Shown: piece after piece, positions 1 to 64,000 of the stretch
Layout of the letters: each line of letters opens with the position of its first letter
How positions within the stretch are numbered: position 1 is the first letter of the stretch
Assembly (NCBI RefSeq): GCF_012927305.1
Contig: NZ_JABBGH010000001.1
Span: forward strand, 1,674,001 to 1,738,000
Direction of reading: 5' to 3'
DNA length: 64,000 nucleotides
Source: Hymenobacter polaris
Lineage (GTDB): Bacteria > Bacteroidota > Bacteroidia > Cytophagales > Hymenobacteraceae
The notes under the pieces: generated by a model
Database searches by the model: none
What the model was told of the DNA's origin: nothing
The model's input: only the letters and a program-made list of their open reading frames with translations
Translations under genes and position numbers: made by a program

Positions 1-1204
1 CCACCTGGTCGCGCAGGTACAGCGTGTAGCCACGGGTGCTCTTGATGGTGTCGCGGCCGTTGAGGTTGGGCAGGTAGCCCTGCAAGAACATACCCTCGCG
101 GGTGCTATTACCCAAGTTCTTGTAGTTTTTCAGGCGCACGTCGTCGGCGTATTTCTGAAACTTGACGAACGGCTTGCCCAGCACAAAGCTGTACTCCTTG
201 TTGTCTACGTCGCGGCCCGGCTGCAACGCGTAGCGCGGGTTGCCGCCCCCAAAATCGGTGAACCCGAAGTAGTTGACGGGCACGTTGTAGGGCAGCCCCC
301 AGAAGTACATGCCGCCCTCGTACTGCCAGTGCGAGCGGCCAAACGAGCCGGGAAAGGCAAAAATGGTTTCCGACGACTGGTCGTTGTTCCAGTCGAAGGG
401 CGCGTCCCAGCGGCTCGCGATGGCGTAGGCGCCGTACTTGCCATTCACAATGTCCTGGCACAGCGCGGCGCAGTCGGTGTAGTGGTCCTGCCCGACGTAC
501 ACGTTGGCGTTCAGGTAGAGGCGGGCCAGTAGCGTGGCGGCGCCCGCCTTGGTCCAGCGCCCCTGAAACTGCGCCGTGCCGGGGTCGCCCTTGGCCAGCA
601 GCTGCGGCAGCGATTCCTTCAGCTCGGTTTCGATGAACGCGAAGGCCTCCTGGGGCGTCGATTGGTTCGGGCCTTTCACTTCGCCCTTCACCTTGGTGAT
701 AATCTGAATGTTCCGGTACAGGTCGAGCAGGCGAATATAGTACCAGGCCCGCATCACGCGCAGCTCGGCAATCAGCTGGCTCTGCTCGGCCGGGGTCATG
801 TTGAACTTGGCCGGGTCCAGGGCCTGAATATCTTCCAGCGAGTTGGTATCCAGCGTAATGCCCTGGTACATCAGGTTCCACGTGTCGTTGATGTAGCCCT
901 CCTGAATAGTCCAGGTGTGGTAGTGGGCCCGGGCGTACTGCCCACCGTCAAACCAGTCGCCCTCGCGGTTGGGGGTCATCAGCTGGTCGGCGGCCAGCTC
1001 CTGCAGCTGGAAGGGCGAGCCCTGGATGGTGTTGTAGCCGTGCTCGAAGGTGCGCAGAAAGTCGCGGTACACGTCGTCCTTGGTGCGCAGGAAGTTATCG
1101 GGCGTGATGCGGTCGTAGAGCGTTTCGTCTAGGTTGGTGCAGCTGCTCAGCCCAGCCAGCACCAGGGCCACCGATAGGCGGGCGTGTGTTTTAGAAAAAG
1201 CCAT
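1..1204 (-). CDS. RagB/SusD-family outer-membrane nutrient-binding lipoprotein (3' end beyond window)
   Basis: Reading leftward from ATG at 1204, about 400 residues lie in the window and the frame is open to the edge. It starts with a lipoprotein signal whose lipobox LSSC puts the lipidated Cys at residue 22. The mature part reads as a SusD protein, with helical repeats, the stretch RVMRAWYYIRLLDLY and a WTKAGAATLLARLYL segment typical of the SusD TPR core. In this family the protein caps the partner SusC channel at the cell surface and captures a glycan or other polymer fragment. It follows the SusC gene by 21 bases, so the two are cotranscribed. The substrate cannot be read from sequence. 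The C-terminus is missing only because the window ends. Confidence 0.93.
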   Translation of the reverse strand, partial: MAFSKTHARLSVALVLAGLSSCTNLDETLYDRITPDNFLRTKDDVYRDFLRTFEHGYNTIQGSPFQLQELAADQLMTPNREGDWFDGGQYARAHYHTWTIQEGYINDTWNLMYQGITLDTNSLEDIQALDPAKFNMTPAEQSQLIAELRVMRAWYYIRLLDLYRNIQIITKVKGEVKGPNQSTPQEAFAFIETELKESLPQLLAKGDPGTAQFQGRWTKAGAATLLARLYLNANVYVGQDHYTDCAALCQDIVNGKYGAYAIASRWDAPFDWNNDQSSETIFAFPGSFGRSHWQYEGGMYFWGLPYNVPVNYFGFTDFGGGNPRYALQPGRDVDNKEYSFVLGKPFVKFQKYADDVRLKNYKNLGNSTREGMFLQGYLPNLNGRDTIKSTRGYTLYLRDQV

Positions 1205-1225
1205 GGTTGCGGGGGTGGGAAAGGA

Positions 1226-4200
1226 TTACAGGCCTAATTGGAGACCAAATAGGACCTGCGTGGTCGAAGGATAGTACTGGCGGGTGCCGTTGTTACTGCC
1301 GTCGAGGCGGATGCCCGGGTACAGCCCGTTGATGGGAATGATATCGGGGTCGCCGCCGGTGTAGCTCGTCACGGTCAGCACGTTCTTGGCGGCCGCGTAC
1401 AGGCGCAGCGAGCGGGCGTACTTCGAGGTGAATTGGAAGGTGTACCCTAGGCTCACATTGTCGAGCTTCGCGAAGCTGCCCTTCTCCAGGAAGTAGTCCG
1501 AGAGCACGTTGGCGGTGGCGGTGCTGGTGAGCCGGGCGTACTTGCTGTCGCCGTAAGCCGAGGTCAGCACGTTGGCGTTGGACTGGGTAGCTGGCGTGCC
1601 CAAGTAAAAGGCGCGGATATTGAACACGTCATACCCGAGCACGCTCCGAAAGAACAGGGAGGCGTCGAAGTTCTTGTAGGTGAACGTGTTGCCTAGGCTG
1701 AGCGTGTACTTGGGCAAACCGTTGCCCACCACCTGCCGGTCGGCCAGGGTAGCCTTGTCGCCCGTAATGATGTTGCCATCCTGGGCGTACACCAGCAGGC
1801 GGCCCTGGTCGTCAACGCCGGCCGACTTCAGCATGTAGAACGTGCCAATGCGCTGCCCTTCCTGCAGGCGCTGGGCGTTGCCCGGCGAGCCCGGTGAGGG
1901 CAGGCCCACCACGTCGATAAAGGTTTGCCCTTGGTAAGTATCGTTGGAGAAGGAAACGAACTTGTTGCCGTTGGTGGCCCCGGCAAAGGAAACCGCCCAC
2001 TGGAAGTTGGGCTTGCTGACGACGGGCGCGTTCAGCTGCACTTCCACGCCCGAGTTGTCTAGTGTGCCCACGTTGGCGAAGGTGCTGCCCTGCGTGTTGG
2101 GCGGAATGGGCACGGCGTAGTTGCCGAGCAGGTCTTTGTTGCGGCGGGTGTAGTAGTTGATGCTACCCGTGAGCTTGCTGTTGAACAGCGCAAAGTCGAC
2201 CCCAATGTTGAGGCTCTGGGCCTGCTCCCAGCGCAGGTCGGTGTTGAGGTTCTGGATGGGCCCATACACCTGGTAGTAGGTGCCATTGAGCAGGTAGTAG
2301 CCGAAGCCCCCGTAGAGGTTCTGCGACAGATAGTTACCAAAGTCCTGGTTGCCGGTTACGCCGTAGTCGGCGCGCAGCTTCAGGTCGTTTATCCACTTCT
2401 GGTTGGCCAGGAACGGCTCCTGGCCGATGCGCCACCCGATGGATACGGCCGGAAAATTGCCCCACTTGTTATCAATGCCGAACTTCGACGAGCCCTCGTG
2501 CCGCAAGCTGGCCGAGAGCAGGTAGCGGTCCTTAAATGAGTAGTTAATGCGCCCAAAAAAGGCAATCAGCTTCGAGTCGTTCTTGTAGCTGCTGCCGTCG
2601 GTGCGCCCGGCCACCTGCCCGTACAGCCCCGTGCCAATGTTGTTGTAGGTGAAGGCATCGGACGGAAAATTGCGGTTGTAGATGGCGTTACCTTCCGACA
2701 CGAAGTATTGGTACGAGTACCCCCCTAGGACCTGCAGCGCGTGGTCGTTCTTGTTGAGCGCGTAGTTGCCAATCCACTCCAGGCTGCGCTGGTCGCTGCG
2801 GTTGTAGTTGCGGCTGGCCGAGTTCATGCCGCCCTCGTTTTTGGCGGCAAACGTGGAGGTAGACGGCCGGAAGGCGAAATCGAAGTAATCGCTGGTGAAC
2901 TGCCCGTAGGTAACCTGCGTGCTCAGCGAGGGCAAAATACTGAGCTTGAAATGGGTATCGAAGTTCAGGATTTTACCTTCCGTGCCATTCAGCTCCGTTT
3001 GCAGCCGCTCAACTGGGTTGAAGGGCCCATCGAAGCCCGACCGAATATCGTAATACAGCGCCGGGTTGTCGGGGTTGCGTATCGGGATGGTTGGGTTGAG
3101 CGTGAGCGCCTGCTCGAAGCTGGCGTAGTCGGCATTGTTGGCGTTGATGTAGCGCGGCGCGAAGTTGAGCCCTAGGGAGTAGAGCTTGCTAGGGGCGGTA
3201 TGGTTGAGCGAGATGCGCGCCCCGTACTCGCGCCGGCTCGAGCGAATATCAATGCCCTTGGCATCGCGGTAGTCGAACGTAGCCCGGTAGTTATTGTTCT
3301 CCGACCCGCCCGAAGCGGTGAGGGTGTGCTTCTGCGCAAAGGCGTAGCTACGGGTGATAGCGTCCAGCCAATTCGTTTTAGCACCGAAATCCGTACCCCG
3401 CTTCTGGGTTAGAAACTCATCGGCCGAGAGCACCTGGGGCTGCAGCGTGGCGTAGTCGAAGGTGGTGTAGGCGTTGTAGTCGAGCTGGTTGTTTTTGGTG
3501 CCCTTCTTGGTGGTCACCACAATCACGCCGTTGCTGCCGCGCGTGCCGTAGATGGCCGAGGCCGCCCCGCCCTTCAGCACGTCGATGCTCTCGATGTCGT
3601 TCTGGTTGATATTTTCCAGGTTGCCGCCCGGCACGCCGTTAATCACGATGAGGGGCCCTAGGCCCGCGCTGCGCGACGACACGCCCCGCAGCTGAATGCT
3701 GGGCTGCGAGTTGGGGTCAGCGGCCGAGTTGTTGGCGATGGTGAGGCCCGCTACCTTGCCCTGCAGCGCCGTAATCGGGTTGATGGCGCCCACCGTCAGC
3801 AGGTCGCGGTTATCGATGTGGGTGATGGCGCTAGTCACCTCCTTCTTATCGAGCGTGCCGTAGCCCACTACCACCACGTTATCAAGCGACTGGCTGTTCT
3901 CTTGCAGGGTAATCTGCAGCCCGGTGGTGGCTTCGCGCACGATTACTTCCTGCGGGTTGAAGCCCACGTAGCTGAACTGCAGCACGCTACCCTCGGGCAC
4001 GCTCAGCGAAAAATTACCATTGGCGTCCGTTGTAGCGCCCTGCGTGGTACCCTTCACCACAATCGTGACGCCGGGCAGCCCCTCGCCCTTGCCCTGCGTG
4101 ACGCGGCCCGCCACGGGCACGGCCGCGGCGCTGGCTGCCAGCTGCGGCTGGCTGAGAATCACGCGCCCTTTACGCACGTCAAACAGCGACTTACGCGGGG

Positions 4201-4507
4201 CCAGCAGCTCGTTGAGCACCTGCTCCAGGGGCTCATCCGTCACGCGCAGCGTCACCCGCCGGTCGGAGCCAATGAGCTGTGGGCTGTACACGAAATGTAC
4301 GTTCAGCTGCTTTTCCAATTGGCGCAGCACCGACTCAATGGTCTGGGCTTCTGCTTGAAACGTAACGTGACGCGCCAGGATGGCTTGCTGCGCCATGGCT
4401 GGGCGGGCAGTGGCCATGGTAGTCAGTGGCAGGGCCAGGGCCGACTGCAGCGCTAACACGCATAGTGGATGCCCAAAGCGCCGAGGAGAACGTAAGTGGA
4501 TTTTCAT
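1226..4507 (-). CDS. SusC/RagA TonB-dependent transporter with N-terminal STN signalling domain
   Basis: 1093 residues: signal peptide to about residue 40 (cut near MAQQ), an STN domain at about 43-120 (EAQTIESVLRQLEKQLNVHF), a carboxypeptidase-regulatory-like beta domain at about 132-200 (GLPGVTIVVKG, then TDANGNFSL), then the plug beginning SLDNVVVVGYG and a long beta-barrel. Proteins of this family import ligand across the outer membrane using TonB energy, with SusD as lid. The STN domain is the part that touches a FecR anti-sigma factor in the periplasm, and the fecR and sigma genes lie directly upstream on the same strand. This transporter therefore probably reports its own substrate and induces its own operon. 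Length is normal for the class, with no break seen. Confidence 0.95.
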   Translation of the reverse strand: MKIHLRSPRRFGHPLCVLALQSALALPLTTMATARPAMAQQAILARHVTFQAEAQTIESVLRQLEKQLNVHFVYSPQLIGSDRRVTLRVTDEPLEQVLNELLAPRKSLFDVRKGRVILSQPQLAASAAAVPVAGRVTQGKGEGLPGVTIVVKGTTQGATTDANGNFSLSVPEGSVLQFSYVGFNPQEVIVREATTGLQITLQENSQSLDNVVVVGYGTLDKKEVTSAITHIDNRDLLTVGAINPITALQGKVAGLTIANNSAADPNSQPSIQLRGVSSRSAGLGPLIVINGVPGGNLENINQNDIESIDVLKGGAASAIYGTRGSNGVIVVTTKKGTKNNQLDYNAYTTFDYATLQPQVLSADEFLTQKRGTDFGAKTNWLDAITRSYAFAQKHTLTASGGSENNNYRATFDYRDAKGIDIRSSRREYGARISLNHTAPSKLYSLGLNFAPRYINANNADYASFEQALTLNPTIPIRNPDNPALYYDIRSGFDGPFNPVERLQTELNGTEGKILNFDTHFKLSILPSLSTQVTYGQFTSDYFDFAFRPSTSTFAAKNEGGMNSASRNYNRSDQRSLEWIGNYALNKNDHALQVLGGYSYQYFVSEGNAIYNRNFPSDAFTYNNIGTGLYGQVAGRTDGSSYKNDSKLIAFFGRINYSFKDRYLLSASLRHEGSSKFGIDNKWGNFPAVSIGWRIGQEPFLANQKWINDLKLRADYGVTGNQDFGNYLSQNLYGGFGYYLLNGTYYQVYGPIQNLNTDLRWEQAQSLNIGVDFALFNSKLTGSINYYTRRNKDLLGNYAVPIPPNTQGSTFANVGTLDNSGVEVQLNAPVVSKPNFQWAVSFAGATNGNKFVSFSNDTYQGQTFIDVVGLPSPGSPGNAQRLQEGQRIGTFYMLKSAGVDDQGRLLVYAQDGNIITGDKATLADRQVVGNGLPKYTLSLGNTFTYKNFDASLFFRSVLGYDVFNIRAFYLGTPATQSNANVLTSAYGDSKYARLTSTATANVLSDYFLEKGSFAKLDNVSLGYTFQFTSKYARSLRLYAAAKNVLTVTSYTGGDPDIIPINGLYPGIRLDGSNNGTRQYYPSTTQVLFGLQLGL

Positions 4508-4651
4508 GCGCTGAAAACGATTGCGGTGGGAAAAGAAAAAAGGCGGGCTGCTGAACTCCTGGTAAGCGCGCTAAGGCCCGGCCTACCAAGTGCTAAGCGT
4601 AGTTCGGGGGCGTAGCTAGCGGCAGCAGGAGCCGCGCGCTACTACTCTAGG

Positions 4652-5704
4652 CTAGGGCGTGCAGCCATGGCTGCTAAATCGAATCTGGGCGTTGTCGGTG
4701 GTAGTGTAGCTCGCGCCAAGCGCTTCGCTAAGCACCTCCAACTTCTCGTAGAGCGACTCCTGGTAGAAGGTGACCGTGACCGTGCAGCCGGCCAGCTTGC
4801 CGCGGTCGTATAGAATGGTGACCCCGTAGGCTTTCTCCAATGCTTGCAGCACCTTCACCACCGGCTGCTTCTCAAACGTAAACGACTGCGGGGCTAGCAC
4901 GAGGGGGGCTTCTACCAGCTCTTTGCGCAGCGGGTGCGGCCCCAAGGCCGAATACGTCACTTGCTGGTTGGGCAGCAGGACCAGGCTCCCGGCAGCGGGC
5001 CGCGCGGGGGTGGCGCGCAGGTTGGCCCCGTGGCGTACCTGCACCGATACGCGCCCTTCCTGCACGGCTACTTCGTTGGTCCGGCCCGCGTAGGCTTTCA
5101 CCCGGAAGCTGGTGCCTAACACCGTGGTTACGAGCTGCTCGGTGAAGACTAAAAACGGGCGAGCCGGGTTTTTGGCCACTCGGAAGAAGGCCTCCCCCCG
5201 CAGTCTAACCTCGCGGCGCGGCCCGGCCAAGCCCGGGCGGTACTGCAAGCTGCTGCCCGGATACAGGGTGATGCGGCTGCCATCGGCCAGGGTGAGCAGC
5301 TGGGCTTGCTTGCCCCCATTGCGCTGCTGCACCCAGCCCACGGCGGCCGCTGTACTTGCCACCGGGGCAGGCTGCGGCTGCCGGAGCAGCCTTACTGCCA
5401 GGGCGGCCCCCAGCACCAGCAAAAGCGCGGCGGCCCAGCGCACAACGGGCGCGTGCCACCAGACCGCCGGCTGCCGCTGCCCGCGGCGCGCATCGGCTTC
5501 GCCGGGGGCCACCCGGTGGTGCGTCAGGTACTGAATCTTGCGCCACATAGCCGCCCGCACCTGCTCGCGTTCGGCGCGAGGCAGGGTCAGGTTTTCGGGC
5601 TCCCCTAGCTGCTTGCTCCACTGCTCCACCAGCTCGCGCTCGCCTGGCCGGCTGGCGCCGTCGAGGTAGCGCTGGAGCATGGCTTCGAATTCAACTTCGG
5701 TCAT
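4652..5704 (-). CDS. FecR-family anti-sigma factor
   Basis: 350 residues. The N-terminal ~85 residues are cytoplasmic (MTEVEFEAMLQRYLDG start, the usual sigma-binding part). One membrane helix follows at about 88-107 (WAAALLLVLGAALAVRLL), then a periplasmic FecR domain (TLADGSRITLYPGSSLQY, GEAFFRVAKNPARPF, VQEGRVSVQV) and a C-terminal DUF4974-type domain (VLQALEKAYGVTILYD). Known role: it holds an ECF sigma factor until a ligand-loaded TonB transporter signals through its STN domain. It lies between the sigma gene (gap 123 bases) and the SusC gene (gap 144 bases), matching that circuit. ATG start; no competing start. Confidence 0.95.
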   Translation of the reverse strand: MTEVEFEAMLQRYLDGASRPGERELVEQWSKQLGEPENLTLPRAEREQVRAAMWRKIQYLTHHRVAPGEADARRGQRQPAVWWHAPVVRWAAALLLVLGAALAVRLLRQPQPAPVASTAAAVGWVQQRNGGKQAQLLTLADGSRITLYPGSSLQYRPGLAGPRREVRLRGEAFFRVAKNPARPFLVFTEQLVTTVLGTSFRVKAYAGRTNEVAVQEGRVSVQVRHGANLRATPARPAAGSLVLLPNQQVTYSALGPHPLRKELVEAPLVLAPQSFTFEKQPVVKVLQALEKAYGVTILYDRGKLAGCTVTVTFYQESLYEKLEVLSEALGASYTTTDNAQIRFSSHGCTP

Positions 5705-5827
5705 GGCAGTAGTCCAAGGTGGGCATCTAAAAAGGAAGACGCCTAGCCTGGCCTAACCCCTAAAAAGTATTCGAACTTTTTTCAGCGGCCTTTTTCGAGC
5801 AGCACCGGCGGCCTGGCCTGTCGCTTT

Positions 5828-6481
5828 TCAGCGCAGGAAACACAGCAGCGGCAGCAGCGCCACTAGAAACTCCCGCAAGTAGGCCCGCAACAGCTTAAGC
5901 GATTTGGTCAGGTGATACTCAACCGCTTTGGGGGTCACGTCCAGCTGGGAAGCTATCTGCTCTACCGACTGGTGCTCTAGGCGGCTCAGGCGGAACACCT
6001 CCCGCGACTTCTCGGGCAGCAGCGCTACGCCCCGCAGGAAAGCCGCCGATAGGTCGGCGGCCCCCAGCGCTTCTTCGGTTTCGTGCGTGGCCTCGGCTAC
6101 TAGCTGCCGGCAGTAGGTGGCGTAGTGGGTGCGCACCCGGTAGGCCCGAATGTAGCCCAGCACTCGGTGGTTGATGGCAACCAGCAAGTAGTGCTCTAAC
6201 TGCGCAATGTTATGCTCGGCGCGCTTGTGCCAAAGGGCGGCAAACAGCTCCTGCACCAACTCCTGCGCTACGTCGCGCGATTTCAGCTTGCGATAGGCCA
6301 GCGCAAACACCCGGTACCAATACCGTTCGTACAGCTCGGCAAAGGCTTCCCGGTCGTCTAGGGCCAATGCGTCGAGTAAGGCAGCATCGGTGCAAGAAGA
6401 ATAAATCCGAAGCGATGAAGCACGCACAGATGCAGCCAATACAAGTGGAAATTCAAGGGAAGAGCACGGTAAATATACCAT
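5828..6481 (-). CDS. ECF RNA polymerase sigma factor of the FecI/Bacteroidota type
   Basis: 217 residues. Region 2 is at about 40-105 (DREAFAELYERYWYRVFALA, RDVAQELVQELFAALW), and region 4 at about 150-205 (LPEKSREVFRLSRLEHQSVE, then IASQLDVTPKAVEYHLTKSL, a helix-turn-helix). The tail ends in a hydrophobic run (LLPLLCFLR). The ATG at 6481 is the only Met upstream of region 2, but about 30 residues of atypical leader precede the conserved part, so an internal non-ATG start is possible. It heads the fecR-susC-susD series and should direct transcription of the transporter genes when FecR releases it. Confidence 0.93.
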   Translation of the reverse strand: MVYLPCSSLEFPLVLAASVRASSLRIYSSCTDAALLDALALDDREAFAELYERYWYRVFALAYRKLKSRDVAQELVQELFAALWHKRAEHNIAQLEHYLLVAINHRVLGYIRAYRVRTHYATYCRQLVAEATHETEEALGAADLSAAFLRGVALLPEKSREVFRLSRLEHQSVEQIASQLDVTPKAVEYHLTKSLKLLRAYLREFLVALLPLLCFLR

Positions 6482-6594
6482 TCTGTACTGGAATAGTAAT
6501 AACGGAAGCTGGGCGCCGCTCTTTACCCTAGCCCAAGCCGTCTTAATTCACTTACCCAAATCGCCTAAGAACTATTCATAGTCAGCAAATGCTC

Positions 6595-6695
6595 AAAAAA
6601 GGCGGTCATGCTGAGCCCCGCGAAGCATCTCTACCACGCCGCTAGGGTATCGTCCGGTAGAGATGCTTCGGCAGGCTCAGCATGACCGCCTTTTT
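6595..6695. repeat. GTCATGCTGAGC-type palindromic element, copy 1 (chimeric arms)
   Basis: An inverted repeat bounded by an A run and a T run. Its outer arms are GGCGGTCATGCTGAGCC and the complement near 6673-6690; the inner arms GAAGCATCTCTACC and GGTAGAGATGCTTC also pair. The middle parts differ (CCCGC on the left, GGCAGG on the right), so the arms are not exact mirrors. The first 46 bases are identical to the left half of the copy at 53653. It lies upstream of the sigma gene and downstream of the LytTR regulator gene, where it could also end transcription. Confidence 0.9.
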
Positions 6696-6716
6696 GCGAC
6701 TGTGTACACCTTCTAA

Positions 6717-7553
6717 CTACCTATCCAGCCAGCTTTTAAACACGCTCACCTTCTCGCGGCTCACCAGCACGGGCCCTTCGCTGGCGGGCGGGGCGGGGTG
6801 CAGCACGGTTTGCAGCCGCGAGTTGGTGTAGTGAATAATATCCTGAATGGCGGCCTGCCGGGCTAGAAACGCCCGGTTGAGCCGAAAGAACTGGCCGGGG
6901 TCGAGCACGTTTTCGAGCTGCTCCAGGGTGTAGTCTACCACGTACTTGCGGCCGTCGGTGCTTTGCAGCAGGGTGGTTTTTTCGAGGCTGAAGAAGTACG
7001 CCACCTGCTCGACGGGCACCACCTTCAGGTGCTCGCCCACGCGCACCACAAACTGGCTTTTGTAGCTGGCGGCCGGCGCGGGCTGGCGCAGCTGCTGTAG
7101 CAAGGCCGCCACGGTGACCGCGTCGAGCGCCGGAGCGGAAGTTTCGGCCGCGCTTTTTGTGCTGGAAACCGAACTTTTTGTACCAAAATCGGGCTCTAGG
7201 CGTTGGCGCAGCTTGCTTAGGGCCGCTACCAGCTCGGCTTCGTCGATGGGTTTGAGCAGGTAGTCCACGCTGTTGACCTTAAAGGCGCGCAGGGCGTACT
7301 GGTCGTAGGCGGTGGTGAAGATGACGGGGCACGTAACGGCCACTTGCTCAAATAGCTCGAAGCTGAGGCCGTCGGCCAGGTGAATATCCAGAAACAGCAC
7401 GTCGGGCGCGGGGCCGGCTCGCAGCAGCGCCACGGCCTGGGCTACCGACTCGGCGGGGCCCAGCAGCTCGAGCGGGGCGGCGTGCTTGAGCAGCAGGCTG
7501 GTGAGGCGGCGGGCGGCCAGGGGCTCGTCTTCAACTAGCAGGGCGCGGAGCAT
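6717..7553 (-). CDS. LytTR-family response regulator
   Basis: 278 residues from ATG at 7553; the frame continues upstream but the receiver domain begins exactly here (MLRALLVEDEPLAARRL). The receiver has acidic residues at 8-9, phospho-acceptor Asp56 (DVLFLDIHLADG), Thr at 80-81 and Lys101 (DYLLKPID). The C-terminal LytTR DNA-binding domain runs from about 180 to the end (VVRVGEHLKVVPVEQVAYFF, then FFRLNRAFLARQ). Such regulators bind paired direct repeats and are phosphorylated by LytS-type kinases; one is encoded two genes upstream. The same-strand order kinase, small membrane protein, regulator suggests one operon. Confidence 0.95.
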   Translation of the reverse strand: MLRALLVEDEPLAARRLTSLLLKHAAPLELLGPAESVAQAVALLRAGPAPDVLFLDIHLADGLSFELFEQVAVTCPVIFTTAYDQYALRAFKVNSVDYLLKPIDEAELVAALSKLRQRLEPDFGTKSSVSSTKSAAETSAPALDAVTVAALLQQLRQPAPAASYKSQFVVRVGEHLKVVPVEQVAYFFSLEKTTLLQSTDGRKYVVDYTLEQLENVLDPGQFFRLNRAFLARQAAIQDIIHYTNSRLQTVLHPAPPASEGPVLVSREKVSVFKSWLDR

Positions 7554-7602
7554 GGGCTTTTTGCGCAAGTAACGCACCGCGCGCCACTCCACGGCCGCCG
7601 GC

Positions 7603-8115
7603 CTAGGGCCTGGCGGGCCCAGTAGCCAGGCTATCGCGCAGGTGCCGCACCTGCCGGCTGAGGGCGGCGCTTTGGCACACCACCGAGCTGTGGGCCCGCA
7701 GCGCCACCGGCTGCGCCCCCACCGTGGCCAGCCGCCAGATGATGTCGCGGCTGTGCAGGTGCCAGGCGGCGGCTAGCGCGGGCTGCAGCCGCACCACCAC
7801 GGTAGCCTCTAGCAGCGGCTGGGGCGCTGCCTGGCTGATGGCCACCGGGCGCAGCTGCTGCAGGGCCCGCAGCAGGGGCGCCAGCGCGGCCATCGTGCGC
7901 AGCTGAAACGGGCGCACATCGCCGCCCAGCGGGCCGGGCAGCAGCGGGTACACCGTGATGCTTTGCAAATCGGCGGGGCGGGCCTGGCGCAGGGCGGCGG
8001 CCACTGCCGGGTAGGCATCGGGGGTGGCCGCCTGGCGCACCCACAGCCAGATGGCGCCCGCCACCAGCACGGCGGGCAGCAGCTTGAGCACGTCCAGGTA
8101 CACGGTTTTTTTCAC
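7603..8115 (-). CDS. Small membrane-anchored protein between kinase and regulator, function unknown
   Basis: 170 residues from a GTG start at 8115 (MKKTVYLDVLKLLPAVLVAG). One N-terminal membrane helix (about 10-27) is followed by an Ala/Leu-rich presumably periplasmic domain with short beta-like strands (SITVYPLLPG, LLEATVVVRLQPAL). It ends 49 bases before the regulator start and begins 27 bases after the kinase stop, so it is almost certainly cotranscribed with both. I do not recognise a family. Position suggests an accessory signal-input or modulating subunit of the two-component system. The frame is preferred over the competing antisense and shifted frames because of start position, spacing and the signal-anchor. 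Confidence 0.72.
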   Translation of the reverse strand: MKKTVYLDVLKLLPAVLVAGAIWLWVRQAATPDAYPAVAAALRQARPADLQSITVYPLLPGPLGGDVRPFQLRTMAALAPLLRALQQLRPVAISQAAPQPLLEATVVVRLQPALAAAWHLHSRDIIWRLATVGAQPVALRAHSSVVCQSAALSRQVRHLRDSLATGPARP

Positions 8116-8142
8116 TTCGCAACGCCCGCCGGGCCCTAGGGC

Positions 8143-9267
8143 CTACAGCGCCAGCAAAGGCAAGGTAACCACGAACTCGGCGCCCACCGGCCCGGCCACC
8201 ACCGGCCGGCTGGTGAGGAAATGGTAGCGGGCGCGCAAATTGGCCAGACCGCGGCCCGAGGTTTCGGTGGCGGCCAGGCGGCGGGGGCGCCGGGTGTTGC
8301 GCACGGTGAGGGTGGCGGCGGCGGCATCCACGGCCACGCGCAGGCGCAGGGGGTCGGCCTGGTAGGCGGTGTTGTGCTTGAGGGCGTTTTCGAGCAGCAG
8401 CTGCAGGGCCAGCGGCGGCAGGTAGAGGTGGCTGGTGGCGGCCGCCGGCCCGGTGCCCACAAACTCCACTTGCAGGGCGTCGGCCAGGCGGGTTTGCTGC
8501 AAAAACACGTAGGCCTCGGCAAAGGCCAGCTCCTCGGCCAGCGGCACCAGCTCCTGGCTTTGGCTATCGAGCACGTAGCGGTACACGCTGCCCAGCTGGC
8601 GAATGAAGCGCACGGCGCGGGTGGGGTCGGGCTCTTCCACCAGGCTGGTGAGGGCGTTGAGCGAGTTGAACAGAAAGTGCGGGTCAAGCTGGCGGCGCAG
8701 CGAGTCGAGCCGGGCCACGGCCGACTCTTTTTCGAGCCGCTCGGCCCGCACGGTGGCCTCGCGCCAGGCCAGCAAAAACGAGCGCGAGTGCAGAAAAAGC
8801 GAAACCACCACGGTCGCCACGAGCGGAAAAGCCAGCTGCCCGGTGAGGTTTTGGCGCAGGGCGTAGCCTAGGGGCCGGTGCCAGAGCAGCACCGAAAACC
8901 CTTCGGTAACGGCCACGATAACCGCCAGCGACGCCGCCAGCGACACGCTCAGCGTGAGCAGCAGCCGCCGCACCGGGCGCTGCTCCCAGCGCACAAAGCG
9001 GTTGAGCACATCGGTGGTGTAGCCATTGGCCAGCCACAGCCCCAGGCAGTAGGCCAGCGAGTAGGCGCAGGACACGGCGTAGGCGGCCGGGTGCTGCCAG
9101 GGGCGCGGCGCGCTGGTGAGCCCAAACAGCAAGCTCAGCGGCACTATCCAGCGCACCTGCCGCCAAAACACCGTCACCTGGCTGGGGCGGGGCGGGCGGG
9201 CCTCGGCGGCCGGCGCGCAGGCCGGGGGCGAAGTAGCAGCGGAAACGAGGGCGGGCACGGCAGGCAA
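8143..9267 (-). CDS. LytS/YpdA-like sensor histidine kinase
   Basis: About 374 residues, with four membrane helices at about 38-52, 62-81, 101-122 and 145-163. A short coiled linker follows (RAERLEKESAVARLDSLRRQ), then the His_kinase signature QLDPHFLFNSLNAL with phospho-acceptor His197. The ATPase part shows an N box (LQLLLENALKHNT) and a G-rich lid (SGRGLANLRARYHF). This is the short-kinase class that pairs with LytTR regulators. No ATG lies near the beginning; the frame opens at a TTG (9267) with a GTG nine bases inside, so the exact start is unsettled within the first 35 residues. Confidence 0.93.
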   Translation of the reverse strand: MPAVPALVSAATSPPACAPAAEARPPRPSQVTVFWRQVRWIVPLSLLFGLTSAPRPWQHPAAYAVSCAYSLAYCLGLWLANGYTTDVLNRFVRWEQRPVRRLLLTLSVSLAASLAVIVAVTEGFSVLLWHRPLGYALRQNLTGQLAFPLVATVVVSLFLHSRSFLLAWREATVRAERLEKESAVARLDSLRRQLDPHFLFNSLNALTSLVEEPDPTRAVRFIRQLGSVYRYVLDSQSQELVPLAEELAFAEAYVFLQQTRLADALQVEFVGTGPAAATSHLYLPPLALQLLLENALKHNTAYQADPLRLRVAVDAAAATLTVRNTRRPRRLAATETSGRGLANLRARYHFLTSRPVVAGPVGAEFVVTLPLLAL

Positions 9268-9576
9268 GGGCTAGGCTAGCGAAAGTGAGGAGAAAGCATA
9301 AATCAGGCGGGCCCCTGGCCGCTGGGCAGCAGGCTAAAAATAAGGCGCGGCCCGGCGCGGCGGCCGGGGCCTAGGGGGTTATCCCACTCAAAGGTGGCGC
9401 CCCCTAGGCCCCGGCCCCAACTGCGGGTTGCCGAAGCGTTGGCGGCGGGCGCCCAGGCGTCGGCCGCGGCCGCTGAAGCGGGCGGACGGCGGGCTACCTC
9501 GACGGGGCGCCCGCAGCACCCTACTTACTCTATGCGCACTTCCTTACCTTTACTTTTACTACCTACTGCAGTGCCA
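9268..9576. other. 309-base divergent intergenic region
   Basis: Separates the leftward kinase gene from the rightward PAS gene, so it should hold both promoters. It is very G+C rich. A frame continues upstream of the PAS start through this region but reads as low-complexity Ala/Arg/Pro and is probably not coding. The one clear structure is the 17-bp inverted repeat listed separately. The last 45 bases are unusually rich in CTT/TAC motifs, compatible with a promoter, but no clean TAnnTTTG was found. Confidence 0.5.
9362..9416. repeat. 17-bp perfect inverted repeat built around two CCTAGG palindromes
   Basis: Left arm 9362-9378 (GGCCGGGGCCTAGGGGG) and right arm 9400-9416 are exact reverse complements separated by 21 bases. 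Each arm contains CCTAGG. It lies in the divergent region between the kinase and PAS genes. It could be a protein-binding site, a transcript hairpin, or the product of two motif copies in opposite strands. Confidence 0.85.
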
Positions 9577-10881
9577 ATGGCTTCCCTTGCGCTTCCCGTT
9601 GACTACCAACACCTTTTCCGTACGCTGCCCGAAAATTTCCTGCTCATCGGCCCCGACCCCGCCGCCACCATCCTCGACAATACGGATAGCCACGTGGGGG
9701 TGTCGCTGAAAAGCCGCGCTTCGGTGGTGGGCAAGCCTTTTTTTGAGGCCTACCCGGCCACCGACGAAAGCGGCGCCGCCGAAATTCGCAAGTCGCACCA
9801 GCACGTGCGCGAGCACCTGACGCCGCACACCATGCCCCTGATTCGCTACGACCTGGTGGGGCCCGACGGCCAGCTGGAGGAGCTGTACTGGCAAGCCACC
9901 CACTACCCGGTGCTCGACGAGCAGGGCCAGCTGCGCTACATTTTGCAGCGCACCCAGGACGTGACTGCCCAGCTGCGCGCCAGCCAGGCCGCCGACGAGG
10001 CCCGGCGCCGCCTGGCCGAGGAGCAGCAGCGCACCCGCTTCATTCTCGAAAGCCTGCCGGTGCTGGTGTGGACGGCCACGGCCAGCGGCCAGCGCGACTA
10101 CTTCAATGCCCGCTGGCTAGCTTTTACGGGCCAGCCCCTGGGCAGCCAGCTGCACGAAGGCTGGCTCGAGAGCCTGCACCCCGACGACCGCGCCCACGTG
10201 CGCCAGCAGTGGCAGGCTTCTATAGCCCAGGGCACGCCCTACCAAGTAGAGTACCGCCTGCGCCGCGCCGATGGCCAGTACCGCTGGATGCTAAGCCGGG
10301 CCACGCCCCAGCGCAGCGCCGCCGATGAGATTACGATGTGGGTAGGCGGCGTGGTTGACGTTCATGACCAGAAGCGGCTGGTGGAGGAAATTCTGGAAGC
10401 CAACGAGCAGCAAGCCGTGCTTTCCGACCAGGCCTACCAGAACTTTAAGCTGGTGCAGCAGCAGCGCCAGTTATTTTATAACCTGCTGCTGCACGCGCCC
10501 GCCCACATCTGCATTGTGCGCGGCCCCGAGCACCGCTACGAGTTTGCCAACGAAGAATTCCTGGCCTTTACCCAGGGTGTGCCCGTGATTGGTCGCACCG
10601 TGGCCGAGGTCTACCCCGAAACCGTGAGCCAGGGCCTGATTGCCGTGCTGGATAGGGTGCTGCAAACCAAGGAGCCCTACCGCGGCTATGAGCGCCCCCT
10701 TTACCTCTACGACCGCGAAGGACAACTGCAGGAGCACTTTTTCAACGTGCTCTACGATTGCTTTGAGGAGGATGGCCAGCCGGCCGGCGTCACGGGCTAC
10801 GCGCTGGACGTAACCGAGCTGGTACGCGCCCGCCAGCAGCTGCAGGCGCTGTTACCCCCCGCCGCCGAGGCCGCCAGCTAA
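9577..10881 (+). CDS. PAS-only sensory protein without an output domain
   Basis: 434 residues from ATG at 9577, chosen because the first PAS fold starts at once (VDYQHLFRTLPENFLLIGPD); an in-frame ATG at 9532 would add a hydrophobic 15-residue leader. It holds three PAS domains: about 5-125, about 150-275 (PAS_3 type: WLAFTG, SLHPDDRAHVRQQW, RRADGQYRWMLSRA) and about 305-425 (LLLHAPAHICIVRGPEHRYE). Short coiled linkers join them. It stops soon after PAS3 (LDVTELVRARQQLQALLPP) with no kinase, cyclase or methyl-acceptor domain. Families of this build normally feed a kinase, so it may act as a free sensor or be a shortened kinase. A CZB-like gene follows 49 bases downstream. Confidence 0.85.
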   Translation: MASLALPVDYQHLFRTLPENFLLIGPDPAATILDNTDSHVGVSLKSRASVVGKPFFEAYPATDESGAAEIRKSHQHVREHLTPHTMPLIRYDLVGPDGQLEELYWQATHYPVLDEQGQLRYILQRTQDVTAQLRASQAADEARRRLAEEQQRTRFILESLPVLVWTATASGQRDYFNARWLAFTGQPLGSQLHEGWLESLHPDDRAHVRQQWQASIAQGTPYQVEYRLRRADGQYRWMLSRATPQRSAADEITMWVGGVVDVHDQKRLVEEILEANEQQAVLSDQAYQNFKLVQQQRQLFYNLLLHAPAHICIVRGPEHRYEFANEEFLAFTQGVPVIGRTVAEVYPETVSQGLIAVLDRVLQTKEPYRGYERPLYLYDREGQLQEHFFNVLYDCFEEDGQPAGVTGYALDVTELVRARQQLQALLPPAAEAAS

Positions 10882-10930
10882 GCCCGGCCCCGCTCCTTTC
10901 CCTTTCTACTCCTCGACTGCACGCCCGGCT

Positions 10931-11281
10931 ATGGCGCTCACCGCCCTCGACTTTCAGCAAGCCCGCGTTAAGCAGGTCCTTTTTAAATCGCGCCTGCGCT
11001 CGGTGCTCTACGGGGTGCGCGCGGCCGAGCCTAGCTTGTTTGTGCTTAGCGAGAACCCCCTAAGCCAGTGGGTTGCCGCCTACCTCAAGCCCAGCTACGG
11101 CCCGCGCCCCGAGGTAGCGAGCATCGAGCGCCTGCTACGCCAAACCCTCGACACCGGCCAGGCCTTGGTGCGCCAGCACCAGCGCGGCGAGATGGACCAG
11201 GCCCGTCAGGGCCTGGAGCAAATTGAGCGCCTCGCCACTGAAATCGACGGGCTGCTGACGGCCATCGAGAAAAGCAGCTAG
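10931..11281 (+). CDS. Small helical protein resembling a degenerate CZB (chemoreceptor zinc-binding) domain
   Basis: 116 residues, all helical. The layout FQQARVKQVLFKSRLRSVLY, then PLSQWVAAYLKPSYG, then a helix near LLRQTLDTGQALVRQ copies the spacing of CZB domains (helix with H..W+, C..GxW, H..H). The expected His/Cys zinc ligands are replaced by Gln, Ser, Thr and Val; only one His remains (VRQHQRG). If it is a CZB relative it has lost zinc binding. It lies 49 bases after the PAS-only gene on the same strand and probably works with it. Family call is by eye only. Confidence 0.6.
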   Translation: MALTALDFQQARVKQVLFKSRLRSVLYGVRAAEPSLFVLSENPLSQWVAAYLKPSYGPRPEVASIERLLRQTLDTGQALVRQHQRGEMDQARQGLEQIERLATEIDGLLTAIEKSS

Positions 11282-11378
11282 CGGTATTTTATTGTATTGT
11301 TAAGCGATTTTATTGAAAATAAGTCAGAACCTAGCTATGTTTAGGCAGTGAACAATGGCTCCTAACTGGCTCTGACCT

Positions 11379-11816
11379 ATGCTTTCCGACAGCTCCGGCG
11401 ATAAGCGCCTGGTTACCCGCACCTTAGATGATACCGAGGGAGCTTCGGCAACCCCGCTGCCCCCGCGCACCCAAACCCGGACGGTGCTGGCTTTGCTGCT
11501 GCTGGTGGCCCTAGGGGCCGTGGGCTACGGCCTGCGCGACCACCACCGCGACGATGCCCTGCTCAGCAGCCCGCGCGCCGGCGACATTTATACCGTGCAC
11601 GCGGGCCGCAGCGGCACCTACTCGCTGCTGAAGGTGCTGCGGGCCGGCGGCAACGGCGTGGAGCTGGTGGCCAACGAGTACCAAACCACCGACAGCAAGC
11701 CCATTGCGGTGCTCAACCAGGCCGCGCGCTACAGCCAGGAGCCGTTCGTTATCACCCGCCTCGACTTGCAGATAATGCGCCGCCGCGGCGAACTAACCGA
11801 CGTGGACCGCCCCTAG
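11379..11816 (+). CDS. Single-pass membrane protein, function unknown
   Basis: 145 residues. A hydrophilic N-terminus of about 35 residues is followed by one membrane helix (TVLALLLLVALGAVGYGL, about 36-53) and an extracytoplasmic domain of about 90 residues that starts with SSPRAGDIYTVHAGRSGTYS. That domain looks beta-rich, with phrases such as GVELVANEYQ and FVITRLDLQIM. No family was recognised. It is 97 bases after the CZB-like gene; the gap is A/T-rich for this genome and may hold its own promoter. A palindromic element follows the stop codon. Confidence 0.75.
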   Translation: MLSDSSGDKRLVTRTLDDTEGASATPLPPRTQTRTVLALLLLVALGAVGYGLRDHHRDDALLSSPRAGDIYTVHAGRSGTYSLLKVLRAGGNGVELVANEYQTTDSKPIAVLNQAARYSQEPFVITRLDLQIMRRRGELTDVDRP

Positions 11817-11852
11817 GGCAGGGGGAGTTAACCAGGCAAAGGCCAGCATAAT

Positions 11853-11953
11853 AAACGAACGTCATGCTGAGCGCAGCCGAAGCATCTCTACCGCGTCGTT
11901 CGGGCGACGTTCGGCAGAGATGCTTCAGCTGCGCTCAGCATGACGTTCGTTTT
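11853..11953. repeat. GTCATGCTGAGC-type palindromic element, copy 2
   Basis: The outer arms (AAACGAACGTCATGCTGAGC and its complement ending near 11952) enclose inner arms GAAGCATCTCTACC and a diverged partner GGCAGAGATGCTTC. It sits between two converging genes and ends in T's on both strands, so it can serve as a shared terminator. Confidence 0.92.
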
Positions 11954-11973
11954 TAGCCATTTAGTCAGCTACT

Positions 11974-12228
11974 TTACAGCTCATAATTCAGCGAAATCTG
12001 CTCTAGGTAGTCGGTAAGGCCGCGGGGGTGGTCGAAGGCGTGAATAAAGAGCACGTGGTCGTCGCCGACGCCGCGCCACACCTCGGCGTAGTAACTGCCT
12101 AGGGCGTAGAGGCTGAGGCGAAAGCTGTCTTCGGTGCGCTCGGCCAGGGGGCGGCCGTGCTGCACCAGCTGCGCCAGCTGGTGGCGCTGGTGCAGGTTTT
12201 TGAAGGCAACGAAGCTTGGGCTAGGCAT
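11974..12228 (-). CDS. Small hypothetical protein
   Basis: 84 residues from ATG at 12228 (MPSPSFVAFKNLHQRHQLAQ); five more codons upstream are open but lack a better start. It is mixed alpha/beta, with SLYALGSYYAEVWRG and HVLFIHAFDHPRGLTDYLEQ, ending LNYEL. No membrane helix or signal. It diverges from the YfcC carrier gene 64 bases away and converges on the preceding gene across a palindromic element. I do not recognise the family. Coding is supported by G+C-biased third positions and a sensible non-repetitive protein. Confidence 0.7.
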   Translation of the reverse strand: MPSPSFVAFKNLHQRHQLAQLVQHGRPLAERTEDSFRLSLYALGSYYAEVWRGVGDDHVLFIHAFDHPRGLTDYLEQISLNYEL

Positions 12229-12291
12229 TACCCGAAGGTACAACCGAGGCCGGTATTATGCCAGGGCGGCCCGGCGGCGCACCTTTGCGCC

Positions 12292-13656
12292 ATGAAATGG
12301 CTCCGCTTTCCGCACCCGCTGGTGCTGCTCACGTTTTTCATTTTGCTGGCCGCGGTGCTCACCTACCTGCTGCCCGCCGGCGAGTTTAGCCGCCGCCCCA
12401 ACGCGGCCACCGGGCGCGAGGTGGTGGTGCCCGGCTCGTACCACCGCGTGGCAGCCGCGCCAGTGGGTGCCTGGCAGGCGCTGCTCAGCGTGCCCAGGGG
12501 CCTGGCCGACGCGGGCGCGGTGGTATTCCTGATATTTCTGGCCGGCGGCGCCTTCACGGTGGTTGACCAGACCGGGGCCCTACGCTTCGGCGTCGATTGG
12601 CTGCTGCGCCACGCCCACGGGCGCGAGGTGGCGGTTATTCCGCTGGTGAGTTTGCTTTTTGCCACCATGGGGGCCCTAGAGAATATGGGCGAAGAGATTA
12701 TTGCCCTGGTGCCGGTGCTGCTGGTGCTGATGCGGCGCCTGGGCTACCCGGTCCTCACGGCGGTGGCGGCCAGCTTGGGGGCCTCGCTGGTGGGCGCGGC
12801 CTTTAGCCCCATCAATCCTTTTCAGGTGGGCATTGCCCAGCAGCTGGCGCAGCTGCCGCTGCTGTCGGGGGCGGGCTACCGACTGGTATTTCTGGGGCTG
12901 GCGCTGCTGTGGTGGGTGGGCGGCACGGTGCGCCACGCCCGCCGCTACCGCGTGGTGCCCGAGCTGCTGCCCGTGGCCTCAGCCGCCCAGGACACCCTAG
13001 GGCCCCCGGCCGCAGGCAACGGCCGCCACGGCTTGGTGCTGGTAGTCCTGCTGGCGGCCTTTACCTTTTTCGCCTACGGGGTGGTGCGCCTGGGCTGGGA
13101 CTTCGAGCAGATGGCGGCGCTATTTCTGGGGCTGGGGCTAGCGACGGGGCTGCTGGGGGGCCTAGGGCTGGCGGGCACCGCCGAAGGCTTCGTGGCGGGC
13201 TTCCGCGACATTGCCTTTTCGGCCATTCTCATCGGGTTTGCGCGGGCCATTTTTGTGGTGCTCCAGCAGGGCCACGTCGTCGATACCATTGTGCGGGGCC
13301 TGGCCGCGCCCCTCGGGCACCTGCCGGTGGCGCTGGCGGCCCTGGGCATGGTGGGCGCCCAGGCGGCCCTGCACCTGCCGGTGCCCAGCGTCAGCGGCCA
13401 GGCCGTGCTGACGATGCCGCTGCTGGTGCCCCTCTCCGACCTCATCGGCCTCTCGCGCCAGGTAACGGTGCTGGCCTACCAGTACGGCGCCGGCCTCACC
13501 GACTTGGTGACGCCCACCAATGGCGCGCTCATGGCCATGCTGGCCGCCTGCGGCGTGCGCTACGAGGCGTGGCTGCGCTTTGCCGGGCCGCTCTTCGCCG
13601 GGCTGCTGGCCCTAGGGGCCGCCGGGGTGCTGCTGGGCATTTGGGTGGGGGTGTAA
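12292..13656 (+). CDS. YfcC-family (DcuC-like) integral membrane carrier
   Basis: 454 residues from ATG at 12292; the frame opens earlier but MKWLRFPHPLVLLTFFILLA is the usual YfcC beginning. About 12 membrane helices. Family landmarks are LTYLLPAGEFSR with the following periplasmic loop, MGALENMGEEIIALVPVL, a GAAFSPINPFQVGIAQ hairpin, and near the end GAGLTDLVTPTNGALMAML. The family groups with C4-dicarboxylate and basic amino acid carriers; the actual substrate of this member is unknown. No other transport component is adjacent. Confidence 0.88.
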   Translation: MKWLRFPHPLVLLTFFILLAAVLTYLLPAGEFSRRPNAATGREVVVPGSYHRVAAAPVGAWQALLSVPRGLADAGAVVFLIFLAGGAFTVVDQTGALRFGVDWLLRHAHGREVAVIPLVSLLFATMGALENMGEEIIALVPVLLVLMRRLGYPVLTAVAASLGASLVGAAFSPINPFQVGIAQQLAQLPLLSGAGYRLVFLGLALLWWVGGTVRHARRYRVVPELLPVASAAQDTLGPPAAGNGRHGLVLVVLLAAFTFFAYGVVRLGWDFEQMAALFLGLGLATGLLGGLGLAGTAEGFVAGFRDIAFSAILIGFARAIFVVLQQGHVVDTIVRGLAAPLGHLPVALAALGMVGAQAALHLPVPSVSGQAVLTMPLLVPLSDLIGLSRQVTVLAYQYGAGLTDLVTPTNGALMAMLAACGVRYEAWLRFAGPLFAGLLALGAAGVLLGIWVGV

Positions 13657-13657
13657 C

Positions 13658-14131
13658 TTAATTAGCTTGAACCCGAGCTGCTCTCAAGTAACAATAGACT
13701 CGCAAATTATTATCTTCTAGCTCAATATGAAATTTTCCTACCTGGTTTACTACCGCCTGAATGAACTTTAGATTTTGCGTTATCGGCATTGGCGGCCGGC
13801 CTTCGCGGCGGGTTGCTATGCGGGGAAAATCCAACCATTCTATTTCTCGATATCCATACCAACCCCTAGGCGGTCCTGAAACCATAGCTTCCATTGCCTC
13901 TTGGTAGTAGTCAAACCCAAAGGAGGTGTTTTCGTCGAACAGTAAATGACGCATCTGGCCCTCCGCCTCCCAGAGCAGCTTTACTCGACACTCCTGCACT
14001 TCATCAGCGTGCGTAATTAAAGCGTGCAGAAGTTTTACCCACTTACGATTACTCATATAGGGTAGCAGTGAGTTGGCCGCAATTAGCTTGTCTAATTGCT
14101 TGTCATCAGGTTGAATAGTCTTCTTATGCAT
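13658..14131 (-). CDS. Hypothetical protein, possibly DUF6678-like
   Basis: 157 residues from ATG at 14131 (MHKKTIQPDDKQLDKLIAAN); the frame extends 18 codons further to a GTG that would abut the divergent neighbour. The piece NRKWVKLLHALITHADEVQE followed later by YGYREIEWLDF resembles the DUF6678 pattern, in which a short repeat domain ends in an IEW segment. That match is from memory and weak. Base composition is clearly lower in G+C than the flanking genes, and its stop lies one base past the end of the YfcC gene. Possibly acquired; function unknown. Confidence 0.7.
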   Translation of the reverse strand: MHKKTIQPDDKQLDKLIAANSLLPYMSNRKWVKLLHALITHADEVQECRVKLLWEAEGQMRHLLFDENTSFGFDYYQEAMEAMVSGPPRGWYGYREIEWLDFPRIATRREGRPPMPITQNLKFIQAVVNQVGKFHIELEDNNLRVYCYLRAARVQAN

Positions 14132-14185
14132 CTGCCTAAATGGGCCATAGCTCCCTTTTTTAGCAAGTAACAAATCTTCTTCCAC

Positions 14186-14716
14186 ATGCCTACTTCTGAC
14201 GCCCTCCGCTATCCCATCGGCCCAGCGCCCTTGCTGCGCGGCCCCCTCACTCCGGCCGAGCGAGCCGACTACCAGCAGCAGTTGGCCGACTTACCCGCGC
14301 AGCTGGCGGCCGCGGCCCAGCGCCTGGGCCCCGAGAGCCTGGCCTACCCCTACCGCCCCGGCGGCTGGACCGGCCACCAGGTTATTCACCACGTGGCCGA
14401 CTCGCACCTCAACGCCTACTGCCGCTTCCGCCTGGCCCTGACGGAGGATAACCCCACCATCAAGCCCTACGACGAAGCCGCCTGGGCCGCGCTGCCCGAC
14501 GTGGCAACCGAGCCCGTAGCGGTGTCGCTGGCGCTGCTGGCCAGCCTGCACCAGCGCTGGGTGGCGCTGCTCGACCATCTGCCAAGCACCGACTGGCAGC
14601 GCACGTTTTACCACCCCGGCAATCGCCAGACTACCACGCTCGACCAGGCCCTGGCTACCTACGCCTGGCACGGGCGCCACCACCTGGCCCACCTGGGGCT
14701 GCTGGCAGGGGCCTAG
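14186..14716 (+). CDS. DinB-superfamily YfiT-like putative thiol (bacillithiol) transferase, copy 1
   Basis: 176 residues, a four-helix-bundle DinB fold. The metal ligands expected in this family are visible: His at 68-69 (HQVIHHVADSH) and the pair in WHGRHHLAHL near 162-166. It also has YRPGGWTGHQVIHH and RLALTEDNPTIKPYDE, characteristic of the YfiT/BstA branch. Members bind Ni or Zn and some transfer bacillithiol to electrophiles, but the thiol used here is not known. A close paralogue follows 57 bases downstream, a tandem duplication. Confidence 0.9.
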   Translation: MPTSDALRYPIGPAPLLRGPLTPAERADYQQQLADLPAQLAAAAQRLGPESLAYPYRPGGWTGHQVIHHVADSHLNAYCRFRLALTEDNPTIKPYDEAAWAALPDVATEPVAVSLALLASLHQRWVALLDHLPSTDWQRTFYHPGNRQTTTLDQALATYAWHGRHHLAHLGLLAGA

Positions 14717-14773
14717 GCAACCATTGGGCCGGCTGCGGGTTAGGATTAGGTTTTCGCCCTTTCCTTCTACTAT

Positions 14774-15328
14774 ATGACCTCGCCTAGCCCTTTGGCCGCC
14801 GATGAAGCCGTGCGCTTCCCCATTGGCCGCGCGCAGCTGCCTACAGCCCCGCTCACGGCCGCCGAGCGCGCCCCCTACATCCAGCAGCTAGCCGACCTAC
14901 CCGCGCAGCTAACCGCCACCGCGCGCCGCGTGGGCGGCGAGCGCCTGCAGCTGCCCTACCGCCCCGGCGGCTGGACCGGGCGCCAGGTTATTCACCACCT
15001 GGCCGATACGCACGCGCAGCTCTACAGCCGCTTCCGCCTGGCCCTGACGGAGGACAACCCCACCGTGCGCCCCTTCGACGAGGCCGGTTGGGCCGAGCTG
15101 CCCGACGTGGTCGCTACGCCCATCACTTTGTCCCTGAGCTTGTTGGATAGCCTGCACCAGCGCTGGGTAATCCTGCTGCAACACCTCAGCGAGGCGCAGT
15201 GGCAGCGCACCTTCTACCACCCGCGCTACCACACCACCCTCACCCTCGAGCAGGCGCTGGTGCAGTACGCCTGGCACGGCCGCCACCACCTAGGCCACCT
15301 GGAGCTACTGGACGAGCCGGTGAAATAG
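14774..15328 (+). CDS. DinB-superfamily YfiT-like putative thiol transferase, copy 2
   Basis: 184 residues, colinear with the preceding gene (the same YRPGGWTG, HQRWV, WQRTFYHP and YAWHGRHHLGHL blocks), so both come from one duplication. The metal-site histidines are kept in both copies (IHHLADTHAQ here). The differences lie in the N-terminus and in the loop after FYHP, suggesting that each copy may handle a different electrophile. It probably shares a transcript with copy 1, and a palindromic element closes the unit. Confidence 0.9.
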   Translation: MTSPSPLAADEAVRFPIGRAQLPTAPLTAAERAPYIQQLADLPAQLTATARRVGGERLQLPYRPGGWTGRQVIHHLADTHAQLYSRFRLALTEDNPTVRPFDEAGWAELPDVVATPITLSLSLLDSLHQRWVILLQHLSEAQWQRTFYHPRYHTTLTLEQALVQYAWHGRHHLGHLELLDEPVK

Positions 15329-15345
15329 TCAGGTAATGAACTGAT

Positions 15346-15463
15346 AAATAGTGCTTAAAACAGGCGGTTGTGCTGAGCTTGTCGAAGCATCTCTACCAAA
15401 CAATACGGAGTGGTAGAGATGCTTCGACAGGCTCAGCATGGCCGCCTGTTTTAAGCACTATTT
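15346..15463. repeat. GTCATGCTGAGC-type palindromic element, copy 3 with long private arms
   Basis: The core arms (GCTTGTCGAAGCATCTCTACC against its complement on the right) have an extra 22-base outer segment, AAATAGTGCTTAAAACAGGC plus two G's, mirrored exactly at 15442-15463. The core is slightly diverged (TTGTGCTGAGC and GCTCAGCATGG). It lies between converging genes. Confidence 0.92.
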
Positions 15464-15469
15464 ACTATT

Positions 15470-16333
15470 TCACTTATTGCCGTTGCGCACCATACTAGTG
15501 TTTTTGCCGTAGCGGCGCAGGCTTTTTTCGGCGTTTGGGTTCAGTTTGACGGCTTTTTCGAGGTCGCGGCGGGCTTCCTTGGGGCGGTCGTAGCTGGCGT
15601 AGCTGATGCCGCGGTACTCCAGAGCATCGGCGTAGGTCGAATCGATGGCCAGGGCGCGGGTAAAATCGGCCACGGCGGCCTTGTACTGGTACATCTGCAT
15701 CTTGGCTACGCCGCGACCGAAGAAGGCTTCCTTGTCGTCGGGGCGCAGGCGCACCGCTCCGCTAAAATCGGTCGAGGCCGGCTTGTATTCGCGCAGCATC
15801 AGCTCGTTTACCCCCTTGTTGTAGTACACGTCGGGGTTGCCGCGCATGGTGCGCAGGGCCGCTACGTAGTCGGGCTTGGCTTCCTTGTAGTTCTTGAGGT
15901 TGGAGTTGGCCTTGGCCCGCTCAAACAGCGCGCGGCCGTCCTTGGGCTTGGTTTTGAGCACCAGGTTGGCGCGGGCCAGCTGGTACTTGTAGTCCGTAAC
16001 GGTCATCTTGCGCTCGGCGGCGCGGGCCACCGACGCCTCCTTGGCCGAGGGTGCGCTGGGGTCGAGGGTGGCGGTGGCCGCCTCGGCCGCGGGCGCATCC
16101 AGCACGTCGGCCGGAATGGCGGCCGTGCTGGCGCTGGCGCCGGCGTCAGCGGCGGCCGGGTCAGGGGCGGGCAGCGCGGCCGGGTCGGGCGTGCTGGGGG
16201 CCGTGGTATTGGCAATGGCCGTGGGGCTGCTAATGGAGTTGGGCCGGTCGGTTTCGGTAGTGGAGGCGCAGCCGCTAGCCACCAGCAGGGCGAGGGTGGC
16301 AACCGGCAGCGTATTGAATAACAGGGACTTCAT
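15470..16333 (-). CDS. TPR-repeat lipoprotein
   Basis: 287 residues. Lipoprotein signal MKSLLFNTLPVATLALLVAS followed by GC at the cut site. An Ala/Pro/Thr-rich low-complexity linker runs to about residue 105. Then come several TPR units, e.g. GRALFERAKANSNLKNYKEA, YYNKGVNELMLREYKPASTD, AFFGRGVAKMQMYQYKAAV and ALEYRGISYASYDRPKEARR. The C-terminus is basic (SLRRYGKNTSMVRNGNK). TPR lipoproteins usually scaffold envelope complexes; no partner is evident next to it. Function unknown. Confidence 0.88.
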   Translation of the reverse strand: MKSLLFNTLPVATLALLVASGCASTTETDRPNSISSPTAIANTTAPSTPDPAALPAPDPAAADAGASASTAAIPADVLDAPAAEAATATLDPSAPSAKEASVARAAERKMTVTDYKYQLARANLVLKTKPKDGRALFERAKANSNLKNYKEAKPDYVAALRTMRGNPDVYYNKGVNELMLREYKPASTDFSGAVRLRPDDKEAFFGRGVAKMQMYQYKAAVADFTRALAIDSTYADALEYRGISYASYDRPKEARRDLEKAVKLNPNAEKSLRRYGKNTSMVRNGNK

Positions 16334-16455
16334 AGGGTAGTAAATAAGTAAGTAGGCCGGCTACGCGCCGGCGCTTCAGGGCCTTGTACGGAAAAGCCCG
16401 TCCGTGGTGGCACCCGCCCGGCGCCGGGGCCGAACCCTAGGGGCAGCGGCGCGGT

Positions 16456-16463
16456 TATCTTTG
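16456..16463 (+). promoter_or_regulatory. Candidate -7 element (TATCTTTG) for lpd
   Basis: An exact match to the Bacteroidota -7 consensus TAnnTTTG, 59 bases upstream of the lpd ATG. No clear -33 TTG was found at the usual spacing. Confidence 0.45.
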
Positions 16464-16521
16464 CCAGCCCCGCCCCGGCGGGCGCCGTTTTTCTTACCGT
16501 TTTCTTTGTTCAAACAACCTC

Positions 16522-17916
16522 ATGGCATTGCAATTTGACCTGGTAGTTATTGGCTCGGGCCCCGGCGGCTACGTGGCGGCTATTCGCGCCGCTCAGCTCG
16601 GGCTGAAAGTGGGCGTGGTAGAGCGCGAGTCGCTCGGGGGCATCTGCCTCAACTGGGGCTGCATCCCCACCAAAGCCCTGCTCAAGAGCGCCCAGGTGTA
16701 CGAATACCTGCTGCACGCGCAGGACTACGGCCTGAGCGCGGGCCAACCGGGCTTCGACTTCGCGGCCGTGATTAAGCGCAGCCGCGGCGTAGCCGAGGGC
16801 ATGAGCAAGGGCATTCAGTTTTTGTTTAAGAAAAACAAGATTGAGGTAGTGAGCGGCGTAGGTAAGCTGCTGGCCCCCGGCAAGGTGGAAGTAACCAAGG
16901 CCGACGGCACCAAAGAAACCGTGGAGGCCAAGAGCATTATCCTGGCTACCGGCGCCCGCGCCCGCCAGCTGCCCAACCTGCCCATCGACGATAAGAAAAT
17001 TATCGGCTACCGCAAGGCCATGACCCCCGACGCGCTGCCCAAGCGCCTGGTGGTGGTGGGCTCGGGGGCCATCGGCGTCGAGTTTGCCTATTTCTACCGC
17101 TCCTTAGGGTCGGAAGTGACCATCGTGGAGTACCTGCCCCGCATCGTGCCGGTGGAGGACGAGGAGGTGTCGCGCCAGATGGAAAAGTCCTACAAAAAGA
17201 TGGGCATCAACATCTTGACGCAGGCCGAAGTAACCCAGGTGGACACCAGCGGCGCGGGCTGCGTGGTGACGGTGAAAACCCAGAAGGGCGAGCAAAAAAT
17301 CGAGTGCGACGTGGTGCTGAGCGCCGTGGGCGTGCAAACCAACCTCGAAAACCTGGGCCTGGAGGAGCTGGGCATCAAGACCGAGCGCGGCCGGGTGCTG
17401 GTGGATGACTTCTACCAAACCAACGTGCCGGGCATCTACGCCATCGGCGATATTATTCCGGGCCCGGCCCTGGCCCACGTGGCCTCGGCCGAGGGCATTA
17501 TCTGCGTGGAGAAGCTGACCGGCCACAACCCCGAGAAGCTCAACTACACCAACATCCCCGGCTGCACCTACGCCCAGCCCGAAATCGCGTCGGTGGGCTT
17601 CACCGAAGCTGAGGCTAAGGCCAAGGGCTACGATGTGCGGGTGGGTAAGTTCCCGTTCTCGGCCAGCGGCAAGGCCTCGGCCGCCGGCGTGAAGGACGGC
17701 TTCGTGAAGGTGATTTTCGACAAAAAGTACGGCGAGTGGCTGGGCGCCCACATGATTGGGGCCAACGTGACGGAGATGATTGCTGAGGTGGTAGTAGCCC
17801 GCAAGCTCGAAACCACCGGCCACGAAATCATCAAGTCGGTGCACCCCCACCCCACCATGAGCGAGGCCATTATGGAGGCTACCGCCGCCGCCTACGACGA
17901 GGTAATCCACTTGTAG
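16522..17916 (+). CDS. lpdA: Dihydrolipoyl dehydrogenase (E3)
   Basis: 464 residues, normal length. FAD-binding VVIGSGPGGYVAAIRAAQLG at the N-terminus; redox disulphide Cys42/Cys47 in GGICLNWGCIPTKALL; NAD-binding VVVGSGAIGVEFAYFYRSLG; a second FAD contact GIYAIGDIIPGPALAHVA; and the catalytic C-terminal SVHPHPTMSEAI. It reoxidises the lipoyl arm of pyruvate or 2-oxoglutarate dehydrogenase and of the glycine cleavage system. No E1 or E2 gene is adjacent, so this E3 is encoded alone, as is common in the phylum. Confidence 0.97.
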   Translation: MALQFDLVVIGSGPGGYVAAIRAAQLGLKVGVVERESLGGICLNWGCIPTKALLKSAQVYEYLLHAQDYGLSAGQPGFDFAAVIKRSRGVAEGMSKGIQFLFKKNKIEVVSGVGKLLAPGKVEVTKADGTKETVEAKSIILATGARARQLPNLPIDDKKIIGYRKAMTPDALPKRLVVVGSGAIGVEFAYFYRSLGSEVTIVEYLPRIVPVEDEEVSRQMEKSYKKMGINILTQAEVTQVDTSGAGCVVTVKTQKGEQKIECDVVLSAVGVQTNLENLGLEELGIKTERGRVLVDDFYQTNVPGIYAIGDIIPGPALAHVASAEGIICVEKLTGHNPEKLNYTNIPGCTYAQPEIASVGFTEAEAKAKGYDVRVGKFPFSASGKASAAGVKDGFVKVIFDKKYGEWLGAHMIGANVTEMIAEVVVARKLETTGHEIIKSVHPHPTMSEAIMEATAAAYDEVIHL

Positions 17917-17936
17917 GGCCCTAGGGCCTTGCGCAC

Positions 17937-17972
17937 AAAAAAGCCCCGCTCGATTACGAGCAGGGCTTTTTT
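17937..17972. terminator. Bidirectional intrinsic terminator between lpdA and the YceI gene
   Basis: Stem GCCCCGCTCG with its near complement CGAGCAGGGC and loop ATTA, flanked by A's and T's. It serves two converging genes. Confidence 0.88.
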
Positions 17973-17991
17973 AAGTGCGTTATAGCCGCGA

Positions 17992-18636
17992 CTACTGCTT
18001 GGCAATTACGTTGAAGTCGAGGGTAAACTCGTCGTAGATGGCCTTGTCGCCGATGCTGTCGAAGAAGGTTTTCGAGCCGTACTTCAGGCCGTACTTGGTG
18101 CGGTCGATGGTCACTTTGCCCGAGGCCGAGGCCACGCCGTTCTTCACGCCCACGGCCGCCGGGAAGCTGATGCGGTTGGTTACGCCCTTAATGGTCATGT
18201 CGCCGGTGATGGTGGCGTTGGGGGTTTTCGAGTCGGCGGGCGCGCCGGCCAGGGGCGTTACGCTGGTGATTTTGAAGGTAGAAGTCGGGAACTTCTCGGC
18301 GCCGAAGAAGTCGTCGCTCGTCATGTGGCCCACAAACTTGGCGTGGTTGCCTGAGTCGGTGATGTCGGTGGCTTTCAGCGACTTCATATCTACCGTTGCC
18401 ATGCCGCCCACTACCATATTGCCCCGCACTTCCAGGTCGCCGCCCGTAAACTGCATGGTGCCGTTGTGGCCGTGCGTCACGGCTTTGCCTTCCCAACCCA
18501 GGGTGCTGAGCTGCGGCTGCAGCTTATAGGTAGCGACGGCGGCCGAAGCCGAGGTTTTCATGGCCTTTTGGGCGAAGGCGGCCGGAGCAGCCAGCAGGGC
18601 TACGCCCAACAGGGCGGGCAGCAAAATCTTTTTCAT
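17992..18636 (-). CDS. YceI-family periplasmic lipid-binding-like protein
   Basis: 214 residues from ATG at 18636, where a signal peptide begins (MKKILLPALLGVALLAAPAA, cut at AFAQ); the frame extends 18 codons upstream without a better start. The YceI lipocalin-like barrel is seen in YKLQPQLSTLGWEGKAVTHG, HAKFVGHMTSDDFFGAEKFP, NATITGDMTIKGVTNRISFP and KVTIDRTKYGLKYGS. Members bind isoprenoids or fatty amides; the ligand here is unknown. It lies 57 bases downstream of a MarR gene on the same strand and is probably controlled by it. Confidence 0.92.
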   Translation of the reverse strand: MKKILLPALLGVALLAAPAAFAQKAMKTSASAAVATYKLQPQLSTLGWEGKAVTHGHNGTMQFTGGDLEVRGNMVVGGMATVDMKSLKATDITDSGNHAKFVGHMTSDDFFGAEKFPTSTFKITSVTPLAGAPADSKTPNATITGDMTIKGVTNRISFPAAVGVKNGVASASGKVTIDRTKYGLKYGSKTFFDSIGDKAIYDEFTLDFNVIAKQ

Positions 18637-18693
18637 TCGAAAAGAGGGGAGAAAAAAGGGAGGTGGAAGGATAGCTAACTCGCTAAGCAAGTA

Positions 18694-19149
18694 CTAGGCC
18701 CGAATTTTATCGAGCAGGGTATTCAGGGTTTTCAGCTCCGCGTCGGTCAAGGCTTCGAAGCCGTTGCGCAGGGGGTCTACCAGGCCCTCGGCATCTATCT
18801 GCTGCAGCAGGCGCAGCCCGGCTTCGGTGATGCGGATATCGACGGCGCGCCGATTGGCGGGGCACACGGTGCGCGTCACCAGCCGCTTTTCCTCCAGCTT
18901 GTCGACGATGCGCGAGGCATTGCTGGTTTTATCCAGCATCCGGTCGATGAGCAGGGCCACGGTAGCGGGCTTGGGGTGCTGCCCACGCAAAATGCGCAAC
19001 ACGTTAAATTGCGGCAGCGTAAGGCCTAGGGGCCGAAAAACGGCCGCTTGGCGCTGTTGCAGCCACCCGGCCGTAAATACAATGTTGAGGTGGGCTTTTT
19101 GCCCTTCACTTTGGAAGGTAGCCTGCTTAATTTCGTCTTCGAGGCGCAC
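18694..19149 (-). CDS. MarR-family transcriptional regulator
   Basis: 151 residues from a GTG start at 19149. Winged helix: FRPLGLTLPQFNVLRILRGQ, then ATVALLIDRMLDKTSNASR (recognition region), IVDKLEEKRLVTRTVCPANR and the wing RRAVDIRITEAG, ending in a dimerising helix. This is the usual MarR length. It is the first gene of a pair with yceI, a pairing in which the regulator commonly represses itself and its neighbour until a small ligand binds. See the paired TACCTA sites upstream. Confidence 0.93.
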   Translation of the reverse strand: MRLEDEIKQATFQSEGQKAHLNIVFTAGWLQQRQAAVFRPLGLTLPQFNVLRILRGQHPKPATVALLIDRMLDKTSNASRIVDKLEEKRLVTRTVCPANRRAVDIRITEAGLRLLQQIDAEGLVDPLRNGFEALTDAELKTLNTLLDKIRA

Positions 19150-19172
19150 TGGAGCAGGGTTGTTTTCGGGTG

Positions 19173-19202
19173 CAAATTTAATGTACCTACATCAAATACC
19201 TA
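19173..19202 (-). promoter_or_regulatory. Candidate marR-yceI promoter with paired TACCTA sites
   Basis: On the minus strand TAAATTTG (19180-19173) matches TAnnTTTG, 24 bases upstream of the marR start. Just upstream, TACCTA occurs twice (19184-19189, 19197-19202) with 13-base periodicity; the first lies inside the palindrome TGTACCTACA. These could be MarR sites; that is inference. Confidence 0.4.
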
Positions 19203-19310
19203 CTGTTAGTTCCAAAATAATTCGCCTTTTTTCCGACGGCCGGCTCGAAAACCGTTTAGCTGCCCCTTGCTTTGCACTTCGCACCTCTTTCTTACACCCG
19301 CTCTATTCTT

Positions 19311-19904
19311 ATGCGTTTCTTCTCGTTTTTGGGTTCTGCGGCCCTAGGGCTAGCTTTTATGGCCCTGCCACACGTGGGCGCGGCCCAGCCCTCGGGGGGC
19401 CTGCCCGTCAAGCCTACCCGCAACACGCAATATGTATTTCGCAACGGGGTAGTGTATGAGCGCATTGGCAGCCAGGCAACCCCGCTGGTGCGCAACATTC
19501 GCCTGCCCAACGGCACCAAGGTGAACGTGAAAAGCGGCATCGTGGAGTTTCCGAGCGGCAAGATTACCAGCCTGCACGAGGGCGACTACCTCAATGCCGA
19601 GGGGGGCCTCGTATTTGCCACGCCCGCCAGCGCCGCCGCCGCCCGCGGCGACTATGCCGTGGCGGCCAACGCCAAGTACGACCAGTACGTGCACGTAGGC
19701 ACGGTCATCGCCCCCGCTGCCGTGCCCGGCGTCAATGCCGACTCGGCGGCCGTGCGGGAAGTGCTGCTGCAGCAAAAGATTGAGCTGCTCAACCGCAAAA
19801 TCACCTTGCTCCAGCAAACTCACCCCAACGCCCCCAGCACCAGCGCCGTCGACAAGCAACTGCAAACCATTGACGCGCGGCTAAGCTCGATGAAGAAACC
19901 CTAG
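19311..19904 (+). CDS. Secreted DUF6799-like protein
   Basis: 197 residues from ATG at 19311, which begins a signal peptide (MRFFSFLGSAALGLAFMALP, cut near VGAAQ). The mature part has YVFRNGVVYERIGSQATPLV, then IRLPNGTKVNVKSGIVEFPS and GKITSLHEGDYLNAEGGLV, the strand-turn-strand pattern I associate with DUF6799 of Cytophagales. A C-terminal helix follows (LLQQKIELLNRKITLLQQTH). Known role: none. It diverges from marR and converges on the epimerase gene. Confidence 0.8.
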   Translation: MRFFSFLGSAALGLAFMALPHVGAAQPSGGLPVKPTRNTQYVFRNGVVYERIGSQATPLVRNIRLPNGTKVNVKSGIVEFPSGKITSLHEGDYLNAEGGLVFATPASAAAARGDYAVAANAKYDQYVHVGTVIAPAAVPGVNADSAAVREVLLQQKIELLNRKITLLQQTHPNAPSTSAVDKQLQTIDARLSSMKKP

Positions 19905-19934
19905 GGGGTTGGGAGTTGCTCAAATGGGTAATTC

Positions 19935-20954
19935 CTAACTTTTAACTTCTAACTCAACTAAGTCGCCAGCTTCCTCGCGCACCAGGCCAAATGGTTCGTC
20001 GCGGATAATGAGGATGCCGTCGAGGTCGTGCAGGTCGGCCAAGGCGCTCACCTGCAGCGCCGACCAGATGCCAAGCGAGGTTTCGACCATGCAGCCAATC
20101 ATGGGCACCAGGCCGTGGGCGCGGGTTGCTCGCAGCAGCTCAATGCCGCGCCTGTAACCGCCAGCCTTCATCAGCTTCATATTCACGCCGTGAAACTGCC
20201 GGGCAATGTCGGCAAAATCGGCTTCATCGGTCACCGACTCGTCGGCTAGCAGCGGCACCGTCACCCTAGGGCGCAGGTAGCGGTAGTCGGCGGCCAGGGC
20301 GGCGGGCAGCGGCTGCTCGAGGTAGCGCATGGCCAAGCCCGGCACGGCGGCGGCTGCTTCCAGAAACTGCAGCAGGCTGTCGGCATCGCGCCAGGCTTCG
20401 TTGCCGTCTACCAGCAGCGGCCGGCCGGGGGCGGCGGCGGCCACGGCACGCAGCAGCTCCAGCCCCTCAGCTTGGTTCACCTTCACTTTCAAGAGCTTAA
20501 AGCGCTCGGCGCCTTGCGCCTGCAGCCAGCCGGCCACCTCGCCGGGCGCCATAATGGGCAGCGTGAGGGCCGTGGGTACCCGCGGGGCCGGCCGCGGCAC
20601 CCCCAAAAATTGCCACACCGGCTGCCCGGCGCGGGCGGCCAGGCAATGGGTGAGGGCACTTTCGAGGGCGAAGGCTAGCGCGTGGGCCACCGGCTGCGCG
20701 GCCAGCAGCGCCGCCAGGTCGGGCAGCGTATCGACCGCCGCCAGCCCTAGGGCCAGCAAACTGGCAAACTGGCTTTGCAGCAGCTCGGGCGACTCGCCGT
20801 AGCGCACGTTGGGGGCTGCCTCGCCGCGGCCAGTGGTGCCGGCCTGGGTGGCGCTCAGCACCAGGTTAGTTTTGGTGGTCGAGGCATTGCGCGAGATTTT
20901 CCAAACGTAGCGCAGCGGCAGCTCCAGGGCGGTCAGGGTCCAGGCGGTAGGCAT
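19935..20954 (-). CDS. Enolase-superfamily dipeptide (L-Ala-D/L-Glu type) epimerase
   Basis: 339 residues from ATG at 20954 (MPTAWTLTALELPLRYVWKI); the longer frame starts only at a TTG. MLE-subgroup residues are seen: the KxK motif in FKLLKVKVN; metal ligands in LLVDGNEAW, RYLEQPL and PLLADESVTD; and the second catalytic Lys in GVNMKLMKAGG. Enzymes of this group epimerise the dipeptides released from peptidoglycan during recycling. The exact dipeptide is not fixed by these motifs. It is a single gene with its own transcript. Confidence 0.9.
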   Translation of the reverse strand: MPTAWTLTALELPLRYVWKISRNASTTKTNLVLSATQAGTTGRGEAAPNVRYGESPELLQSQFASLLALGLAAVDTLPDLAALLAAQPVAHALAFALESALTHCLAARAGQPVWQFLGVPRPAPRVPTALTLPIMAPGEVAGWLQAQGAERFKLLKVKVNQAEGLELLRAVAAAAPGRPLLVDGNEAWRDADSLLQFLEAAAAVPGLAMRYLEQPLPAALAADYRYLRPRVTVPLLADESVTDEADFADIARQFHGVNMKLMKAGGYRRGIELLRATRAHGLVPMIGCMVETSLGIWSALQVSALADLHDLDGILIIRDEPFGLVREEAGDLVELEVKS

Positions 20955-21139
20955 GGCGCAAAGATGGCGGGTAGCTGGGGTAGGCAAGGCTGCTCGAAAC
21001 TCAGCGGCCGGTTGGGCGCCGCCAGCGCCGCGCCGCTGGCCTTGGCAGCCGGGCCGGGCCTAGGGCCTCGCCGCCGGGTCGGGCCGCCGTGGCGTTACTT
21101 TACACCCTAATTCGCTTTTCGTTTTTGATTTTTGCTGGC

Positions 21140-22549
21140 ATGAAATTTCCGCGCTTGCTCGGAGCAGCGGCCGGGCTCCTCCTGGTGGCCCTGCTACTGA
21201 CGGTCCTTATCGCCTACGGCTACCTGTCCCTGCCGCCCGCCGTGGGGGCCGCGGCGCGCTGGCTGGCCCTGGGGGCGCTGGCGCTGGCCGTGGCCCAGCG
21301 CCGCTCGCTCACCCTCTGGATTGCCCTGAGCATGTTGGTAGGCATCGAGCTGGGCCACGACGCGCCCGGCGTGGCGCTGCCCCTCAAAGTACTGAGCGAC
21401 ATCTTCCTGCGCCTGGTCAAAACCATTATCGCGCCGCTCGTTTTTGCCACGCTGGTGGTGGGCATCGCTGGCCACGCCGACCTGAAGCAGGTGGGACGCA
21501 TGGGTATTAAAGCGTTGGTTTACTTCGAGGTAATCACCACATTTGCCCTCTTTATCGGCCTAGGAGCCATCAACCTCACCCAGGCCGGCGCCGGCGTGCA
21601 GCGCCCCGCCACCGAGGCCGGCGCCGATGTGCTAGCCGCCGCCCCCAAGCAAACGGCCGCCGACATCATCCTGCACATCTTCCCCGAAAACATTGCCAAG
21701 TCGGTGGCCGAGGGGCAGGTGCTGCAAGTGGTTATCTTCGCCATCATCTTCGCCATTGGCCTGGCCCTCACGCCGGCCGGCCCGCGCCAGCGCATGCTGG
21801 GCTTCTGCGAAAGCCTGAGCGAGGTGATGTTCAAGTTCACCAACGTGGTCATGTACTTCGCGCCCCTCGGGGTGGGTGGGGCGCTGGCCTACACCGTGGG
21901 CAAGCTCGGGCTGGCGCCGCTGCTCAATGCCTTCAAGCTGCTGCTCACGCTCTACGGGGCTCTCATCGCCTTCATCTTCTTGGTGCTCTTGCCGGTAGCT
22001 CTCCTTGCCCGGCTGCCGCTGCGGCGCTTCATCGCGGCCGTGGCCGAGCCCGTGAGCATCGCCTTCGCCACCACCAGCAGCGAAGCGGCCCTACCCCGCG
22101 CCATGGAAGCCATGGAGGGCATCGGCGTGCCGCGCCGGGTGGTGGCGTTCGTGATGCCCACCGGCTACTCCTTCAACCTCGACGGCACCACGCTCTACCT
22201 CTCGCTGGCGGCCATCTTCGTGGCCCAGGCGGCGGGCGTGCCCCTCACCTTTGGGCAGCAATTGCTCATGGTATTCACCCTCATGCTCACCAGCAAGGGT
22301 GTGGCGGGCGTGCCCAGGGCCTCGCTGGTAATTTTACTGGCCACCGTGGCCTCGTTCAACCTGCCCGATTGGCCCGTGTTCATCATCCTGGGCATCGACG
22401 CGCTCATGGACATGGCCCGCACCGCCGTCAACGTGCTCGGCAACTGCCTAGCCTCGGCCGTGGTAGCGCGCTGGGAGGGCGAGTTTGTGGACAACTACGT
22501 GCCCGCCCCCGACCTGCTGGCGCCCGAGCCCGCCCCGGTTCTGCACTAG
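21140..22549 (+). CDS. DAACS-family sodium/proton:dicarboxylate or glutamate symporter
   Basis: 469 residues from ATG at 21140 (MKFPRLLGAAAGLLLVALLL). About eight membrane helices plus re-entrant loops. Family motifs: the serine-rich hairpin loop IAFATTSSEAALPRAMEAME, then MPTGYSFNLDGTTLYLSLAA and, near the C-terminus, DALMDMARTAVNVLGN with the substrate-binding Asp and Arg region. Close to GltP/GltT/DctA in layout. Which acid it carries (glutamate, aspartate, succinate) cannot be decided here. Monocistronic by position. Confidence 0.93.
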   Translation: MKFPRLLGAAAGLLLVALLLTVLIAYGYLSLPPAVGAAARWLALGALALAVAQRRSLTLWIALSMLVGIELGHDAPGVALPLKVLSDIFLRLVKTIIAPLVFATLVVGIAGHADLKQVGRMGIKALVYFEVITTFALFIGLGAINLTQAGAGVQRPATEAGADVLAAAPKQTAADIILHIFPENIAKSVAEGQVLQVVIFAIIFAIGLALTPAGPRQRMLGFCESLSEVMFKFTNVVMYFAPLGVGGALAYTVGKLGLAPLLNAFKLLLTLYGALIAFIFLVLLPVALLARLPLRRFIAAVAEPVSIAFATTSSEAALPRAMEAMEGIGVPRRVVAFVMPTGYSFNLDGTTLYLSLAAIFVAQAAGVPLTFGQQLLMVFTLMLTSKGVAGVPRASLVILLATVASFNLPDWPVFIILGIDALMDMARTAVNVLGNCLASAVVARWEGEFVDNYVPAPDLLAPEPAPVLH

Positions 22550-23066
22550 CGCGGGGGCACCTACAGCCCTACTGAACGCCCTGCCCGACTGGCGCCCGCT
22601 AGCAGCGCAGGACGTTTGCCTACGTAGCCAGCACCTAGGGTCGTTTTTAAGCTAGGGGACGTGGTAGTCGCAATGGTTCAGTCTTTCGCGGCGGCTTTGC
22701 TCCCCCAGTCGGTGACGGCGCATCGAGCCCCCCGGCCACCGGCCCGCTTACCCGCTGGCGCCGCTTTCCACTGCCCGAATCCACCACCCAGCCCTAGGCG
22801 GCAATAGTCGCCTGCATAGCCCCTGGCGCAGCACACGCCGCGGCCTGTTGGAAGCCCGTCGGCATTAAGGTAAACCCGGTGCCCGAGCGGTCGGCCTGGC
22901 CGATTTGCTGAATGGTGGCGCCTGGTGAAGATTGAGTCCGAGTTCTTAGGGCACTAAGGCCTAGCGCAAGCAGCAATACTCTGGTTATCATGGGCAAGAG
23001 AGCCGAAAGCTTCGCGAGAATAGCCGACGTAGTGCCTCACCCCCGGCCCAGCGCCGCCAAAATGAT
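22550..23066. other. Intergenic stretch of about 500 bases, mostly featureless
   Basis: Lies between the symporter gene and the mutS2 terminator. Two CCTAGG motifs are present (22637, 22792). A weak short frame is listed separately. The rest shows no recognisable protein, RNA or palindromic element; it may be decayed coding sequence. Confidence 0.5.
22794..22991 (-). CDS. Possible small secreted protein (weak)
   Basis: 65 residues from ATG at 22991 (MITRVLLLALGLSALRTRTQ), a plausible signal peptide, followed by SSPGATIQQIGQADRSGTGF and a Gly/Ala-rich end. No family recognised. The composition after the signal is low in complexity, and no promoter or neighbour supports it. Could be a remnant of a longer gene. 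Kept only because the hydrophobic leader is convincing. Confidence 0.3.
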   Translation of the reverse strand: MITRVLLLALGLSALRTRTQSSPGATIQQIGQADRSGTGFTLMPTGFQQAAACAAPGAMQATIAA

Positions 23067-23098
23067 AAAGCCCGCTAGCTCTAGAGCTAGCGGGCTTT
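23067..23098 (-). terminator. mutS2 terminator, perfect 32-base palindrome
   Basis: AAAGCCCGCTAGCTCT followed directly by its reverse complement, so the centre has no spare loop. It sits just beyond the mutS2 stop. The stem AAAGCCCGCTAGC is shared with the tRNA-Lys terminator at 49136. Confidence 0.85.
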
Positions 23099-23120
23099 GC
23101 TTCTTCGGAATACCCTAAGG

Positions 23121-25553
23121 CTACTTCAGCACGGCCAGGGTCACACCGTCGCCGCCGCGGTCGGCGTGCTCGTCGCCCAGGCTAGCTACCTGGCGGGTTT
23201 GGCGCAGGTAGTCGCGCACCACCTGGCGCAGCACGCCGTTGCCGCGCCCGTGCAGGATGCGCATCTCCGGGATGCCGAGCATGGTGGCGTCGTCCACGAA
23301 GCCCATAAGCTTGGTGAGGGCGTCTTCGGCGCGCTCGCCGCGCAGGTCGAGCGTGGGGTTGAAGGCGGCCATGCGGCCGGTCACGTCGAGGGTGGGGCCG
23401 GAGTTGGCGGCGGCGGTTTTGCGCAGGGCGGCTTCGCGCTCGCGGGCTTCGGCGCGGCTCAGCTTTTCGAGCTGGCTGACTTTCACCAGTGTCTTGAGGC
23501 CGCCAAAGAGCACCTCGGCCGTTTTGCCCTTCACGCTCACGACCTCGCCGTGGCCCTCCTGGCCCAAGATGGCTACGCGGTCGCCGGCGGCCAGGGTGCC
23601 GGGCTCGGCCAGCTCGCGGCTGGGGCGGGCCCTAGGGGGCTCTACCTGCAGCTTTTCACGCACGAAGGTGTCGAGCTTCTCGCGGGCCTGCTTGGTGGTT
23701 TCCTTGTCGGCCTGCGAGCGGCGAATCTCGCTGATGGTGGCCTCGATTTGTTGGTTGGTATCGCGCAGTAGCTTCTGGGCCTCTTGCTTAGCGGCGCGCA
23801 GGCGCTCCAGGCGGCTGTCCTCCAGATGCTTCTTCAAATCCAGGTATTCCTGGGTGAACTTGCGCAGGCCGTTTTGCAGCCGCTCGGTTTCGCGCAGCTT
23901 GGCTTCCAGCTCGGTCTTGTCCTTTTCGAGGCCTTCGAGCAGCTGGTCGTAGCGGATTTTATCCTTGCCCACTAGCTGCGAGGCGCGCTCCACGATGCCC
24001 TTGGGCAGCCCAATCTTGCGGGCAATTTCGATGGCGAAACTGCTGCCCGGCTTGCCGGTTTCGAGGCGGTAGAGGGGCTGCAGGCGCTCGGGGTCGTAGC
24101 GCATGGCGCCGTTCACGAGGCCCTCGGTGCGCTCGGCAAAGTTCTTGAGGTTAGTGTAGTGCGTGGTAATGACCCCAAATGCCCGCTCGCGGTTCAGGGT
24201 TTCCAGCACGGCTTCGGCAATGGCGCCCCCTAGGGTCGGCTCGGTGCCGGTGCCAAACTCGTCAATCAGCACCAGGCTTTTCTTATTGGCCAGGGTCACA
24301 AACTGCTTCATGGCCAGCAGGTGCGAGGAGTAGGTGCTCAGGTCGTTTTCCAGGCTCTGCTCGTCGCCGATATCTAGCAGGATGTCCTCGAACATACCGG
24401 CCTCTGAGTAGTCGTCGCAGGGAATGAGCAGGCCGCACTGCAGCATGTACTGCACCAGGCCTACTGTCTTGAGGGCCACCGACTTACCGCCCGCGTTGGG
24501 GCCCGAAATGACCAGGATGCGCTGCTCGGGCGTCAGCTCCACGTCGAGCGGCACCACCTGGCGCTTCTCGGCTTCGGCGGCGGTTTTGTTGTGGTCGCGG
24601 AAGGTGAGGGCCAGTACCGGGTGGCGCACGCCGCGCCAGCGCACTAGCGGCTTGGCGCTCAGCTCAGGTAGCTGGGCGTCCAGCTCGCGGGCCAGCCGGG
24701 CCTTGGCGCGCACGAAGTCAAGGCGGCCCAGGTAGTTGTAGGCTTTCTTGAGGTCGGGCAGGTGGGGGCGCAGCTGGTCGGTGAGGCTGGTGAGGATGCG
24801 AATCAGCTCGCGCTGGTAGGCGTTTTCCAAGTCCTTGATGTCGTTGTTCAACTCAAACACCTCCGTGGGCTCGATGTACACGGTTTGGCCCGAGGCGCTT
24901 TCGTCGTGAATCAGGCCGCGCACCCGGCGCTTGTGCTCGGCAATGACGGGCAGCACCAGGCGCCCACCCCGGATGGTCGGCTCCGAGTCGCTGGGAATCC
25001 AGCCCTCGCTTTTGGCGTGGCGCAGCACCGTGGCCAGCTGCCGCCGCAGCTGCCCCTGCCGGGCAATCAGCTCCTGCCGAATCTGGCGCAGCAGCGGCGA
25101 GGCATCGTCGCGCACCTGGCCTTCGTCGTCCACCACTTTGTCGAGCGCCGCCAGCAGGTTGCGGTCGGCCTGGATGCCGATGCCCAGCAGGCGCAGGTTG
25201 GGGTAGAGCCCTTCGGCGGCCTGGCTGAAAAAGGTAAGCGCCTCGCGGATAGTGCGCAAGCTCATCTTCACCTCGTAGAACGAGGCCACGTCGAGATAGG
25301 CACCAGGCAGGGCCGCGCGCGTGAGGGCGGCAGTCACGTCGTGGTAGTGGGCCTGCGGAAACTCAGCCCCGGCGTTCAGAATCTGGGCAAACTCGTCGGT
25401 CTGCTCGAGCTGCTTGCGCAGGAAGTCGGGGTTGGTCAGGAACTGCATCCGGGCCACGTACTGCCGCCCGAGGGCCGAAAGGCAGAGCTGCTCCAGCAGG
25501 TCGCGCAACGGGGTGAAGCCGATTTTGGCCTCAAAATTTTGGGGTACTAGCAA
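23121..25553 (-). CDS. mutS2: Endonuclease MutS2
   Basis: 810 residues, the family's usual length. N-terminal core and clamp helices, ATPase Walker A GPNAGGKSVALKTVGL and Walker B VLIDEFGTGTEP. A long coiled coil follows at about 525-640, then a KOW-like segment (LAAGDRVAILGQEGHGEVVS) and a C-terminal Smr nuclease domain (LDLRGERAEDAL, then ILHGRGNGVLRQ). MutS2 acts on recombination intermediates or stalled, collided ribosomes, depending on the species, not in mismatch repair. The start is a TTG at 25553 (no ATG nearby). It is the likeliest enzyme here to meet the many cruciform-prone palindromes, but that is speculation. Confidence 0.95.
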   Translation of the reverse strand: MLVPQNFEAKIGFTPLRDLLEQLCLSALGRQYVARMQFLTNPDFLRKQLEQTDEFAQILNAGAEFPQAHYHDVTAALTRAALPGAYLDVASFYEVKMSLRTIREALTFFSQAAEGLYPNLRLLGIGIQADRNLLAALDKVVDDEGQVRDDASPLLRQIRQELIARQGQLRRQLATVLRHAKSEGWIPSDSEPTIRGGRLVLPVIAEHKRRVRGLIHDESASGQTVYIEPTEVFELNNDIKDLENAYQRELIRILTSLTDQLRPHLPDLKKAYNYLGRLDFVRAKARLARELDAQLPELSAKPLVRWRGVRHPVLALTFRDHNKTAAEAEKRQVVPLDVELTPEQRILVISGPNAGGKSVALKTVGLVQYMLQCGLLIPCDDYSEAGMFEDILLDIGDEQSLENDLSTYSSHLLAMKQFVTLANKKSLVLIDEFGTGTEPTLGGAIAEAVLETLNRERAFGVITTHYTNLKNFAERTEGLVNGAMRYDPERLQPLYRLETGKPGSSFAIEIARKIGLPKGIVERASQLVGKDKIRYDQLLEGLEKDKTELEAKLRETERLQNGLRKFTQEYLDLKKHLEDSRLERLRAAKQEAQKLLRDTNQQIEATISEIRRSQADKETTKQAREKLDTFVREKLQVEPPRARPSRELAEPGTLAAGDRVAILGQEGHGEVVSVKGKTAEVLFGGLKTLVKVSQLEKLSRAEAREREAALRKTAAANSGPTLDVTGRMAAFNPTLDLRGERAEDALTKLMGFVDDATMLGIPEMRILHGRGNGVLRQVVRDYLRQTRQVASLGDEHADRGGDGVTLAVLK

Positions 25554-25633
25554 GTCGGAAAGAAGCGGGAGTTCTGGTAGTTACTTACAAAGGTAGAACA
25601 CCGGGCAGGGGCGGAAAATTCGCCGCTAGAAGC

Positions 25634-26293
25634 CTAGGGCCGCTCGTAGTAAAAGTTGGCCCACACCAGCAGGTACGGCAGGCCAATGAGCAGCAGCGGT
25701 AAGTAGGCCGGGCCCGGCGCATCGTGGCTGATGCCCCACGCCACCGCGGCTGCCCCTAGGGCCAGCAGCGCCCACAGCACCTTAGTAGCGAGCGGACTGG
25801 TAAAATACTTCTCCAAGGCATCTGGCTCCTGCGCTATCTCGGCGCCGGGGTGGGCCTGATTGTAGCGCCGAATGGCTTGCTTAAATGCTTCTTCCATCGT
25901 CCAGAACTCTTTGTGAAATCGACCGCTCAGCACGATTTTCGCCCCTTCCCTGGGGTAAAGCAGCAGTTTATTGTCGTTTTTGGTCCACTCGAAGCGGTAG
26001 GCCCGCAGGTCGGCAAACTGGTAGCCTACCACTGGGCCATCAGCCGGATTGGCCCAGGTAATGCAGTCGGGGTCTACCTGCACCCAAGCCGGTTGCCGCA
26101 GCAATGCGCTGTAAAACACCAGCGGCCCAAAAACGGCTAGGTAATATACCGGCAGTAGCCAGCCTAGGTGCAGCGGGGGGAGCAGCAGGGTAAGCGGCAA
26201 AACGGCGGCCCACCCCCACAGCAGCCACCGCAATCGGCGGGGGTTAGTAAGCCGCAGGTCAAATCTCATAGCGCCCGCTTCATCGCCCGCCAT
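25634..26293 (-). CDS. Membrane protein, function unknown
   Basis: 219 residues from ATG at 26293, with a second ATG eight codons in (MRFDLRLTNPRRLRWLLWGW). Two N-terminal membrane helices (about 20-55), then a cytosolic PH-like segment (PAWVQVDPDCITWAN, QFADLRAYRFEWTKNDNKLL), and two more helices near the C-terminus. The same plan is seen in the protein two genes upstream, so the two are probably distant relatives. First of a cluster of small membrane genes upstream of mutS2. Confidence 0.75.
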   Translation of the reverse strand: MAGDEAGAMRFDLRLTNPRRLRWLLWGWAAVLPLTLLLPPLHLGWLLPVYYLAVFGPLVFYSALLRQPAWVQVDPDCITWANPADGPVVGYQFADLRAYRFEWTKNDNKLLLYPREGAKIVLSGRFHKEFWTMEEAFKQAIRRYNQAHPGAEIAQEPDALEKYFTSPLATKVLWALLALGAAAVAWGISHDAPGPAYLPLLLIGLPYLLVWANFYYERP

Positions 26294-26296
26294 CCC

Positions 26297-26410
26297 TCAC
26301 CCGTTACAGCGCCATACCAGCGCCGCCACTACCGCCACGGCTACGAAGGCGCCCAGGCGCAACGCTAGAAACACCCAGGCGGGCAACTCAGGACCTTTAG
26401 AGTTTTCCAT
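26297..26410 (-). CDS. 37-residue single-pass membrane peptide
   Basis: From ATG at 26410: MENSKGPELPAWVFLALRLG then a strongly hydrophobic helix (AFVAVAVVAALVW) and a basic end. It ends three bases before the next gene starts and begins 31 bases after the previous stop, so it fits tightly in the operon. Too small for a family call. Confidence 0.55.
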   Translation of the reverse strand: MENSKGPELPAWVFLALRLGAFVAVAVVAALVWRCNG

Positions 26411-26441
26411 AGCTGGCTCTACGGCCAAGCCTGGCGGCTGG

Positions 26442-27155
26442 TTAGCGCGCGGCAGCGCGGCGGCGCTGGTAATACACTGCCAGGTAGCTGCCAGCCACCA
26501 GCACCACCGCAAAGGCAGCCGGCCCGCTTACGCGTACTGCCAGCCAGCCACTTACACCCACTGCTACCCAGGCCCCCACTGCCAGCCGCCGCGCCGCTGC
26601 CGACTGGTAAAACGGCGGGCGCACTACCGCAGTGGCCGGCAGGCGTTGCGCCAGCGCCTGTACTAACGGCTCGAGTAGTACAGTGCCCGGTGGGTCGTCG
26701 GGCAGGGCGCCGGGACGGTCGGCCAGCCGCAGCACGCGCCCGCCGGCCAGTTCCAGCCGCAGGTAGTACTGCGCCAATACCCGGCCCTGGCTCAGCCAGT
26801 GCGAGTACGCCCGGATTTCAGTTAGCGGAATAGTTTCAGGTGGCACTCCCTGGCTTACGCTACGCCCCATGGGTGCCAGCTGCAACTCCTTGGCCGTCAA
26901 GGTCAGGCGCAAAGGATAGTAAGTACGCTGCGCGAGTAGCCAAGCGCCGGCCAGCAGTCCGGCGCCTAGCACCAGCCCTAGGGCGCCCCCCGGCCACCAG
27001 CCCACGTACCAGCCCCACAGCCCACCCCCTAGCAGGCCAAGCAGGCCGGCGCCAAACAGGCTGGCCCCAAGCACCTGGGTTGCCAGCGGGTCAGTCACCA
27101 CCTGGCTGCTGAGTGGCCCAGGTGGCGAGGAAATGGCAGCGGAAAGGGTCTTCAT
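26442..27155 (-). CDS. Membrane protein with PH-like middle domain, function unknown
   Basis: 237 residues. Paired helices at about 28-55 and 57-80 (GGALGLVLGAGLLAGAWLLA), a soluble middle (LRLTLTAKELQLAPMG, TIPLTEIRAYSHWLSQGRVL, RVLRLADRPG) that reads like the short PH-type domains of bacterial membrane proteins, then two helices near the end (AVGAWVAVGVSGWLAV). Its plan matches the 25634 gene. It starts two bases before the stop codon of the TIGR02757 gene, so it is translated from the same mRNA. Confidence 0.72.
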   Translation of the reverse strand: MKTLSAAISSPPGPLSSQVVTDPLATQVLGASLFGAGLLGLLGGGLWGWYVGWWPGGALGLVLGAGLLAGAWLLAQRTYYPLRLTLTAKELQLAPMGRSVSQGVPPETIPLTEIRAYSHWLSQGRVLAQYYLRLELAGGRVLRLADRPGALPDDPPGTVLLEPLVQALAQRLPATAVVRPPFYQSAAARRLAVGAWVAVGVSGWLAVRVSGPAAFAVVLVAGSYLAVYYQRRRAAAR

Positions 27156-27157
27156 GG

Positions 27158-27952
27158 TCAGCCAACGCCTTCGCCAAAGAGCGCGAAGTCGTACTTCACG
27201 GGGTCGTTAGGGTCAAGCAGGCGCAGATTGGCGGTTAGCTCCTCGGCGGCTTGCCAGTCTACCTTGTCGCGCCGCAGCAGGCCTAGGAGGCGGGCCTGGC
27301 GCTCAACGTGCACATCAATGGGGCAGATAAGCTCGGCGGGCGAGAGGCGCGTCCAGAGGCCGAAATCGACGCCCTGGCCGTCGCGGCGCACCAGCCAGCG
27401 CAGGTACATATTCAGGCGCTTGCAGGCCGAGTTGCGGGCCGGCGTGGCCACGTGCTTGCGGGTGCGGGCGGGCGCCTCGGGCAGGCTGAAGAACAGGTTG
27501 TGGAAGTTCACCAGCCGCTCGCGCATGGTGTCGCCCAGCAAAAAGGCGTCTTCCAGCGTATCGTGGCGGCCATAAAACCAGCGCAGCCAATGCACGAAGT
27601 ATAGCAGGTCGGTGTCGCAGAAGGTGCGGTGGCAGAAGCCGAGCAGCTGCTTCAGGTCCTCGTCCTGGTGCTGCGTCACAAACTGGTAGGGCGCGTCGTC
27701 CAGGCGGCGCATCAGCTCGGCCGTTTTCTTGAGGATGGTGGGGCGCTGCCCCCAGGCCAGCAGCGCCGCAAACAGGGCGCTGATTTCCACATCCTGCCGC
27801 CGCGAAAACTGGTGCGGAATGCTGATGGGGTCTTTAGCCAAAAAGGCGGGCTGGTTGTAGCGCGCCACGCGCTCGTCGAGCAGCTGGCGCAGGGCGGCCA
27901 CCCGAGGGGCAGTGAGCGGAAGGGGGCCGGCGGCCGGCGAGGTAACAGACAC
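27158..27952 (-). CDS. TIGR02757 (DUF2400) family protein
   Basis: About 264 residues from GTG at 27952; a TTG-initiated version would add 13 hydrophobic residues that look spurious. Landmarks are FLAKDPISIPHQFSRRQDVE, ISALFAALLAWGQRPTILKK, SACKRLNMYLRWLVRRD, GLWTRLSPAELICPIDVHVE and DPNDPVKYDFALFGEGVG. The pattern recalls helix-hairpin-helix DNA glycosylase relatives (the PIDVH stretch), but no activity is established for the family. Only the three membrane genes share its transcript. Confidence 0.88.
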   Translation of the reverse strand: MSVTSPAAGPLPLTAPRVAALRQLLDERVARYNQPAFLAKDPISIPHQFSRRQDVEISALFAALLAWGQRPTILKKTAELMRRLDDAPYQFVTQHQDEDLKQLLGFCHRTFCDTDLLYFVHWLRWFYGRHDTLEDAFLLGDTMRERLVNFHNLFFSLPEAPARTRKHVATPARNSACKRLNMYLRWLVRRDGQGVDFGLWTRLSPAELICPIDVHVERQARLLGLLRRDKVDWQAAEELTANLRLLDPNDPVKYDFALFGEGVG

Positions 27953-28056
27953 GAAGCAAACGAAAAAAGCTGGCCAGCGGGGCCTCAGCAAAAATACGCC
28001 GCCCGGCCGGGGCTGGGCGGCAGCCGCACCCGGCCGCCTAGGGCCAGGGCTACAAA

Positions 28057-28088
28057 AAAGGCCCGCGCCCTGGCAGGCGCGGGCCTTT
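28057..28088 (-). terminator. Terminator after the LysM/RlpA-like gene
   Basis: Perfect 13-bp stem AAAGGCCCGCGCC with its complement and a 6-base loop, flanked by A and T runs; just past the stop of the LysM gene. Confidence 0.85.
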
Positions 28089-28114
28089 CGGCAGCTTTAG
28101 CCGGGGCGCGGGGC

Positions 28115-29110
28115 CTAGGGCACGTAGCTCGTCTCCACCCGAAACTTGGCGTCGGTGGTGCCGAGCTTGGCCACGGCGCGCGGCGAGAGGCGCACCAGGA
28201 TGTTGTCGTTCTCGCCCGTGTCGGGCAGCTGGCCAATGACGCGCACGTACACCGTCTGGCCGTTCAGCATGTTCTTGACTTCCATGATGGTGCCCACGGG
28301 CGCCGTTTTGTGCAGGGCTAGGTACTTATCGGTGCCGCTGTTGTCGATAACGGCGGCCACGCCGGGCTCGGTGCGGCGGCCGGCCAGCTCGGAGGCGCGG
28401 GTGGGGCTGCGCGGGGTTTCCTCCCGGTCGCGCTCCCTGGTCACTACCTTTTCTTTTTCGGGCGCGGGCGCTACGGCAGCCGGCGCGGCGGGCGTCACGG
28501 TCGCTACCTCGGCTTCCTTGTCGGGGTCGAGGCGCAGCGGGGTGGTGGGCGCGGTAGCCACCGGCAGGGGTAGCGTGGCCCGCACCGGCACGGCGGCCGG
28601 CGCACCCGCTTCGGCAGCGCGCAGCAGCAGCTCCTGGCCGGCGCGCACGCTGCCGGTGCTGGGCAGATGGTTTAGCTCGATGAGGCCGGCCGGCGAGAGG
28701 CCGAAGCGCCGGGCAATGCTAAACAGCGTTTCGCCGCGGCCCACGGTGTAGCGGGCGGGCGCGCTGCCGGCCGCGGCAGCAACGGCGGGCAGCGGGCTGG
28801 CAGCGGGCGTAGCAGAGTTCGGGGCAGCCGCGCGGGCGGCACCCTGGCCGGGGCGCGGAATAAGCACTATCTGGCCGATGCCGAGGCCATTTTTAAGCTG
28901 CGGGTTGTAAGCCAGCAGCTGCTCGGTGCTTACCTTATACTTCTTGGTGAGGCGGAAAAGGTTTTCGCCCTGCGCGACGCGGTAGCGCACCAGGCGCTGC
29001 CCGCCGCGCATTTCCTGGCCGATGGAGTCGGCGGGCGGCGCGGGCGGGACCAGCCGGGGCAGCGGGCCATGCAAGGCATTCACAATTAACAGGGAAACTA
29101 GCAAGCTCAT
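28115..29110 (-). CDS. LysM-containing envelope protein with C-terminal RlpA-like barrel
   Basis: 331 residues from ATG at 29110, which begins a signal/anchor (MSLLVSLLIVNALHGPLPRL); upstream codons are open but begin with a TTG. It has two LysM domains (RYRVAQGENLFRLTKKYKVS and RYTVGRGETLFSIARRFGLS), then an Ala/Pro-rich linker with charged tracts, then a double-psi barrel (TDKYLALHKTAPVGTIMEV, VYVRVIGQLPDTGENDNILV). LysM binds peptidoglycan; barrels of this type can be lytic transglycosylases, but the catalytic Asp was not confirmed. Likely acts in the periplasm on or near the cell wall. Confidence 0.9.
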   Translation of the reverse strand: MSLLVSLLIVNALHGPLPRLVPPAPPADSIGQEMRGGQRLVRYRVAQGENLFRLTKKYKVSTEQLLAYNPQLKNGLGIGQIVLIPRPGQGAARAAAPNSATPAASPLPAVAAAAGSAPARYTVGRGETLFSIARRFGLSPAGLIELNHLPSTGSVRAGQELLLRAAEAGAPAAVPVRATLPLPVATAPTTPLRLDPDKEAEVATVTPAAPAAVAPAPEKEKVVTRERDREETPRSPTRASELAGRRTEPGVAAVIDNSGTDKYLALHKTAPVGTIMEVKNMLNGQTVYVRVIGQLPDTGENDNILVRLSPRAVAKLGTTDAKFRVETSYVP

Positions 29111-29280
29111 AAGCTGATACTGGAAAAATCCGCGCCTTGGGCGAGCCTGGGCGGAGGGCAAAGTAAATACCTAGCGGCCGGGCGGCGCTAGCTTCGGGCC
29201 GGGGATGGCCCTAGGCCACCCGCTAGCGCCAACGCTGTGCCGGCCCGCTTTCTGCTGTTTCGCTCTTCAAAATTCCTGCC

Positions 29281-30042
29281 ATGCCCGCCGCCCTCGGTAT
29301 CATCCCGGCCCGCTACGCCTCTACCCGCCTGCCCGGCAAGCCCCTCGTCGACCTGGGCGGCCAGTCTATGATTGAGCGCGTGGTGGCGCAGGCCCGCCAG
29401 GCCAACCTAAGCCGCGTGGTAGTAGCCACCGACGACCAGCGCATTCTGGAGCACGTGCGCGGCTTCGGGGGCGAGGCCATGCTCACGCGCCCCGACCACC
29501 TCAGCGGTACCGACCGGGTGTGGGAGGCCTTCGAGCAGCTGGGCCAGCCCGCCGAAATAAGTTGCATCGTTAATATTCAGGGCGACGAGCCCTTTATTAA
29601 CCCTGCGCAGATAAACGCGCTGGTGGCGCTGTTTGCCCAGCCCGCGCCGCCCGCCATTGCCACGCTCATCAAGCCCGTGCTGACGGAGGAGGAGCTGTTC
29701 AGCCCGCACCTGCCCAAGGTCGTCACCGACCAGCGCGGCCGGGCGCTCTACTTCAGCCGCCACCCCCTGCCCTACCAGCGCCAGCACCCCCTGGCCGAGT
29801 GGCTGGCGCACCACCGCTACCACCGCCACCTAGGCCTCTACGCCTACCAGCCGGCCGTATTGCAGCAGCTGACCCAGCTGCCGCCTTCGCCCCTGGAGCT
29901 GGCCGAAAGCCTGGAGCAGCTGCGCTGGTTGGAAAACGGCTTCTCCATTTATACCGCCCTTACCGAGCTGGACGCCTTTGGCATCGACACGCCCGAGGAC
30001 GTGGCGCGGGCCCGGCAGCGGCTGGCTACGAGTGGGACCTAA
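29281..30042 (+). CDS. kdsB: 3-deoxy-manno-octulosonate cytidylyltransferase
   Basis: 253 residues, usual length. Nucleotide-binding IIPARYASTRLPGKPL, VVVATDDQRILEHVRGFGGE, LTRPDHLSGTDRVWEAFEQL, VNIQGDEPFI and the Kdo-site stretch RHLGLYAYQPAVLQQL. It makes CMP-Kdo for the inner core of lipopolysaccharide in the cytosol. With the heptose kinase at 45460 it shows that this organism builds a Kdo/heptose core. Monocistronic. Confidence 0.97.
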   Translation: MPAALGIIPARYASTRLPGKPLVDLGGQSMIERVVAQARQANLSRVVVATDDQRILEHVRGFGGEAMLTRPDHLSGTDRVWEAFEQLGQPAEISCIVNIQGDEPFINPAQINALVALFAQPAPPAIATLIKPVLTEEELFSPHLPKVVTDQRGRALYFSRHPLPYQRQHPLAEWLAHHRYHRHLGLYAYQPAVLQQLTQLPPSPLELAESLEQLRWLENGFSIYTALTELDAFGIDTPEDVARARQRLATSGT

Positions 30043-30162
30043 GGGCTTAGCGGCGGTTGCTTACCTAACAAAAATACCTGGTTTAGCGCGCAAGTAACAT
30101 CTTTATATTTAAACCTTTACTTCGGCAATTACTTAGTAAGCAGTATCATTTTCCCCTCTGCT

Positions 30163-30903
30163 ATGAAGCCGAGTCTACCCATCCGATTTGTTTACTTACT
30201 AGCCCTGCTACTGATGGGCGCTCAGGTTCGTGGGCAAGTAGTGCGCTACCGCGACAGCAGCAGCCCTAGGCTGTGGACGCCGACGGAAGTGGATACGTTC
30301 CGGCAAGTAATGAACCGGCGGGGCAGAACGGCCGGGATAGAGTTTCACCCGCGCATCGACAAAACGATTACCCGGCCGGATACCATTATCTACGAATACA
30401 CCCTAATGGGCACCCATACGCAAGCGGCCCTAGCGGCCCGCCAGCAGGGCCTAGACGGCTTTATTGGCCAGCCGCTGCCCGCTTTTGCGCTGCCCGATGT
30501 GCAGGGCAAGCTGGTAAACTCTGCTAGCCTACGGGGCAAGCCCGTTGTGCTGAACTTATGGTTTACTACCTGCAGCCCCTGCATTGCGGAAATGCCGACG
30601 CTAAACCGCATTCAGCACGAGAAAGCACGGTCAGAAATAGTCTTCCTGGCCATGACGTTCGATAGCCAACAGCAAGTGCAGGCTTTTTTGCGCAAGCAGG
30701 CCTTCACTTACCGGCAGCTAGTGGAGGCCAAACAGTACTGCAGCCAATTTGGAACCGGGTTTCCGGTTACCTTTTTCGTCGGCAGGGACGGATTAATTAA
30801 AAAGGTTTTAGGGGGTATCGCGGTGAATGCAGACCCCGTAACCCACAAGCCGACCAGTGCCGATGACGCTGCCTTCTACGCGGCGCTTAAGCAGATTGAG
30901 TAG
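30163..30903 (+). CDS. Exported TlpA/ResA-like thioredoxin
   Basis: 246 residues with a signal peptide (IRFVYLLALLLMGAQVRGQ). A 90-residue spacer precedes the thioredoxin fold, which begins FIGQPLPAFALPDVQGKLVN. The redox site is CSPC in LNLWFTTCSPCIAEMPTLNR, and the cis-Pro region is FGTGFPVTFFVGRDGLIKKV. Probably a periplasmic disulphide reductase or oxidoreductase of the type used in cytochrome maturation. The gene is less G+C-rich than its neighbours. Its last 17 bases overlap the end of the converging CCA gene. Confidence 0.9.
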   Translation: MKPSLPIRFVYLLALLLMGAQVRGQVVRYRDSSSPRLWTPTEVDTFRQVMNRRGRTAGIEFHPRIDKTITRPDTIIYEYTLMGTHTQAALAARQQGLDGFIGQPLPAFALPDVQGKLVNSASLRGKPVVLNLWFTTCSPCIAEMPTLNRIQHEKARSEIVFLAMTFDSQQQVQAFLRKQAFTYRQLVEAKQYCSQFGTGFPVTFFVGRDGLIKKVLGGIAVNADPVTHKPTSADDAAFYAALKQIE

Positions 30904-32326
30904 GCGCGTCGGCGGCGGGCGCAAGGCCTAGGGCCGCCCCGCGGCGCAAGAGCAGCGCGTAGGCGGGGCCCCACTCGTTGGGCACCTCGCCCTCCAAGAT
31001 GGCTTCGAGCACGGCTTCCTTCAGCTCGCCCACCTGGCGCGAGGGTTGGAGGCCGAAGGTGGCCATGATGACCTCGCCGGTGATTACGGGCTTGAAGTTG
31101 CGCAGGTGGTCCTTGGCTTCAATCTCGCGCAGCTTTTCCTCCACCTTGTCGAAGTTACGCAAGTAGCGGGCCTTGCGCTGGTGGTCCTTGCTGGTGATGT
31201 CGGCCCGGCACAGCACCATGAGGCGGTCGATGTCGTCGCCGGCTTCGAAGAGCAGGCGTCGCACGGCCGAGTCGGTCACGATGTCCTGGGCGAGCACGAT
31301 AGGGCGCAGGTGCAGGCGCACCAGCTTCTGCACCATGCGCATTTCCTCGCCCAGCGGCAGCTTGAGGTCGGTAAAAATTTGGGGTACCCAGCGCGCGCCC
31401 TTGTCCTCGTGGCCGTGGAAAGTCCAACCCACCCTAGGGTCGTAGCGCTTGGTGGCGGGCTTGGCGATGTCGTGCAGGATGGCCGCCCAGCGCAGCCACA
31501 AGTCGCCCCCGGCCGCCGCCACGTTGTCGAGCACCTGCAGGGTGTGGTAGAAGTTGTCCTTGTGCGCGTGGCTGCCCACTTTATCTACACCGTAGAGCTG
31601 CGCCATCTTGGGGAAGATGAGCGCCAGTAAGCCCGTCTGAAACAGCAGCTTGAAGCCGTAGCTCGGCACCGGCGACTCCACGATTTTATTCAGCTCGATG
31701 GTAATGCGTTCCTGCGACACAATCTTTATCCGCTCCTTGTTGCGGGCAATGGCGTCATAGGTATCGGGCTCAATATCAAACCCCAACTGGCTGGCAAACC
31801 GGATGGCGCGCAGCATCCGCAGCGGGTCGTCGCTGAAGGTAATGTCGGGCCCTAGGGGCGTGCGGATGGTTTTGGTGGCCAGGTCCTGCATTCCGCCGTA
31901 GCGGTCTACGAGCGCCCCGAAGTCCTCTGCGTTCAGGCTGAGCCCTAAGGCATTGATGGTGAAGTCGCGCCGGGCCAAGTCGTCTTCCAAGGTGCCGGCC
32001 TCCACCTCGGGCTTGCGGCTTTCGGCGCGGTAGCTTTCCTTGCGGGCGCCCACAAACTCGATTTCGCCGGCCTCCTGAGTGGGCAGCATGGCGGTGCCAA
32101 AGTTCTTGAACACCGTCACGCGGCCCCGGCCCGGCAGGCGGCGGCCCACCGCCTGCGCCAACTGAATGCCGTCGCCCACCGTCACCACGTCAATGTCTTT
32201 GCTGGGGCGCCCTAGGGCCAGGTCGCGCACGTAGCCGCCGATGACGTAGGCCGGCTGGCCCAGCTCGTGGGCGGCCTCGGCAATGGTGCGGAAGATGGGC
32301 AGGTTGGGCAGCGTGGGCGTCGTCAT
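30887..32326 (-). CDS. CCA-adding tRNA nucleotidyltransferase / poly(A) polymerase family with HD domain
   Basis: 479 residues. Head domain: YVIGGYVRDLALGRPSKDID (with the DxD metal site in KDIDVVTVGDG), RRDFTINALGLSLN, DPLRMLRAIRFASQLGFD. An HD phosphohydrolase-type domain follows (LRWAAILHDIAKPATKRYD, FHGHEDKGARW). In this family the enzyme builds or repairs the 3' CCA of tRNA. Whether it adds CCA or A only cannot be told by eye. The local tRNA-Lys already encodes its CCA, which would make this mainly a repair enzyme. Stop overlaps the thioredoxin gene by 17 bases. Confidence 0.93.
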   Translation of the reverse strand: MTTPTLPNLPIFRTIAEAAHELGQPAYVIGGYVRDLALGRPSKDIDVVTVGDGIQLAQAVGRRLPGRGRVTVFKNFGTAMLPTQEAGEIEFVGARKESYRAESRKPEVEAGTLEDDLARRDFTINALGLSLNAEDFGALVDRYGGMQDLATKTIRTPLGPDITFSDDPLRMLRAIRFASQLGFDIEPDTYDAIARNKERIKIVSQERITIELNKIVESPVPSYGFKLLFQTGLLALIFPKMAQLYGVDKVGSHAHKDNFYHTLQVLDNVAAAGGDLWLRWAAILHDIAKPATKRYDPRVGWTFHGHEDKGARWVPQIFTDLKLPLGEEMRMVQKLVRLHLRPIVLAQDIVTDSAVRRLLFEAGDDIDRLMVLCRADITSKDHQRKARYLRNFDKVEEKLREIEAKDHLRNFKPVITGEVIMATFGLQPSRQVGELKEAVLEAILEGEVPNEWGPAYALLLRRGAALGLAPAADAPTQSA

Positions 32327-32371
32327 AGGGCAAAATTACGCCTGGCTGTTGCGCGGGCTATTTAGTATTGT

Positions 32372-32452
32372 CTGTCATGGCGAGCCTGCGAAGCAATCGC
32401 AACCCAGACGACAATGTTCTGGTGCGATTGCTTCGCAGGCTCGCCATGACAG
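32372..32452. repeat. Palindromic element, subfamily B (GTCATGGCGAGC), perfect 30-bp arms
   Basis: The arms 32372-32401 and 32423-32452 are exact complements (CTGTCATGGCGAGCCTGCGA, then AGCAATCGCA on the left), with a 21-base loop. Same plan as the GTCATGCTGAGC family, but with the core changed in both arms. It lies upstream of the CCA gene and just past the sua5 stop codon, with a T run. Confidence 0.92.
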
Positions 32453-32460
32453 TTTTTAAC

Positions 32461-33033
32461 CTACTCGCGCACCACTTCCAGGGCGCCGCCGGGCCCTAGG
32501 CGCACCACCCGCGAGGGCGCGGTGCGGGTTTGGTCGTCTTGCCGCCAGCGCACCACCAGGTCAACGCCGCGCACGATGGCGGGGCTCACTTCGCTGAATA
32601 CGGCCGGCGTGGGCTCGCCGCTCAGGTTGGCCGAAGTGCTAACCAGGCCGTGCCCTAGGCGGCGCACCACCTTGTGGCAAAACTCGTCCTGCGCCAGGCG
32701 CAGGCCCACCGTGCCATCGGGCCCCAGCAGGCCGGGGGCCAGCGCCCGGCTGGCGGGCACGATGTAGGTAGTGGGCCGGGTTTGGGCGGCCAGGGCGGCT
32801 TCCAGCTCGGGCGGCACCTGGGCGGCGTAGCGGGCCAGCATGGCCAGGTCGGCCACCAGCACAATGGCAGGCTTGCCTTCGGGCCGGCCCTTCAGCTTAT
32901 ACAGCCGCTCCACGGGGCGCGTCAGCTCGGCATCGCACCCTAGGCCCCATACCGTGTCGGTGGGGTAGAGAATGATTTGCTGAGTGAGCAGCGCATCGAC
33001 GGCGGCTTCTACTTCCTGCTGAAAAAAAGTCAT
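32461..33033 (-). CDS. Threonylcarbamoyl-AMP synthase (Sua5/YciO/YrdC family)
   Basis: 190 residues, a stand-alone YrdC domain. Key blocks are LYPTDTVWGLGCDAELTRPV, LYKLKGRPEGKPAIVLV, DGTVGLRLAQDEFCHKVVRR and VSTSANLSGEPTPAVF. It makes threonylcarbamoyl-AMP, the first step of the t6A modification at position 37 of ANN-reading tRNAs, which include the tRNA-Lys in this window. It lacks the C-terminal Sua5 extension, so it is the TsaC-like short form. It diverges from the hydrolase gene. Confidence 0.93.
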   Translation of the reverse strand: MTFFQQEVEAAVDALLTQQIILYPTDTVWGLGCDAELTRPVERLYKLKGRPEGKPAIVLVADLAMLARYAAQVPPELEAALAAQTRPTTYIVPASRALAPGLLGPDGTVGLRLAQDEFCHKVVRRLGHGLVSTSANLSGEPTPAVFSEVSPAIVRGVDLVVRWRQDDQTRTAPSRVVRLGPGGALEVVRE

Positions 33034-33168
33034 GGCTTGCGGGTGAGGATAATACGGGCGAAACGGCGCGGGCTAACGGGCTGCCTACCTGCAAGCCACG
33101 GTAACCGCGCCGCCGGCTGGTCGTTAGTACTAGCAGCCAAAAGTAACGTTGCTATTCCGCCGCCATCC

Positions 33169-34050
33169 ATGCCCACTACGCATTTCATTGATACGGAGGT
33201 GCTTCACCTCGAATACCAGCAAAATGGCCCGGCCGACGCGCCCGCAGCCCTGCTGCTGCACGGCTTTCCCGACGACTACCATACCTGGGATGCGGTAAGC
33301 GCGCAGCTAGTGGCCGCTGGCTACCAAACCATTGCGCCATCCATGCGCGGCTGCGCGGGCTCGGTGTTTCGGGCTGCCAGCACCCTGCGCAGCGGCCAAA
33401 CCACCGCCCTGGCCCAGGATGCCATTGACCTGCTCGATGCCCTAGGCCTTGCCAAAGTGACGCTGGTGGGCCACGACTGGGGCGCCCGTGCCGGCTACCT
33501 GGTGGCGGCGCTCTGGCCCGAGCGGGTCGAAAAGCTGGTGGTGGCCTCGGTGGGCTATGAAACCGGCATCAAGCCCGGCGATGAAATTTTGCCCCAGCAG
33601 GTGCACGCTTACTGGTACCAGTGGTTTTTTCATTCCGAACGGGGCCACGAGATGCTCCAAAACAACCGCCGCGACTTTTGCCGTTACATCTGGCACCTGT
33701 GGGCGCCCACCTGGCAGTTCGGCGACGCCGAGTTTGCCCAAGCCGCCGCCAGCTGGGACAACCCCGACTGGGTGGCCGTGGTGCTGCACTCTTACCGCGT
33801 GCGCTGGGGGGCCGCCCCGCCCGACCCGCGCTACGCCGCCCTAGAGGCGCAGCTCACGCCGCAGCCCACCATTAGCGTGCCCACCATACTGCTCCACGGC
33901 GAGCTGGATGGCGCCGCGCTGGTCGCGTCGTCCGAGGGCAAGGAGCAGTATTTCAGCGGCCCCTACGAGCGACGCGTGCTGCCCGGCGTGGGCCACTACG
34001 TGCCCCGCGAGGCACCCGAGGCTATTGTGGCGTCGGTGTTAGGTAATTAA
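33169..34050 (+). CDS. Alpha/beta hydrolase of the epoxide hydrolase / haloalkane dehalogenase type
   Basis: 293 residues from ATG at 33169 (MPTTHFIDTEVLHLEYQQ); upstream codons overlap sua5 and are not conserved-looking. Oxyanion loop HGFPDDYHTWD; nucleophile elbow GHDWGARAGYLVA with Asp, not Ser; catalytic His in LPGVGHYVPREAPE; cap domain rich in Trp (YWYQWFFHSERGHEMLQ, YIWHLWAPTW). An Asp nucleophile points to epoxide or haloalkane hydrolysis. Substrate unknown. A palindromic element follows the stop at once. Confidence 0.9.
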   Translation: MPTTHFIDTEVLHLEYQQNGPADAPAALLLHGFPDDYHTWDAVSAQLVAAGYQTIAPSMRGCAGSVFRAASTLRSGQTTALAQDAIDLLDALGLAKVTLVGHDWGARAGYLVAALWPERVEKLVVASVGYETGIKPGDEILPQQVHAYWYQWFFHSERGHEMLQNNRRDFCRYIWHLWAPTWQFGDAEFAQAAASWDNPDWVAVVLHSYRVRWGAAPPDPRYAALEAQLTPQPTISVPTILLHGELDGAALVASSEGKEQYFSGPYERRVLPGVGHYVPREAPEAIVASVLGN

Positions 34051-34057
34051 ACCACTC

Positions 34058-34143
34058 AGGACGTCATGCTGAGCCTGCCGAAGCATCTCTACCGCGCCGT
34101 ATTGTTCGGTAGAGATGCTTCGGCAGGCTCAGCATGACGTCCT
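34058..34143. repeat. GTCATGCTGAGC-type palindromic element, perfect 37-bp arms
   Basis: Arms 34058-34094 and 34107-34143 are exact complements, with a 12-base loop. Outer AGGAC, then GTCATGCTGAGCCTGCCGAA and GCATCTCTACCG. It fills nearly the whole gap between two converging genes. Confidence 0.95.
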
Positions 34144-34146
34144 ATC

Positions 34147-34554
34147 TTATTGTTTTACTTCCTGGCAAAGCTCCACCAATACGCCGCCGGCGCTTTTGGG
34201 GTGCACAAAGCACACCAGCTTGTTGTCAGCGCCGCGCTTAGGGTGCTCGTTTAATAGCACGAAGCCTTCGGCGCGCAGCCGTGCCATTTCGGCCTCGATA
34301 TCATCGACTTCAAAAGCGACGTGGTGAATACCCTCGGGCTTCTTTTCCAGGAACTTGCTGATGGCGCTGTCGGGGCTGGTGCCGGCCAGCAGCTCAATTT
34401 TGGAGCCGCCGACCTGGAAGAAAACTGTATCAACAGCTTCACTAACAACGTGCTCGGTTTTGTAGGGTGGCTGACCCAGCAGGCGGGTGTAGAGGGCGGT
34501 GGCGGCGGGCAGGTCGCGCACGGCCAGGCCCAGGTGTTCGAGGTTGGTAAGCAT
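34147..34554 (-). CDS. mce: Methylmalonyl-CoA epimerase
   Basis: 135 residues, a VOC-fold protein. Two beta-alpha-beta halves: LEHLGLAVRDLPAATALYTR and GIHHVAFEVDDIEAEMARLR. Metal ligands expected in the family are His7, the Gln of FFQVGGSKIELL, His in GIHHVAF, and Glu in VLVELCQ; all are visible. It interconverts the (R)- and (S)-forms of methylmalonyl-CoA between propionyl-CoA carboxylase and the mutase. No mutase subunit lies nearby. The convergent neighbour is separated only by a palindromic element. Confidence 0.93.
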   Translation of the reverse strand: MLTNLEHLGLAVRDLPAATALYTRLLGQPPYKTEHVVSEAVDTVFFQVGGSKIELLAGTSPDSAISKFLEKKPEGIHHVAFEVDDIEAEMARLRAEGFVLLNEHPKRGADNKLVCFVHPKSAGGVLVELCQEVKQ

Positions 34555-34754
34555 AGGGCAGGGAACTGGCCGGGCCAGCGCGGCAAAGCTACTGGCCCGC
34601 CGCGCTGGCCTAGGGGTGCTTGAATCGGCAAATCGGTTTTAAGCAGATACTCGCTATTTTTGCGGATTCTCAAAAACTGTTTAGGCCAAAATTCTGTTTC
34701 TCCCCCAAGCAACAAGTACATTTAGCCTCAACTAGCTATTTACCGCCGAGCACC

Positions 34755-35969
34755 ATGCTAAAGCTACCCATTTATCTGGACAATAATGCCACTACGCCGC
34801 TCGACCCGCGCGTGCTGGAGGCCATGATGCCCTACCTCACGGATGTGTTTGGCAACGCCGCCTCGCGCAACCACCCCTTCGGCTGGGCGGCTGAGGAAGG
34901 GGTAGACTACGCCCGCGAGCAAATCAGCCAGCTCATCAACTGCGACCCGAAGGAAATCATCTTCACCAGCGGCGCCACCGAGAGCGACAACCTGGGCATC
35001 AAAGGGGTGTTTGAGATGTATAGCCAGCGCGGCAACCACGTCATCACCACCACCACCGAGCACAAGGCCGTGCTTGATACCTGCAAGCACATTGAGAAGC
35101 TTGGCGGCAAGGTCACTTACCTGCCCGTCAACGAGCAGGGCCTCATCAGCCTGGAGGAGCTGGAAGCGGCTATGACGCCCCAGACCATCCTGGTGACCAT
35201 CATGTACGGCAACAACGAGACGGGCACCATCCAGCCCATCCGCGAAATTGCCGCCATCGCCCACAAGCACGGCGCCCTGTTCATGACCGATGGCACCCAG
35301 GCCGTGGGTAAGATTCCGGTGGACGTGCTGGCCGATGGCATCGACCTGATGGCCTTCACGGCCCACAAGATGTACGGCCCCAAGGGCGTGGGCGCCCTCT
35401 ACGTGCGCCGCAAGAACCCTAGGGTGAAAGTAACCGCCCAGATGGACGGTGGCGGCCACGAGCGCGGCATGCGCTCGGGCACTCTCAACGTGCCCGGCAT
35501 CGTGGGCTTCGGCAAGGCCTGCGAGCTAGCCCGCCTCGAAATGGCGGCCGACGCCGAGCGCCTAAGCAAGCTGCGCGACCAGCTCGAAAAGGAGTTGCTG
35601 ACGCTCGAAGAAAGCTACGTGAACGGCTCGGTAGAGCACCGCCTGCCGCACGTGGCCAATATCAGCTTTAAGTACGTGGAAGGCGAAGGCCTGATGATGG
35701 GCGTGAAAGACCTGGCCGTATCGAGCGGCTCGGCTTGCACCAGCGCCAGCCTCGAACCTAGCTACGTGCTGAAGGCCCTGGGCCTCAGCGACGACCTCGC
35801 CCATAGCAGCCTGCGCTTCGGCCTGAGCCGCTTCACCACCGACGAGCAAATCGACTACGCCATCAATCATGTAAAGGAGGCTGTTACTAAGCTGCGCGAG
35901 ATGTCGCCCCTGTGGGAGATGCACAAAGAAGGCATCGACCTCAACACCATCGAGTGGGCCGAACACTAG
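34755..35969 (+). CDS. iscS: Cysteine desulfurase, IscS type
   Basis: 404 residues from ATG at 34755 ([20 protein letters not shown]); 45 open codons upstream look non-coding. PLP Lys in [20 protein letters not shown]; stacking His in [13 protein letters not shown]; long catalytic loop with the active Cys in [20 protein letters not shown], the class I (IscS) layout; C-terminus [10 protein letters not shown]. It takes sulphur from cysteine and passes it to IscU for Fe-S assembly and to tRNA thiolation. iscU follows 77 bases downstream, then a SelW-like gene and iscA: an ISC set lacking HscA, HscB, ferredoxin and IscR here. Confidence 0.96.
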
Positions 35970-36046
35970 CCAAGTAATTAGCAATGAGCAATTGCTCGTT
36001 GTTGCTTTCCCATAAATTGCTCACTGATAATTGTTAATTAATTCCC

Positions 36047-36463
36047 ATGGCTTACTCCGATAAAGTAATCGACCACTACAGCAACCCCCGCAACGTGGGC
36101 ACGCTAGACAAAAGCAAGAAAACCGTAGGCACCGGCCTGGTTGGCGCCCCCGAGTGCGGCGACGTCATGCGCCTGCAAATCGAGGTGGACGAAACCACCA
36201 ATACCATAACCGACGCCAAGTTCAAGACCTTCGGTTGCGGCTCTGCTATCGCTTCGTCAAGCCTGGCCACCGAGTGGCTGAAAGGCAAGACCGTGGACGA
36301 GGCCCTGGCCATCGACAATATGGAGATTGTGGAGGAGCTGGCTCTGCCGCCCGTTAAGATTCACTGCTCGGTGCTGGCCGAAGATGCCATCAAGATGGCC
36401 ATCAACGATTACCGCGTGAAGAACGGCCTGCCCGCCTTGGAGTTGGAGAAGTCGCACCACTAA
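36047..36463 (+). CDS. iscU: Fe-S cluster scaffold IscU
   Basis: 138 residues. The three cluster-binding Cys are present: Cys37 with Asp39 (GAPECGDVMRLQI), Cys64 (TFGCGSAIASSSLATEW) and Cys107 (PPVKIHCSVLAEDAIKMAI). The HscA-binding LPPVK loop is kept in full (LALPPVKIH), implying that a chaperone pair exists elsewhere in the genome. It assembles [2Fe-2S] clusters with sulphur from IscS. The terminator and a palindromic element right after it separate it from the SelW-like and iscA genes, which may therefore be made separately. Confidence 0.97.
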   Translation: MAYSDKVIDHYSNPRNVGTLDKSKKTVGTGLVGAPECGDVMRLQIEVDETTNTITDAKFKTFGCGSAIASSSLATEWLKGKTVDEALAIDNMEIVEELALPPVKIHCSVLAEDAIKMAINDYRVKNGLPALELEKSHH

Positions 36464-36484
36464 GGTTCTGGTAGTTTTTTAAGA

Positions 36485-36513
36485 AGCGCCCGCTGGCTAG
36501 TCCGGCGGGCGCT
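36485..36513 (+). terminator. iscU terminator
   Basis: Stem AGCGCCCGC with complement GCGGGCGCT, 11-base loop, followed by a T-rich tract; 21 bases after the iscU stop. Confidence 0.8.
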
Positions 36514-36526
36514 TTCGCTTTTTAAT

Positions 36527-36647
36527 AGAACGTCATGCTCATCTGGCGTCCGCTTGCCGAAGCATCTCTACCGCGCCCGTTGGGCAATCGTTCAACGATG
36601 CGGTAGAGATGCTTCGGCAAGCGGACGCCAGATGAGCATGACGTTCT
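36527..36647. repeat. Long-arm variant of the GTCATGCTGAGC family, perfect 48-bp arms
   Basis: Arms 36527-36574 and 36600-36647 are exact complements. The usual core is replaced by GTCATGCTCATCTGGCGTCC then GCTTGCCGAAGCATC, i.e. an insert between the GTCATGCT edge and the GAAGCATCTCTACC part. The same insert occurs in the right arm of the copy at 53641. Confidence 0.95.
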
Positions 36648-36676
36648 TTATTGCCTATCTCTTATCCTGCCGCTTC

Positions 36677-36958
36677 ATGAAACCCACCATCACCCTCGAA
36701 TACTGCCCCAAGTGCAACTGGCTGCTGCGCTCGGCCTGGATGGCGCAGGAGCTGCTTACGACCTTCGCCGACGAGCTGCACGGCGTACTGCTGCACCCCT
36801 CCGACACCAGCGGGCGCTTCACGGTGTGGGTAGATGGGCGCGAGCTATTTGACCGCAAGGCCGCCGGCCGCTTCCCCGACATCAAGGAGTTGAAGCAGCT
36901 GGTGCGCGACGCCGTGGCGCCCGGCAAGTCCTTAGGGCACTCCGACCGGCCAGCTTAG
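36677..36958 (+). CDS. SelT/SelW/SelH (Rdx) family redox protein, Cys form
   Basis: 93 residues from ATG at 36677. Thioredoxin-like Rdx fold: ITLEYCPKCNWLLRSAWMAQ with the redox CPKC (Cys10, Cys13; the second position, often selenocysteine in eukaryotes, is plain Cys), then TTFADELHGVLLHPSDTSGR, FTVWVDGRELFDRKAAGRFP and DIKELKQLVRD. Role in bacteria unknown; the fold suggests thiol redox work. It lies between iscU and iscA, which hints at a part in Fe-S or thiol homeostasis, but the terminator and palindrome upstream mean this is only position. Confidence 0.9.
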   Translation: MKPTITLEYCPKCNWLLRSAWMAQELLTTFADELHGVLLHPSDTSGRFTVWVDGRELFDRKAAGRFPDIKELKQLVRDAVAPGKSLGHSDRPA

Positions 36959-37009
36959 CCGTGAAGGAAATTTCGCGAGTTTAGCGCTATTTAGAATCCT
37001 TCTTAGCGG

Positions 37010-37017
37010 TATCTTTG
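37010..37017 (+). promoter_or_regulatory. Candidate -7 element (TATCTTTG) for iscA
   Basis: An exact TAnnTTTG match 72 bases upstream of the iscA ATG, in a short A/T-rich stretch after the SelW-like gene. The -33 box is not clear. Confidence 0.45.
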
Positions 37018-37089
37018 TTAGGGAGCCGTGACCAGCTGCCTCGCGCAGCGGTTGCCTGTTCTTCCACGCCGTCTTTAGTTAGCAACGAT

Positions 37090-37416
37090 ATGATTACCGT
37101 TTCGGATAAGGCCAAAGCCAAGATTGAGCACCTGATACACGATGCCGAGCTGGACAGCACTTACCGCCTGCGCGCCTCGGTGGCCGGCGGCGGCTGCTCG
37201 GGCCTGAGTTACAAGCTGGATTTCGACAACGAGATGCGCCCCATGGACCAGGAGTTTGAGGATAAAGGCGTGCGCGTAGTGGTGGATATGAAGAGCTTCC
37301 TCTACCTAGCCGGCACCGAGCTTGACTTCTCGGACGGCCTCAACGGCAAAGGCTTTCAGTTTAATAACCCCAACGCCTCGCGCTCCTGCGGCTGCGGCGA
37401 GAGCTTCTCGGTATAG
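37090..37416 (+). CDS. iscA: A-type Fe-S carrier (IscA/ErpA/SufA family)
   Basis: 108 residues from ATG at 37090 (MITVSDKAKAKIEHLIHDAE). The three conserved Cys are Cys36 (VAGGGCSGLSYKLDF), Cys100 and Cys102 (NASRSCGCGESFSV). FLYLAGTELDFSDGLNGKGF matches the family middle. It carries iron or [4Fe-4S] clusters to target proteins. It cannot be split by eye into IscA, ErpA or SufA. Ends at a strong terminator shared with the converging TonB-like gene. Confidence 0.95.
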   Translation: MITVSDKAKAKIEHLIHDAELDSTYRLRASVAGGGCSGLSYKLDFDNEMRPMDQEFEDKGVRVVVDMKSFLYLAGTELDFSDGLNGKGFQFNNPNASRSCGCGESFSV

Positions 37417-37432
37417 CTACTTGCTACTTAAC

Positions 37433-37470
37433 AAAAAGGCGCTTCGCACGGCTGTGCGAAGCGCCTTTTT
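37433..37470. terminator. Bidirectional terminator between iscA and the TonB-like gene
   Basis: AAAAAGGCGCTTCGCAC with its perfect complement around a 4-base loop (GGCT); ends in five T's on both strands. Confidence 0.93.
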
Positions 37471-37478
37471 GTTGCTAC

Positions 37479-38210
37479 CTACTGCACGGGTAGTTCGGGC
37501 GGGCGGAAAGAAAACATCCACGTCAACTGTACCGGCGCGGCAGCATTGTTCTGAAAGGTGGGCAACCCTCGCACCACGCGCAGCGCCTCCTCATCGCAGC
37601 CGTAGCCTAGGCCGCGGACGATTCTGGTATCGTGCACCTCACCCGCCTCGTCCACCACGAAGCTGACCACTACCGTGCCGGTTATTTCGTGCTGGCGCGC
37701 GTCGGCGGGGTAGCGCAAATATTTTTGCACGAATTGGATGGCCTCGGTTTTGCCGCCAACCAGCTGCGGCATAGAGCTGATGTAGGTGTAATATTTATCG
37801 AAGTGGGTGCTGTCGGCGGCCGGGTCGTAGTCGCGCAGCGCAGGAATGGGTGTCGGCGTATCGGTTGTATCGGGCTGCATTACTAGCCCAAACGGGTGCG
37901 GCACCTGGGCAGTAGCATCCTCCGGGTGAAAGATGTAGCTGGGCGCCGGCTTGAGCAGCAAAGCTGCCCCTAGGGCCAGCGCCGCCACCACAGCGCTCTT
38001 TCGGCTGGTAGCGGCGCTGCCCGCTACCAGCGCCAGCAAGGCGCTCAGGGCGGCAATGGCTGCTACCCCGCCAGCCACGATAAACAGCAAGCTCCCCAGT
38101 AGCTGCGAGATGTAATTATCGGCCAGGGCGTAGCTGGGCAGCGGGCAGGCCCCTAGGGCCATTACCGGTAGCCCGTAGCGGGCAAGGCGACTAACGCGGC
38201 TTTTGCTCAT
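37479..38210 (-). CDS. TonB C-terminal domain membrane protein
   Basis: 243 residues. Two or three N-terminal membrane helices (LLGSLLFIVAGGVAAIAALS and SAVVAALALGAALLL), a Pro/Asp-rich linker, and a C-terminal TonB domain (FVQKYLRYPADARQHEITG, TVVVSFVVDEAGEVHDTRIV, CDEEALRVVRGLPTF). In Bacteroidota such proteins give proton-motive energy to TonB-dependent receptors, or act as sensors. It differs from classic TonB in having several helices and no ExbBD next to it. The murI gene lies 10 bases upstream. Confidence 0.9.
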   Translation of the reverse strand: MSKSRVSRLARYGLPVMALGACPLPSYALADNYISQLLGSLLFIVAGGVAAIAALSALLALVAGSAATSRKSAVVAALALGAALLLKPAPSYIFHPEDATAQVPHPFGLVMQPDTTDTPTPIPALRDYDPAADSTHFDKYYTYISSMPQLVGGKTEAIQFVQKYLRYPADARQHEITGTVVVSFVVDEAGEVHDTRIVRGLGYGCDEEALRVVRGLPTFQNNAAAPVQLTWMFSFRPPELPVQ

Positions 38211-38220
38211 CTAAATACAC

Positions 38221-39051
38221 TTACTCCCACAGCGGATAGTGCTCCAGCTGCACCTCCTGACCGAAGAAGATGCGGGTGCTTTCCTCGAACGAGCGCGTGA
38301 AGTCGCTGACGTAGAAGTGGTGCCTAGGGGGGGTGGGGGCGGCCGGGGCCAGCAGCTCGCGCTGCGCCAGGGCCTCGGCCACGGTGGCGGCCACCACGTC
38401 GGAGGGGTCGAGCACGGCCACCTGGCCCTGATAATAGGCTTCAATTTCGGCCTTAATGAGCGGAAAGTGGGTGCAGGCCAGCAGCAGCGCGTCGATGCCC
38501 TGTAGCGCAGGGTGCTCCAGGTAATCGCGGATAATTACCTCCGAGATGCGGTTCTCGAAATGGCCTTCCTCAATCATCGTTACGAGCAGCGGCGTAGCCA
38601 GGGCGTGCAAGTCCACCCCGCGGTCGAGCTGGTCGATTTTTTTGCGGTAGCTGTTGGAGCCTACCGTTTGCTTGGTGCCAATGAGGCCTACCGGGCGCCC
38701 AGCGTAGTGCTGGCCCACGTACTGCGACACGGGGTCTATCATGCCCACTACCAGCGCCTTGGAGCCTACGTATTCGCGCACCAGCTCGTAGGCGGCGGCG
38801 CTAGCCGAGTTGCAGGCGATGAGGATGAGCTTGCAGTGCTGGCGCAGCAACACGTCGCAAATCTTGACGGAGTAGGCCTGGATGGCGGCGGTGCTTTTCT
38901 CGCCGTAGGGCAGGTGGGCGGTGTCGCCGAAGTACACCAGCCGCTCGTGGGGCAGGCGCTGGGCCACGGCGCGGGCCACGGTGAGGCCGCCGATGCCAGA
39001 GTCGAAGATGCCAATGGGCCGGGCGGCGGGGTCGGGGGCGGGAGTCGTCAT
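38221..39051 (-). CDS. murI: Glutamate racemase
   Basis: 276 residues from ATG at 39051 (MTTPAPDPAARPIGIFDSGI); the longer frame begins at a TTG. The two catalytic Cys regions are present (LILIACNSASAAAYELV and DALLLACTHFPLIKAEIEAY), as are GIFDSGIGGLTVARAVAQ, VYFGDTAHLPYGEKS and VGLIGTKQTV. It makes D-glutamate for peptidoglycan. Its stop lies 10 bases from the start of the TonB-like gene, so they share an mRNA. Confidence 0.96.
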   Translation of the reverse strand: MTTPAPDPAARPIGIFDSGIGGLTVARAVAQRLPHERLVYFGDTAHLPYGEKSTAAIQAYSVKICDVLLRQHCKLILIACNSASAAAYELVREYVGSKALVVGMIDPVSQYVGQHYAGRPVGLIGTKQTVGSNSYRKKIDQLDRGVDLHALATPLLVTMIEEGHFENRISEVIIRDYLEHPALQGIDALLLACTHFPLIKAEIEAYYQGQVAVLDPSDVVAATVAEALAQRELLAPAAPTPPRHHFYVSDFTRSFEESTRIFFGQEVQLEHYPLWE

Positions 39052-39161
39052 AGGTGGCGGCAAAAGTGGGGCCGCGCGGGCGATACGAAGCCGGATAGCT
39101 TGCGCGGACCCAGAATAATGACTATTTTTCGCCTCGCTTTGTCGTTCAGTATTAACGCACT

Positions 39162-39395
39162 ATGAGTACGGTATTAAGAGAAATCGACCAGGCGCTGGCT
39201 GGCTACGCCGACCGGCACGGAGCCCGGCCGGTGGCGGTATATTTGGGCGTGCGCAAGTTCACGCAGCTCACCCTCGACGTGGCGCGCGAGGGGCCGCCGC
39301 CCAGCCTGAGCACCGATGCGGGCCGCCCCCTCGCCTACCGCAACCTAGAGCTGCTGCGCGACGAGGTGGACGTGGACGCGCTGCGGGTCATTTAA
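39162..39395 (+). CDS. Small hypothetical protein
   Basis: 77 residues: MSTVLREIDQALAGYADRHG, then a strand-helix part (PVAVYLGVRKFTQLTLDVAR) and an end EVDVDALRVI. No membrane helix or known family. It diverges from murI, with a T-rich leader that could carry a promoter. Coding is supported by normal codon bias and by a compact, non-repetitive protein. Confidence 0.65.
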   Translation: MSTVLREIDQALAGYADRHGARPVAVYLGVRKFTQLTLDVAREGPPPSLSTDAGRPLAYRNLELLRDEVDVDALRVI

Positions 39396-39515
39396 CTGCA
39401 GATTTAACGGATTTAACGGATTGCACAGATACGCCCGCTGCGCGGACTGGCTACGCAGGCGGCGCAGCAAGCGGGGGCCTAGGGTTACTTAGGGATGTTG
39501 AGGCGGTGAGCCCAC
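39396..39515. repeat. Short tandem repeat (ATTTAACGG) and small palindrome
   Basis: After the stop, GATTTAACGGATTTAACGGA is a 9-base unit repeated in tandem, followed by TTGCACAGAT, a phrase seen in widespread bacterial intergenic repeats (from memory). Next come CCCGCTGCGC and GGCGCAGCAAGCGGG, which can fold back on each other. No gene. Confidence 0.55.
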
Positions 39516-40043
39516 TTAGGCTGGCCGGAAGCGCTCTAGCGTAGCGATGGGCGTGTTGTTGAACTCGGCGCGGGCGTATTCGCGGTAGCCGAGTCGGGCG
39601 GCCAGGCGGCGCGAGGGCTCGTTGGCCAGGTTGATGATGCACACGGTGCGCGGCTCGGGCAGGTGGGAATCGCCCCAGGTTAGGGCGGCCCCCAGGGCCT
39701 CGGTGCCGTAGCCCTGGTTGTGCAGGCGGGGGGCGAGTATCCAGCCGGCTTCGGGGTAATGGCCCAGCGAGGGCGTGAGGACTCGCTTGAAATCAGCGAA
39801 ACCCACCGCGCCTACGAACGCGCCGGTGGCTTTTTCCTCGATGGCCCAGTAGCCGTAGCCGAGCACTGCCCACAGGCCGGCATCGCGCAGCAGCTTGGTC
39901 CACACCTCGTTCTCGGTGGCGGGCTGGCCGGTGAGGTGCTGGTAGAAGGACGGCTGCTGCCACATGGCCAGCAAGGGTGGCAGGTCGGTGGGCTGGTAGG
40001 CGCGCAGGCGCAGGCGCTCGGTTTCGAGGGTGGGGGCCGTCAT
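39516..40043 (-). CDS. GNAT acetyltransferase of the RimJ/RimL type
   Basis: 175 residues from ATG at 40043. Acetyltransf_3 landmarks: LETERLRLRAYQPTDLPPLL, GYWAIEEKATGAFVGAVGFA, PEAGWILAPRLHNQGYGTEA (acetyl-CoA loop) and CIINLANEPSRRLAARLGYR. These enzymes acetylate protein N-termini or small amines; the substrate is unknown here. The start overlaps the stop of the esterase gene as TAATG, so translation is coupled. Confidence 0.92.
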   Translation of the reverse strand: MTAPTLETERLRLRAYQPTDLPPLLAMWQQPSFYQHLTGQPATENEVWTKLLRDAGLWAVLGYGYWAIEEKATGAFVGAVGFADFKRVLTPSLGHYPEAGWILAPRLHNQGYGTEALGAALTWGDSHLPEPRTVCIINLANEPSRRLAARLGYREYARAEFNNTPIATLERFRPA

Positions 40044-40747
40044 TAGCTGCTGGGGGCTAGCAGGGGTTGCAAGGTGTGCCACACGGTGCGGGCCACCAAT
40101 TTATGGCCCTGTGGCGTGGGGTGGATGCCATCGCGCTGGTTGAGCTTGGGGTCACCGCCCACGCCTTCGAGCAGGAAGGGGATGAGGACGAGGTGGTTTT
40201 TGGTGGCCAGCTCGCCGTAGAGCCTCTTGAAATCAGCGGTGTAGGCGGGGCCCATGTTGGGTGGAATCTGCATGCCGGCCAGCACGATTTTAGCCCTAGG
40301 GCTCAGCTGGCGCACGGTGTCGATAATGGCTTGCAGGTTTTGGCGAGTGCTGCTGAGGGGCAGGCCGCGCAGGCCGTCGTTGCCGCCCAGCTCCAGCACA
40401 AAGACGCCCACCGGCTGGCGGCCCAGCACCCACTTGATGCGCGAGCGGCCCCCGGCACTGGTTTCGCCGCTCAGGCCGGCATTCACGGCCGTGTAGGGCA
40501 GGTGCAGCGAGTCGAGCCGGTCGCCGATGAGGGCCGGGTAGGCCTCGTCGGGTTCTACTCCTAGGCCGGCCGTAATGCTGTCGCCGAAGAAGAGGATGGC
40601 GTCTTTCTTTTGGGCAGTAGCTGCCGACGCGGCGGCCGTTTCGTCGGGCGCGGGGGCGGCCGTGGTGGCTTGCGAGGCCGAGTCGGACTGGCAGCCAGCG
40701 GCCAGCAAAGCCAGCAGCAGCGCGCCGGCGGGCAAAGAGAAGTTCAT
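40043..40747 (-). CDS. TesA-like SGNH lipoprotein esterase
   Basis: 234 residues. Lipoprotein signal with lipobox AAGC (LLALLAAGCQSDS). SGNH blocks: ILFFGDSITAGLGVEPDEAY (Ser), VNAGLSGETSAGGRSRI (Gly), FVLELGGNDGLRGLPL (Asn) and DGIHPTPQGHKLVARTVW (Asp, His). It is the thioesterase I/arylesterase type acting in the periplasm on acyl esters. It diverges from the YbbA/YbbP-like ABC pair at 41028, the same association as tesA-ybbA-ybbP in Escherichia coli, so the link is likely functional. Confidence 0.93.
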   Translation of the reverse strand: MNFSLPAGALLLALLAAGCQSDSASQATTAAPAPDETAAASAATAQKKDAILFFGDSITAGLGVEPDEAYPALIGDRLDSLHLPYTAVNAGLSGETSAGGRSRIKWVLGRQPVGVFVLELGGNDGLRGLPLSSTRQNLQAIIDTVRQLSPRAKIVLAGMQIPPNMGPAYTADFKRLYGELATKNHLVLIPFLLEGVGGDPKLNQRDGIHPTPQGHKLVARTVWHTLQPLLAPSS

Positions 40748-40875
40748 GAGAAGGGCGAAAGTATGGACCGCCAGGATACGTCTTTACGTTAGGAGCGTGG
40801 CGGGGTGCCGGTTTTTGAAAAAGAACGTCGTGCCGCGCCGGTGCGCAGCCTAACTGGTGCTCCCTGGCAGCTAAC

Positions 40876-40973
40876 AGAACGTCATGCCGAGCTTGCGAGG
40901 AATCTCGCCTAGGCCTCCTAGAGGTCGTTCAGCGAAGCAAGCGAGATTCCTCGCAAGCTCGGCATGACGTTCT
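40876..40973. repeat. Palindromic element, subfamily C (GTCATGCCGAGC), perfect 33-bp arms
   Basis: Arms 40876-40908 and 40941-40973 are exact complements (AGAACGTCATGCCGAGCTTG, then CGAGGAATCTCGC), with a T run after. The 32-base loop contains CGCCTAGG. Located between the divergent esterase and ABC transporter genes. Confidence 0.92.
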
Positions 40974-41027
40974 TTTTGAGAGAACGCGCACGCAACCCTG
41001 ACAACGAACAACTGACCACTATACTGC

Positions 41028-41714
41028 ATGAACAGCCTGCAAGTCGAAAACCTCACTAAAACTTACACTAGCGCCGGCCGCCAGCTCACGGTGCTGCACG
41101 AAGTCAGCTTTGCGCTGCAAGCCGGCGACACGCTGGCCATTGTAGGCCCCAGCGGCAGCGGCAAAACCACCCTCCTAGGCCTGTGCGCGGGGCTAGACCG
41201 GGCCAGCAGCGGCAGCGTGTGGCTGCAAGGCATCCAGCTCGATAAGCTGAGCGAGGACCAGCGGGCGGCGGTGCGCAACCAGCACGTGGGCTTTATTTTC
41301 CAGAACTTTCAGCTGCTGCCCACCCTCACAGCCCTCGAAAACGTGCAGGTGCCGCTGGAGCTGCGCGGCGAGCGCAACGTGGCCCGCACCGCCCAGGCCT
41401 TGCTGGCGCGCGTAGGCCTAGGCGAGCGCGGCCACCACTACCCGGCGCAGCTCTCGGGCGGCGAGCAGCAGCGCGTGAGCTTGGCCCGCGCCTTTGCCAA
41501 CCGCCCCCAAATCCTCTTCGCCGATGAGCCCACCGGCAACCTCGACCCCGACACCGGCGACACAGTGCAGCAGCTGTTGTTCGACCTGAATAAGGAAGCC
41601 GGCACCACGCTGGTGCTGGTAACGCACGACCTGGAGCTGGCCGCCAAAACCCAGCGCGTACTGCGCATGAAGGGCGGCCGCGTGGTGGAGGGCGAGGTTG
41701 CGCGGACAGCGTAG
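41028..41714 (+). CDS. ABC transporter ATP-binding subunit, YbbA/LolD type
   Basis: 228 residues. Walker A IVGPSGSGKTTLLGLCAGLD; Q loop FIFQNFQLLPTLTALENVQV; signature AQLSGGEQQRVSLARAFA; Walker B ILFADEPTGNLD; H loop LVLVTHDLELAAKTQ. This is the LolD/MacB/FtsE branch, whose members work with FtsX-like permeases to move lipids or envelope molecules. The permease gene follows 59 bases downstream. The divergent TesA-like gene identifies this as the YbbA type. Confidence 0.95.
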   Translation: MNSLQVENLTKTYTSAGRQLTVLHEVSFALQAGDTLAIVGPSGSGKTTLLGLCAGLDRASSGSVWLQGIQLDKLSEDQRAAVRNQHVGFIFQNFQLLPTLTALENVQVPLELRGERNVARTAQALLARVGLGERGHHYPAQLSGGEQQRVSLARAFANRPQILFADEPTGNLDPDTGDTVQQLLFDLNKEAGTTLVLVTHDLELAAKTQRVLRMKGGRVVEGEVARTA

Positions 41715-41745
41715 CCCAGCCCTAGGGCTCATTATTAGTCGATAG

Positions 41746-41764
41746 GCGGACTGCAAGTCTGCGC
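41746..41764. repeat. Short palindrome GCGGACTGCAAGTCTGCGC
   Basis: A nearly perfect 19-base palindrome just upstream of the permease start. It shares GACTTGCAGTCC with 46468-46480 on the other strand, and the GCGGACT...AGTCCGC theme with the palindrome at 46530: a second, short family. Confidence 0.6.
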
Positions 41765-41773
41765 AACACATCT

Positions 41774-44308
41774 ATGAATTTCAGTTGGTTAGTTACCATG
41801 GCCTGGCGCGACTCGCGCCGCAGCCGCTCCCGGCTGGCGCTGTTTATGTCGAGCATCGTGCTGGGCATTGCGGCGCTGGTAGGCATCAATTCGTTTGGCG
41901 ACAACCTAGCGCGCAGCATCAGCGAGCAGGCGCGTGAGCTGCTGGGCGCCGACCTAGTGGTGTCGTCGAGCCAGCCCATCGACTCTACCCTGAAGCCGGC
42001 CCTAGGGCGGCTGGGGCGCACGCGCACCGAGGAGGTGTCGTTTGCCTCGCTGGTGTCGTTTCCGCGCACCAAGGGCGTGCGGCTGGCGCAGGTGCGGGCC
42101 CTGGGGTCCGGCTTCCCCTACTACGGCGCCTGGGAAACTCAGCCCGCTGCCGCCAGCGCCGACTTTCGGGCCGGGCGCGGCAACGGGGCGCTAGTAGATG
42201 ACGTGCTGCTGGCGCAGTTCGACGCCCGCGTGGGCGACTCGGTGAAAGTGGGCACCCTTACGCTACCCATTGTGGGGCGGGTACTGGCCACGCCGGGCCA
42301 AAGCGGCTTTAGCGCGGCGGTGGCCCCTAAGGTGTTCATTCCCATCAAGTACCTGCCCCAAACCGGGCTGGTGCAGCGCGGCAGCCGGGTGCAGTACCGC
42401 ACCTACTACCAGTTTGCGCCGGGCCAGGACGTGGCCGCCGCCATCAAGCCCCTGCAGGCGCGCTTCGACGCTACGGGCGTGGACACCGACACCGTGGCCA
42501 GCCGCCAGCAAAGCACCGGCCGCTCGTTCCGGGACCTGACCCGGTTTCTGAGCCTCGTGGCCTTTGTGGCGCTGCTGCTGGGTAGCGTGGGCGTGGCCAG
42601 CGCCGTGAGCCTCTACGTGAAGGAAAAGCTGGGCAGCGTGGCCGTGCTGCGCTGCCTGGGCGCCAGCGGGCGGCAGGCGCTGCTCATCTACCTCATCCAA
42701 ACCAGCGGCCTGGGGCTGCTGGGCGCGGCTATTGGGGCGGCCCTAGGGGCGGTGGTGCAGCTGGTGCTGCCGCGGGTGCTGGGCGGCTTTTTGCCGGTGC
42801 AGGTGAGCGTGGCGGTGTCGCCGGCCTCGGTGGGCCTGGGGCTGCTGACGGGGTTGGCCATGGCGGTGCTGTTTGCGCTGCTGCCGCTGCTCAGCATCCG
42901 GCGGGTGTCGCCGCTGCGGGTGCTGCGCTCGGCCTACGACGAGGACACGACGCCCGCCGACCCACTGCGCGGGCTGGTGCTGGGCCTCATTGCGGCGTTT
43001 GTGCTGGGCTTTTCGTACTTCCAAACCCGCGACTGGAAGCTAGCGCTGGGCTTCGCAGCCGGGCTGCTGGTGGCCCTAGGGGCGCTCACGGGCCTGGGGC
43101 TGGGGCTGCGCTGGCTGCTGCGCCGCTTCTTCCCCACCGGCTGGAGCTACGTGGCCCGGCAGGGGCTTGCCAATCTGTTCCGGCCCCAAAACCAGACGGT
43201 TACGCTCATCCTGTCCCTGGGCCTGGGCACGTTTTTGCTGGCCACGCTCTACCTGGTGCAGGGCGTGCTGCTGGGCCGGGTGCAGCTGGCGGGCGGCGGT
43301 GAGCAGCCCAATCTGGTGCTCTTCGACATCCAAACCGAGCAGCAGCGCGGCGTCGAGCAGCTGCTGGCCCAGCAGCGCCTACCCATCATCCAGCGCGTAC
43401 CCATTGTGACGATGCGCCTGGCCGCCATCAACGGCCGCACCGTGTCGCAGCTCAAGAAAGATACCGCCAACGGCATTCCGCCCTGGGCGCTCACCCGCGA
43501 GTACCGCGTCACGTACCGCGACACGCTCAGCAAGACCGAAAAGCTGGTGTCGGGCACGCCGCCGCAGCGGGCGGTGGCCGGCGGCCTGCCCCGCGTGTCG
43601 GTCGATAACAGCTACTTGCAGCGCGTGCACCTCAAGCTGGGCGACACGCTGAGCTTCAACGTGCAGGGCGCGCCGCTCGACGTAGTGGTGGGCGGCTCGC
43701 GCGAGGTCGATTGGGGCCGGGTGCAAACCAATTTCCTGGTCGTGTTCCCCAGCGGTGTACTCGAAGATGCGCCGCAGTTCCACGTCATCCTCACGCGCAC
43801 GCCCAGCACTGCCGCGCTGGCCGCCACCCAGCAGGGCCTAGTGCGCCAGTTCCCCAACGTGTCGGCCATTGACCTGGGGTTGATTCTGCAAACGGTGGAT
43901 GACATTCTGGGCAAAATCTCGTTCGTTATCCGCTTCATGGCGGGCTTCAGCATCCTCACCGGGCTGCTGGTGCTGGCCTCGTCGGTGCTCATCAGCCGCT
44001 ACCAGCGCACCCGCGAAAGCGTGCTGCTGCGCACCCTAGGGGCCAGCCGCCGCCAAATTGCCCGCATCACGCTGCTCGAATACGCCCTGCTGGGCACCCT
44101 GGCCGCGCTGGCCGGCGTGGTGCTGGCTGCCCTGGCCGCCTGGGCCCTGGCCTACTGGGTGTTTGAGGCGCCGCTGGCTCTAGGCAGCCTAGCCTGGCTG
44201 CCGGCCCTGGTGCTGCTGGTGGCGGCCCTCACGGCCATCATCGGCTGGCTCAACAGCCGCTCGGTGCTGAGCCAGCCGCCGCTGGCGGTATTAAGGGCGG
44301 AAGGGTAG
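41774..44308 (+). CDS. FtsX-like ABC permease, YbbP type
   Basis: 844 residues. One N-terminal helix (ALFMSSIVLGIAALVGINSF), a large periplasmic domain, then three helices of the first FtsX unit (VAFVALLLGSVGVASAVSLY, LVLGLIAAFVLGFSYFQT), a second periplasmic part and a second FtsX unit at the C-terminus (FMAGFSILTGLLVLASSVLI, then LLVAALTAIIGWLNSRS). Together with the ATPase it forms an envelope ABC complex thought to move or release lipids or acyl compounds; the cargo is unproven for this family. The stop lies three bases before a perfect 35-bp hairpin. Confidence 0.93.
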   Translation: MNFSWLVTMAWRDSRRSRSRLALFMSSIVLGIAALVGINSFGDNLARSISEQARELLGADLVVSSSQPIDSTLKPALGRLGRTRTEEVSFASLVSFPRTKGVRLAQVRALGSGFPYYGAWETQPAAASADFRAGRGNGALVDDVLLAQFDARVGDSVKVGTLTLPIVGRVLATPGQSGFSAAVAPKVFIPIKYLPQTGLVQRGSRVQYRTYYQFAPGQDVAAAIKPLQARFDATGVDTDTVASRQQSTGRSFRDLTRFLSLVAFVALLLGSVGVASAVSLYVKEKLGSVAVLRCLGASGRQALLIYLIQTSGLGLLGAAIGAALGAVVQLVLPRVLGGFLPVQVSVAVSPASVGLGLLTGLAMAVLFALLPLLSIRRVSPLRVLRSAYDEDTTPADPLRGLVLGLIAAFVLGFSYFQTRDWKLALGFAAGLLVALGALTGLGLGLRWLLRRFFPTGWSYVARQGLANLFRPQNQTVTLILSLGLGTFLLATLYLVQGVLLGRVQLAGGGEQPNLVLFDIQTEQQRGVEQLLAQQRLPIIQRVPIVTMRLAAINGRTVSQLKKDTANGIPPWALTREYRVTYRDTLSKTEKLVSGTPPQRAVAGGLPRVSVDNSYLQRVHLKLGDTLSFNVQGAPLDVVVGGSREVDWGRVQTNFLVVFPSGVLEDAPQFHVILTRTPSTAALAATQQGLVRQFPNVSAIDLGLILQTVDDILGKISFVIRFMAGFSILTGLLVLASSVLISRYQRTRESVLLRTLGASRRQIARITLLEYALLGTLAALAGVVLAALAAWALAYWVFEAPLALGSLAWLPALVLLVAALTAIIGWLNSRSVLSQPPLAVLRAEG

Positions 44309-44311
44309 TTT

Positions 44312-44386
44312 CAGTTCGCGTCTATTGCTAACAGTCTTAATTCAGCGAAAAGCTGAATTAAGACTGTTAGCAATAGACGCGAACTG
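44312..44386. repeat. Perfect 35-bp inverted repeat, unrelated in sequence to the other palindromes
   Basis: Arms 44312-44346 and 44352-44386 match exactly (left begins CAGTTCGCGTCTATTGCTAA, then CAGTCTTAATTCAGC), with a 5-base loop GAAAA. It starts three bases after the permease stop and ends 32 bases before an AT-rich gene. There is no flanking direct repeat and no transposase. Confidence 0.97.
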
Positions 44387-44418
44387 TATATTGCAGACAA
44401 ACTAAAACCTTCACTTAA

Positions 44419-45387
44419 ATGGGGCAAAGAGCAAATTATATTATCAAGAACCAGGACAAGCTTACTATTCACTACACCCATTGGCGCGCCAATTGTATAG
44501 CACAAGACTTATATCTTGGCGAAAAAAGGTTTTTAAAGTATGTCAACGAATGCAAGATAGTAGATGAAATCATAAACTACCCATGGATTGAAGGTTGTGT
44601 TATTATTGATATACTTAATAAGCACCTATGTTTCTGGTCATGGGAAATACCTAATGTTACATCCGTAATTAGTTATTATCTACAGGCACTACGAGACAAA
44701 TGGACAGGTTGGACTATCGAGCATCTCTCAAATGGCATGTATGACGCTGAAAAAATATTAGCTATTGATTATGTATCTAAGCAGGAATTTTCAAAACTCG
44801 ACATACCTTCTGAGGAAGATGTCATTGATGATAAAGTAGAAGAATGGATTACTGTGACTGTGCTCATAAAACACTCAAACGAATTATTTGTAACTAGTAC
44901 TGGCAATTTATCTGTAGAATCAATTATTAGCTATGGCCCAAAAATTATCGAGTTACTACAAAGAAAACCAAGATATAACTTACCTAACGAAGACGATGCC
45001 ACGCAAGAATGCATAATATTTGACATCGATTCAAAAGTCATCTTTATAAGTCAAAGCGAGTTTGGATTGTGGGAACAAACGGCACCTTTATGGGATAGCT
45101 ACGCATTAATAATGGGAGATACTGGATACATAGCCACACTTCAAATGGCCAACATAGATACAACTAACCTTCTGTTACCACAGGATAAAGTAATTGAATA
45201 CTTTACTGCACTAGTAGCCCAAACAAGCGACTTTAATCCAGCAGATTTTGCACAACGAATTATACAAGACCAGAAAGATGCCGTCTTTCATCCAGATTTT
45301 TTTGACAACACAAAGCCCAATAGAACCATTATTGAAGTAATTACCTCTAAACTCAAATCCCTTTTTAAAAGAAATAATTCTTCATAG
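44419..45387 (+). CDS. AT-rich orphan protein of the MGQRAN-type, function unknown
   Basis: 322 residues: MGQRANYIIKNQDKLTIHYT, then HWRAN (His21-Trp22), LYLGEKRFLKYV, VIIDILNKHLCFWSWEIPN and KWTGWTIEHLSNGMYDAEKI. I recall scattered bacterial proteins that open MGQRAN and have a HW.AN site, always uncharacterised and often near toxin-immunity or defence loci; this is from memory. No membrane helix or signal. By eye G+C is around one-third, far below the ~65-70 percent neighbours; it uses ATA, TTA and AAA codons freely and has no CCTAGG. Clear sign of transfer. It follows a perfect hairpin and has its own A/T-rich leader. Confidence 0.85.
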   Translation: MGQRANYIIKNQDKLTIHYTHWRANCIAQDLYLGEKRFLKYVNECKIVDEIINYPWIEGCVIIDILNKHLCFWSWEIPNVTSVISYYLQALRDKWTGWTIEHLSNGMYDAEKILAIDYVSKQEFSKLDIPSEEDVIDDKVEEWITVTVLIKHSNELFVTSTGNLSVESIISYGPKIIELLQRKPRYNLPNEDDATQECIIFDIDSKVIFISQSEFGLWEQTAPLWDSYALIMGDTGYIATLQMANIDTTNLLLPQDKVIEYFTALVAQTSDFNPADFAQRIIQDQKDAVFHPDFFDNTKPNRTIIEVITSKLKSLFKRNNSS

Positions 45388-45444
45388 AATTATACTCTAC
45401 TATTCCAATTAGTGGATAGTGAAGGCTGACGTACCGTACAGAAG

Positions 45445-45452
45445 TACCTTTG
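45445..45452 (+). promoter_or_regulatory. Candidate -7 element (TACCTTTG) for the heptose kinase gene
   Basis: An exact TAnnTTTG match only 7 bases before the ATG at 45460, which would make a nearly leaderless mRNA. No convincing -33 box. Confidence 0.4.
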
Positions 45453-45459
45453 CGGCCCT

Positions 45460-46464
45460 ATGTCCGCTGCTGCCCCTACCCCACTGCCCGAGTTGTTTGA
45501 GAAGTTTAGCCGCCTGCACGTGCTCATCGTGGGCGACGTCATGGTTGATGCCTACGTGTGGGGCCGCGCCTCGCGCCTCTCACCCGAGGCGCCGGTGCCG
45601 GTGGTGAACGTGGAGCGCACCGAAAACCGCCTGGGCGGCGCCGCCAACGTGGCCCTTAACGTGCAGGCCCTAGGGGCCACCCCGCTGCTGTGCGCCGTAG
45701 TGGGCGACGATGCCGGCGGCGACCAGCTGCTGCACCTGCTGCACCAGCGCGACCTGCCGGCCGACGGTGTCATCCGCAGCCGACACCGCCCTACTACGCA
45801 CAAGCAGCGCATCCTGGCCGCCGGGCAGCAGCTCGTGCGCATTGACTCGGAGGTCGAAACCGACCTCAACGCTGAGGAAGCCGCCCAGCTGCTAGCCGCC
45901 TACGACGACCTGCTGCCCCGCGCCGACGTGGTGATTTTTGAGGACTACGACAAAGGCGTGCTCAGCGAAGGCATTATTACCGAGTGCATTGCCCGCGCCC
46001 GGCAGCGCGGCGTGCCTACGGTGGTAGACCCTAAGAAGAAGAATTTCCTAGCCTACCGCCGCTGCACTCTCTTCAAACCTAACCTGAAGGAGCTGCGCGA
46101 AGGCATGAAGCTGGAGTTTGGCCCGCCCACCGCCGACCCAGCCGGCTTCGAGGCCGCCGTGGCCCGCCTGCGCGAGCTGCTGCAGCCCGATACGGTGCTG
46201 GTGACGCTCTCGGAGCACGGTGTCTTTGCTCAGCAGGGCGACGCGAAAACCTACCTGCCGGCCCACCTGCGCACCATCTCCGACGTGTCGGGCGCCGGCG
46301 ATACGGTTATCAGCATCGCGGCCTGCTGCGTGGCCCTAGGGCAGCCCGCCGCCTTCACGGCCGCGCTGGCCAACCTGGGCGGCGGCCTGGTGTGCGAGCA
46401 GGTAGGCGTGGTGCCCATCGAGAAAACCCTGCTGCTGCAAGAAGCTGAGGCCGCTGGGCTGTAG
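45460..46464 (+). CDS. D-glycero-beta-D-manno-heptose-7-phosphate kinase (RfaE1/HldE kinase domain)
   Basis: 334 residues, PfkB fold, kinase domain only. Substrate blocks: VLIVGDVMVDAYVWGRASRL, SPEAPVPVVNVERTENRLGG, AANVALNVQALGATPLLCAV. Anion-hole/catalytic site DVSGAGDTVISIAACCVALG. VVDPKKKNFLAYRRCTLFKP is the nucleotide side. It lacks the C-terminal cytidylyltransferase part of bifunctional HldE, so the ADP-heptose adenylyltransferase must be elsewhere. It phosphorylates heptose-7-P at O1 for LPS core or S-layer heptose. Confidence 0.93.
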   Translation: MSAAAPTPLPELFEKFSRLHVLIVGDVMVDAYVWGRASRLSPEAPVPVVNVERTENRLGGAANVALNVQALGATPLLCAVVGDDAGGDQLLHLLHQRDLPADGVIRSRHRPTTHKQRILAAGQQLVRIDSEVETDLNAEEAAQLLAAYDDLLPRADVVIFEDYDKGVLSEGIITECIARARQRGVPTVVDPKKKNFLAYRRCTLFKPNLKELREGMKLEFGPPTADPAGFEAAVARLRELLQPDTVLVTLSEHGVFAQQGDAKTYLPAHLRTISDVSGAGDTVISIAACCVALGQPAAFTAALANLGGGLVCEQVGVVPIEKTLLLQEAEAAGL

Positions 46465-46529
46465 CTTGGACTTGCAGTCCGAGCGCGAGCATTCTTGCAC
46501 CCTAGGGCGAATTTAGAGTCGATATACTC

Positions 46530-46604
46530 GTACCGTGGGCTCTGTGAGTCCGCGAATTTGAGCGGCAAATCCTACTACGCGCGGACTCACAGAGTCCGCG
46601 GTAC
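46530..46604. repeat. Imperfect 25-bp inverted repeat of a second (GCGGACTC) family
   Basis: Left arm 46530-46554 (GTACCGTGGGCTCTGTGAGT, then CCGCG) and right arm 46580-46604 match at 23 of 25 positions, with a 25-base loop. A short palindrome GGACTTGCAGTCC at 46468-46480 and another at 41746 share the theme. Located between converging genes. Confidence 0.85.
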
Positions 46605-46619
46605 AGCTATTCACAGCAA

Positions 46620-47174
46620 CTACCGCAGGCTTTTAATTACTCGCGCCGGGTTGCCCACGGCCAGCGAGTAGGGCGGCACATCCTTGGTAACTACGGCGCC
46701 GGCGCCAATGACGCAGCCCGCCCCGATGCTGACGCCGGGGCACACGATGGCGCCGCCGCCCAGCCAGCAGTCGTCGCCGATGCTGATGGGGCGGGCAAGC
46801 TCCAGGGTGCGGCGCGTGGGGGCGTCTAGGGGGTGCGTGGCAGCGTAGAGCTGCACGCCGGGCCCAAACAGCACGTTGGCGCCGATGGTGATGCGCGCCG
46901 CGTCGAGCACCACGCAGTTCACGTTGAAGTACACGTTGGCCCCGCAGTAGATGTTGTGGCCGTAGTCGCAGTGGAAGGGTGGCTCGACCCACAGGTTTTC
47001 GCCGGCGTGGGGCAGCAGTTCGGCCAGGATGGCGCGGGCGGCCTCGCCCACCACGTACTCAGTCACGTTGAGGCGGTGCAGCAGGCGCTTGGCGCGGGTG
47101 CGGGCCGCCACCAGGGCGGGGTCGAAGGCGGCGTACAGCTCGCCGGCCAGCATCTTTTCTGCTTCGGTAGCCAT
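46620..47174 (-). CDS. Maltose/galactoside O-acetyltransferase family (Maa/LacA)
   Basis: 184 residues from ATG at 47174 (MATEAEKMLAGELYAAFDPA); the upstream frame is Cys-rich nonsense. N-terminal Mac domain, then hexapeptide repeats forming a left-handed beta helix: FHCDYGHNIYCGANVYFNV, VVLDAARITIGANVLFGPGV, catalytic His in LYAATHPLDAPTRR, PISIGDDCWLGGGAIVCPGV and a closing GNPARVIKSLR. It transfers acetyl from acetyl-CoA to sugars or galactosides in the cytosol. It lies 7 bases after a small membrane gene. Confidence 0.93.
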   Translation of the reverse strand: MATEAEKMLAGELYAAFDPALVAARTRAKRLLHRLNVTEYVVGEAARAILAELLPHAGENLWVEPPFHCDYGHNIYCGANVYFNVNCVVLDAARITIGANVLFGPGVQLYAATHPLDAPTRRTLELARPISIGDDCWLGGGAIVCPGVSIGAGCVIGAGAVVTKDVPPYSLAVGNPARVIKSLR

Positions 47175-47181
47175 GGCGACG

Positions 47182-47394
47182 CTACGAGCGGGCGAGGAAG
47201 TGGAACAGCACCACCAGCCCAAACACGACAAACGGCATGGCCAGCACCGAGGCCAGCACGGTAGCCGCCAGCACCGCCGCCTCGCTGGCCAGCCGCCGCC
47301 GAAACAACCGCCGCAGCCAGAAAAACAGCCCACCGGATAGCAGCAGCGACAGCACGTAAAAGGCGGTCCCGTATTCGGGGGCTATCAGGGGCAT
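47182..47394 (-). CDS. Small two-helix membrane protein
   Basis: 70 residues. First helix about 10-27 (YVLSLLLSGGLFFWLRRLF), a short basic loop RRRLASEA, second helix about 38-65 (AVLAATVLASVLAMPFVVFG). No family. ATG start at 47394. It sits 7 bases upstream of the acetyltransferase start, so they share an mRNA. Confidence 0.75.
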   Translation of the reverse strand: MPLIAPEYGTAFYVLSLLLSGGLFFWLRRLFRRRLASEAAVLAATVLASVLAMPFVVFGLVVLFHFLARS

Positions 47395-47399
47395 TTCAA

Positions 47400-47810
47400 T
47401 TAAAGGGAATCAGGCCAAAAGTGTCTTATTGATTCTGGCCAAGTTTGGTGAATTAAATTCACTAACGCTTTGCCACCTGCTGTTACCGAAGATTCGTGCG
47501 AGAAGTACAGCAAAAACTGGAATGATTGGTCGGTATACATGTGCTCTAAGCCACTGTACTGAAACAAGCAGTTAGTCAGGGCAACAATTTTTACCGTCCC
47601 TTCTTCGGTAATCTCGTAAAGTTCTGAAACGTTGAAAGTTCGTTCAAGAAGTGTCGGGAGCTTGCCATCAAACTGTTCAGCAAAAGTCTCTGCTCCGTAC
47701 ATTTCTAGTTCTTCCGAGAATTTTGCCGGACCAGTGATTGGGACCCATCCGGAAGGCAGGTCGCAACCCCATCGCTGGTTTAATTCAAGCAAAACACTAT
47801 CCTCATCCAT
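47400..47810 (-). CDS. Hypothetical acidic protein, moderately AT-rich
   Basis: 136 residues from ATG at 47810 (MDEDSVLLELNQRWGCDLPS); the frame runs four codons further to a TTG. Acidic and aromatic: WVPITGPAKFSEELEMYGAE, LYEITEEGTVKIVALTNCLF, YTDQSFQFLLYFSHESSV. No membrane helix. G+C is visibly below that of the neighbours, though less extreme than the 44419 gene. Shape and size recall immunity-like or defence-adjacent orphans, but no match is claimed. Its promoter region abuts a palindromic element. Confidence 0.75.
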   Translation of the reverse strand: MDEDSVLLELNQRWGCDLPSGWVPITGPAKFSEELEMYGAETFAEQFDGKLPTLLERTFNVSELYEITEEGTVKIVALTNCLFQYSGLEHMYTDQSFQFLLYFSHESSVTAGGKALVNLIHQTWPESIRHFWPDSL

Positions 47811-47856
47811 CGGCTCACGCAACTTAGGGTAGACTTGTTCTTGAATAAAGATTTCC

Positions 47857-47963
47857 GAAGAAGAACGTCATGCTGAGCCTGCCGAAGCATCTCTACCGCG
47901 CCGTTAGCCAATCGTTCAACGGCGTGGTAGAGATGCTTCGGCAGGCTCAGCATGACGTTCTTC
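47857..47963. repeat. GTCATGCTGAGC-type palindromic element, perfect 38-bp arms
   Basis: Arms 47857-47894 and 47926-47963 are exact complements; outer GAAGAAC, then GTCATGCTGAGCCTGCCGAA and GCATCTCTACC. Lies between the 5' end of the 47400 gene and the 3' end of hemE. Confidence 0.95.
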
Positions 47964-48011
47964 TCAGTTTTATTACTTCAGAAATACATCTAGTAGCTAT
48001 GTGCCGCCAAG

Positions 48012-49037
48012 TTACCCCCGCCAAGCCTTCACCGTTTGCACAAAAACCTTAACGTTTTCGGCGGGCGTATCGGGGTAGACGCCGTGGCCGAGGTTGGCGA
48101 TGTGGGGGCCGCCGGCAAACTCGCGCAGCATGGCTTCAGTGGCGGCTTTTACTTGCTCGGGAGTGCCGTAGAGGGCGCAGGGGTCGAGGTTGCCTTGCAG
48201 GGTTTTGCCGGGCGCCTGCCGGCGGACCTCCCTAGGGCTCTGGTTCCAGTCGAGGCCGATGGTGCGGGCGGGCGAGTGGGCAAAGTCCTCCACGGCCCAC
48301 CAGGCGCCCTTGGCAAACACCGTGACGGGCACCAGCGGCGCCAGCGCCTCGCTGATGCGGGCAATGTAGCGGGCCGAAAACTCGTGGTAGTGCGCGGGCG
48401 GCAGGATGCCGGCCCACGAGTCGAACACCTGCACTAGGTCGGCGCCGGCCTCTACCTGCGCTTGCAGGTAGGCAATGGTGGTGACGGTGATTTTTTCGAG
48501 CAGCTGGTGGGCAAGGGTCGGTTCCTGGTAGAGCAGGCGGCGGGCCTTGCTGAAGGTTTTGGAGCCGTGGCCCTCCACCATGTAAGCCAGGATGGTCCAG
48601 GGCGCGCCCGCGAAGCCGATGAGCGGCACCCGGCCATGCAGCTCGCGCTTGGTTACGCGCAGAGCGTCGAGCACGTAGCCCAGGTGCTCGGCGGGGTCGG
48701 CCACGCGCAGCTTCTGCACGTCGGCGGCGCTCTTGATGGTTTCGGGAAAGAAGGGGCCCCGCGCCTCTACCATCTCGTAGGTCAGGCCCATGGCCTCGGG
48801 CACCACCAGGATGTCGGAGAAGATGATGGCGGCGTCTACGTCGAGCGCATCGACGGGCTGAATAGTGACCTCGGCGGCCAGCTCGGGCGTTTCCACCAGC
48901 TCCTTGAAGCCGGAGAGGCGGGCGCGCACGGCGCGGTACTCGGGCAGGATGCGCCCGGCCTGGCGCATGAGCCAGACGGGGGTGCGCTCGGTGGGCAGGC
49001 CCTGGGCGGCGCGGAGCAGGAGGTCGTTTTGGAGCAT
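48012..49037 (-). CDS. hemE: Uroporphyrinogen decarboxylase
   Basis: 341 residues, normal length. The N-terminal [20 protein letters not shown] is the family signature; [18 protein letters not shown] is the second; [20 protein letters not shown] carries the active-site Asp region; [38 protein letters not shown] and [20 protein letters not shown] complete it. It decarboxylates uroporphyrinogen III to coproporphyrinogen III on the haem path. ATG at 49037. It is transcribed away from the tRNA gene just upstream. Confidence 0.97.
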
Positions 49038-49135
49038 GGCAGAGGGCGCGCCGGGGGTGGGCGCAGAGCGTTGAACGGATGTGCCGGCCCGGCGGGCAAA
49101 GCCGCGCCGGAGGCAGCCCTAGGGGCGGTAAAAAG

Positions 49136-49168
49136 AAAAAGCCCGCTAGCAACTTGCTAGCGGGCTTT
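49136..49168 (-). terminator. tRNA-Lys terminator
   Basis: Stem AAAGCCCGCTAGCAA and its complement around one base, followed by A/T runs. It begins directly after the encoded CCA. Its stem is shared with the mutS2 terminator. Confidence 0.9.
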
Positions 49169-49244
49169 TGGTGGCTCCGCTGGGATTCGAACCCAGGACC
49201 CGTACATTAAAAGTGTACTGCTCTACCAGCTGAGCTACAGAACC
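49169..49244 (-). tRNA. tRNA-Lys (anticodon UUU), CCA encoded
   Basis: 76 bases reading leftward. Acceptor GGTTCTG pairs with CGGAGCC (two G-U pairs). D arm GCTC...GAGC. Anticodon stem GTACA/TGTAC around CTTTTAA gives UUU. T arm CTGGG-TTCGAAT-CCCAG. Discriminator A and then CCA. This is the tRNA for AAA/AAG, a t6A37 substrate, which links it to the Sua5-type enzyme here. Confidence 0.97.
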
Positions 49245-49288
49245 GGTACTTTTGTGCGACAAACCCGGCGTTTCCGTTTTTGTGGGTG

Positions 49289-49319
49289 CAAAAGTACAGC
49301 CCCTTCTTCGTTCTGACAA
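49289..49319 (-). promoter_or_regulatory. Promoter of tRNA-Lys
   Basis: On the minus strand TTG (49319-49317), 20 bases, then TACTTTTG (49296-49289): an exact Bacteroidota -33/-7 pair, 44 bases before the tRNA 5' end. The clearest promoter in the window. Confidence 0.75.
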
Positions 49320-49321
49320 CC

Positions 49322-50095
49322 TTGCTGCAAAAAAAACTCTTGCTTAGCCCCCCACTGCGCCGGCTGCTGGCGCTTATCCTGTTGCTACTCGGGCAGTTGG
49401 GGCCAGCGCGGGCCGACAACTTTTTTTTCTCTAACGCGGCGGCGGTTCCCTCGGCAACGCTGCGGCGGGCCGACTCGCTGTTTGCAAAAGGGCAGTATGC
49501 GGCGGCCGTGCCCCTCTACCGGGCCCAGGTGTGGCGGCGGCGGCAGGTGTCGGGGCAGCTGCTGCTGCGCCTGGCCTACGCCGAGCACCGCCTAGGCCAC
49601 CTGCCCGCCGAAATGCTGTATTTGAACCTGGCCCTGGCCCGGCAGCCGCGCCTCGACACCTGGCAGCGGCTGGTGGGACTGGCCCAGCGGCAGCGGCTGG
49701 TGGGCTACCCCAGCACCTGGCAGCAGGAGCTGCGCATTTGGGGGACGCGCTACTACAACCCCACCCTGCAAGTGCTGCTGCTGGGGGCCGTGCTGGGGGC
49801 CGCCGGACTGGGGCTGCGGCGCCGCCAGGCGCGCCGCGCCACCTGGCTAACCTACGGCGCCTACCTGCTGGCCACCGGAGCCTTCCTGTACGGCCTGCGC
49901 CCTAGGCCCACTGGCATAGTGGTGCGGCCCGGCGCAGCCCTGATGGCGGGGCCCAGCGCCGGCGCCACCTGGCTCAGCACCGCCACCCCCGGCGACCGCC
50001 TGCCCGTGCTGGGCCGCCAGGACATCTGGCTGCGTGTGCGCTGGCAGGAGCGCATGGCCTACGTGCGCGCCGCCGACGCGCTGGTGGTGGAGTGA
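49322..50095 (+). CDS. TPR and SH3-like membrane protein (BatE-like)
   Basis: About 257 residues from TTG at 49322; the frame opens at another TTG (49280), and no ATG exists near the start, so the beginning is uncertain. Signal/anchor (LLSPPLRRLLALILLLLGQL, cut near ARADN), two TPR-like units (LRRADSLFAKGQYAAAVPLY and LLRLAYAEHRLGHLPAEMLY), two membrane helices (LQVLLLGAVLGAAGLGL, LTYGAYLLATGAFLYGL), then an SH3-like end (ATWLSTATPGDRLPVLGRQD, then IWLRVRWQERMAYV). The plan resembles BatE of the Bat aerotolerance cluster, though no other bat gene is near. Confidence 0.72.
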   Translation: MLQKKLLLSPPLRRLLALILLLLGQLGPARADNFFFSNAAAVPSATLRRADSLFAKGQYAAAVPLYRAQVWRRRQVSGQLLLRLAYAEHRLGHLPAEMLYLNLALARQPRLDTWQRLVGLAQRQRLVGYPSTWQQELRIWGTRYYNPTLQVLLLGAVLGAAGLGLRRRQARRATWLTYGAYLLATGAFLYGLRPRPTGIVVRPGAALMAGPSAGATWLSTATPGDRLPVLGRQDIWLRVRWQERMAYVRAADALVVE

Positions 50096-50109
50096 GTAAA
50101 TGAGTAAGT

Positions 50110-50232
50110 GAGTAAAAAGGCGGTCATGCTGAGCCTGTCGAAGCATCTCTGCCGCGCAAGTAACTCCTGACGTTGGGGTTAGTAACGCGGGAGAGATGCT
50201 TCGACAGGCTCAGCATGACCGCCTTTTTACTC
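50110..50232. repeat. GTCATGCTGAGC-type palindromic element with slipped outer arm
   Basis: Arms 50110-50150 and 50192-50232 (41 bp) are complementary, outermost GAGTAAAAAGGCG. Before the left arm TGAGTAAA repeats imperfectly; the right flank (to about 50237) still pairs with GTAAATGAG if one 8-base unit is skipped. Loop 41 bases. Confidence 0.93.
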
Positions 50233-50234
50233 AT

Positions 50235-51035
50235 TTACAGCTCGCCCTCTTCCTTGCGGAAGTTGTTGAGGACCATCTTGTCCATCAGGCCGGGCAGCCA
50301 CTTGTTGAGGAAGACAACCAGCTTGCCCTCGCCGGTGAGCACGAAGCTGCGCTGGCGCTTGGCCACGGCCTGGCGCAGGTGCTGGGCCACTTCCTCGCTG
50401 GTCATCATCTTGGCTTCGTCGCGCGGGGTGTCGTGCTGGGGTTGGCCGTTGGCCAGCAGGGCGGTGTGCCGGATGTTGGAGGCCGTGAAGCCGGGCGCGG
50501 CCGTGAGCACGTTGACGCCCTGGGGCAGCAGCTCGGTGCGCAGGGCTTCGAGAAAGCCGTTCATGGCAAACTTGGAGGCCGAGTAGCCAGTGCGGCCCGG
50601 CAGCCCCCGGTAGCCGGCTATGCTGCTGACGCCCACTACCGTACCCTTGCTTTCGAGCAGGTAGGGCAGCGCCGCTTTGGTGACGTAGACGGTGCCGAAG
50701 AAGTTGGTTTGCATGAGCTGCTCCAGCACCCGCACGTCCACATCGGCAAATTTGGCGCGCATGCTCAGGCCGGCGTTGTTGATGAGCACGTCGAGGCGAC
50801 CGAAGGCGGCGATGGTGTCGGCCACGGCGCGGTTGGCGTCGGTTAGCACGCCCACGTCGCCGGCTACGGTGCGGTGCTCGATGCCGGCGGCGGCTAGGGC
50901 CTGGGCGGTGCCGGCCAGCTTCGCCGCGTCGCGGCCCGTGACGACGACGCGGGCGCCGGCCCGGCCAAACTCGAAGGCGCAGGCCCGGCCGATGCCCGAG
51001 GTGCCGCCGGTGATGAGAACTACCTGGTTTTTCAT
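50235..51035 (-). CDS. Short-chain dehydrogenase/reductase
   Basis: 266 residues. Cofactor loop LITGGTSGIGRACAFEFGRA; VVVTGRDAAKLAGTAQAL (Arg after the second strand favours NADP); NNAGLSMRAKF; catalytic Ser in VVGVSSIAGYRGLPG; YSASKFAMNGFLEALRTELL with Tyr and Lys. The C-terminal part has a helical extension (VAQHLRQAVAKRQRSFVLTG). A classical SDR with unassigned substrate. Its stop is embraced by the palindromic element's right flank. Confidence 0.93.
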   Translation of the reverse strand: MKNQVVLITGGTSGIGRACAFEFGRAGARVVVTGRDAAKLAGTAQALAAAGIEHRTVAGDVGVLTDANRAVADTIAAFGRLDVLINNAGLSMRAKFADVDVRVLEQLMQTNFFGTVYVTKAALPYLLESKGTVVGVSSIAGYRGLPGRTGYSASKFAMNGFLEALRTELLPQGVNVLTAAPGFTASNIRHTALLANGQPQHDTPRDEAKMMTSEEVAQHLRQAVAKRQRSFVLTGEGKLVVFLNKWLPGLMDKMVLNNFRKEEGEL

Positions 51036-51337
51036 AAAGCCTAGGGGGAGAAGAACAAAAAGGACGCCCTAGGGCCCACCGGGGCCAGGCGCGCCGCAAA
51101 CCTACGCCCGGCCCCACCAAGCCTGAGGGGCTGGCGGCACCCTAGGGGCCGCCGCCTCGCTGCGCCGGGCGGCCGGCGCGCAAGCACGAATTTCTAGCCC
51201 AGGCGCTAATTGGTCGATTTATCGACTGAACTGGACTTTCTTTGCACGTACCTTTAAGGCGTGTGTACCAGGGCCATTTTAAGCCTGAATTCAGTACCTT
51301 ACCCTTTCACCTAGCCCTCACCTTCCCGCCCTCTTCT
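51036..51337. other. 302-base divergent intergenic region
   Basis: Between the SDR start and the GEVED gene start. Three CCTAGG motifs (51039, 51067, 51141). A small palindrome GTCGATTTATCGAC (51213-51226) precedes TTTCTTTG by 11 bases; it may be an operator for the secreted-protein gene. Confidence 0.5.
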
Positions 51338-53602
51338 ATGCTGCTAAAACTACGTTTCTGGGTAAGTGCACTCGGCGGGCTGCTGCCGGCCCTCGGGTGG
51401 GCGCAGTGCCCCGGCGCGGCCACCTGCACGCCCGGCGCGGCCTCGGCGGCCAGCTCGCTTACCTCGGTCTACCAGATGGGCATCTACAACGTGACGCTGG
51501 GCACCATCAACAACAGCACCGCCGGCTACACCGACGGCTACAAGGACTACAGCTGCACGGTGGGCACCAGCCTGACGGTGAGCACGGCCACGGCCATTAG
51601 CATCAAGAATGGCACCAAGGCCAACGAAAACGTGCGGGTGTGGATTGACTACAACAACGACGGCACCTTTGCGGGCAGCGAGCTGGCGTTTTCGTCGGAC
51701 AACAAGATGCTGCACACCGGCACCATTACGCCGCCGGCTACGGCCACCCTGGGCACCAAGCTGCGCATGCGGGTGGCTTCCGACTTTGCCGACCTGGCCG
51801 CGCCCACGGCCTGCGCCACCCCGCAATACTCGCAGGACGAGGACTACGCCGTGACGCTGGTGGCCAACGCCAGCCCGCCCACGGCCGCCTTCGGCACCGA
51901 CGTGACCACTACCTGCTCGGGCTGCGTGCAGTTTAGCGACCAGAGCGCCAACGGCCCCACCAGCTGGCGCTGGAACTTTGGCGACAACACCAGCAGCACC
52001 GCCCAAAGCCCGCAGCACTGCTACACCGCCGCCGGCACCTACCAAGTGACGCTGACGGCCACCAACGCGGCGGGCAGCAGCACCAGCGCCGCTACCACCA
52101 TCACCTACAACCCCGCCCTGCCTGCCGCCACTACCTGCACTGGCCTGGCCGCCAGCAGCTACTGCTGCAACTACGGCATCACGCTGGTGCGGCTAGGCAG
52201 CATCAGCAACGCTTCGGCCGATGGCAGCGCGGGCTACCAGGATTTTACTTGCGCCCAGCGCACCAGCCTGGCGGTGGGCGTGGGCTACCAGCTGGCCGTT
52301 TCGACGGGCGGCACCCTGCGGCACGATACCCGCGCCTGGCTCGACCTGAACAACGACGGCGCCTTTACCAGCAACGAAAAGGTATTTGAGGCGCTGAACA
52401 CGGCTAACCCCAGCGCCACCATCACGGTGCCGGGCACGGCTGTGCTGAACCAACCGCTGCGCCTGCGCGTGGTGGCCGACGCGGCGGGCACCAACCCCCA
52501 GCCCTGCACCGCCCCCACCTCGGGCCAGGTGGAAGACTACAGCGTGACGGCGGTGCCCAACGTGAATCCGCCGGTGGCGGCCTTCACCTCAAATTACGTG
52601 GCCGGGGTGTGCACCACGCCCGCCAACACCTACACCTTCAGCGACCAAAGCAGCAACGGGCCCACCAGCTGGCAGTGGGCGGTGAGCCCCAGTGCGGGCG
52701 TATCGTTTGTGAACGGCACCTCGGCCACTTCCCAAAACCCGCAGATTGTCTTCGCCACCGCCGGCACCTACTCGGTGGCGCTGACGGCCACCAATGCCAA
52801 CGGCAGCAACACGCTCACCCAGCCCAACTACCTACAAGTGCAGGTGCCTTGCCTGACCTACTGCACCAGCAACGGCGGCTACGCCAGCGGCGGCACCAGC
52901 AGCTTCTGGATTACGAACGTGGCCGTGGCGGCCCCGGCGGGCGGCACGGCTTTCGGCAATACCTCGGGCAACGCCACGGGCGGCTACGCGCTCTACAGCA
53001 GCCCGACCATAGCGCTGCAGCCGGGCGGCAGCCAAACCCTGACGGTGACTATCAATTCGAGCCTGCTGCACCGCACCGCCGTCTGGATTGACTACAACCG
53101 CGACGGCATCTTCTCCAACGGCACCGGCAACGGCGGCGAGCTGGTGTACAACGGCACCGGCAATCTGCAAAACAGCGCTACCACTACTATCGCCGTGCCC
53201 AGCAACCTGGCCGCCACCCGCATGCGCGTGGTGGTAGCCCTCAGCAGCAGCACGGCCACGGCCTGCGCCACCAACTTTGGCGAGGGCGAGGTGGAAGACT
53301 ACCTGGTGGTGCCCAGCACGGCCCTGGCCACCCAGGCCAGCCAGGCGCTGCCCGCCCTCACCCTCAGCCCCAACCCCACCGATAGCGACGTGCAGGTGCA
53401 GGTGAGCGAGGCCAGTGCCAACGGCCGCTACGCCGTGGTGGTGGAAAACGTGCTGGGCGCCCAGCTGCTAGCCCAAGACCTGCGCCTGACCACCGGCGCG
53501 CCCGCCACCCTGCGCCTGGCCGCGCTGCCGGCCGGCCTCTACCTAGTGCGCCTCACCAACGAGCAGGGCCAGACGGCGCTGCGCCGCATCGTGCGGCAGT
53601 AA
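51338..53602 (+). CDS. Secreted GEVED/PKD protein with T9SS type A sorting tail
   Basis: 754 residues from ATG at 51338, which begins a signal peptide (MLLKLRFWVSALGGLLPALG, cut after WAQ). Three GEVED domains (recognised by WIDYNNDGTF, WLDLNNDGAF, WIDYNRDGIF and the closing DEDYAVTLV / VEDYSVTAV / VEDYLVVPS) alternate with two PKD domains (FSDQSANGPTSWRWNFGD and FSDQSSNGPTSWQWAVSP). The last ~80 residues are a type A sorting domain (LTLSPNPTDSDVQVQV, then LPAGLYLVRLTNEQG). It should be exported through the type 9 system and fixed to the cell surface, probably as an adhesin or polymer-binding protein; no enzyme domain is seen. Confidence 0.93.
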   Translation: MLLKLRFWVSALGGLLPALGWAQCPGAATCTPGAASAASSLTSVYQMGIYNVTLGTINNSTAGYTDGYKDYSCTVGTSLTVSTATAISIKNGTKANENVRVWIDYNNDGTFAGSELAFSSDNKMLHTGTITPPATATLGTKLRMRVASDFADLAAPTACATPQYSQDEDYAVTLVANASPPTAAFGTDVTTTCSGCVQFSDQSANGPTSWRWNFGDNTSSTAQSPQHCYTAAGTYQVTLTATNAAGSSTSAATTITYNPALPAATTCTGLAASSYCCNYGITLVRLGSISNASADGSAGYQDFTCAQRTSLAVGVGYQLAVSTGGTLRHDTRAWLDLNNDGAFTSNEKVFEALNTANPSATITVPGTAVLNQPLRLRVVADAAGTNPQPCTAPTSGQVEDYSVTAVPNVNPPVAAFTSNYVAGVCTTPANTYTFSDQSSNGPTSWQWAVSPSAGVSFVNGTSATSQNPQIVFATAGTYSVALTATNANGSNTLTQPNYLQVQVPCLTYCTSNGGYASGGTSSFWITNVAVAAPAGGTAFGNTSGNATGGYALYSSPTIALQPGGSQTLTVTINSSLLHRTAVWIDYNRDGIFSNGTGNGGELVYNGTGNLQNSATTTIAVPSNLAATRMRVVVALSSSTATACATNFGEGEVEDYLVVPSTALATQASQALPALTLSPNPTDSDVQVQVSEASANGRYAVVVENVLGAQLLAQDLRLTTGAPATLRLAALPAGLYLVRLTNEQGQTALRRIVRQ

Positions 53603-53640
53603 ATAGTGACTAACTACTAGTGATTAGTGACTAATAACTG

Positions 53641-53765
53641 CGGTCATGCTGAAAAAAGGCGGTCATGCTGAGCCCCGCGAAGCATCTCTACCACGCCATT
53701 CGAGTTCCGTTCAACGATGCGGTAGAGATGCTTCGACAAGCGGACGCCAGATGAGCATGACGTTA
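53641..53765. repeat. Chimeric palindromic element of the GTCATGCTGAGC family
   Basis: The left half (53653-53698) is identical for 46 bases to that of the copy at 6595; the right half (from about 53710, TTCAACGATGCGGTAGAGAT on) follows the long-arm copy at 36527, including AAGCGGACGCCAGATGAGC. A partial extra edge CGGTCATGCTG stands at 53641. The arms therefore pair only at the inner and outermost ends. Confidence 0.93.
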
Positions 53766-53846
53766 CTTTTCCTTTTATAGCACCCAGCGGCCCTAGGGCA
53801 CCGCGCGCGACTTACTCTTCTGCAAAACTCTCATCCTCCAGTTTCT

Positions 53847-56800
53847 ATGCTACTACGTTTACTTGCGCGGGGACACTGGCTGGCGCTGCTGCTGGTGCTG
53901 CTGGCCGGCGGGCCGGCGGCGGCCACCCACCTGCTGGGCGGCGAAATGACCTACCGCTACCTCGACAGCAACGGCCCCACGGCCGCCCCGGTGCACTACG
54001 AGATAACCGTCACGATTTACAACAACGCGCTGGCCGGCGCGGCCCAGCCCAACACCGACGCGCTGGTGGGTATTTACGACCTGGCTACGGGCGCCAAAAT
54101 CACGCTGGTTTCGGGCGTGAACGTGGTAGCGAACTCGGGCGCGGTGGTGAGCAACGGCTCGCTGGATATTAACTACTACACCATCTCGCGCACGCTCACG
54201 CCGTCCGTGCCGGCGGGCTGCACCGTGCAGGGGCCGTCCCAGCCGTTTAAGCTGCAAAAGTTTACGGCCCAGGTATACCTGCCGGCCACCTCGCTTAGCG
54301 GCTTCTACGCCGTGTTTACCCGCACCGCCCGCAACGTGGACATTACCAACGAGGTGACCACGGGCAACAACCAGCCCCTGACGCTCTACACCACCCTAGC
54401 CCCCCCGCTGCGGCCCAACCGCTCGCCGGTGTTCTCGGATACGGCCGTGGCCATTGTGTGCCAGGGCGATACCACCATCAGCCTCAACAACGCCGTGGAT
54501 GCCGACGGCGACCGCCTGGTGTACTCGTTTGGCACGCCCTACGGCACGTTTGCCTCGTCGGGCCAAAACCTGCCCACCCAGTTTCCGCCCCTGCCCAACC
54601 CGCTGACGTACTACGGCGGCTACTCGGCGGCCAACCCCTTCGGCCCCGGCGCGGGCAACTTCGCCCTGCTGAACGCCAGCACCGGCGTGGCCCGCTACGG
54701 CGCCCTCACCCAGGGCAAGTACGTGGTGGCGGTGGACGTGCAGGAGTACCGCACCATCAACGGGCGCGAGGTGCTGATTGGCACTACCCGGCGCGACTTG
54801 CAGCTGATTGTGGCGGCCTGCCCCAGCACGGTGGCGCCGGTGCTGCCGGCGGCCATTACCCTGCCTAGGGCCTACACCATCGAGGCGGGCCAGAGCCTCA
54901 CCATTCCACTTTCAGCCACTCAAAGCGCGGGCCACGCCCTGCTGATGACCGTGAACAGCGCCCTGCTCGACGGCACGGGCGGCCTGAACGCCACCTTCAA
55001 CGGCAACCCCGGCACCGTGGCGGCGGGCTCACTCACGGGCACGGCCACGGCTACCGGCAACGGCACGGTGGCGGGCAACTTTGTATATAATTCGACCTGC
55101 GGCGAGGCCCGCGCCAACCCCTACGACGTGGCTGTGACGGTGAAGGACCAGGCCTGCGGCGGCAAAACCGTGGCCGACGTATTCCGCATCACCGTGACGC
55201 TGCCCAGCGGCCCCACCGCCATTGCCGGCGACCTGGTGGCCTGCGACCAAACCGCCCTGCACACCTACACGGCCAGCGGCGGCACCGCGCCCACGGTGCG
55301 CTGGCGGGTGGTGGGCGGCACCATCGTGGGCAGCGCCACCGCCAATCCCGTGCAGGTGCGCTGGACGGCGGCCAGCGGCACCATCATCGCCAAGGGCATC
55401 TCGCAGTACGGCTGCCTCACCGACTCGGTGAGCCAGGGCGTGCAGGTGGTGCCGGCTCCTAGCCTCACAGTGGCCGGCAACCTCACCATCTGCCAGGGCA
55501 GCAGCACCAGCATCACGGTGAGCGGGGCGGGCCCGGCCTACACCGTGGCGGGCGGGCCGGTTTCGGGCTCGGGCAGCGTGTTTACCCTCAGCCCCACCCA
55601 AACCACGACCTACACCGTCACAAGCGTGCAGCTGACGGCCAACGGCTGCGCCAGCACCGCCCAGGTAACGGTGAAGGTGAATCCCGCCCCGGCGGCCGAG
55701 CCCATTGTGGGCACCACCTCGGTGTGCCCCACGGTGGGCGGCATTGCCTACGCCATCCAGAACCCGGCCAACCCCAGCTACCAGTGGACCGTGACGGGCG
55801 GCACCCTTGCCAGCGGCCAGGGCACGGCCAGCATTACCGTAAACTGGGGCGCGGCCGGCACCGGCACCGTGAGCGCGGTGAGCGTGAGTGCCCTAGGGTG
55901 TCCCTCGCCGGCCACGACGCTGGCCGTCACCATCAACCAGCTGCTGCAAACGGTGAAGCCCAGCGGCCCCGGCAGTGTGTGCCAGGCCGATGGGCCCTAC
56001 ACCTACACCACCCCGGCCGTGAATGGGTCATCGTTTGCCTGGCAGCTGTTTGGCTCGGCGCAGGGCACGCTCACCAGCACCGGTAACAGCACCAGCGTCC
56101 AGTTTGCCACGGCCGGCGTGGCCAAGCTGGTGGTGACGCAAACCAGCAACCCGGCCGGTGGCATCTGCCGCGGCGTCAGCGACACGCTCTACATTACCGT
56201 GAAGCCCTCGCCTAGTACGGCGCTAGTCATCCAGGGCCCCGACCGCTTCTGCGTGAACAGCGGCGCCCAGACCTACACCCTAGGGGGTGCCAGCGGCTCG
56301 ACCTACGCCTGGCAGCTGAATGGCGTGGCGCTGGCCAGCACCGGCAGCAGCGTGAGCATTGCGGCCAGCACGGCCGTGGGCACTTACACCCTCACCGCGC
56401 GCGAAACCAACAGCGGGGGCTGCGCGGGTCCGCTCTACACCAAGTCGTTCACGGTAGACCCTAGGCCCGGCGCCATCACCATTAGCGGGCCGCGCTTCGT
56501 GTGCCCGGCCACCCGCACGCTCACCTACGCTGTGGCCAACGCCGCTAGCACCAGCACTTTCCAGTGGGCGGTGACGGGCGGCACGGTTACGGCCGGCCAG
56601 GGCACGGCTAGCGTCACCGTCAACTTCCCCACTACCCTAACTGCCAATGCCACCGTGAGCGTGACCGAAACCTCGCAGTACGGCTGCGCGGGCACGGCCG
56701 TAGCCGCTACTGTGGTGCCCGACAACGCGCAGGCGCCGCAGCTGACGCTGGCCTCGGTAGTAGCCACTGACAATACCAAGGTCACGCTCACCTTCAGCGT

Positions 56801-57575
56801 GGCCAATGCCGCTGCCACGCCCAATCAGGTGCAGGTATTGCGGCGCGAGGCGGGTAGCACCGGCACCTACACCACCGTGGGCACCGTAGCCGCCACCGCC
56901 ACCACGTACGTGGACGCCACCGCCAACGCCGCCCAAACCGCCTACCAGTACAGCCTGGCCCTCACCAACGGCTGCGGCGACCTGCTGCCCGGCACCACGC
57001 CCCAAACCACCGTGCTGGTGCGGGCCGTGGCCGTGCCCGGCAACCCCAGCACCCCCCGCGACCAGGGCGCCTCGAACCTGAGCTGGACGGCCTACGACGG
57101 ATTTACGGTAGCCAACTACCTGGTGTATAAGCAAAACGATGCCGGCGGCTACGCCCTGGTGGCGACCCTAGGGGCCAACGTGTTCAGCTACACCTCGGCC
57201 AACGGCGGGCAGGGCTTTTCGCAGTGCTTCCGGGTGGTGGCCGTGTCGGCGGCGGGGGCCAGCGCGGCGCTGCAGTCCAACTCCAACACGGCCTGCGCAG
57301 AGTTTACCAACGGCCTGGCGTTCTACAACATCATCACGCCCAACAACGACGGGCAGAACGACAAGCTCGAAATCCTGAACGTGAGCCTCTACCCCGGCAA
57401 CACCATGACGATTTTCAACCGCTGGGGCCGCCAGGTGTACTCGACCACCAACTACAACAACGACAGCAACTACTGGGGCGGCAACGACCCCAGCATCGCG
57501 GCGGGCGTGTACTACTACCTCTTCAAGCTGCCCAACGGCAGCACCACCAAGGGCTGGGTGGAGGTAGTGAAGTAA
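53847..57575 (+). CDS. Large secreted Ig/PKD-like protein with gliding-type (CHU/type B) C-terminus
   Basis: 1242 residues. Signal peptide (LALLLVLLAGGPAAATHLLG). An N-terminal all-beta domain follows (GGEMTYRYLDSNGPTAAP; FGTPYGTFASSGQNLP), then six or more Ig/PKD-like repeats, recurring as PTVRWRVVGGTIVGSATANP, PSYQWTVTGGTLASGQGTAS, STFQWAVTGGTVTAGQGTAS with SYAW.LNG type units between, then a fibronectin-like part, and a CHU_C/gliding-motility-associated C-terminal domain (AFYNIITPNNDGQNDKLEIL, then TIFNRWGRQVYSTTNYNND, ending YYYLFKLPNGSTTKGWVEVV). This is a T9SS type B cargo tail. Likely a surface adhesin. The repeated VTGG units are internal DNA repeats. Confidence 0.93.
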   Translation: MLLRLLARGHWLALLLVLLAGGPAAATHLLGGEMTYRYLDSNGPTAAPVHYEITVTIYNNALAGAAQPNTDALVGIYDLATGAKITLVSGVNVVANSGAVVSNGSLDINYYTISRTLTPSVPAGCTVQGPSQPFKLQKFTAQVYLPATSLSGFYAVFTRTARNVDITNEVTTGNNQPLTLYTTLAPPLRPNRSPVFSDTAVAIVCQGDTTISLNNAVDADGDRLVYSFGTPYGTFASSGQNLPTQFPPLPNPLTYYGGYSAANPFGPGAGNFALLNASTGVARYGALTQGKYVVAVDVQEYRTINGREVLIGTTRRDLQLIVAACPSTVAPVLPAAITLPRAYTIEAGQSLTIPLSATQSAGHALLMTVNSALLDGTGGLNATFNGNPGTVAAGSLTGTATATGNGTVAGNFVYNSTCGEARANPYDVAVTVKDQACGGKTVADVFRITVTLPSGPTAIAGDLVACDQTALHTYTASGGTAPTVRWRVVGGTIVGSATANPVQVRWTAASGTIIAKGISQYGCLTDSVSQGVQVVPAPSLTVAGNLTICQGSSTSITVSGAGPAYTVAGGPVSGSGSVFTLSPTQTTTYTVTSVQLTANGCASTAQVTVKVNPAPAAEPIVGTTSVCPTVGGIAYAIQNPANPSYQWTVTGGTLASGQGTASITVNWGAAGTGTVSAVSVSALGCPSPATTLAVTINQLLQTVKPSGPGSVCQADGPYTYTTPAVNGSSFAWQLFGSAQGTLTSTGNSTSVQFATAGVAKLVVTQTSNPAGGICRGVSDTLYITVKPSPSTALVIQGPDRFCVNSGAQTYTLGGASGSTYAWQLNGVALASTGSSVSIAASTAVGTYTLTARETNSGGCAGPLYTKSFTVDPRPGAITISGPRFVCPATRTLTYAVANAASTSTFQWAVTGGTVTAGQGTASVTVNFPTTLTANATVSVTETSQYGCAGTAVAATVVPDNAQAPQLTLASVVATDNTKVTLTFSVANAAATPNQVQVLRREAGSTGTYTTVGTVAATATTYVDATANAAQTAYQYSLALTNGCGDLLPGTTPQTTVLVRAVAVPGNPSTPRDQGASNLSWTAYDGFTVANYLVYKQNDAGGYALVATLGANVFSYTSANGGQGFSQCFRVVAVSAAGASAALQSNSNTACAEFTNGLAFYNIITPNNDGQNDKLEILNVSLYPGNTMTIFNRWGRQVYSTTNYNNDSNYWGGNDPSIAAGVYYYLFKLPNGSTTKGWVEVVK

Positions 57576-57596
57576 GGTAGGAGGGTAAGGGATTAA

Positions 57597-57711
57597 GTGG
57601 GTAAGTAAGAACGTCATGCTGAGCGAAGCCGAAGCATCTCTACCGCATCGTCCGGGTGACGTTCTGTAGAGATGCTTCAACAAGCTCAGCATGACGTTCT
57701 TACTTACCCAC
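57597..57711. repeat. GTCATGCTGAGC-type palindromic element with extended outer arms
   Basis: The outer arms GTGGGTAAGTAAGAAC plus GTCATGCTGAG at left are matched by their complement at right (57685-57711). The inner arms GAAGCATCTCTAC / GTAGAGATGCTTC pair; the middle does not (GCGAAGCC against AACAAG), so the copy is partly chimeric. Between converging genes. Confidence 0.9.
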
Positions 57712-57739
57712 TCACCGTTCTAACTACCCTCTTACTTCC

Positions 57740-60349
57740 TTACCGGGTCCACTCCAGCGTGTAGCTGCGGCCGGGCTTGGTGGGCAGGTCGTACTCGTCC
57801 CAGGCACCGGGGGTAGCTGGCGCGGCACCACCAGTTGCCTGCTCGAAGTAGCGGCCTTGCTGGTAAAAGGCATTGGGGTTGGGGCCGGCGGCGGGCGCGA
57901 GGGCGGGGCCTTTGGCGAGGCGCAGCCCCTTGGGCACCCGTAGGCGCAGGGAGCCCCCTAGGGCCGAGCGCACCGTTAGGCGGGTGAGGGTACCGTTCGC
58001 CCACTGCAGGTCGGCCACCTCGAAGCCGCCGCGGGCGCGCAGGCCCGTTACCTGGCCGGCGGGCCAGGCGGCGGGCAGGGCGGGCAGCAGGTGCAGGGCG
58101 CCGTCGTGGCTTTGCAGCAGCATCTCGGCCATGCCGGCCGTGCCCGCAAAGTTGCCGTCAATCTGGAAAGGCGGGTGGGCGTCGAACAGATTGGGGTAGG
58201 TGCCGCCGGGTCCGCTCCAGTTGGTAGTGGCGGGCACGTAGGCCAGCAGCTGGCGCACCAGGCGGTGGGCGTGGTCGCCATCGAGCAGGCGGGCCCACCA
58301 GTTTATTTTCCAGCCCTTGCTCCAGCCGGTGCCCTCGTCGCCGCGCAGCTCCAGGCTGCGGCGGGCGGCGGCCAGCAGCGCGGGGCTGCGGTGGGGCGTG
58401 ATTTCCCAGCCGGGATACAGCCCGTAGAGGTGCGAGGCGTGGCGGTGGTGCGGGTCGGTTTCGGCAAACTCCCGCGACCACTCCAGCAGCTGCCCCTGGC
58501 TGCCCACTTGCAGCGGCAGCAGCCGGGCGGTGGCCGCTTGCAGGCTGTCGCGCAGCGGCGCATCTACCCCTAGGGTGGTCGCGGCCTGCCGCACGCTGGC
58601 AAACAAGTCGCGGATGATGGACAAGTCCATGGTGGTGCCCACCGACACGCCCTGGGCCTTGCCGGCAGCGTCCTTAAACAGGTTTTCGGGCGTGGTGGAG
58701 GGGGCCGTTACCAGGTGGCCGTGGCCGTCGTCCACCAGCCAGTCGAGCGAGAACCGGGCGGCCGCCTGCATTAGCGGATACGCCTGGCGCAGAAAGGCCT
58801 GGTCGCCGGTGTAGAGGTAGTGCTCCCAGAGGTGGCGGCACAGCCAGTTGCCACCCATGGCCCAGTTGGCCCACACCGGGTCGCCCTGGCCGCGGTCGCC
58901 CACCGGGTACGACATGGCCCAGATATCGGAGTTGTGGTGGGCCACCCAGCCGCGGGCGCCGTAAAACTCGCGCGCCGTGGCCCGGCCGGTTTGGGCCAGG
59001 TGGGGCAGCCAGTCAAGCAGCGGCTGGTGCAGCTCGCTCAGGCCCGCCACCTCGGCCGGCCAGTAGTTCATCTGGGTGTTGATGTTGATGGTGTAGTTGC
59101 TGCTCCAGGGCGCGCGCAGCTCCTTGTTCCAGATGCCTTGCAGGTTGGCCGGGGGCCCACCGGGGCGCGAGGCCGCGATGAGCAGGTAGCGCCCAAACTG
59201 AAAGTAAAGCGTCTCCAGCCCCAGGTCGCCTTCGCTGCGGCCGTAGGCCTGCAGGCGCTCATTGGTGGGCAGCGCAGTAGCCGCGGTGGCGGTAGCCGTG
59301 GAGCTTTGCAGCGACAGGCTGACGCGGTTGAATAGCGCCTGGTAGTCGGCCAGGTGGCGGCGGCGCAGGCTGGCGTAGCTGCGCCCGAGGGCCGCGCGCA
59401 GGCTGGTGGCCGCCAGCGCATCCTCGTCGCGTCCCTGGCTGTCGGGGCACTTGTCGAAGCCGTTAAACGAGGTGGCGGCCGACACCAGCACCAGCACCTC
59501 GGTGGCGTGGCGCACGTGCAGGCCGGCGGTGTCGGCCGTTACGGTACCCTGCCTGGCCGTGGCGTGCAGGCGGTACTCGAAGCGCATGCCGCGGCAGCCG
59601 CTGGCATCTTCTTGCACCACCGGCGCCTGGCCAGGCGGGTTGTAGTAGCTGGGGGCCACGTGGGCGGGCGCCTGGCCGCGCACCAGCAGCTCGCCCGGCG
59701 CCCCTAGGGCCGTGCGGTAGCGCAGCGGCGAGCGGGCCGACAGGTCGAGGTTGAGCTGGCCCGGCTGGCTGCTCGTGAGGCGCAGCACCAGCACGTTATC
59801 GGGCGCCGACACGAAGGCCGTGCGCTCGTAGTGCACGCCCCCGGCCGTGAAGCGGGTGGTGGTGGTGGCCGTGGCCAGGTCCAGGTCGCGGTAGTAGTCG
59901 GTGGGGGCCTGGCCGCCCAGGTCCTGGTGCAGGCGCACGTCGCCCAGCGGCAGGTACGATTCGGAGTACAGGCCCTGCATCTGGCGCACCAGCTGGCCGG
60001 CGCGGCCGTAGTCTTGGTCTTGCAGCAGGGCCTGGCGCACCTGGGGCAGCACGGCCGCTACGCCGGGGTTTACGCTCGCGGGCACCGGCCCACCGCTCCA
60101 CAGGCTGCTTTCGTTGAGCTGCAGCAGCTCCTGCTCGGGCCCGCCAAATACCATCGCCCCGAGGCAGCCGTTGCCCAGCGGCAGGGCCTCCGTCCACTGC
60201 CGGGCGGGCTGCCGATACCAGAGGGCGCTGGCCGGGGCCGGCTGCTGCCCTAGGGCCGGCAGCGCCGCCAGGCCCAGCCAGGCTGCCAGCCAGCGCAGCC
60301 AGCAGGTAGTAGTAACAGGGTGCGTAACGGCTGTTCGGGGCGGGCGCAT
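57740..60349 (-). CDS. GH95 alpha-L-fucosidase (or alpha-galactosidase of the same family)
   Basis: 869 residues from ATG at 60349, where the signal peptide begins ([18 protein letters not shown], cut after GQQ). The GH95 beginning is [20 protein letters not shown] followed by [20 protein letters not shown]. The (alpha/alpha)6 catalytic part has the Asn-rich loop [40 protein letters not shown] and [20 protein letters not shown]. Known members are inverting enzymes releasing fucose from 1,2-linked glycans. Periplasmic or exported; no T9SS tail was seen. It probably acts on glycans gathered by surface systems like the 1226 pair, but it is not in that operon. Confidence 0.92.
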
Positions 60350-60533
60350 AGGGCACGAGTTTGCGCCGAAGGTAGCAGCAGCCCGCGCAATACCTCGCCT
60401 GCCCCAGGCCCGGTAGCGGCAGGTTTGCCTGGACTCGCGCCCCAACCGGAACACTAACTTTTCTTAAAACTGTCTACCAACTTATTATGACCTTTCGCTG
60501 TGCTTCCTGGTCGCCCAGGCCCTAGGGGTCTGG

Positions 60534-60541
60534 TACCTTTG
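60534..60541 (+). promoter_or_regulatory. Candidate -7 element (TACCTTTG) for the SGNH-MBOAT operon
   Basis: An exact TAnnTTTG match, 21 bases upstream of the first SGNH gene's ATG and just after a CCTAGG. No clear -33 element. Confidence 0.42.
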
Positions 60542-60562
60542 CAAGCGACTTTTAGGTACTGT

Positions 60563-62074
60563 ATGAGTTCTGAACGTTCGCGAAACCCGTTTGTGTTGGT
60601 TTTGCTGGTGGTGGGGCTGCTGGCGGCGCTGTCGCTGCTGCCCGCCGGGCTTACCCTGGGCGGCACCGCGCTGCGGCCGGTGCGCCTGCTGGCCGATGTG
60701 CTGCGCAAGCAGCCGGCCGCCGCGGTAGCCGCCACCGCCACCGACCTGCCCCCCCCCAACGGCCCGGCTGCCCCCGTCGATACCACCGCCGCCATGGTGG
60801 CCCCGCCCGATTCAAGCGAGCTGGCGGCCCACGCGCAGGCCCCGGCCGTGCCCAACCTGGGCGGGCTCGACAGCTTCCTGGCCGCGCTGCGCCGCACCAA
60901 GGCCGATGGCAGCAAGGTGCGCATCGCCTACTTCGGCGATTCCATGATTGAGGGCGACCTGATAACGGGTGACTTGCGTAACAGCTTGCAGCAGGCGTTT
61001 GGCGGCACGGGCGTGGGCTACGTGCCTATTGGCTCGGTGGCGGCCGACTTTCGGGGGACGGTGCACGAAACCAACTCGGGCAACTGGCTGAGCTACGACC
61101 TGGTATCGCCTAAGCTGCCGGGCCAGTACCCCCTAGGGCTGTCGGGCCACGTGTTCGTGGCCGGCGCGCGCCCCGCCGATAGCACCGGCGCGGCGGGCGG
61201 CCAGTGGGTGAGCTATCGCGCCGGCGGGCCCTGGGCGCCCCTGCGCCGCTTCGAGCAGGCCCGGCTGTTCTACGGCCCCGGCCCGGCCACCGACGTGGTG
61301 CGCGTAACGGCCAACAACCGCACCGTGCCCCACGAGCTACCCGGCACCGCCGCCGCCAACGAGCTAACCCTGACGCCTAGCCCCGCCGCCCGGCAAATGC
61401 GCTTCGACTTCGACGTGCGCGCCCCGCGGCCCGTGTACGGCGTCAGCTTCGAGAGCCCCGGCGGCGTCACACTCGACAACTTCTCGTTTCGCGGCAACAG
61501 CGGCATGTCGCTCACCCGCATTCCGTTCAAGGAGCTGGCGGCCTTCGGCAAGCTGCAAGCCTATGACCTGATAATCCTGCACTACGGCGTGAACGTAGCC
61601 AGCGCCCGCAACCTCAGCTACGGCTGGTACGAGCGCGCCATGACCCGCGTGGTGGACCGCCTGCAGCGCGCGTGCCCAGCAGCCAGCATCCTCATCGTGG
61701 GCATGAGCGACAAAAGCTCGCGCATCGACGGCGAGTTCGTGACCGACCTCAGCGTGCCGCGCCTGCTCAAGGCCCAGCGCCGCCTGGCCGAGCGCAACCA
61801 CGCCGCCTTCTGGAATTTATTTGAGGCCATGGGCGGCGAAAACTCGATGGTGAGCTGGGTGGAAGAATCGCCCGCCCTGGCCAACCGCGACTACACCCAC
61901 GTCAACTCGCGCGGCGCCCGCAAGATTGCCAGGCTACTGTTTGATTACCTGATGGCTGAGTACGCCCACCCCGGCGCGCCCGCCCCGGCGCCCACGGTGC
62001 CAGCCGCCGCCCCCGACTCACCCGCCCCCAAGCCCGCCCCGGCGGCCGACACGGCCGCGGCGGTTATGCGCTAG
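60563..62074 (+). CDS. Membrane-anchored SGNH/GDSL protein, first of an O-acetylation module
   Basis: 503 residues from ATG at 60563 (MSSERSRNPFVLVLLVVGLL), with one N-terminal membrane helix, a long Ala/Pro linker and an extracytoplasmic SGNH domain. Ser in RIAYFGDSMIEGDLITGDLR; the Asn block is changed to LIILHYGVNVASARNLSYGW; Asp and His in NRDYTHVNSRGARKIARLLF. The Pro-rich C-terminus looks disordered. The next gene is another SGNH protein 25 bases on, and then an MBOAT acyltransferase; in known systems (AlgI with AlgJ/AlgX, PatA with PatB) such partners take the acyl group and put it on a polymer. The polymer here is unknown. Confidence 0.88.
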   Translation: MSSERSRNPFVLVLLVVGLLAALSLLPAGLTLGGTALRPVRLLADVLRKQPAAAVAATATDLPPPNGPAAPVDTTAAMVAPPDSSELAAHAQAPAVPNLGGLDSFLAALRRTKADGSKVRIAYFGDSMIEGDLITGDLRNSLQQAFGGTGVGYVPIGSVAADFRGTVHETNSGNWLSYDLVSPKLPGQYPLGLSGHVFVAGARPADSTGAAGGQWVSYRAGGPWAPLRRFEQARLFYGPGPATDVVRVTANNRTVPHELPGTAAANELTLTPSPAARQMRFDFDVRAPRPVYGVSFESPGGVTLDNFSFRGNSGMSLTRIPFKELAAFGKLQAYDLIILHYGVNVASARNLSYGWYERAMTRVVDRLQRACPAASILIVGMSDKSSRIDGEFVTDLSVPRLLKAQRRLAERNHAAFWNLFEAMGGENSMVSWVEESPALANRDYTHVNSRGARKIARLLFDYLMAEYAHPGAPAPAPTVPAAAPDSPAPKPAPAADTAAAVMR

Positions 62075-62099
62075 GGGCCGCTTTTTCCGTTTGCGCAGG

Positions 62100-63362
62100 A
62101 TGAGAGGTAAGCTTGTTCGTTTTTTACCGTTGCTGCTGGGGCTGGCCCTAGGGCTGCCGGCGCGGGCGCAGCGCGGGCCCCAGCACCAGCTCGATAGCCT
62201 GCAAGCGGCCCACCCGTTTCTGCGCACCGCCGCCAACCACATTGAGAACGCTACCATCGGGATGCAGCGCTTCTACCAGCGCCTAGCGCCGGTGCAGCTG
62301 GCGCCCGGCGAGCGCGTGGTGGTGGTGCACCTGGGCGACTCGCACCTGCAGGCCGACGACTACAGCGGCCGGGTGCGGCGCGAGCTGCAGCGCACCTACG
62401 GCAACGCCGGCCGCGGCCTGGTGTTCCCCTACGAAGTGGCCCGCACCAACGGCTCGCCCACTTACCGCACCGCCGCGCTGGCCGGCACTTGGCGCACCCG
62501 CCGCGTGACGCAGCTGCCCGACAGCGCCCTGCCGGTGGGCGCCAGCGGCCTGGTGCTAGCCACTGCCGACTCGGGCGCCGCCTTTGCGCTGCGCATTCCG
62601 GCCCTGCGCCGGCCCGACTATGCCTTCAACCGCCTCACGGTGTTGCGCCAGCCCGGCCCGGCCGCCTTCGACTGGCAGGTGCTGGGGCCACAGGGGCAGC
62701 TGCTGGGCACGGTGCCCGGCGCGGGCCTAGGGCCGCAAGTACCTCTAGAACTCGATTCGCTGCGGCGCTCCGTGGTGCTGCGCACCACCCGCCGCAGCCT
62801 CGCCCAAACCCGCGCCGCCCTCTACGGGCTGGTGCTGGAGCGCGACCAGCCAGGCATGCTCTACCACAGCATTGGGGTGAACGGGGCGCAGGTGGGGCAG
62901 TACAATCGGGCGCCGCAGTTTTGGGCCCAGCTGCCGCTGCTGCAGCCCGACCTAGTGATTATCTCGCTGGGCACCAACGACGTGTACAACCCCAAGTACA
63001 CCCTGCCGCGCTTTGCCGGGCAGCTCGATACGCTGGTGCGCAGCGTGCGCCAGCGCTGCCCCCAGGCCGAGGTGCTGCTGGTGGCCCCCGCCGACTCGTA
63101 CCGCGCCCGCCGCTTCCGCAACCCCGAGTTTGGGCGCGTGGCGGCCACTATGCGTGCCTACGCCCAGGCTCACGACCTGGCCTATTGGGACTTCGCGGCG
63201 GTGCAGGGTGGCTACAGCAGCATGGCGCAGTGGCGCCGCGCTGGGCTGGCCCAGGCCGATTTGATTCACTTTACCCGCGCCGGCTACGACCTGCAAGGGC
63301 TCTTGCTTTACCTCGCCATTCAGGATGGATTTGCTGCGTTCCGCGCTTGCGCCACTCGATAA
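62100..63362 (+). CDS. Second SGNH/GDSL protein of the O-acetylation module
   Basis: 420 residues from ATG at 62100; the frame opens three codons earlier at a TTG. Signal peptide (KLVRFLPLLLGLALGLPARA, cut near QRG). SGNH blocks: VVVVHLGDSHLQADDYSGRV (Ser), GNAGRGLVFPYEVA, VIISLGTNDVYNPKYTLPRF (Asn) and ADLIHFTRAGYDLQGLLLYL (Asp, His). All four blocks are intact, unlike the Asn block of the preceding gene, so this may be the enzymatic partner. Its end overlaps the MBOAT gene by 38 bases, so production is coupled. Confidence 0.9.
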   Translation: MRGKLVRFLPLLLGLALGLPARAQRGPQHQLDSLQAAHPFLRTAANHIENATIGMQRFYQRLAPVQLAPGERVVVVHLGDSHLQADDYSGRVRRELQRTYGNAGRGLVFPYEVARTNGSPTYRTAALAGTWRTRRVTQLPDSALPVGASGLVLATADSGAAFALRIPALRRPDYAFNRLTVLRQPGPAAFDWQVLGPQGQLLGTVPGAGLGPQVPLELDSLRRSVVLRTTRRSLAQTRAALYGLVLERDQPGMLYHSIGVNGAQVGQYNRAPQFWAQLPLLQPDLVIISLGTNDVYNPKYTLPRFAGQLDTLVRSVRQRCPQAEVLLVAPADSYRARRFRNPEFGRVAATMRAYAQAHDLAYWDFAAVQGGYSSMAQWRRAGLAQADLIHFTRAGYDLQGLLLYLAIQDGFAAFRACATR

Positions 63363-64000
63363 CCTGGACCTGGACCGGCTGCTCGGCCAGTTCGCCTACA
63401 ACCCCAAAAGCCCGCTGCTATTCAACACGGGCTTCTTTCTGCTGCTGTTCCTGGGCTTCCTGGCCATCTACCAGCTACTGCGCCACCAGCACCGGGCGCG
63501 GTTGCTCTACGTCACGGCCTTTTCGCTGTTTTTCTACTACAAGTCGAGCGGGCTGTACTTCCTGCTGCTGGTATTCTCCACCATCGTCGAGTACCACTTT
63601 GCCCTCTGGATTGCCGACTCGGGCAGCCCCGCCCGGCGCAAGCTGCTCATGGCCCTGAGCCTGCTGGTGAACCTGGGGATGCTGTTCTACTTCAAGTACA
63701 CCAACTTCTTCCTCAGCGGTTACCAGGCGCTCACCGGCCAGCCGGTGCCGGTGCTGCACGTGCTGCTGCCGGTGGGCATCTCGTTCTACACCTTCCAAAC
63801 GCTGAGCTACACCATCGACGTGTACCGGGGCCAGATTAAGCCGCTGCGCAACATCTGGGACTTCGCCTTTTTCGTGTCGTTCTTCCCGCAGCTGGTGGCC
63901 GGACCCATCGTGCGGGCGTCCGACTTCATTCCCCAAATCCCTAGGCCCCCCTTCGTGTCGCGCGAGGACATGGGCCGGGCGGTGGTGCTCATCGCGGCCG
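63325..64000 (+). CDS. MBOAT-family O-acyltransferase (AlgI-like), 3' end beyond window
   Basis: 225 residues are visible from ATG at 63325 (MDLLRSALAPLDNLDLDRLL). Several membrane helices (TGFFLLLFLGFLAIYQLL, LLYVTAFSLFFYYKSSG, LYFLLLVFSTIVEYHFALWI), then the family stretch FYFKYTNFFLSGYQ, LPVGISFYTFQTLSYTIDVY and FFPQLVAGPIVRASDFIPQ. In AlgI and DltB the catalytic His lies further on, outside this window. These enzymes move an acyl group (usually acetyl) from the cytosol across the membrane to a polysaccharide or its carrier. The two SGNH genes just upstream support an O-acetylation role. Confidence 0.93.
   Translation, partial: MDLLRSALAPLDNLDLDRLLGQFAYNPKSPLLFNTGFFLLLFLGFLAIYQLLRHQHRARLLYVTAFSLFFYYKSSGLYFLLLVFSTIVEYHFALWIADSGSPARRKLLMALSLLVNLGMLFYFKYTNFFLSGYQALTGQPVPVLHVLLPVGISFYTFQTLSYTIDVYRGQIKPLRNIWDFAFFVSFFPQLVAGPIVRASDFIPQIPRPPFVSREDMGRAVVLIAA

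Follow-up and report, generated by a model that had tools for sequence, protein, structure and literature searches.

The CZB domain (PF13682), known from E. coli DgcZ, H. pylori TlpD and Salmonella McpA, is a four-helix bundle of about 115 residues, and the smaller of the two proteins considered here is homologous to it and has the same build. The main survey of CZB sequences (PMC8262984) sorts them into seven subgroups, and histidine kinases form none of these. In that survey CZB-only proteins make up 27.1% of the sequences, the zinc-binding Cys is about 100% conserved, which is held to reflect an absolute functional requirement, and much of the DgcZ homodimer interface is formed by the first helix. 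The signalling state of zinc-type CZBs is set by the zinc site, according to two further papers (PMC12871147, PMC13370339). Effector-less PAS sensors are also described: short LOV/PAS-only proteins such as Neurospora VIVID are reported to deliver their output via protein contact (PMC4433212, PMC4416707).

The window, by which we mean the whole 64,000-nucleotide stretch of DNA that was analysed, contains a gene for a PAS-only protein with a gene for a CZB-like protein directly downstream. The parts of the PAS protein are as follows.

9577 to 10881, plus strand: PAS-only protein of 434 residues with three PAS domains and no output domain (Pfam, AlphaFold model, orthologues)
9604 to 9960, plus strand: PAS domain 1, residues about 10-128 (secondary structure of the model)
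9964 to 10053, plus strand: connecting helix, residues 130-159 (AlphaFold model)
10054 to 10359, plus strand: PAS domain 2, residues about 160-261 (Pfam and AlphaFold model)
10363 to 10491, plus strand: long connecting helix, residues 263-305 (AlphaFold model)
10492 to 10809, plus strand: PAS domain 3, residues about 306-411 (Pfam and AlphaFold model)

In this protein Pfam finds PAS_4 (E 7.9e-25) and PAS_3 (E 1.1e-20) and no output domain, HisKA and HATPase included. The AlphaFold model, computed from 45 aligned sequences (mean pLDDT 90.1), resolves into three PAS folds linked by two helices, with a short final helix at residues 413-425. The gene start at 9577, not the GTG at 9394, matches the start points of homologues. 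An initial annotation of the sequence had described three PAS domains without a kinase or other output domain, and both Pfam and the model bear this out. The same annotation named the case that would count against it, homologues with a kinase domain lost here by a recent stop, and a search of 291 genomes of the order does not find that pattern. Sixty matches lie past E 1e-70. Fifty-two of these score at least 538 bits, all in frames of 420-598 residues, so that the close orthologues are of one size class throughout (52/52); the remaining eight score at most 397 bits and consist of the L069 locus PAS gene (464 residues) and seven matches in frames of 645-1566 residues. Kinase-sized frames score no higher than 336 bits, and all seven of the paired PAS proteins scanned with Pfam contain PAS families only, without HisKA or HATPase. 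A recently truncated kinase is thus ruled out by the size class of the close orthologues together with the PAS-only scans. Other matches within the window's own genome span one or two PAS domains at most. A similar PAS triad is held by a distant kinase (L238, 982 residues, 303 bits), and such kinases may be ancestors of the PAS protein.

The second gene begins 49 nt after the first.

10931 to 11281, plus strand: CZB-derived four-helix protein of 116 residues without zinc ligands (BLAST, alignment, Pfam on the paralogue, model, hhalign)

Judged from its sequence, this 116-residue protein is a descendant of a zinc-binding CZB domain. Neither the protein nor five of its relatives gives a PF13682 match in Pfam up to E 10, and NCBIfam gives no match for it. 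The kinship is seen through relatives. The sole other relative in the window's genome, L002, has 34% identity (BLAST E 1.6e-12) and is itself a Pfam CZB (E 1.9e-10) with the ligands H..C..HxxxH. A profile of 23 ligand-less proteins, compared by hhalign with 11 stand-alone zinc-type proteins from the window's bacterial family, aligns over 114 columns at 99.9% and E 6.5e-33. The likeness to CZB that the initial annotation had noticed in the helix spacing is therefore real by BLAST to the paralogue and by the profile-profile comparison it had suggested. The closest named relatives are Hymenobacter records at 79-82% identity, in a list from which the window's own record may have been omitted.

The model of the protein is a helical bundle (mean pLDDT 93.5). 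Its top structural match is the MID domain of E. coli DosC, a globin-linked cyclase (4zvc, Z 13.8, rmsd 2.4, 113 residues), and the CZB domain of DgcZ (3t9o) matches with Z 11.4 and rmsd 2.6 over 112 residues, values of Z that many unrelated helical bundles also reach. Because such bundles score about equally, structure comparison alone is insufficient to reveal the CZB kinship; for the same reason we claim no kinship with DosC MID, which, unlike the free-standing window protein, is the middle domain of a larger protein. Foldseek with the model returns nothing under E 0.001. A profile of the paired CZB-like proteins finds no CZB match among PDB sequences; the zinc-type CZB profile finds DgcZ there at E 0.00016.

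Alignment of the window protein to L002 places the former zinc ligands at four codons.

10973 to 10975, plus strand: Q15, in place of the first zinc His
11054 to 11056, plus strand: N42, in place of the zinc Cys
11135 to 11137, plus strand: L69, in place of the His with which the HxxxH motif begins
11147 to 11149, plus strand: L73, in place of the last zinc His

The initial annotation had noted that the His/Cys ligands are missing, and the alignment agrees across the genus: in 89 CZB-like sequences from 79 named Hymenobacter loci, the four columns are free of both His and Cys throughout (one row is gapped at the first). The columns read QNLL in 57 sequences, QNIL in 12, QNVL in 8, QSLL in 5 and close variants in 7; at three of the four, conservation is Q 85/89, N 83/89 and L 87/89. 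The 89 sequences contain no compensating Cys column and no widely shared His column, the only His column above 20% having His in 23/89. The protein is otherwise strongly conserved, with 24 of 115 columns invariant among these sequences and a first helix that is almost invariant across the genus. In the aligned sequences, loss of all four zinc ligands is fixed in the genus Hymenobacter, and on this ground the window protein is predicted not to bind zinc.

How well the gene pair is conserved was another question put by the initial annotation, and the pair proves to be a stable one. Some CZB-like match is present in 100 of the 101 genomes of the genus; counted from best E-values, it is of the strong kind in 88, meaning the kind that was ligand-less in every case where ligands were read. 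A PAS gene lies directly upstream of the CZB-like gene at 72 of the 79 named loci. The other seven comprise four at which no PAS gene is seen (L179, L187, L195 and L198), one whose PAS frame ends 337 nt upstream (L220), one at a contig end (L201) and one left unscored (L235). At L179, the ligand-less CZB-like gene is followed by a gene that by eye resembles a LytTR-type response regulator. Over the genera of the family, the distance from PAS stop to CZB start is 9-174 nt in 61 measured pairs, kept under a stricter distance rule than the loose one, on stop-to-stop frames, by which the ligand table labelled pairs. At L069 (3615-6166), a PAS gene has CZB-like genes on both flanks, with incomplete ligand sets (FNNT and HKHT).

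The PAS gene and the CZB-like gene are gained and lost together. None of the 13 genus genomes that lack an intact strong CZB-like match has a full-length PAS partner (one, G010, has a partial PAS match of 225 bits), and all 13 genomes having the CZB-like gene, hand-picked out of 88, have one of at least 560 bits; the 26 genomes are related and so are not independent trials. The entire pair is present twice in tandem in several genomes. Matching of PAS to CZB between tandem copies gives 24 concordant and 13 discordant comparisons (permutation P 0.054, borderline), with 83 of 120 genome comparisons set aside as ties; where the CZB signal is at least 0.1, a threshold picked after viewing the data, 13 of 13 are concordant. 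Species descent is a confounder of the overall PAS-CZB distance correlation (0.92). Residue coupling over 138 pairs (about 79 effective) has a maximum of 5.5 vs 4.8 in the closest of four shuffles, and its top scores are streaks typical of gaps. Damaged copies also occur: L132 has no PAS gene and no CZB-like start, and at L129 the PAS frame is split.

Among the matches listed outside the family, the strong hits of the ligand-less profile fall at the N-terminal ends of long proteins. All ten of these long proteins scanned with Pfam match CZB, PAS, HisKA and HATPase, with CZB below the curated cut-off in three and HisKA in one. The N-terminal CZB fused to multi-PAS histidine kinases occurs at 16 loci (L053-L068) in other families of the order. 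The kinase-fused CZB domains keep all four ligands in 16 of 16 cases, and the Cys and the last His are absent from all 63 paired CZB-like rows, of which 36 keep no ligand, 12 keep one and 15 keep two; one or two ligands remain in sister genera. Rows that are neither fused nor paired have all four in 11 of 14 cases, the exceptions being L129, L132 and the second L069 gene. The gene order is PAS then CZB in the pair and CZB then PAS in the fused kinases, and none of the matches listed joins the PAS protein to a ligand-less CZB in one natural chain.

A quick tree had 91 rows, among them 44 of the paired rows. A second tree was made with the ligand columns masked, without the long rows L069_5759, L150, L151 and L108 and with 3 of 17 far rows. 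In this masked tree the paired forms fall on one side of a branch with support 96/74, which is below the program's star level. On this tree the Cys changes once, the last His once, the first His twice and the remaining His five times. Because the paired form is one branch inside the zinc-type CZBs, the zinc site was lost in the paired form. The simplest history would have the Cys and the last His lost near the origin of the pair and the other two ligands eroded afterwards; this erosion is complete in the window's genus and in genus g5. With a single origin, pairing and ligand loss are linked by what counts statistically as one event. Family f48 of the same phylum has CZB-like genes that carry Ser where the Cys would stand (L144-L148, L156 and L157), in several loci next to full zinc-type CZB genes; a separate loss of the Cys may have occurred there.

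In the window's genus and a sister genus, free-standing zinc-type CZB genes (L002 at G000:C3:1084457-1084780, L153, L155 and L112) lie directly upstream of a CHASE3-HAMP histidine kinase. The zinc-type protein is possibly a subunit of this membrane kinase; given the adjacency, separate genes for a CZB and its presumed kinase are nothing unusual in this group.

The pair's neighbours in the window include a kinase with a His_kinase domain and a regulator with a LytTR domain (Pfam). The initial annotation had suggested that the pair may make contact with this divergent LytS/LytTR system, and the comparison of neighbourhoods goes against it: among the window and 64 others, a homologue of the LytS-like kinase occurs in one other neighbourhood (L132), where it does not adjoin the pair and the pair is broken. 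As the kinase adjoins no other pair in the 64 neighbourhoods, the system is unsupported as the pair's partner. Besides the pair, 16 gene families recur in at least 4 of the 65 loci, each in at most 14; some are spurious antisense frames of the pair, and there is no general third partner among them. Two other features were noted nearby. A 170-residue protein, for which no Pfam or NCBIfam family falls within the cut-off, is encoded on the minus strand at 7603-8115, with the LytS-like kinase on one side and the LytTR regulator on the other; at 14186-15328 on the plus strand, two adjacent similar genes of 176 and 184 residues, an apparent tandem duplication, resemble what we take to be DinB-type proteins.

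We are in little doubt that the two genes are a functional pair, and a zinc-independent role for the CZB fold is very likely. That the two proteins form a physical complex is probable, and on balance we lean towards reading the locus as a PAS-only sensor with a dedicated CZB-derived partner, the two acting as one unit by contact in trans. With Leu at two ligand columns and Gln and Asn at the others, as would fit a metal-free folded bundle, the CZB fold would not switch by gain or loss of zinc; it would stay folded without metal and serve as a dimerising or adaptor subunit, probably seated on the helices that link the PAS domains. The fold may have been kept for its contacts, because the first helix, a dimer contact in DgcZ, is nearly invariant here. 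The PAS protein is the obvious partner given adjacency, co-occurrence, joint duplication and the presence of CZB and PAS in one chain in related kinases. The PAS domains would read the stimulus, and the output would be contact with another signalling protein, for which the best candidate would be a PAS-containing histidine kinase; because the neighbourhood offers no candidate, the target is probably encoded elsewhere, and its being a kinase is a tentative proposal. Taken together, this suggests that the pair is a bipartite signalling device lacking its own kinase. More speculatively, a zinc/redox sensing domain may have split from its kinase relatives, lost its Cys first and become, family-wide, an obligate structural subunit of a PAS-only sensor that tunes other signalling proteins in trans.

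The CZB-like protein could instead still sense for itself, with the old zinc cavity binding another small molecule and the PAS protein transducing or gating the signal. The old ligand columns are indeed conserved at three of four positions, and the one or two ligands left in sister genera might permit weak metal binding there. However, the window protein has aliphatic residues at two of the four columns, where a packed core would fit better than a pocket, and no conserved Cys is left; we consider this reading unlikely. Also unlikely is the idea that the proteins are co-transcribed yet act separately, each with its own target. Four loci with the CZB-like gene alone leave room for it, as does a coupling signal made of gap-type streaks whose maximum one of the shuffles comes close to, but the two genes are jointly present or absent, the pair is duplicated jointly in tandem, and CZB is fused with PAS in related kinases.

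An accessory role in the divergent LytS/LytTR system would account for the adjacency in the window to a kinase and regulator with the appropriate domains; with the kinase homologue found in a single other neighbourhood, beside no intact pair, we regard this role as very improbable. Equally hard to credit is that the pair represents the decaying remains of a CZB-PAS kinase. Damaged copies at L132 and L129 and the similar PAS triad in distant kinases are what such decay might leave, but the frames are open and conserved over the family, invariant columns are numerous in the genus, the close PAS orthologues share one size class, and the gene order is unlike that of the fused kinases.

Read as a PAS-only sensor with a CZB-derived partner, the locus can be set beside the described systems. 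The window protein keeps the CZB surroundings of the former ligands (W47, KxxFK and LxxWx(0)); unlike PF13682 members it lacks the four ligands and a Pfam match, and unlike the CZB domains of chemoreceptors and cyclases it is free-standing, with a PAS-only neighbour. CZB-only proteins are likewise a free-standing CZB fold without any other domain, but the 3His/1Cys motif that PMC8262984 calls ubiquitous is missing here, and a fixed PAS partner gene is added. The CZB-multi-PAS kinases of L053-L068 have an architecture outside the seven subgroups given in that survey. Unlike VIVID, the PAS protein has three domains of PAS_3/PAS_4 type, shows nothing that points to a LOV photoreceptor, and comes with its own CZB-derived partner. 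In the literature searched, a limited collection, we came across neither a ligand-less CZB nor the PAS/CZB gene pair; within it, the pairing of a PAS sensor with a CZB fold without a metal site is new, both kinds of component being already known. The pair is a sensor without an effector in its own operon, and against a CZB Cys held to be essential it sets conserved CZB descendants with a dismantled site and a fixed PAS partner. It thus offers a natural experiment on zinc-independent CZB function, with graded steps in sister genera; if the reading is right, it is a natural CZB working without zinc in a kinase-free, two-subunit sensor.

Follow-up and report, generated by a model that had tools for sequence, protein, structure and literature searches.

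A mixed-arm copy of a REP-like palindrome in Hymenobacter polaris, unique in its pairing of arms and ordinary in kind

The palindromic element at positions 53641 to 53777 of the analyzed window (a 64,000-nucleotide stretch of the Hymenobacter polaris genome) is a mixed-arm copy, or REP "heterodimer," of a Hymenobacter REP-like palindrome. It is real and has a unique pairing of arms, and it is ordinary in kind: mixed-arm copies are not rare in this family, and this hybrid represents no inherited subtype and no special event. It probably arose when one arm was replaced; in the family at large, replication would normally keep the two arms alike by using one as the source of the other. The points worth following are less the single hybrid, which is ordinary within the family, than the homogenization of arms and the extension of palindromes into the flanking DNA. 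REP-like palindromes are found widely. Di Nocera et al. 2013 (PMC3733652) left open what keeps the arms paired and how REPs without a transposase persist. With hundreds of copies whose arms can be scored separately, with hybrids standing in for natural intermediates, and with sister species to compare, one can test whether one arm rewrites the other.

Structure of the element

The element lies between two genes transcribed in the same direction and consists of the following parts:

51242-53602, + strand: upstream ORF, 786 aa; the element begins 50 nt past its stop codon
53641-53652, + strand: leftover or duplicated left edge CGGTCATGCTGA (read directly; a similar edge duplication is at L088:15783)
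53652-53657, + strand: A-run outside the left arm, a U-tract on the other strand (read directly)
53658-53678, + strand: left arm, GGCGG / no insert / CCCCGC
53679-53692, + strand: conserved core GAAGCATCTCTACC
53693-53720, + strand: 28-nt loop ACGCCATTCGAGTTCCGTTCAACGATGC, both ends of which match the 17-nt loop of a matched insert-type copy (G000:C3:384614)
53721-53734, - strand: inverted conserved core
53735-53764, - strand: right arm, CTTGTC / CATCTGGCGTCCG insert / TAACG edge
53765-53777, + strand: T-rich edge outside the right arm
53847-57575, + strand: downstream ORF of 1242 aa; it has relatives at 31 loci and keeps its synteny with the upstream ORF in related genomes

A preliminary description of this DNA had presented the element as a chimera of two arm types, and the underlying identities were confirmed. 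On the left, positions 53652-53697 (one base before the 53653-53698 originally given) are identical to 6595-6640 over 46 bases, with different bases on either side. Much of this identity is shared core, and the left type can be told only by the outer GGCGG, by the CCCCGC spacer, and by the absence of the insert. On the right, TTCAACGATGCGGTAGAGAT begins at 53710 and at 36591 and opens a 55-base match, GCGGACGCCAGATGAGC included, with a single difference (GACAAG versus GGCAAG). The leftover edge CGGTCATGCTGA does stand outside the left arm, and the arms disagree in three modules (GGCGG, no insert, and CCCCGC on the left versus TAACG, insert, and CTTGTC on the right). Unequal arms, likewise described earlier, were also seen in the copies at 6595 (CCCCGC versus CCTGCC) and 57630 (CGAAGCC versus CTTGTT). 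The hybrid itself is therefore real. The switch point cannot be placed at mid-element, as it falls in a stretch common to both types, which comprises the core and the start of the loop. At its ends, ACGCCATTC...AACGATGC, the loop agrees with that of the matched insert-type copy at C3:384614, so the loop and the right arm may form one unit and the left arm alone may have been replaced.

The element had also been taken to show directly that distant copies exchange sequence. That claim was not supported: the C-terminal part of the upstream gene and the N-terminal part of the downstream gene are adjacent, with no repeat between them, in Hymenobacter sp. UV11, H. ginkgonis, and sp. BRD67, and because both flanking genes remain neighbors in these relatives, a crossover joining two distant loci is unlikely. 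Close relatives yielded no example of this locus in another state.

The repeat family

The Hymenobacter repeat is a REP-like palindrome of approximately 90 to 120 bp that consists of an outer box, an optional CATCTGGCGTCCG insert, a spacer of 5 to 7 bases, the core GAAGCATCTCTACC, and a loop of 13 to 39 bases, followed by the same modules in reverse. The core GAAGCATCTCTACC...GGTAGAGATGCTTC has 287 forward and 285 reverse exact matches in the genome and 18 in the window (0.15 in shuffled sequences). It was found in all 37 Hymenobacter genomes searched, with 131 to 161 forward matches in four others and fewer elsewhere, and was absent from 22 genomes of other genera of the order. Arm statistics were drawn from 1.66 Mb of the 5.59-Mb genome, taken in stretches, in which 168 of 190 core entries were paired head to head. 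Complete copies stand apart: none of 97 spacings is below 600 bp, except for one tandem duplication of 82 bp that comprises the left part of a copy and its flank (L073:70-260).

The related copies in the window are as follows:

6595-6695: left arm identical to that of the element under study
11857-11951: related copy
15358-15453: related copy
34054-34149: related copy
36530-36647: insert in both arms
47858-47965: related copy
50114-50225: palindrome reaches into the flanking DNA
57601-57710: palindrome extends 17 nt, counted from the outer box of the arm

A search of the window for known RNA families returned only a tRNA at 49172-49244, and no literature on Hymenobacter palindromic repeats, nor any relevant paper in a search with the motif, was found.

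Copies lie a median of 8 nt past a stop codon (159 copies with callable neighbors in 1.66 Mb, neighboring genes being called as long ORFs only); on the same gene calls, 39% of them are between convergent genes, 58% between codirectional genes, and 3% between divergent genes, the background values being 21, 59, and 20%. At least 5 A residues are found in the adjoining 10 nt at 123 of 164 left edges, and the right edges carry the corresponding T-runs (132 of 162). What the sequence displays is a hairpin flanked by an A-run and, at the opposite end, a T-run, located near stop codons and rare between divergent genes; such copies are predicted to act as two-way transcription terminators. In these respects they resemble bidirectional intrinsic terminators, which also combine a stable hairpin, an A-run before it, and a T-run after it just downstream of stop codons. 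The Hymenobacter palindrome differs in being a repeated sequence with stems far longer than termination needs, some of which run from stop codon to stop codon.

Relation to known repeat systems

One close likeness is to the CGTC-tagged REPs, which are reported in Bacteroidetes; heterodimers have been described in other REP families (PMC3733652). Shared features include a stem starting with AT, the predominance of head-to-head dimers, both homo- and heterodimers, the position after genes, and, as far as the Y1_Tnp family is concerned, the lack of a dedicated transposase. The terminal CGTC box is a partial likeness: the outer boxes end in CG-TC in roughly two-thirds of the arms and in GG-TC in most others, including the left arm of the present element, so that GGTC replaces CGTC in about a third. 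CGTC-tagged units have a stem of 8 to 9 bp, a loop of 4 to 5 nt, and a CCA tail (PMC3733652). Neither such a stem and loop nor the CCA tail was seen in the Hymenobacter repeat, in which the stem of a single unit is limited to 5 perfect pairs (ATGCT/AGCAT) followed by G-A mismatches, the tail is CTC, and the two units of a dimer fold into one long hairpin with modular arms.

The GTAG REPs and REPINs mobilized by RAYTs (PMC2817692, PMC3116915) likewise form hundreds of short palindromes between genes. They carry GTAG at the outer end, whereas the Hymenobacter repeat has it only inside the core (GGTAGAGATGC). A search of the genome for the Y1_Tnp (RAYT) family gave no matches, although control genomes did; with no Y1_Tnp present and with copy number uncorrelated with Y1 matches across 37 genomes (Spearman 0.19, P = 0.26), RAYT-driven mobility was rejected.

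Agreement between arms and hybrid copies

Within a copy, the two arms agree far more often than expected by chance. The spacer is the same in 109 of 162 copies (shuffle mean, 27.8; maximum, 44), the insert state in 155 (mean, 126; maximum, 137), and the outer edge in 114 (mean, 34; maximum, 50). All three modules are equal in 82 of the 162 (4.7 expected; maximum, 11), so approximately half of the copies are mismatched somewhere. Single-base differences between arms are common.

The insert is confined to one arm in 7 of these 162 copies; in exact pattern searches of the whole genome, 17 copies have it in one arm and ∼26 in both, these counts being lower bounds because of the strict patterns used. 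The 17 hybrids all differ in their combination of modules. In at least 7 of them, L257 and L264 included, matched outer edges surround a mismatched inside, and the arms of L257 differ by the insert only. Such copies mark the hybrids as patchworks rather than products of half-and-half exchange. Half-element insertion, the alternative suggested earlier, could still apply to the present element.

The same searches disposed of the view that the element is an ordinary subtype with a fixed pairing of arms, which would have made it a normal member and no fresh chimera. The left/right pairing of the element (53641-53765) occurs once in the genome and the hybrids all differ, which, for exact matches in this genome, refutes that view and leaves it with a negligible probability; nothing was found in its favor.

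Comparison of sister species

Orthologous loci were compared between genomes G020 and G005 (∼95% identical) and between G024 and G142 (∼90% identical). At one locus (L192/L208), the insert is found in both arms in G005 and in neither arm in G020. Single changes common to both arms were seen at L189/L206, L157/L230, L165/L244, L170/L242, and L178/L231, and multibase changes plus an indel affect both arms at L171/L237. Changes of both arms together at one locus are what quasipalindrome template switching would predict, and these alignments contain them. Over all arm alignments, flank columns included, concerted change was seen in 33 columns and one-sided change in 103, and many of the one-sided columns belong to the flank.

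Other differences between the sister genomes concern whole elements. Collapsed short forms of ∼36 nt, joined at ATGCT/AGCAT repeats, stand where the sister has a full palindrome (L218, L213, L219, L210, L238, L239, L243, and L245); these are either deletions or ancestral single units. At four orthologous loci, the same gene spacer holds palindromes of different families (GAAGCATCTC versus GAAGGACC, at L241, L232, L247, and L228 versus L155, L159, L167, and L169), the different family reading GTCATCCTGAGC...GAAGGACC. A clean empty site with a direct target-site duplication, as expected of a DNA-transposon MITE, was not found in the two sister pairs; spacer DNA was replaced as a whole.

Palindromes extended into the flanks

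In about 20% of the copies in the H. polaris genome, the palindrome continues for 15 to 41 nt outward from the outer box, compared to 0.4% of shuffled arm pairs. Extensions of at least 15 nt were found in 31 copies in this genome and in none of 62 in four other genomes; an inverted copy of the flank beyond the repeat, a further expectation of template switching, is thus seen in this genome only. In the stretches examined, extensions run mostly through locus-unique sequence, and since their 13-mers occur mostly at their own locus only, nested older repeats were rejected as their source. Where the neighboring genes are convergent, the extensions tend to run out close to the stop codons; on either side, they rarely enter coding sequence.

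In the same genome, some spacers between convergent genes form a single palindrome that spans the whole distance between the two stop codons, whether they contain the repeat or not (9 of 160 convergent spacers, against 0 of 133 divergent ones; examples are L048:18562-18692, L041:18515-18573, L064:2244-2439, L099:19209, and L032:14529). The one at L041:18515 lacks the repeat, and shuffled spacers never reach such a score. Loss of the hairpin nuclease SbcCD was rejected as the cause of long palindromes, since both this genome and each of the 16 congeners searched encode SbcD.

Origin of the mixed-arm copy

The preferred and probable explanation is that one arm was replaced. A hairpin formed during replication would let the new strand template its second arm on its own first arm, a process (quasipalindrome template switching) that would make the arms alike and could extend the palindrome into the flank. 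In the element at 53641-53777, one arm, most likely the left, would have been replaced by sequence of another type and not yet evened out; the replacing arm could have come from another copy or through collapse and reinsertion. Template switching within a replication hairpin is a known process, described in E. coli tests, yeast, and RNA genes; it renders the arms of an inverted repeat identical and can copy flanking sequence as its reverse complement (PMC7202029, PMC8794818, PMC8604942), and both effects have counterparts in the Hymenobacter repeat. No report was found in the literature of its shaping a genome-wide bacterial repeat family. Matched arms, concerted multibase changes, and flank extension all fit this one process. 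Matched arms could also result from selection for base pairing, which covers single compensations but accounts less easily for module swaps and extensions. On the other hand, free copying would often carry extensions into coding sequence on the source side, which they rarely enter; their stop-to-stop limit needs selection in addition to template switching.

The strongest competitor is nonreciprocal gene conversion, by which an arm of a distant copy was written into the element with no crossover; it is possible, if somewhat less plausible than not. Both arm types exist intact elsewhere (the left at 6595, the right at 36530 and C3:384614), and the 17 hybrids show free mixing of donor types. However, the shared tracts measure merely 14 to 40 bp, which is short for RecA-type recombination, and hybrids with matched edges and a mismatched inside (L257 and L264) need more than one event.

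A more doubtful scenario starts from two side-by-side copies, or from a half copy inserted beside a collapsed older one, and has a deletion join the left arm of one to the right arm of the other, leaving CGGTCATGCTGA as a remnant. The edge at 53641-53652 would fit, as would the frequency of collapsed or half forms at sister loci (L212 and L205 in addition to those listed above), with joints at short direct repeats (such as ATGCT, AGCAT, or ACAA). Adjacent pairs are rare, however, the tandem duplication in L073 being the sole exception among the spacings measured, and although six copies have an outside GTCATG box nearby, only the present element and L088 have the look of a true edge duplication.

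It is improbable that the hybrid is simply a worn copy, with arms that drifted apart while selection on an RNA hairpin kept them roughly paired. The frequency of single-base arm differences is compatible with such wear, and the predicted RNA fold of the hybrid is indeed weak (-51 kcal/mol, versus -76 to -116 kcal/mol for other copies in the window). Yet its arms differ by whole modules, each intact elsewhere, and not by scattered changes, and the intact right-arm module at 53735-53761 largely refutes this reading.

Returning to one-arm replacement, a broader and distinctly tentative proposal would extend template switching to the family as a whole. In this RAYT-less repeat family, palindromes might be made, evened out, and lengthened by template switching during replication; some convergent spacers would thereby become stop-to-stop palindromes, and hybrids would be copies caught before arm correction.

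Other repeats

Several further repeats came to light. Two copies in G024:C3 (L173 and L176) have longer flanks that are alike and lie in opposite orientation, so that they represent a larger repeat containing the palindrome. A related palindrome of another family (GAGGAATCTC; GTCATGCCGAGCTTGCGAGGAATCTCG...), with matched arms, is located at 40877-40975 of the window. The sequence CCCTAGGG occurs 46 times in the window, compared to ∼2 expected from base composition, an excess already present in its inner 6- to 7-mers, and GATTTAACGGATT is another frequent 13-mer in the window and the other stretches examined.
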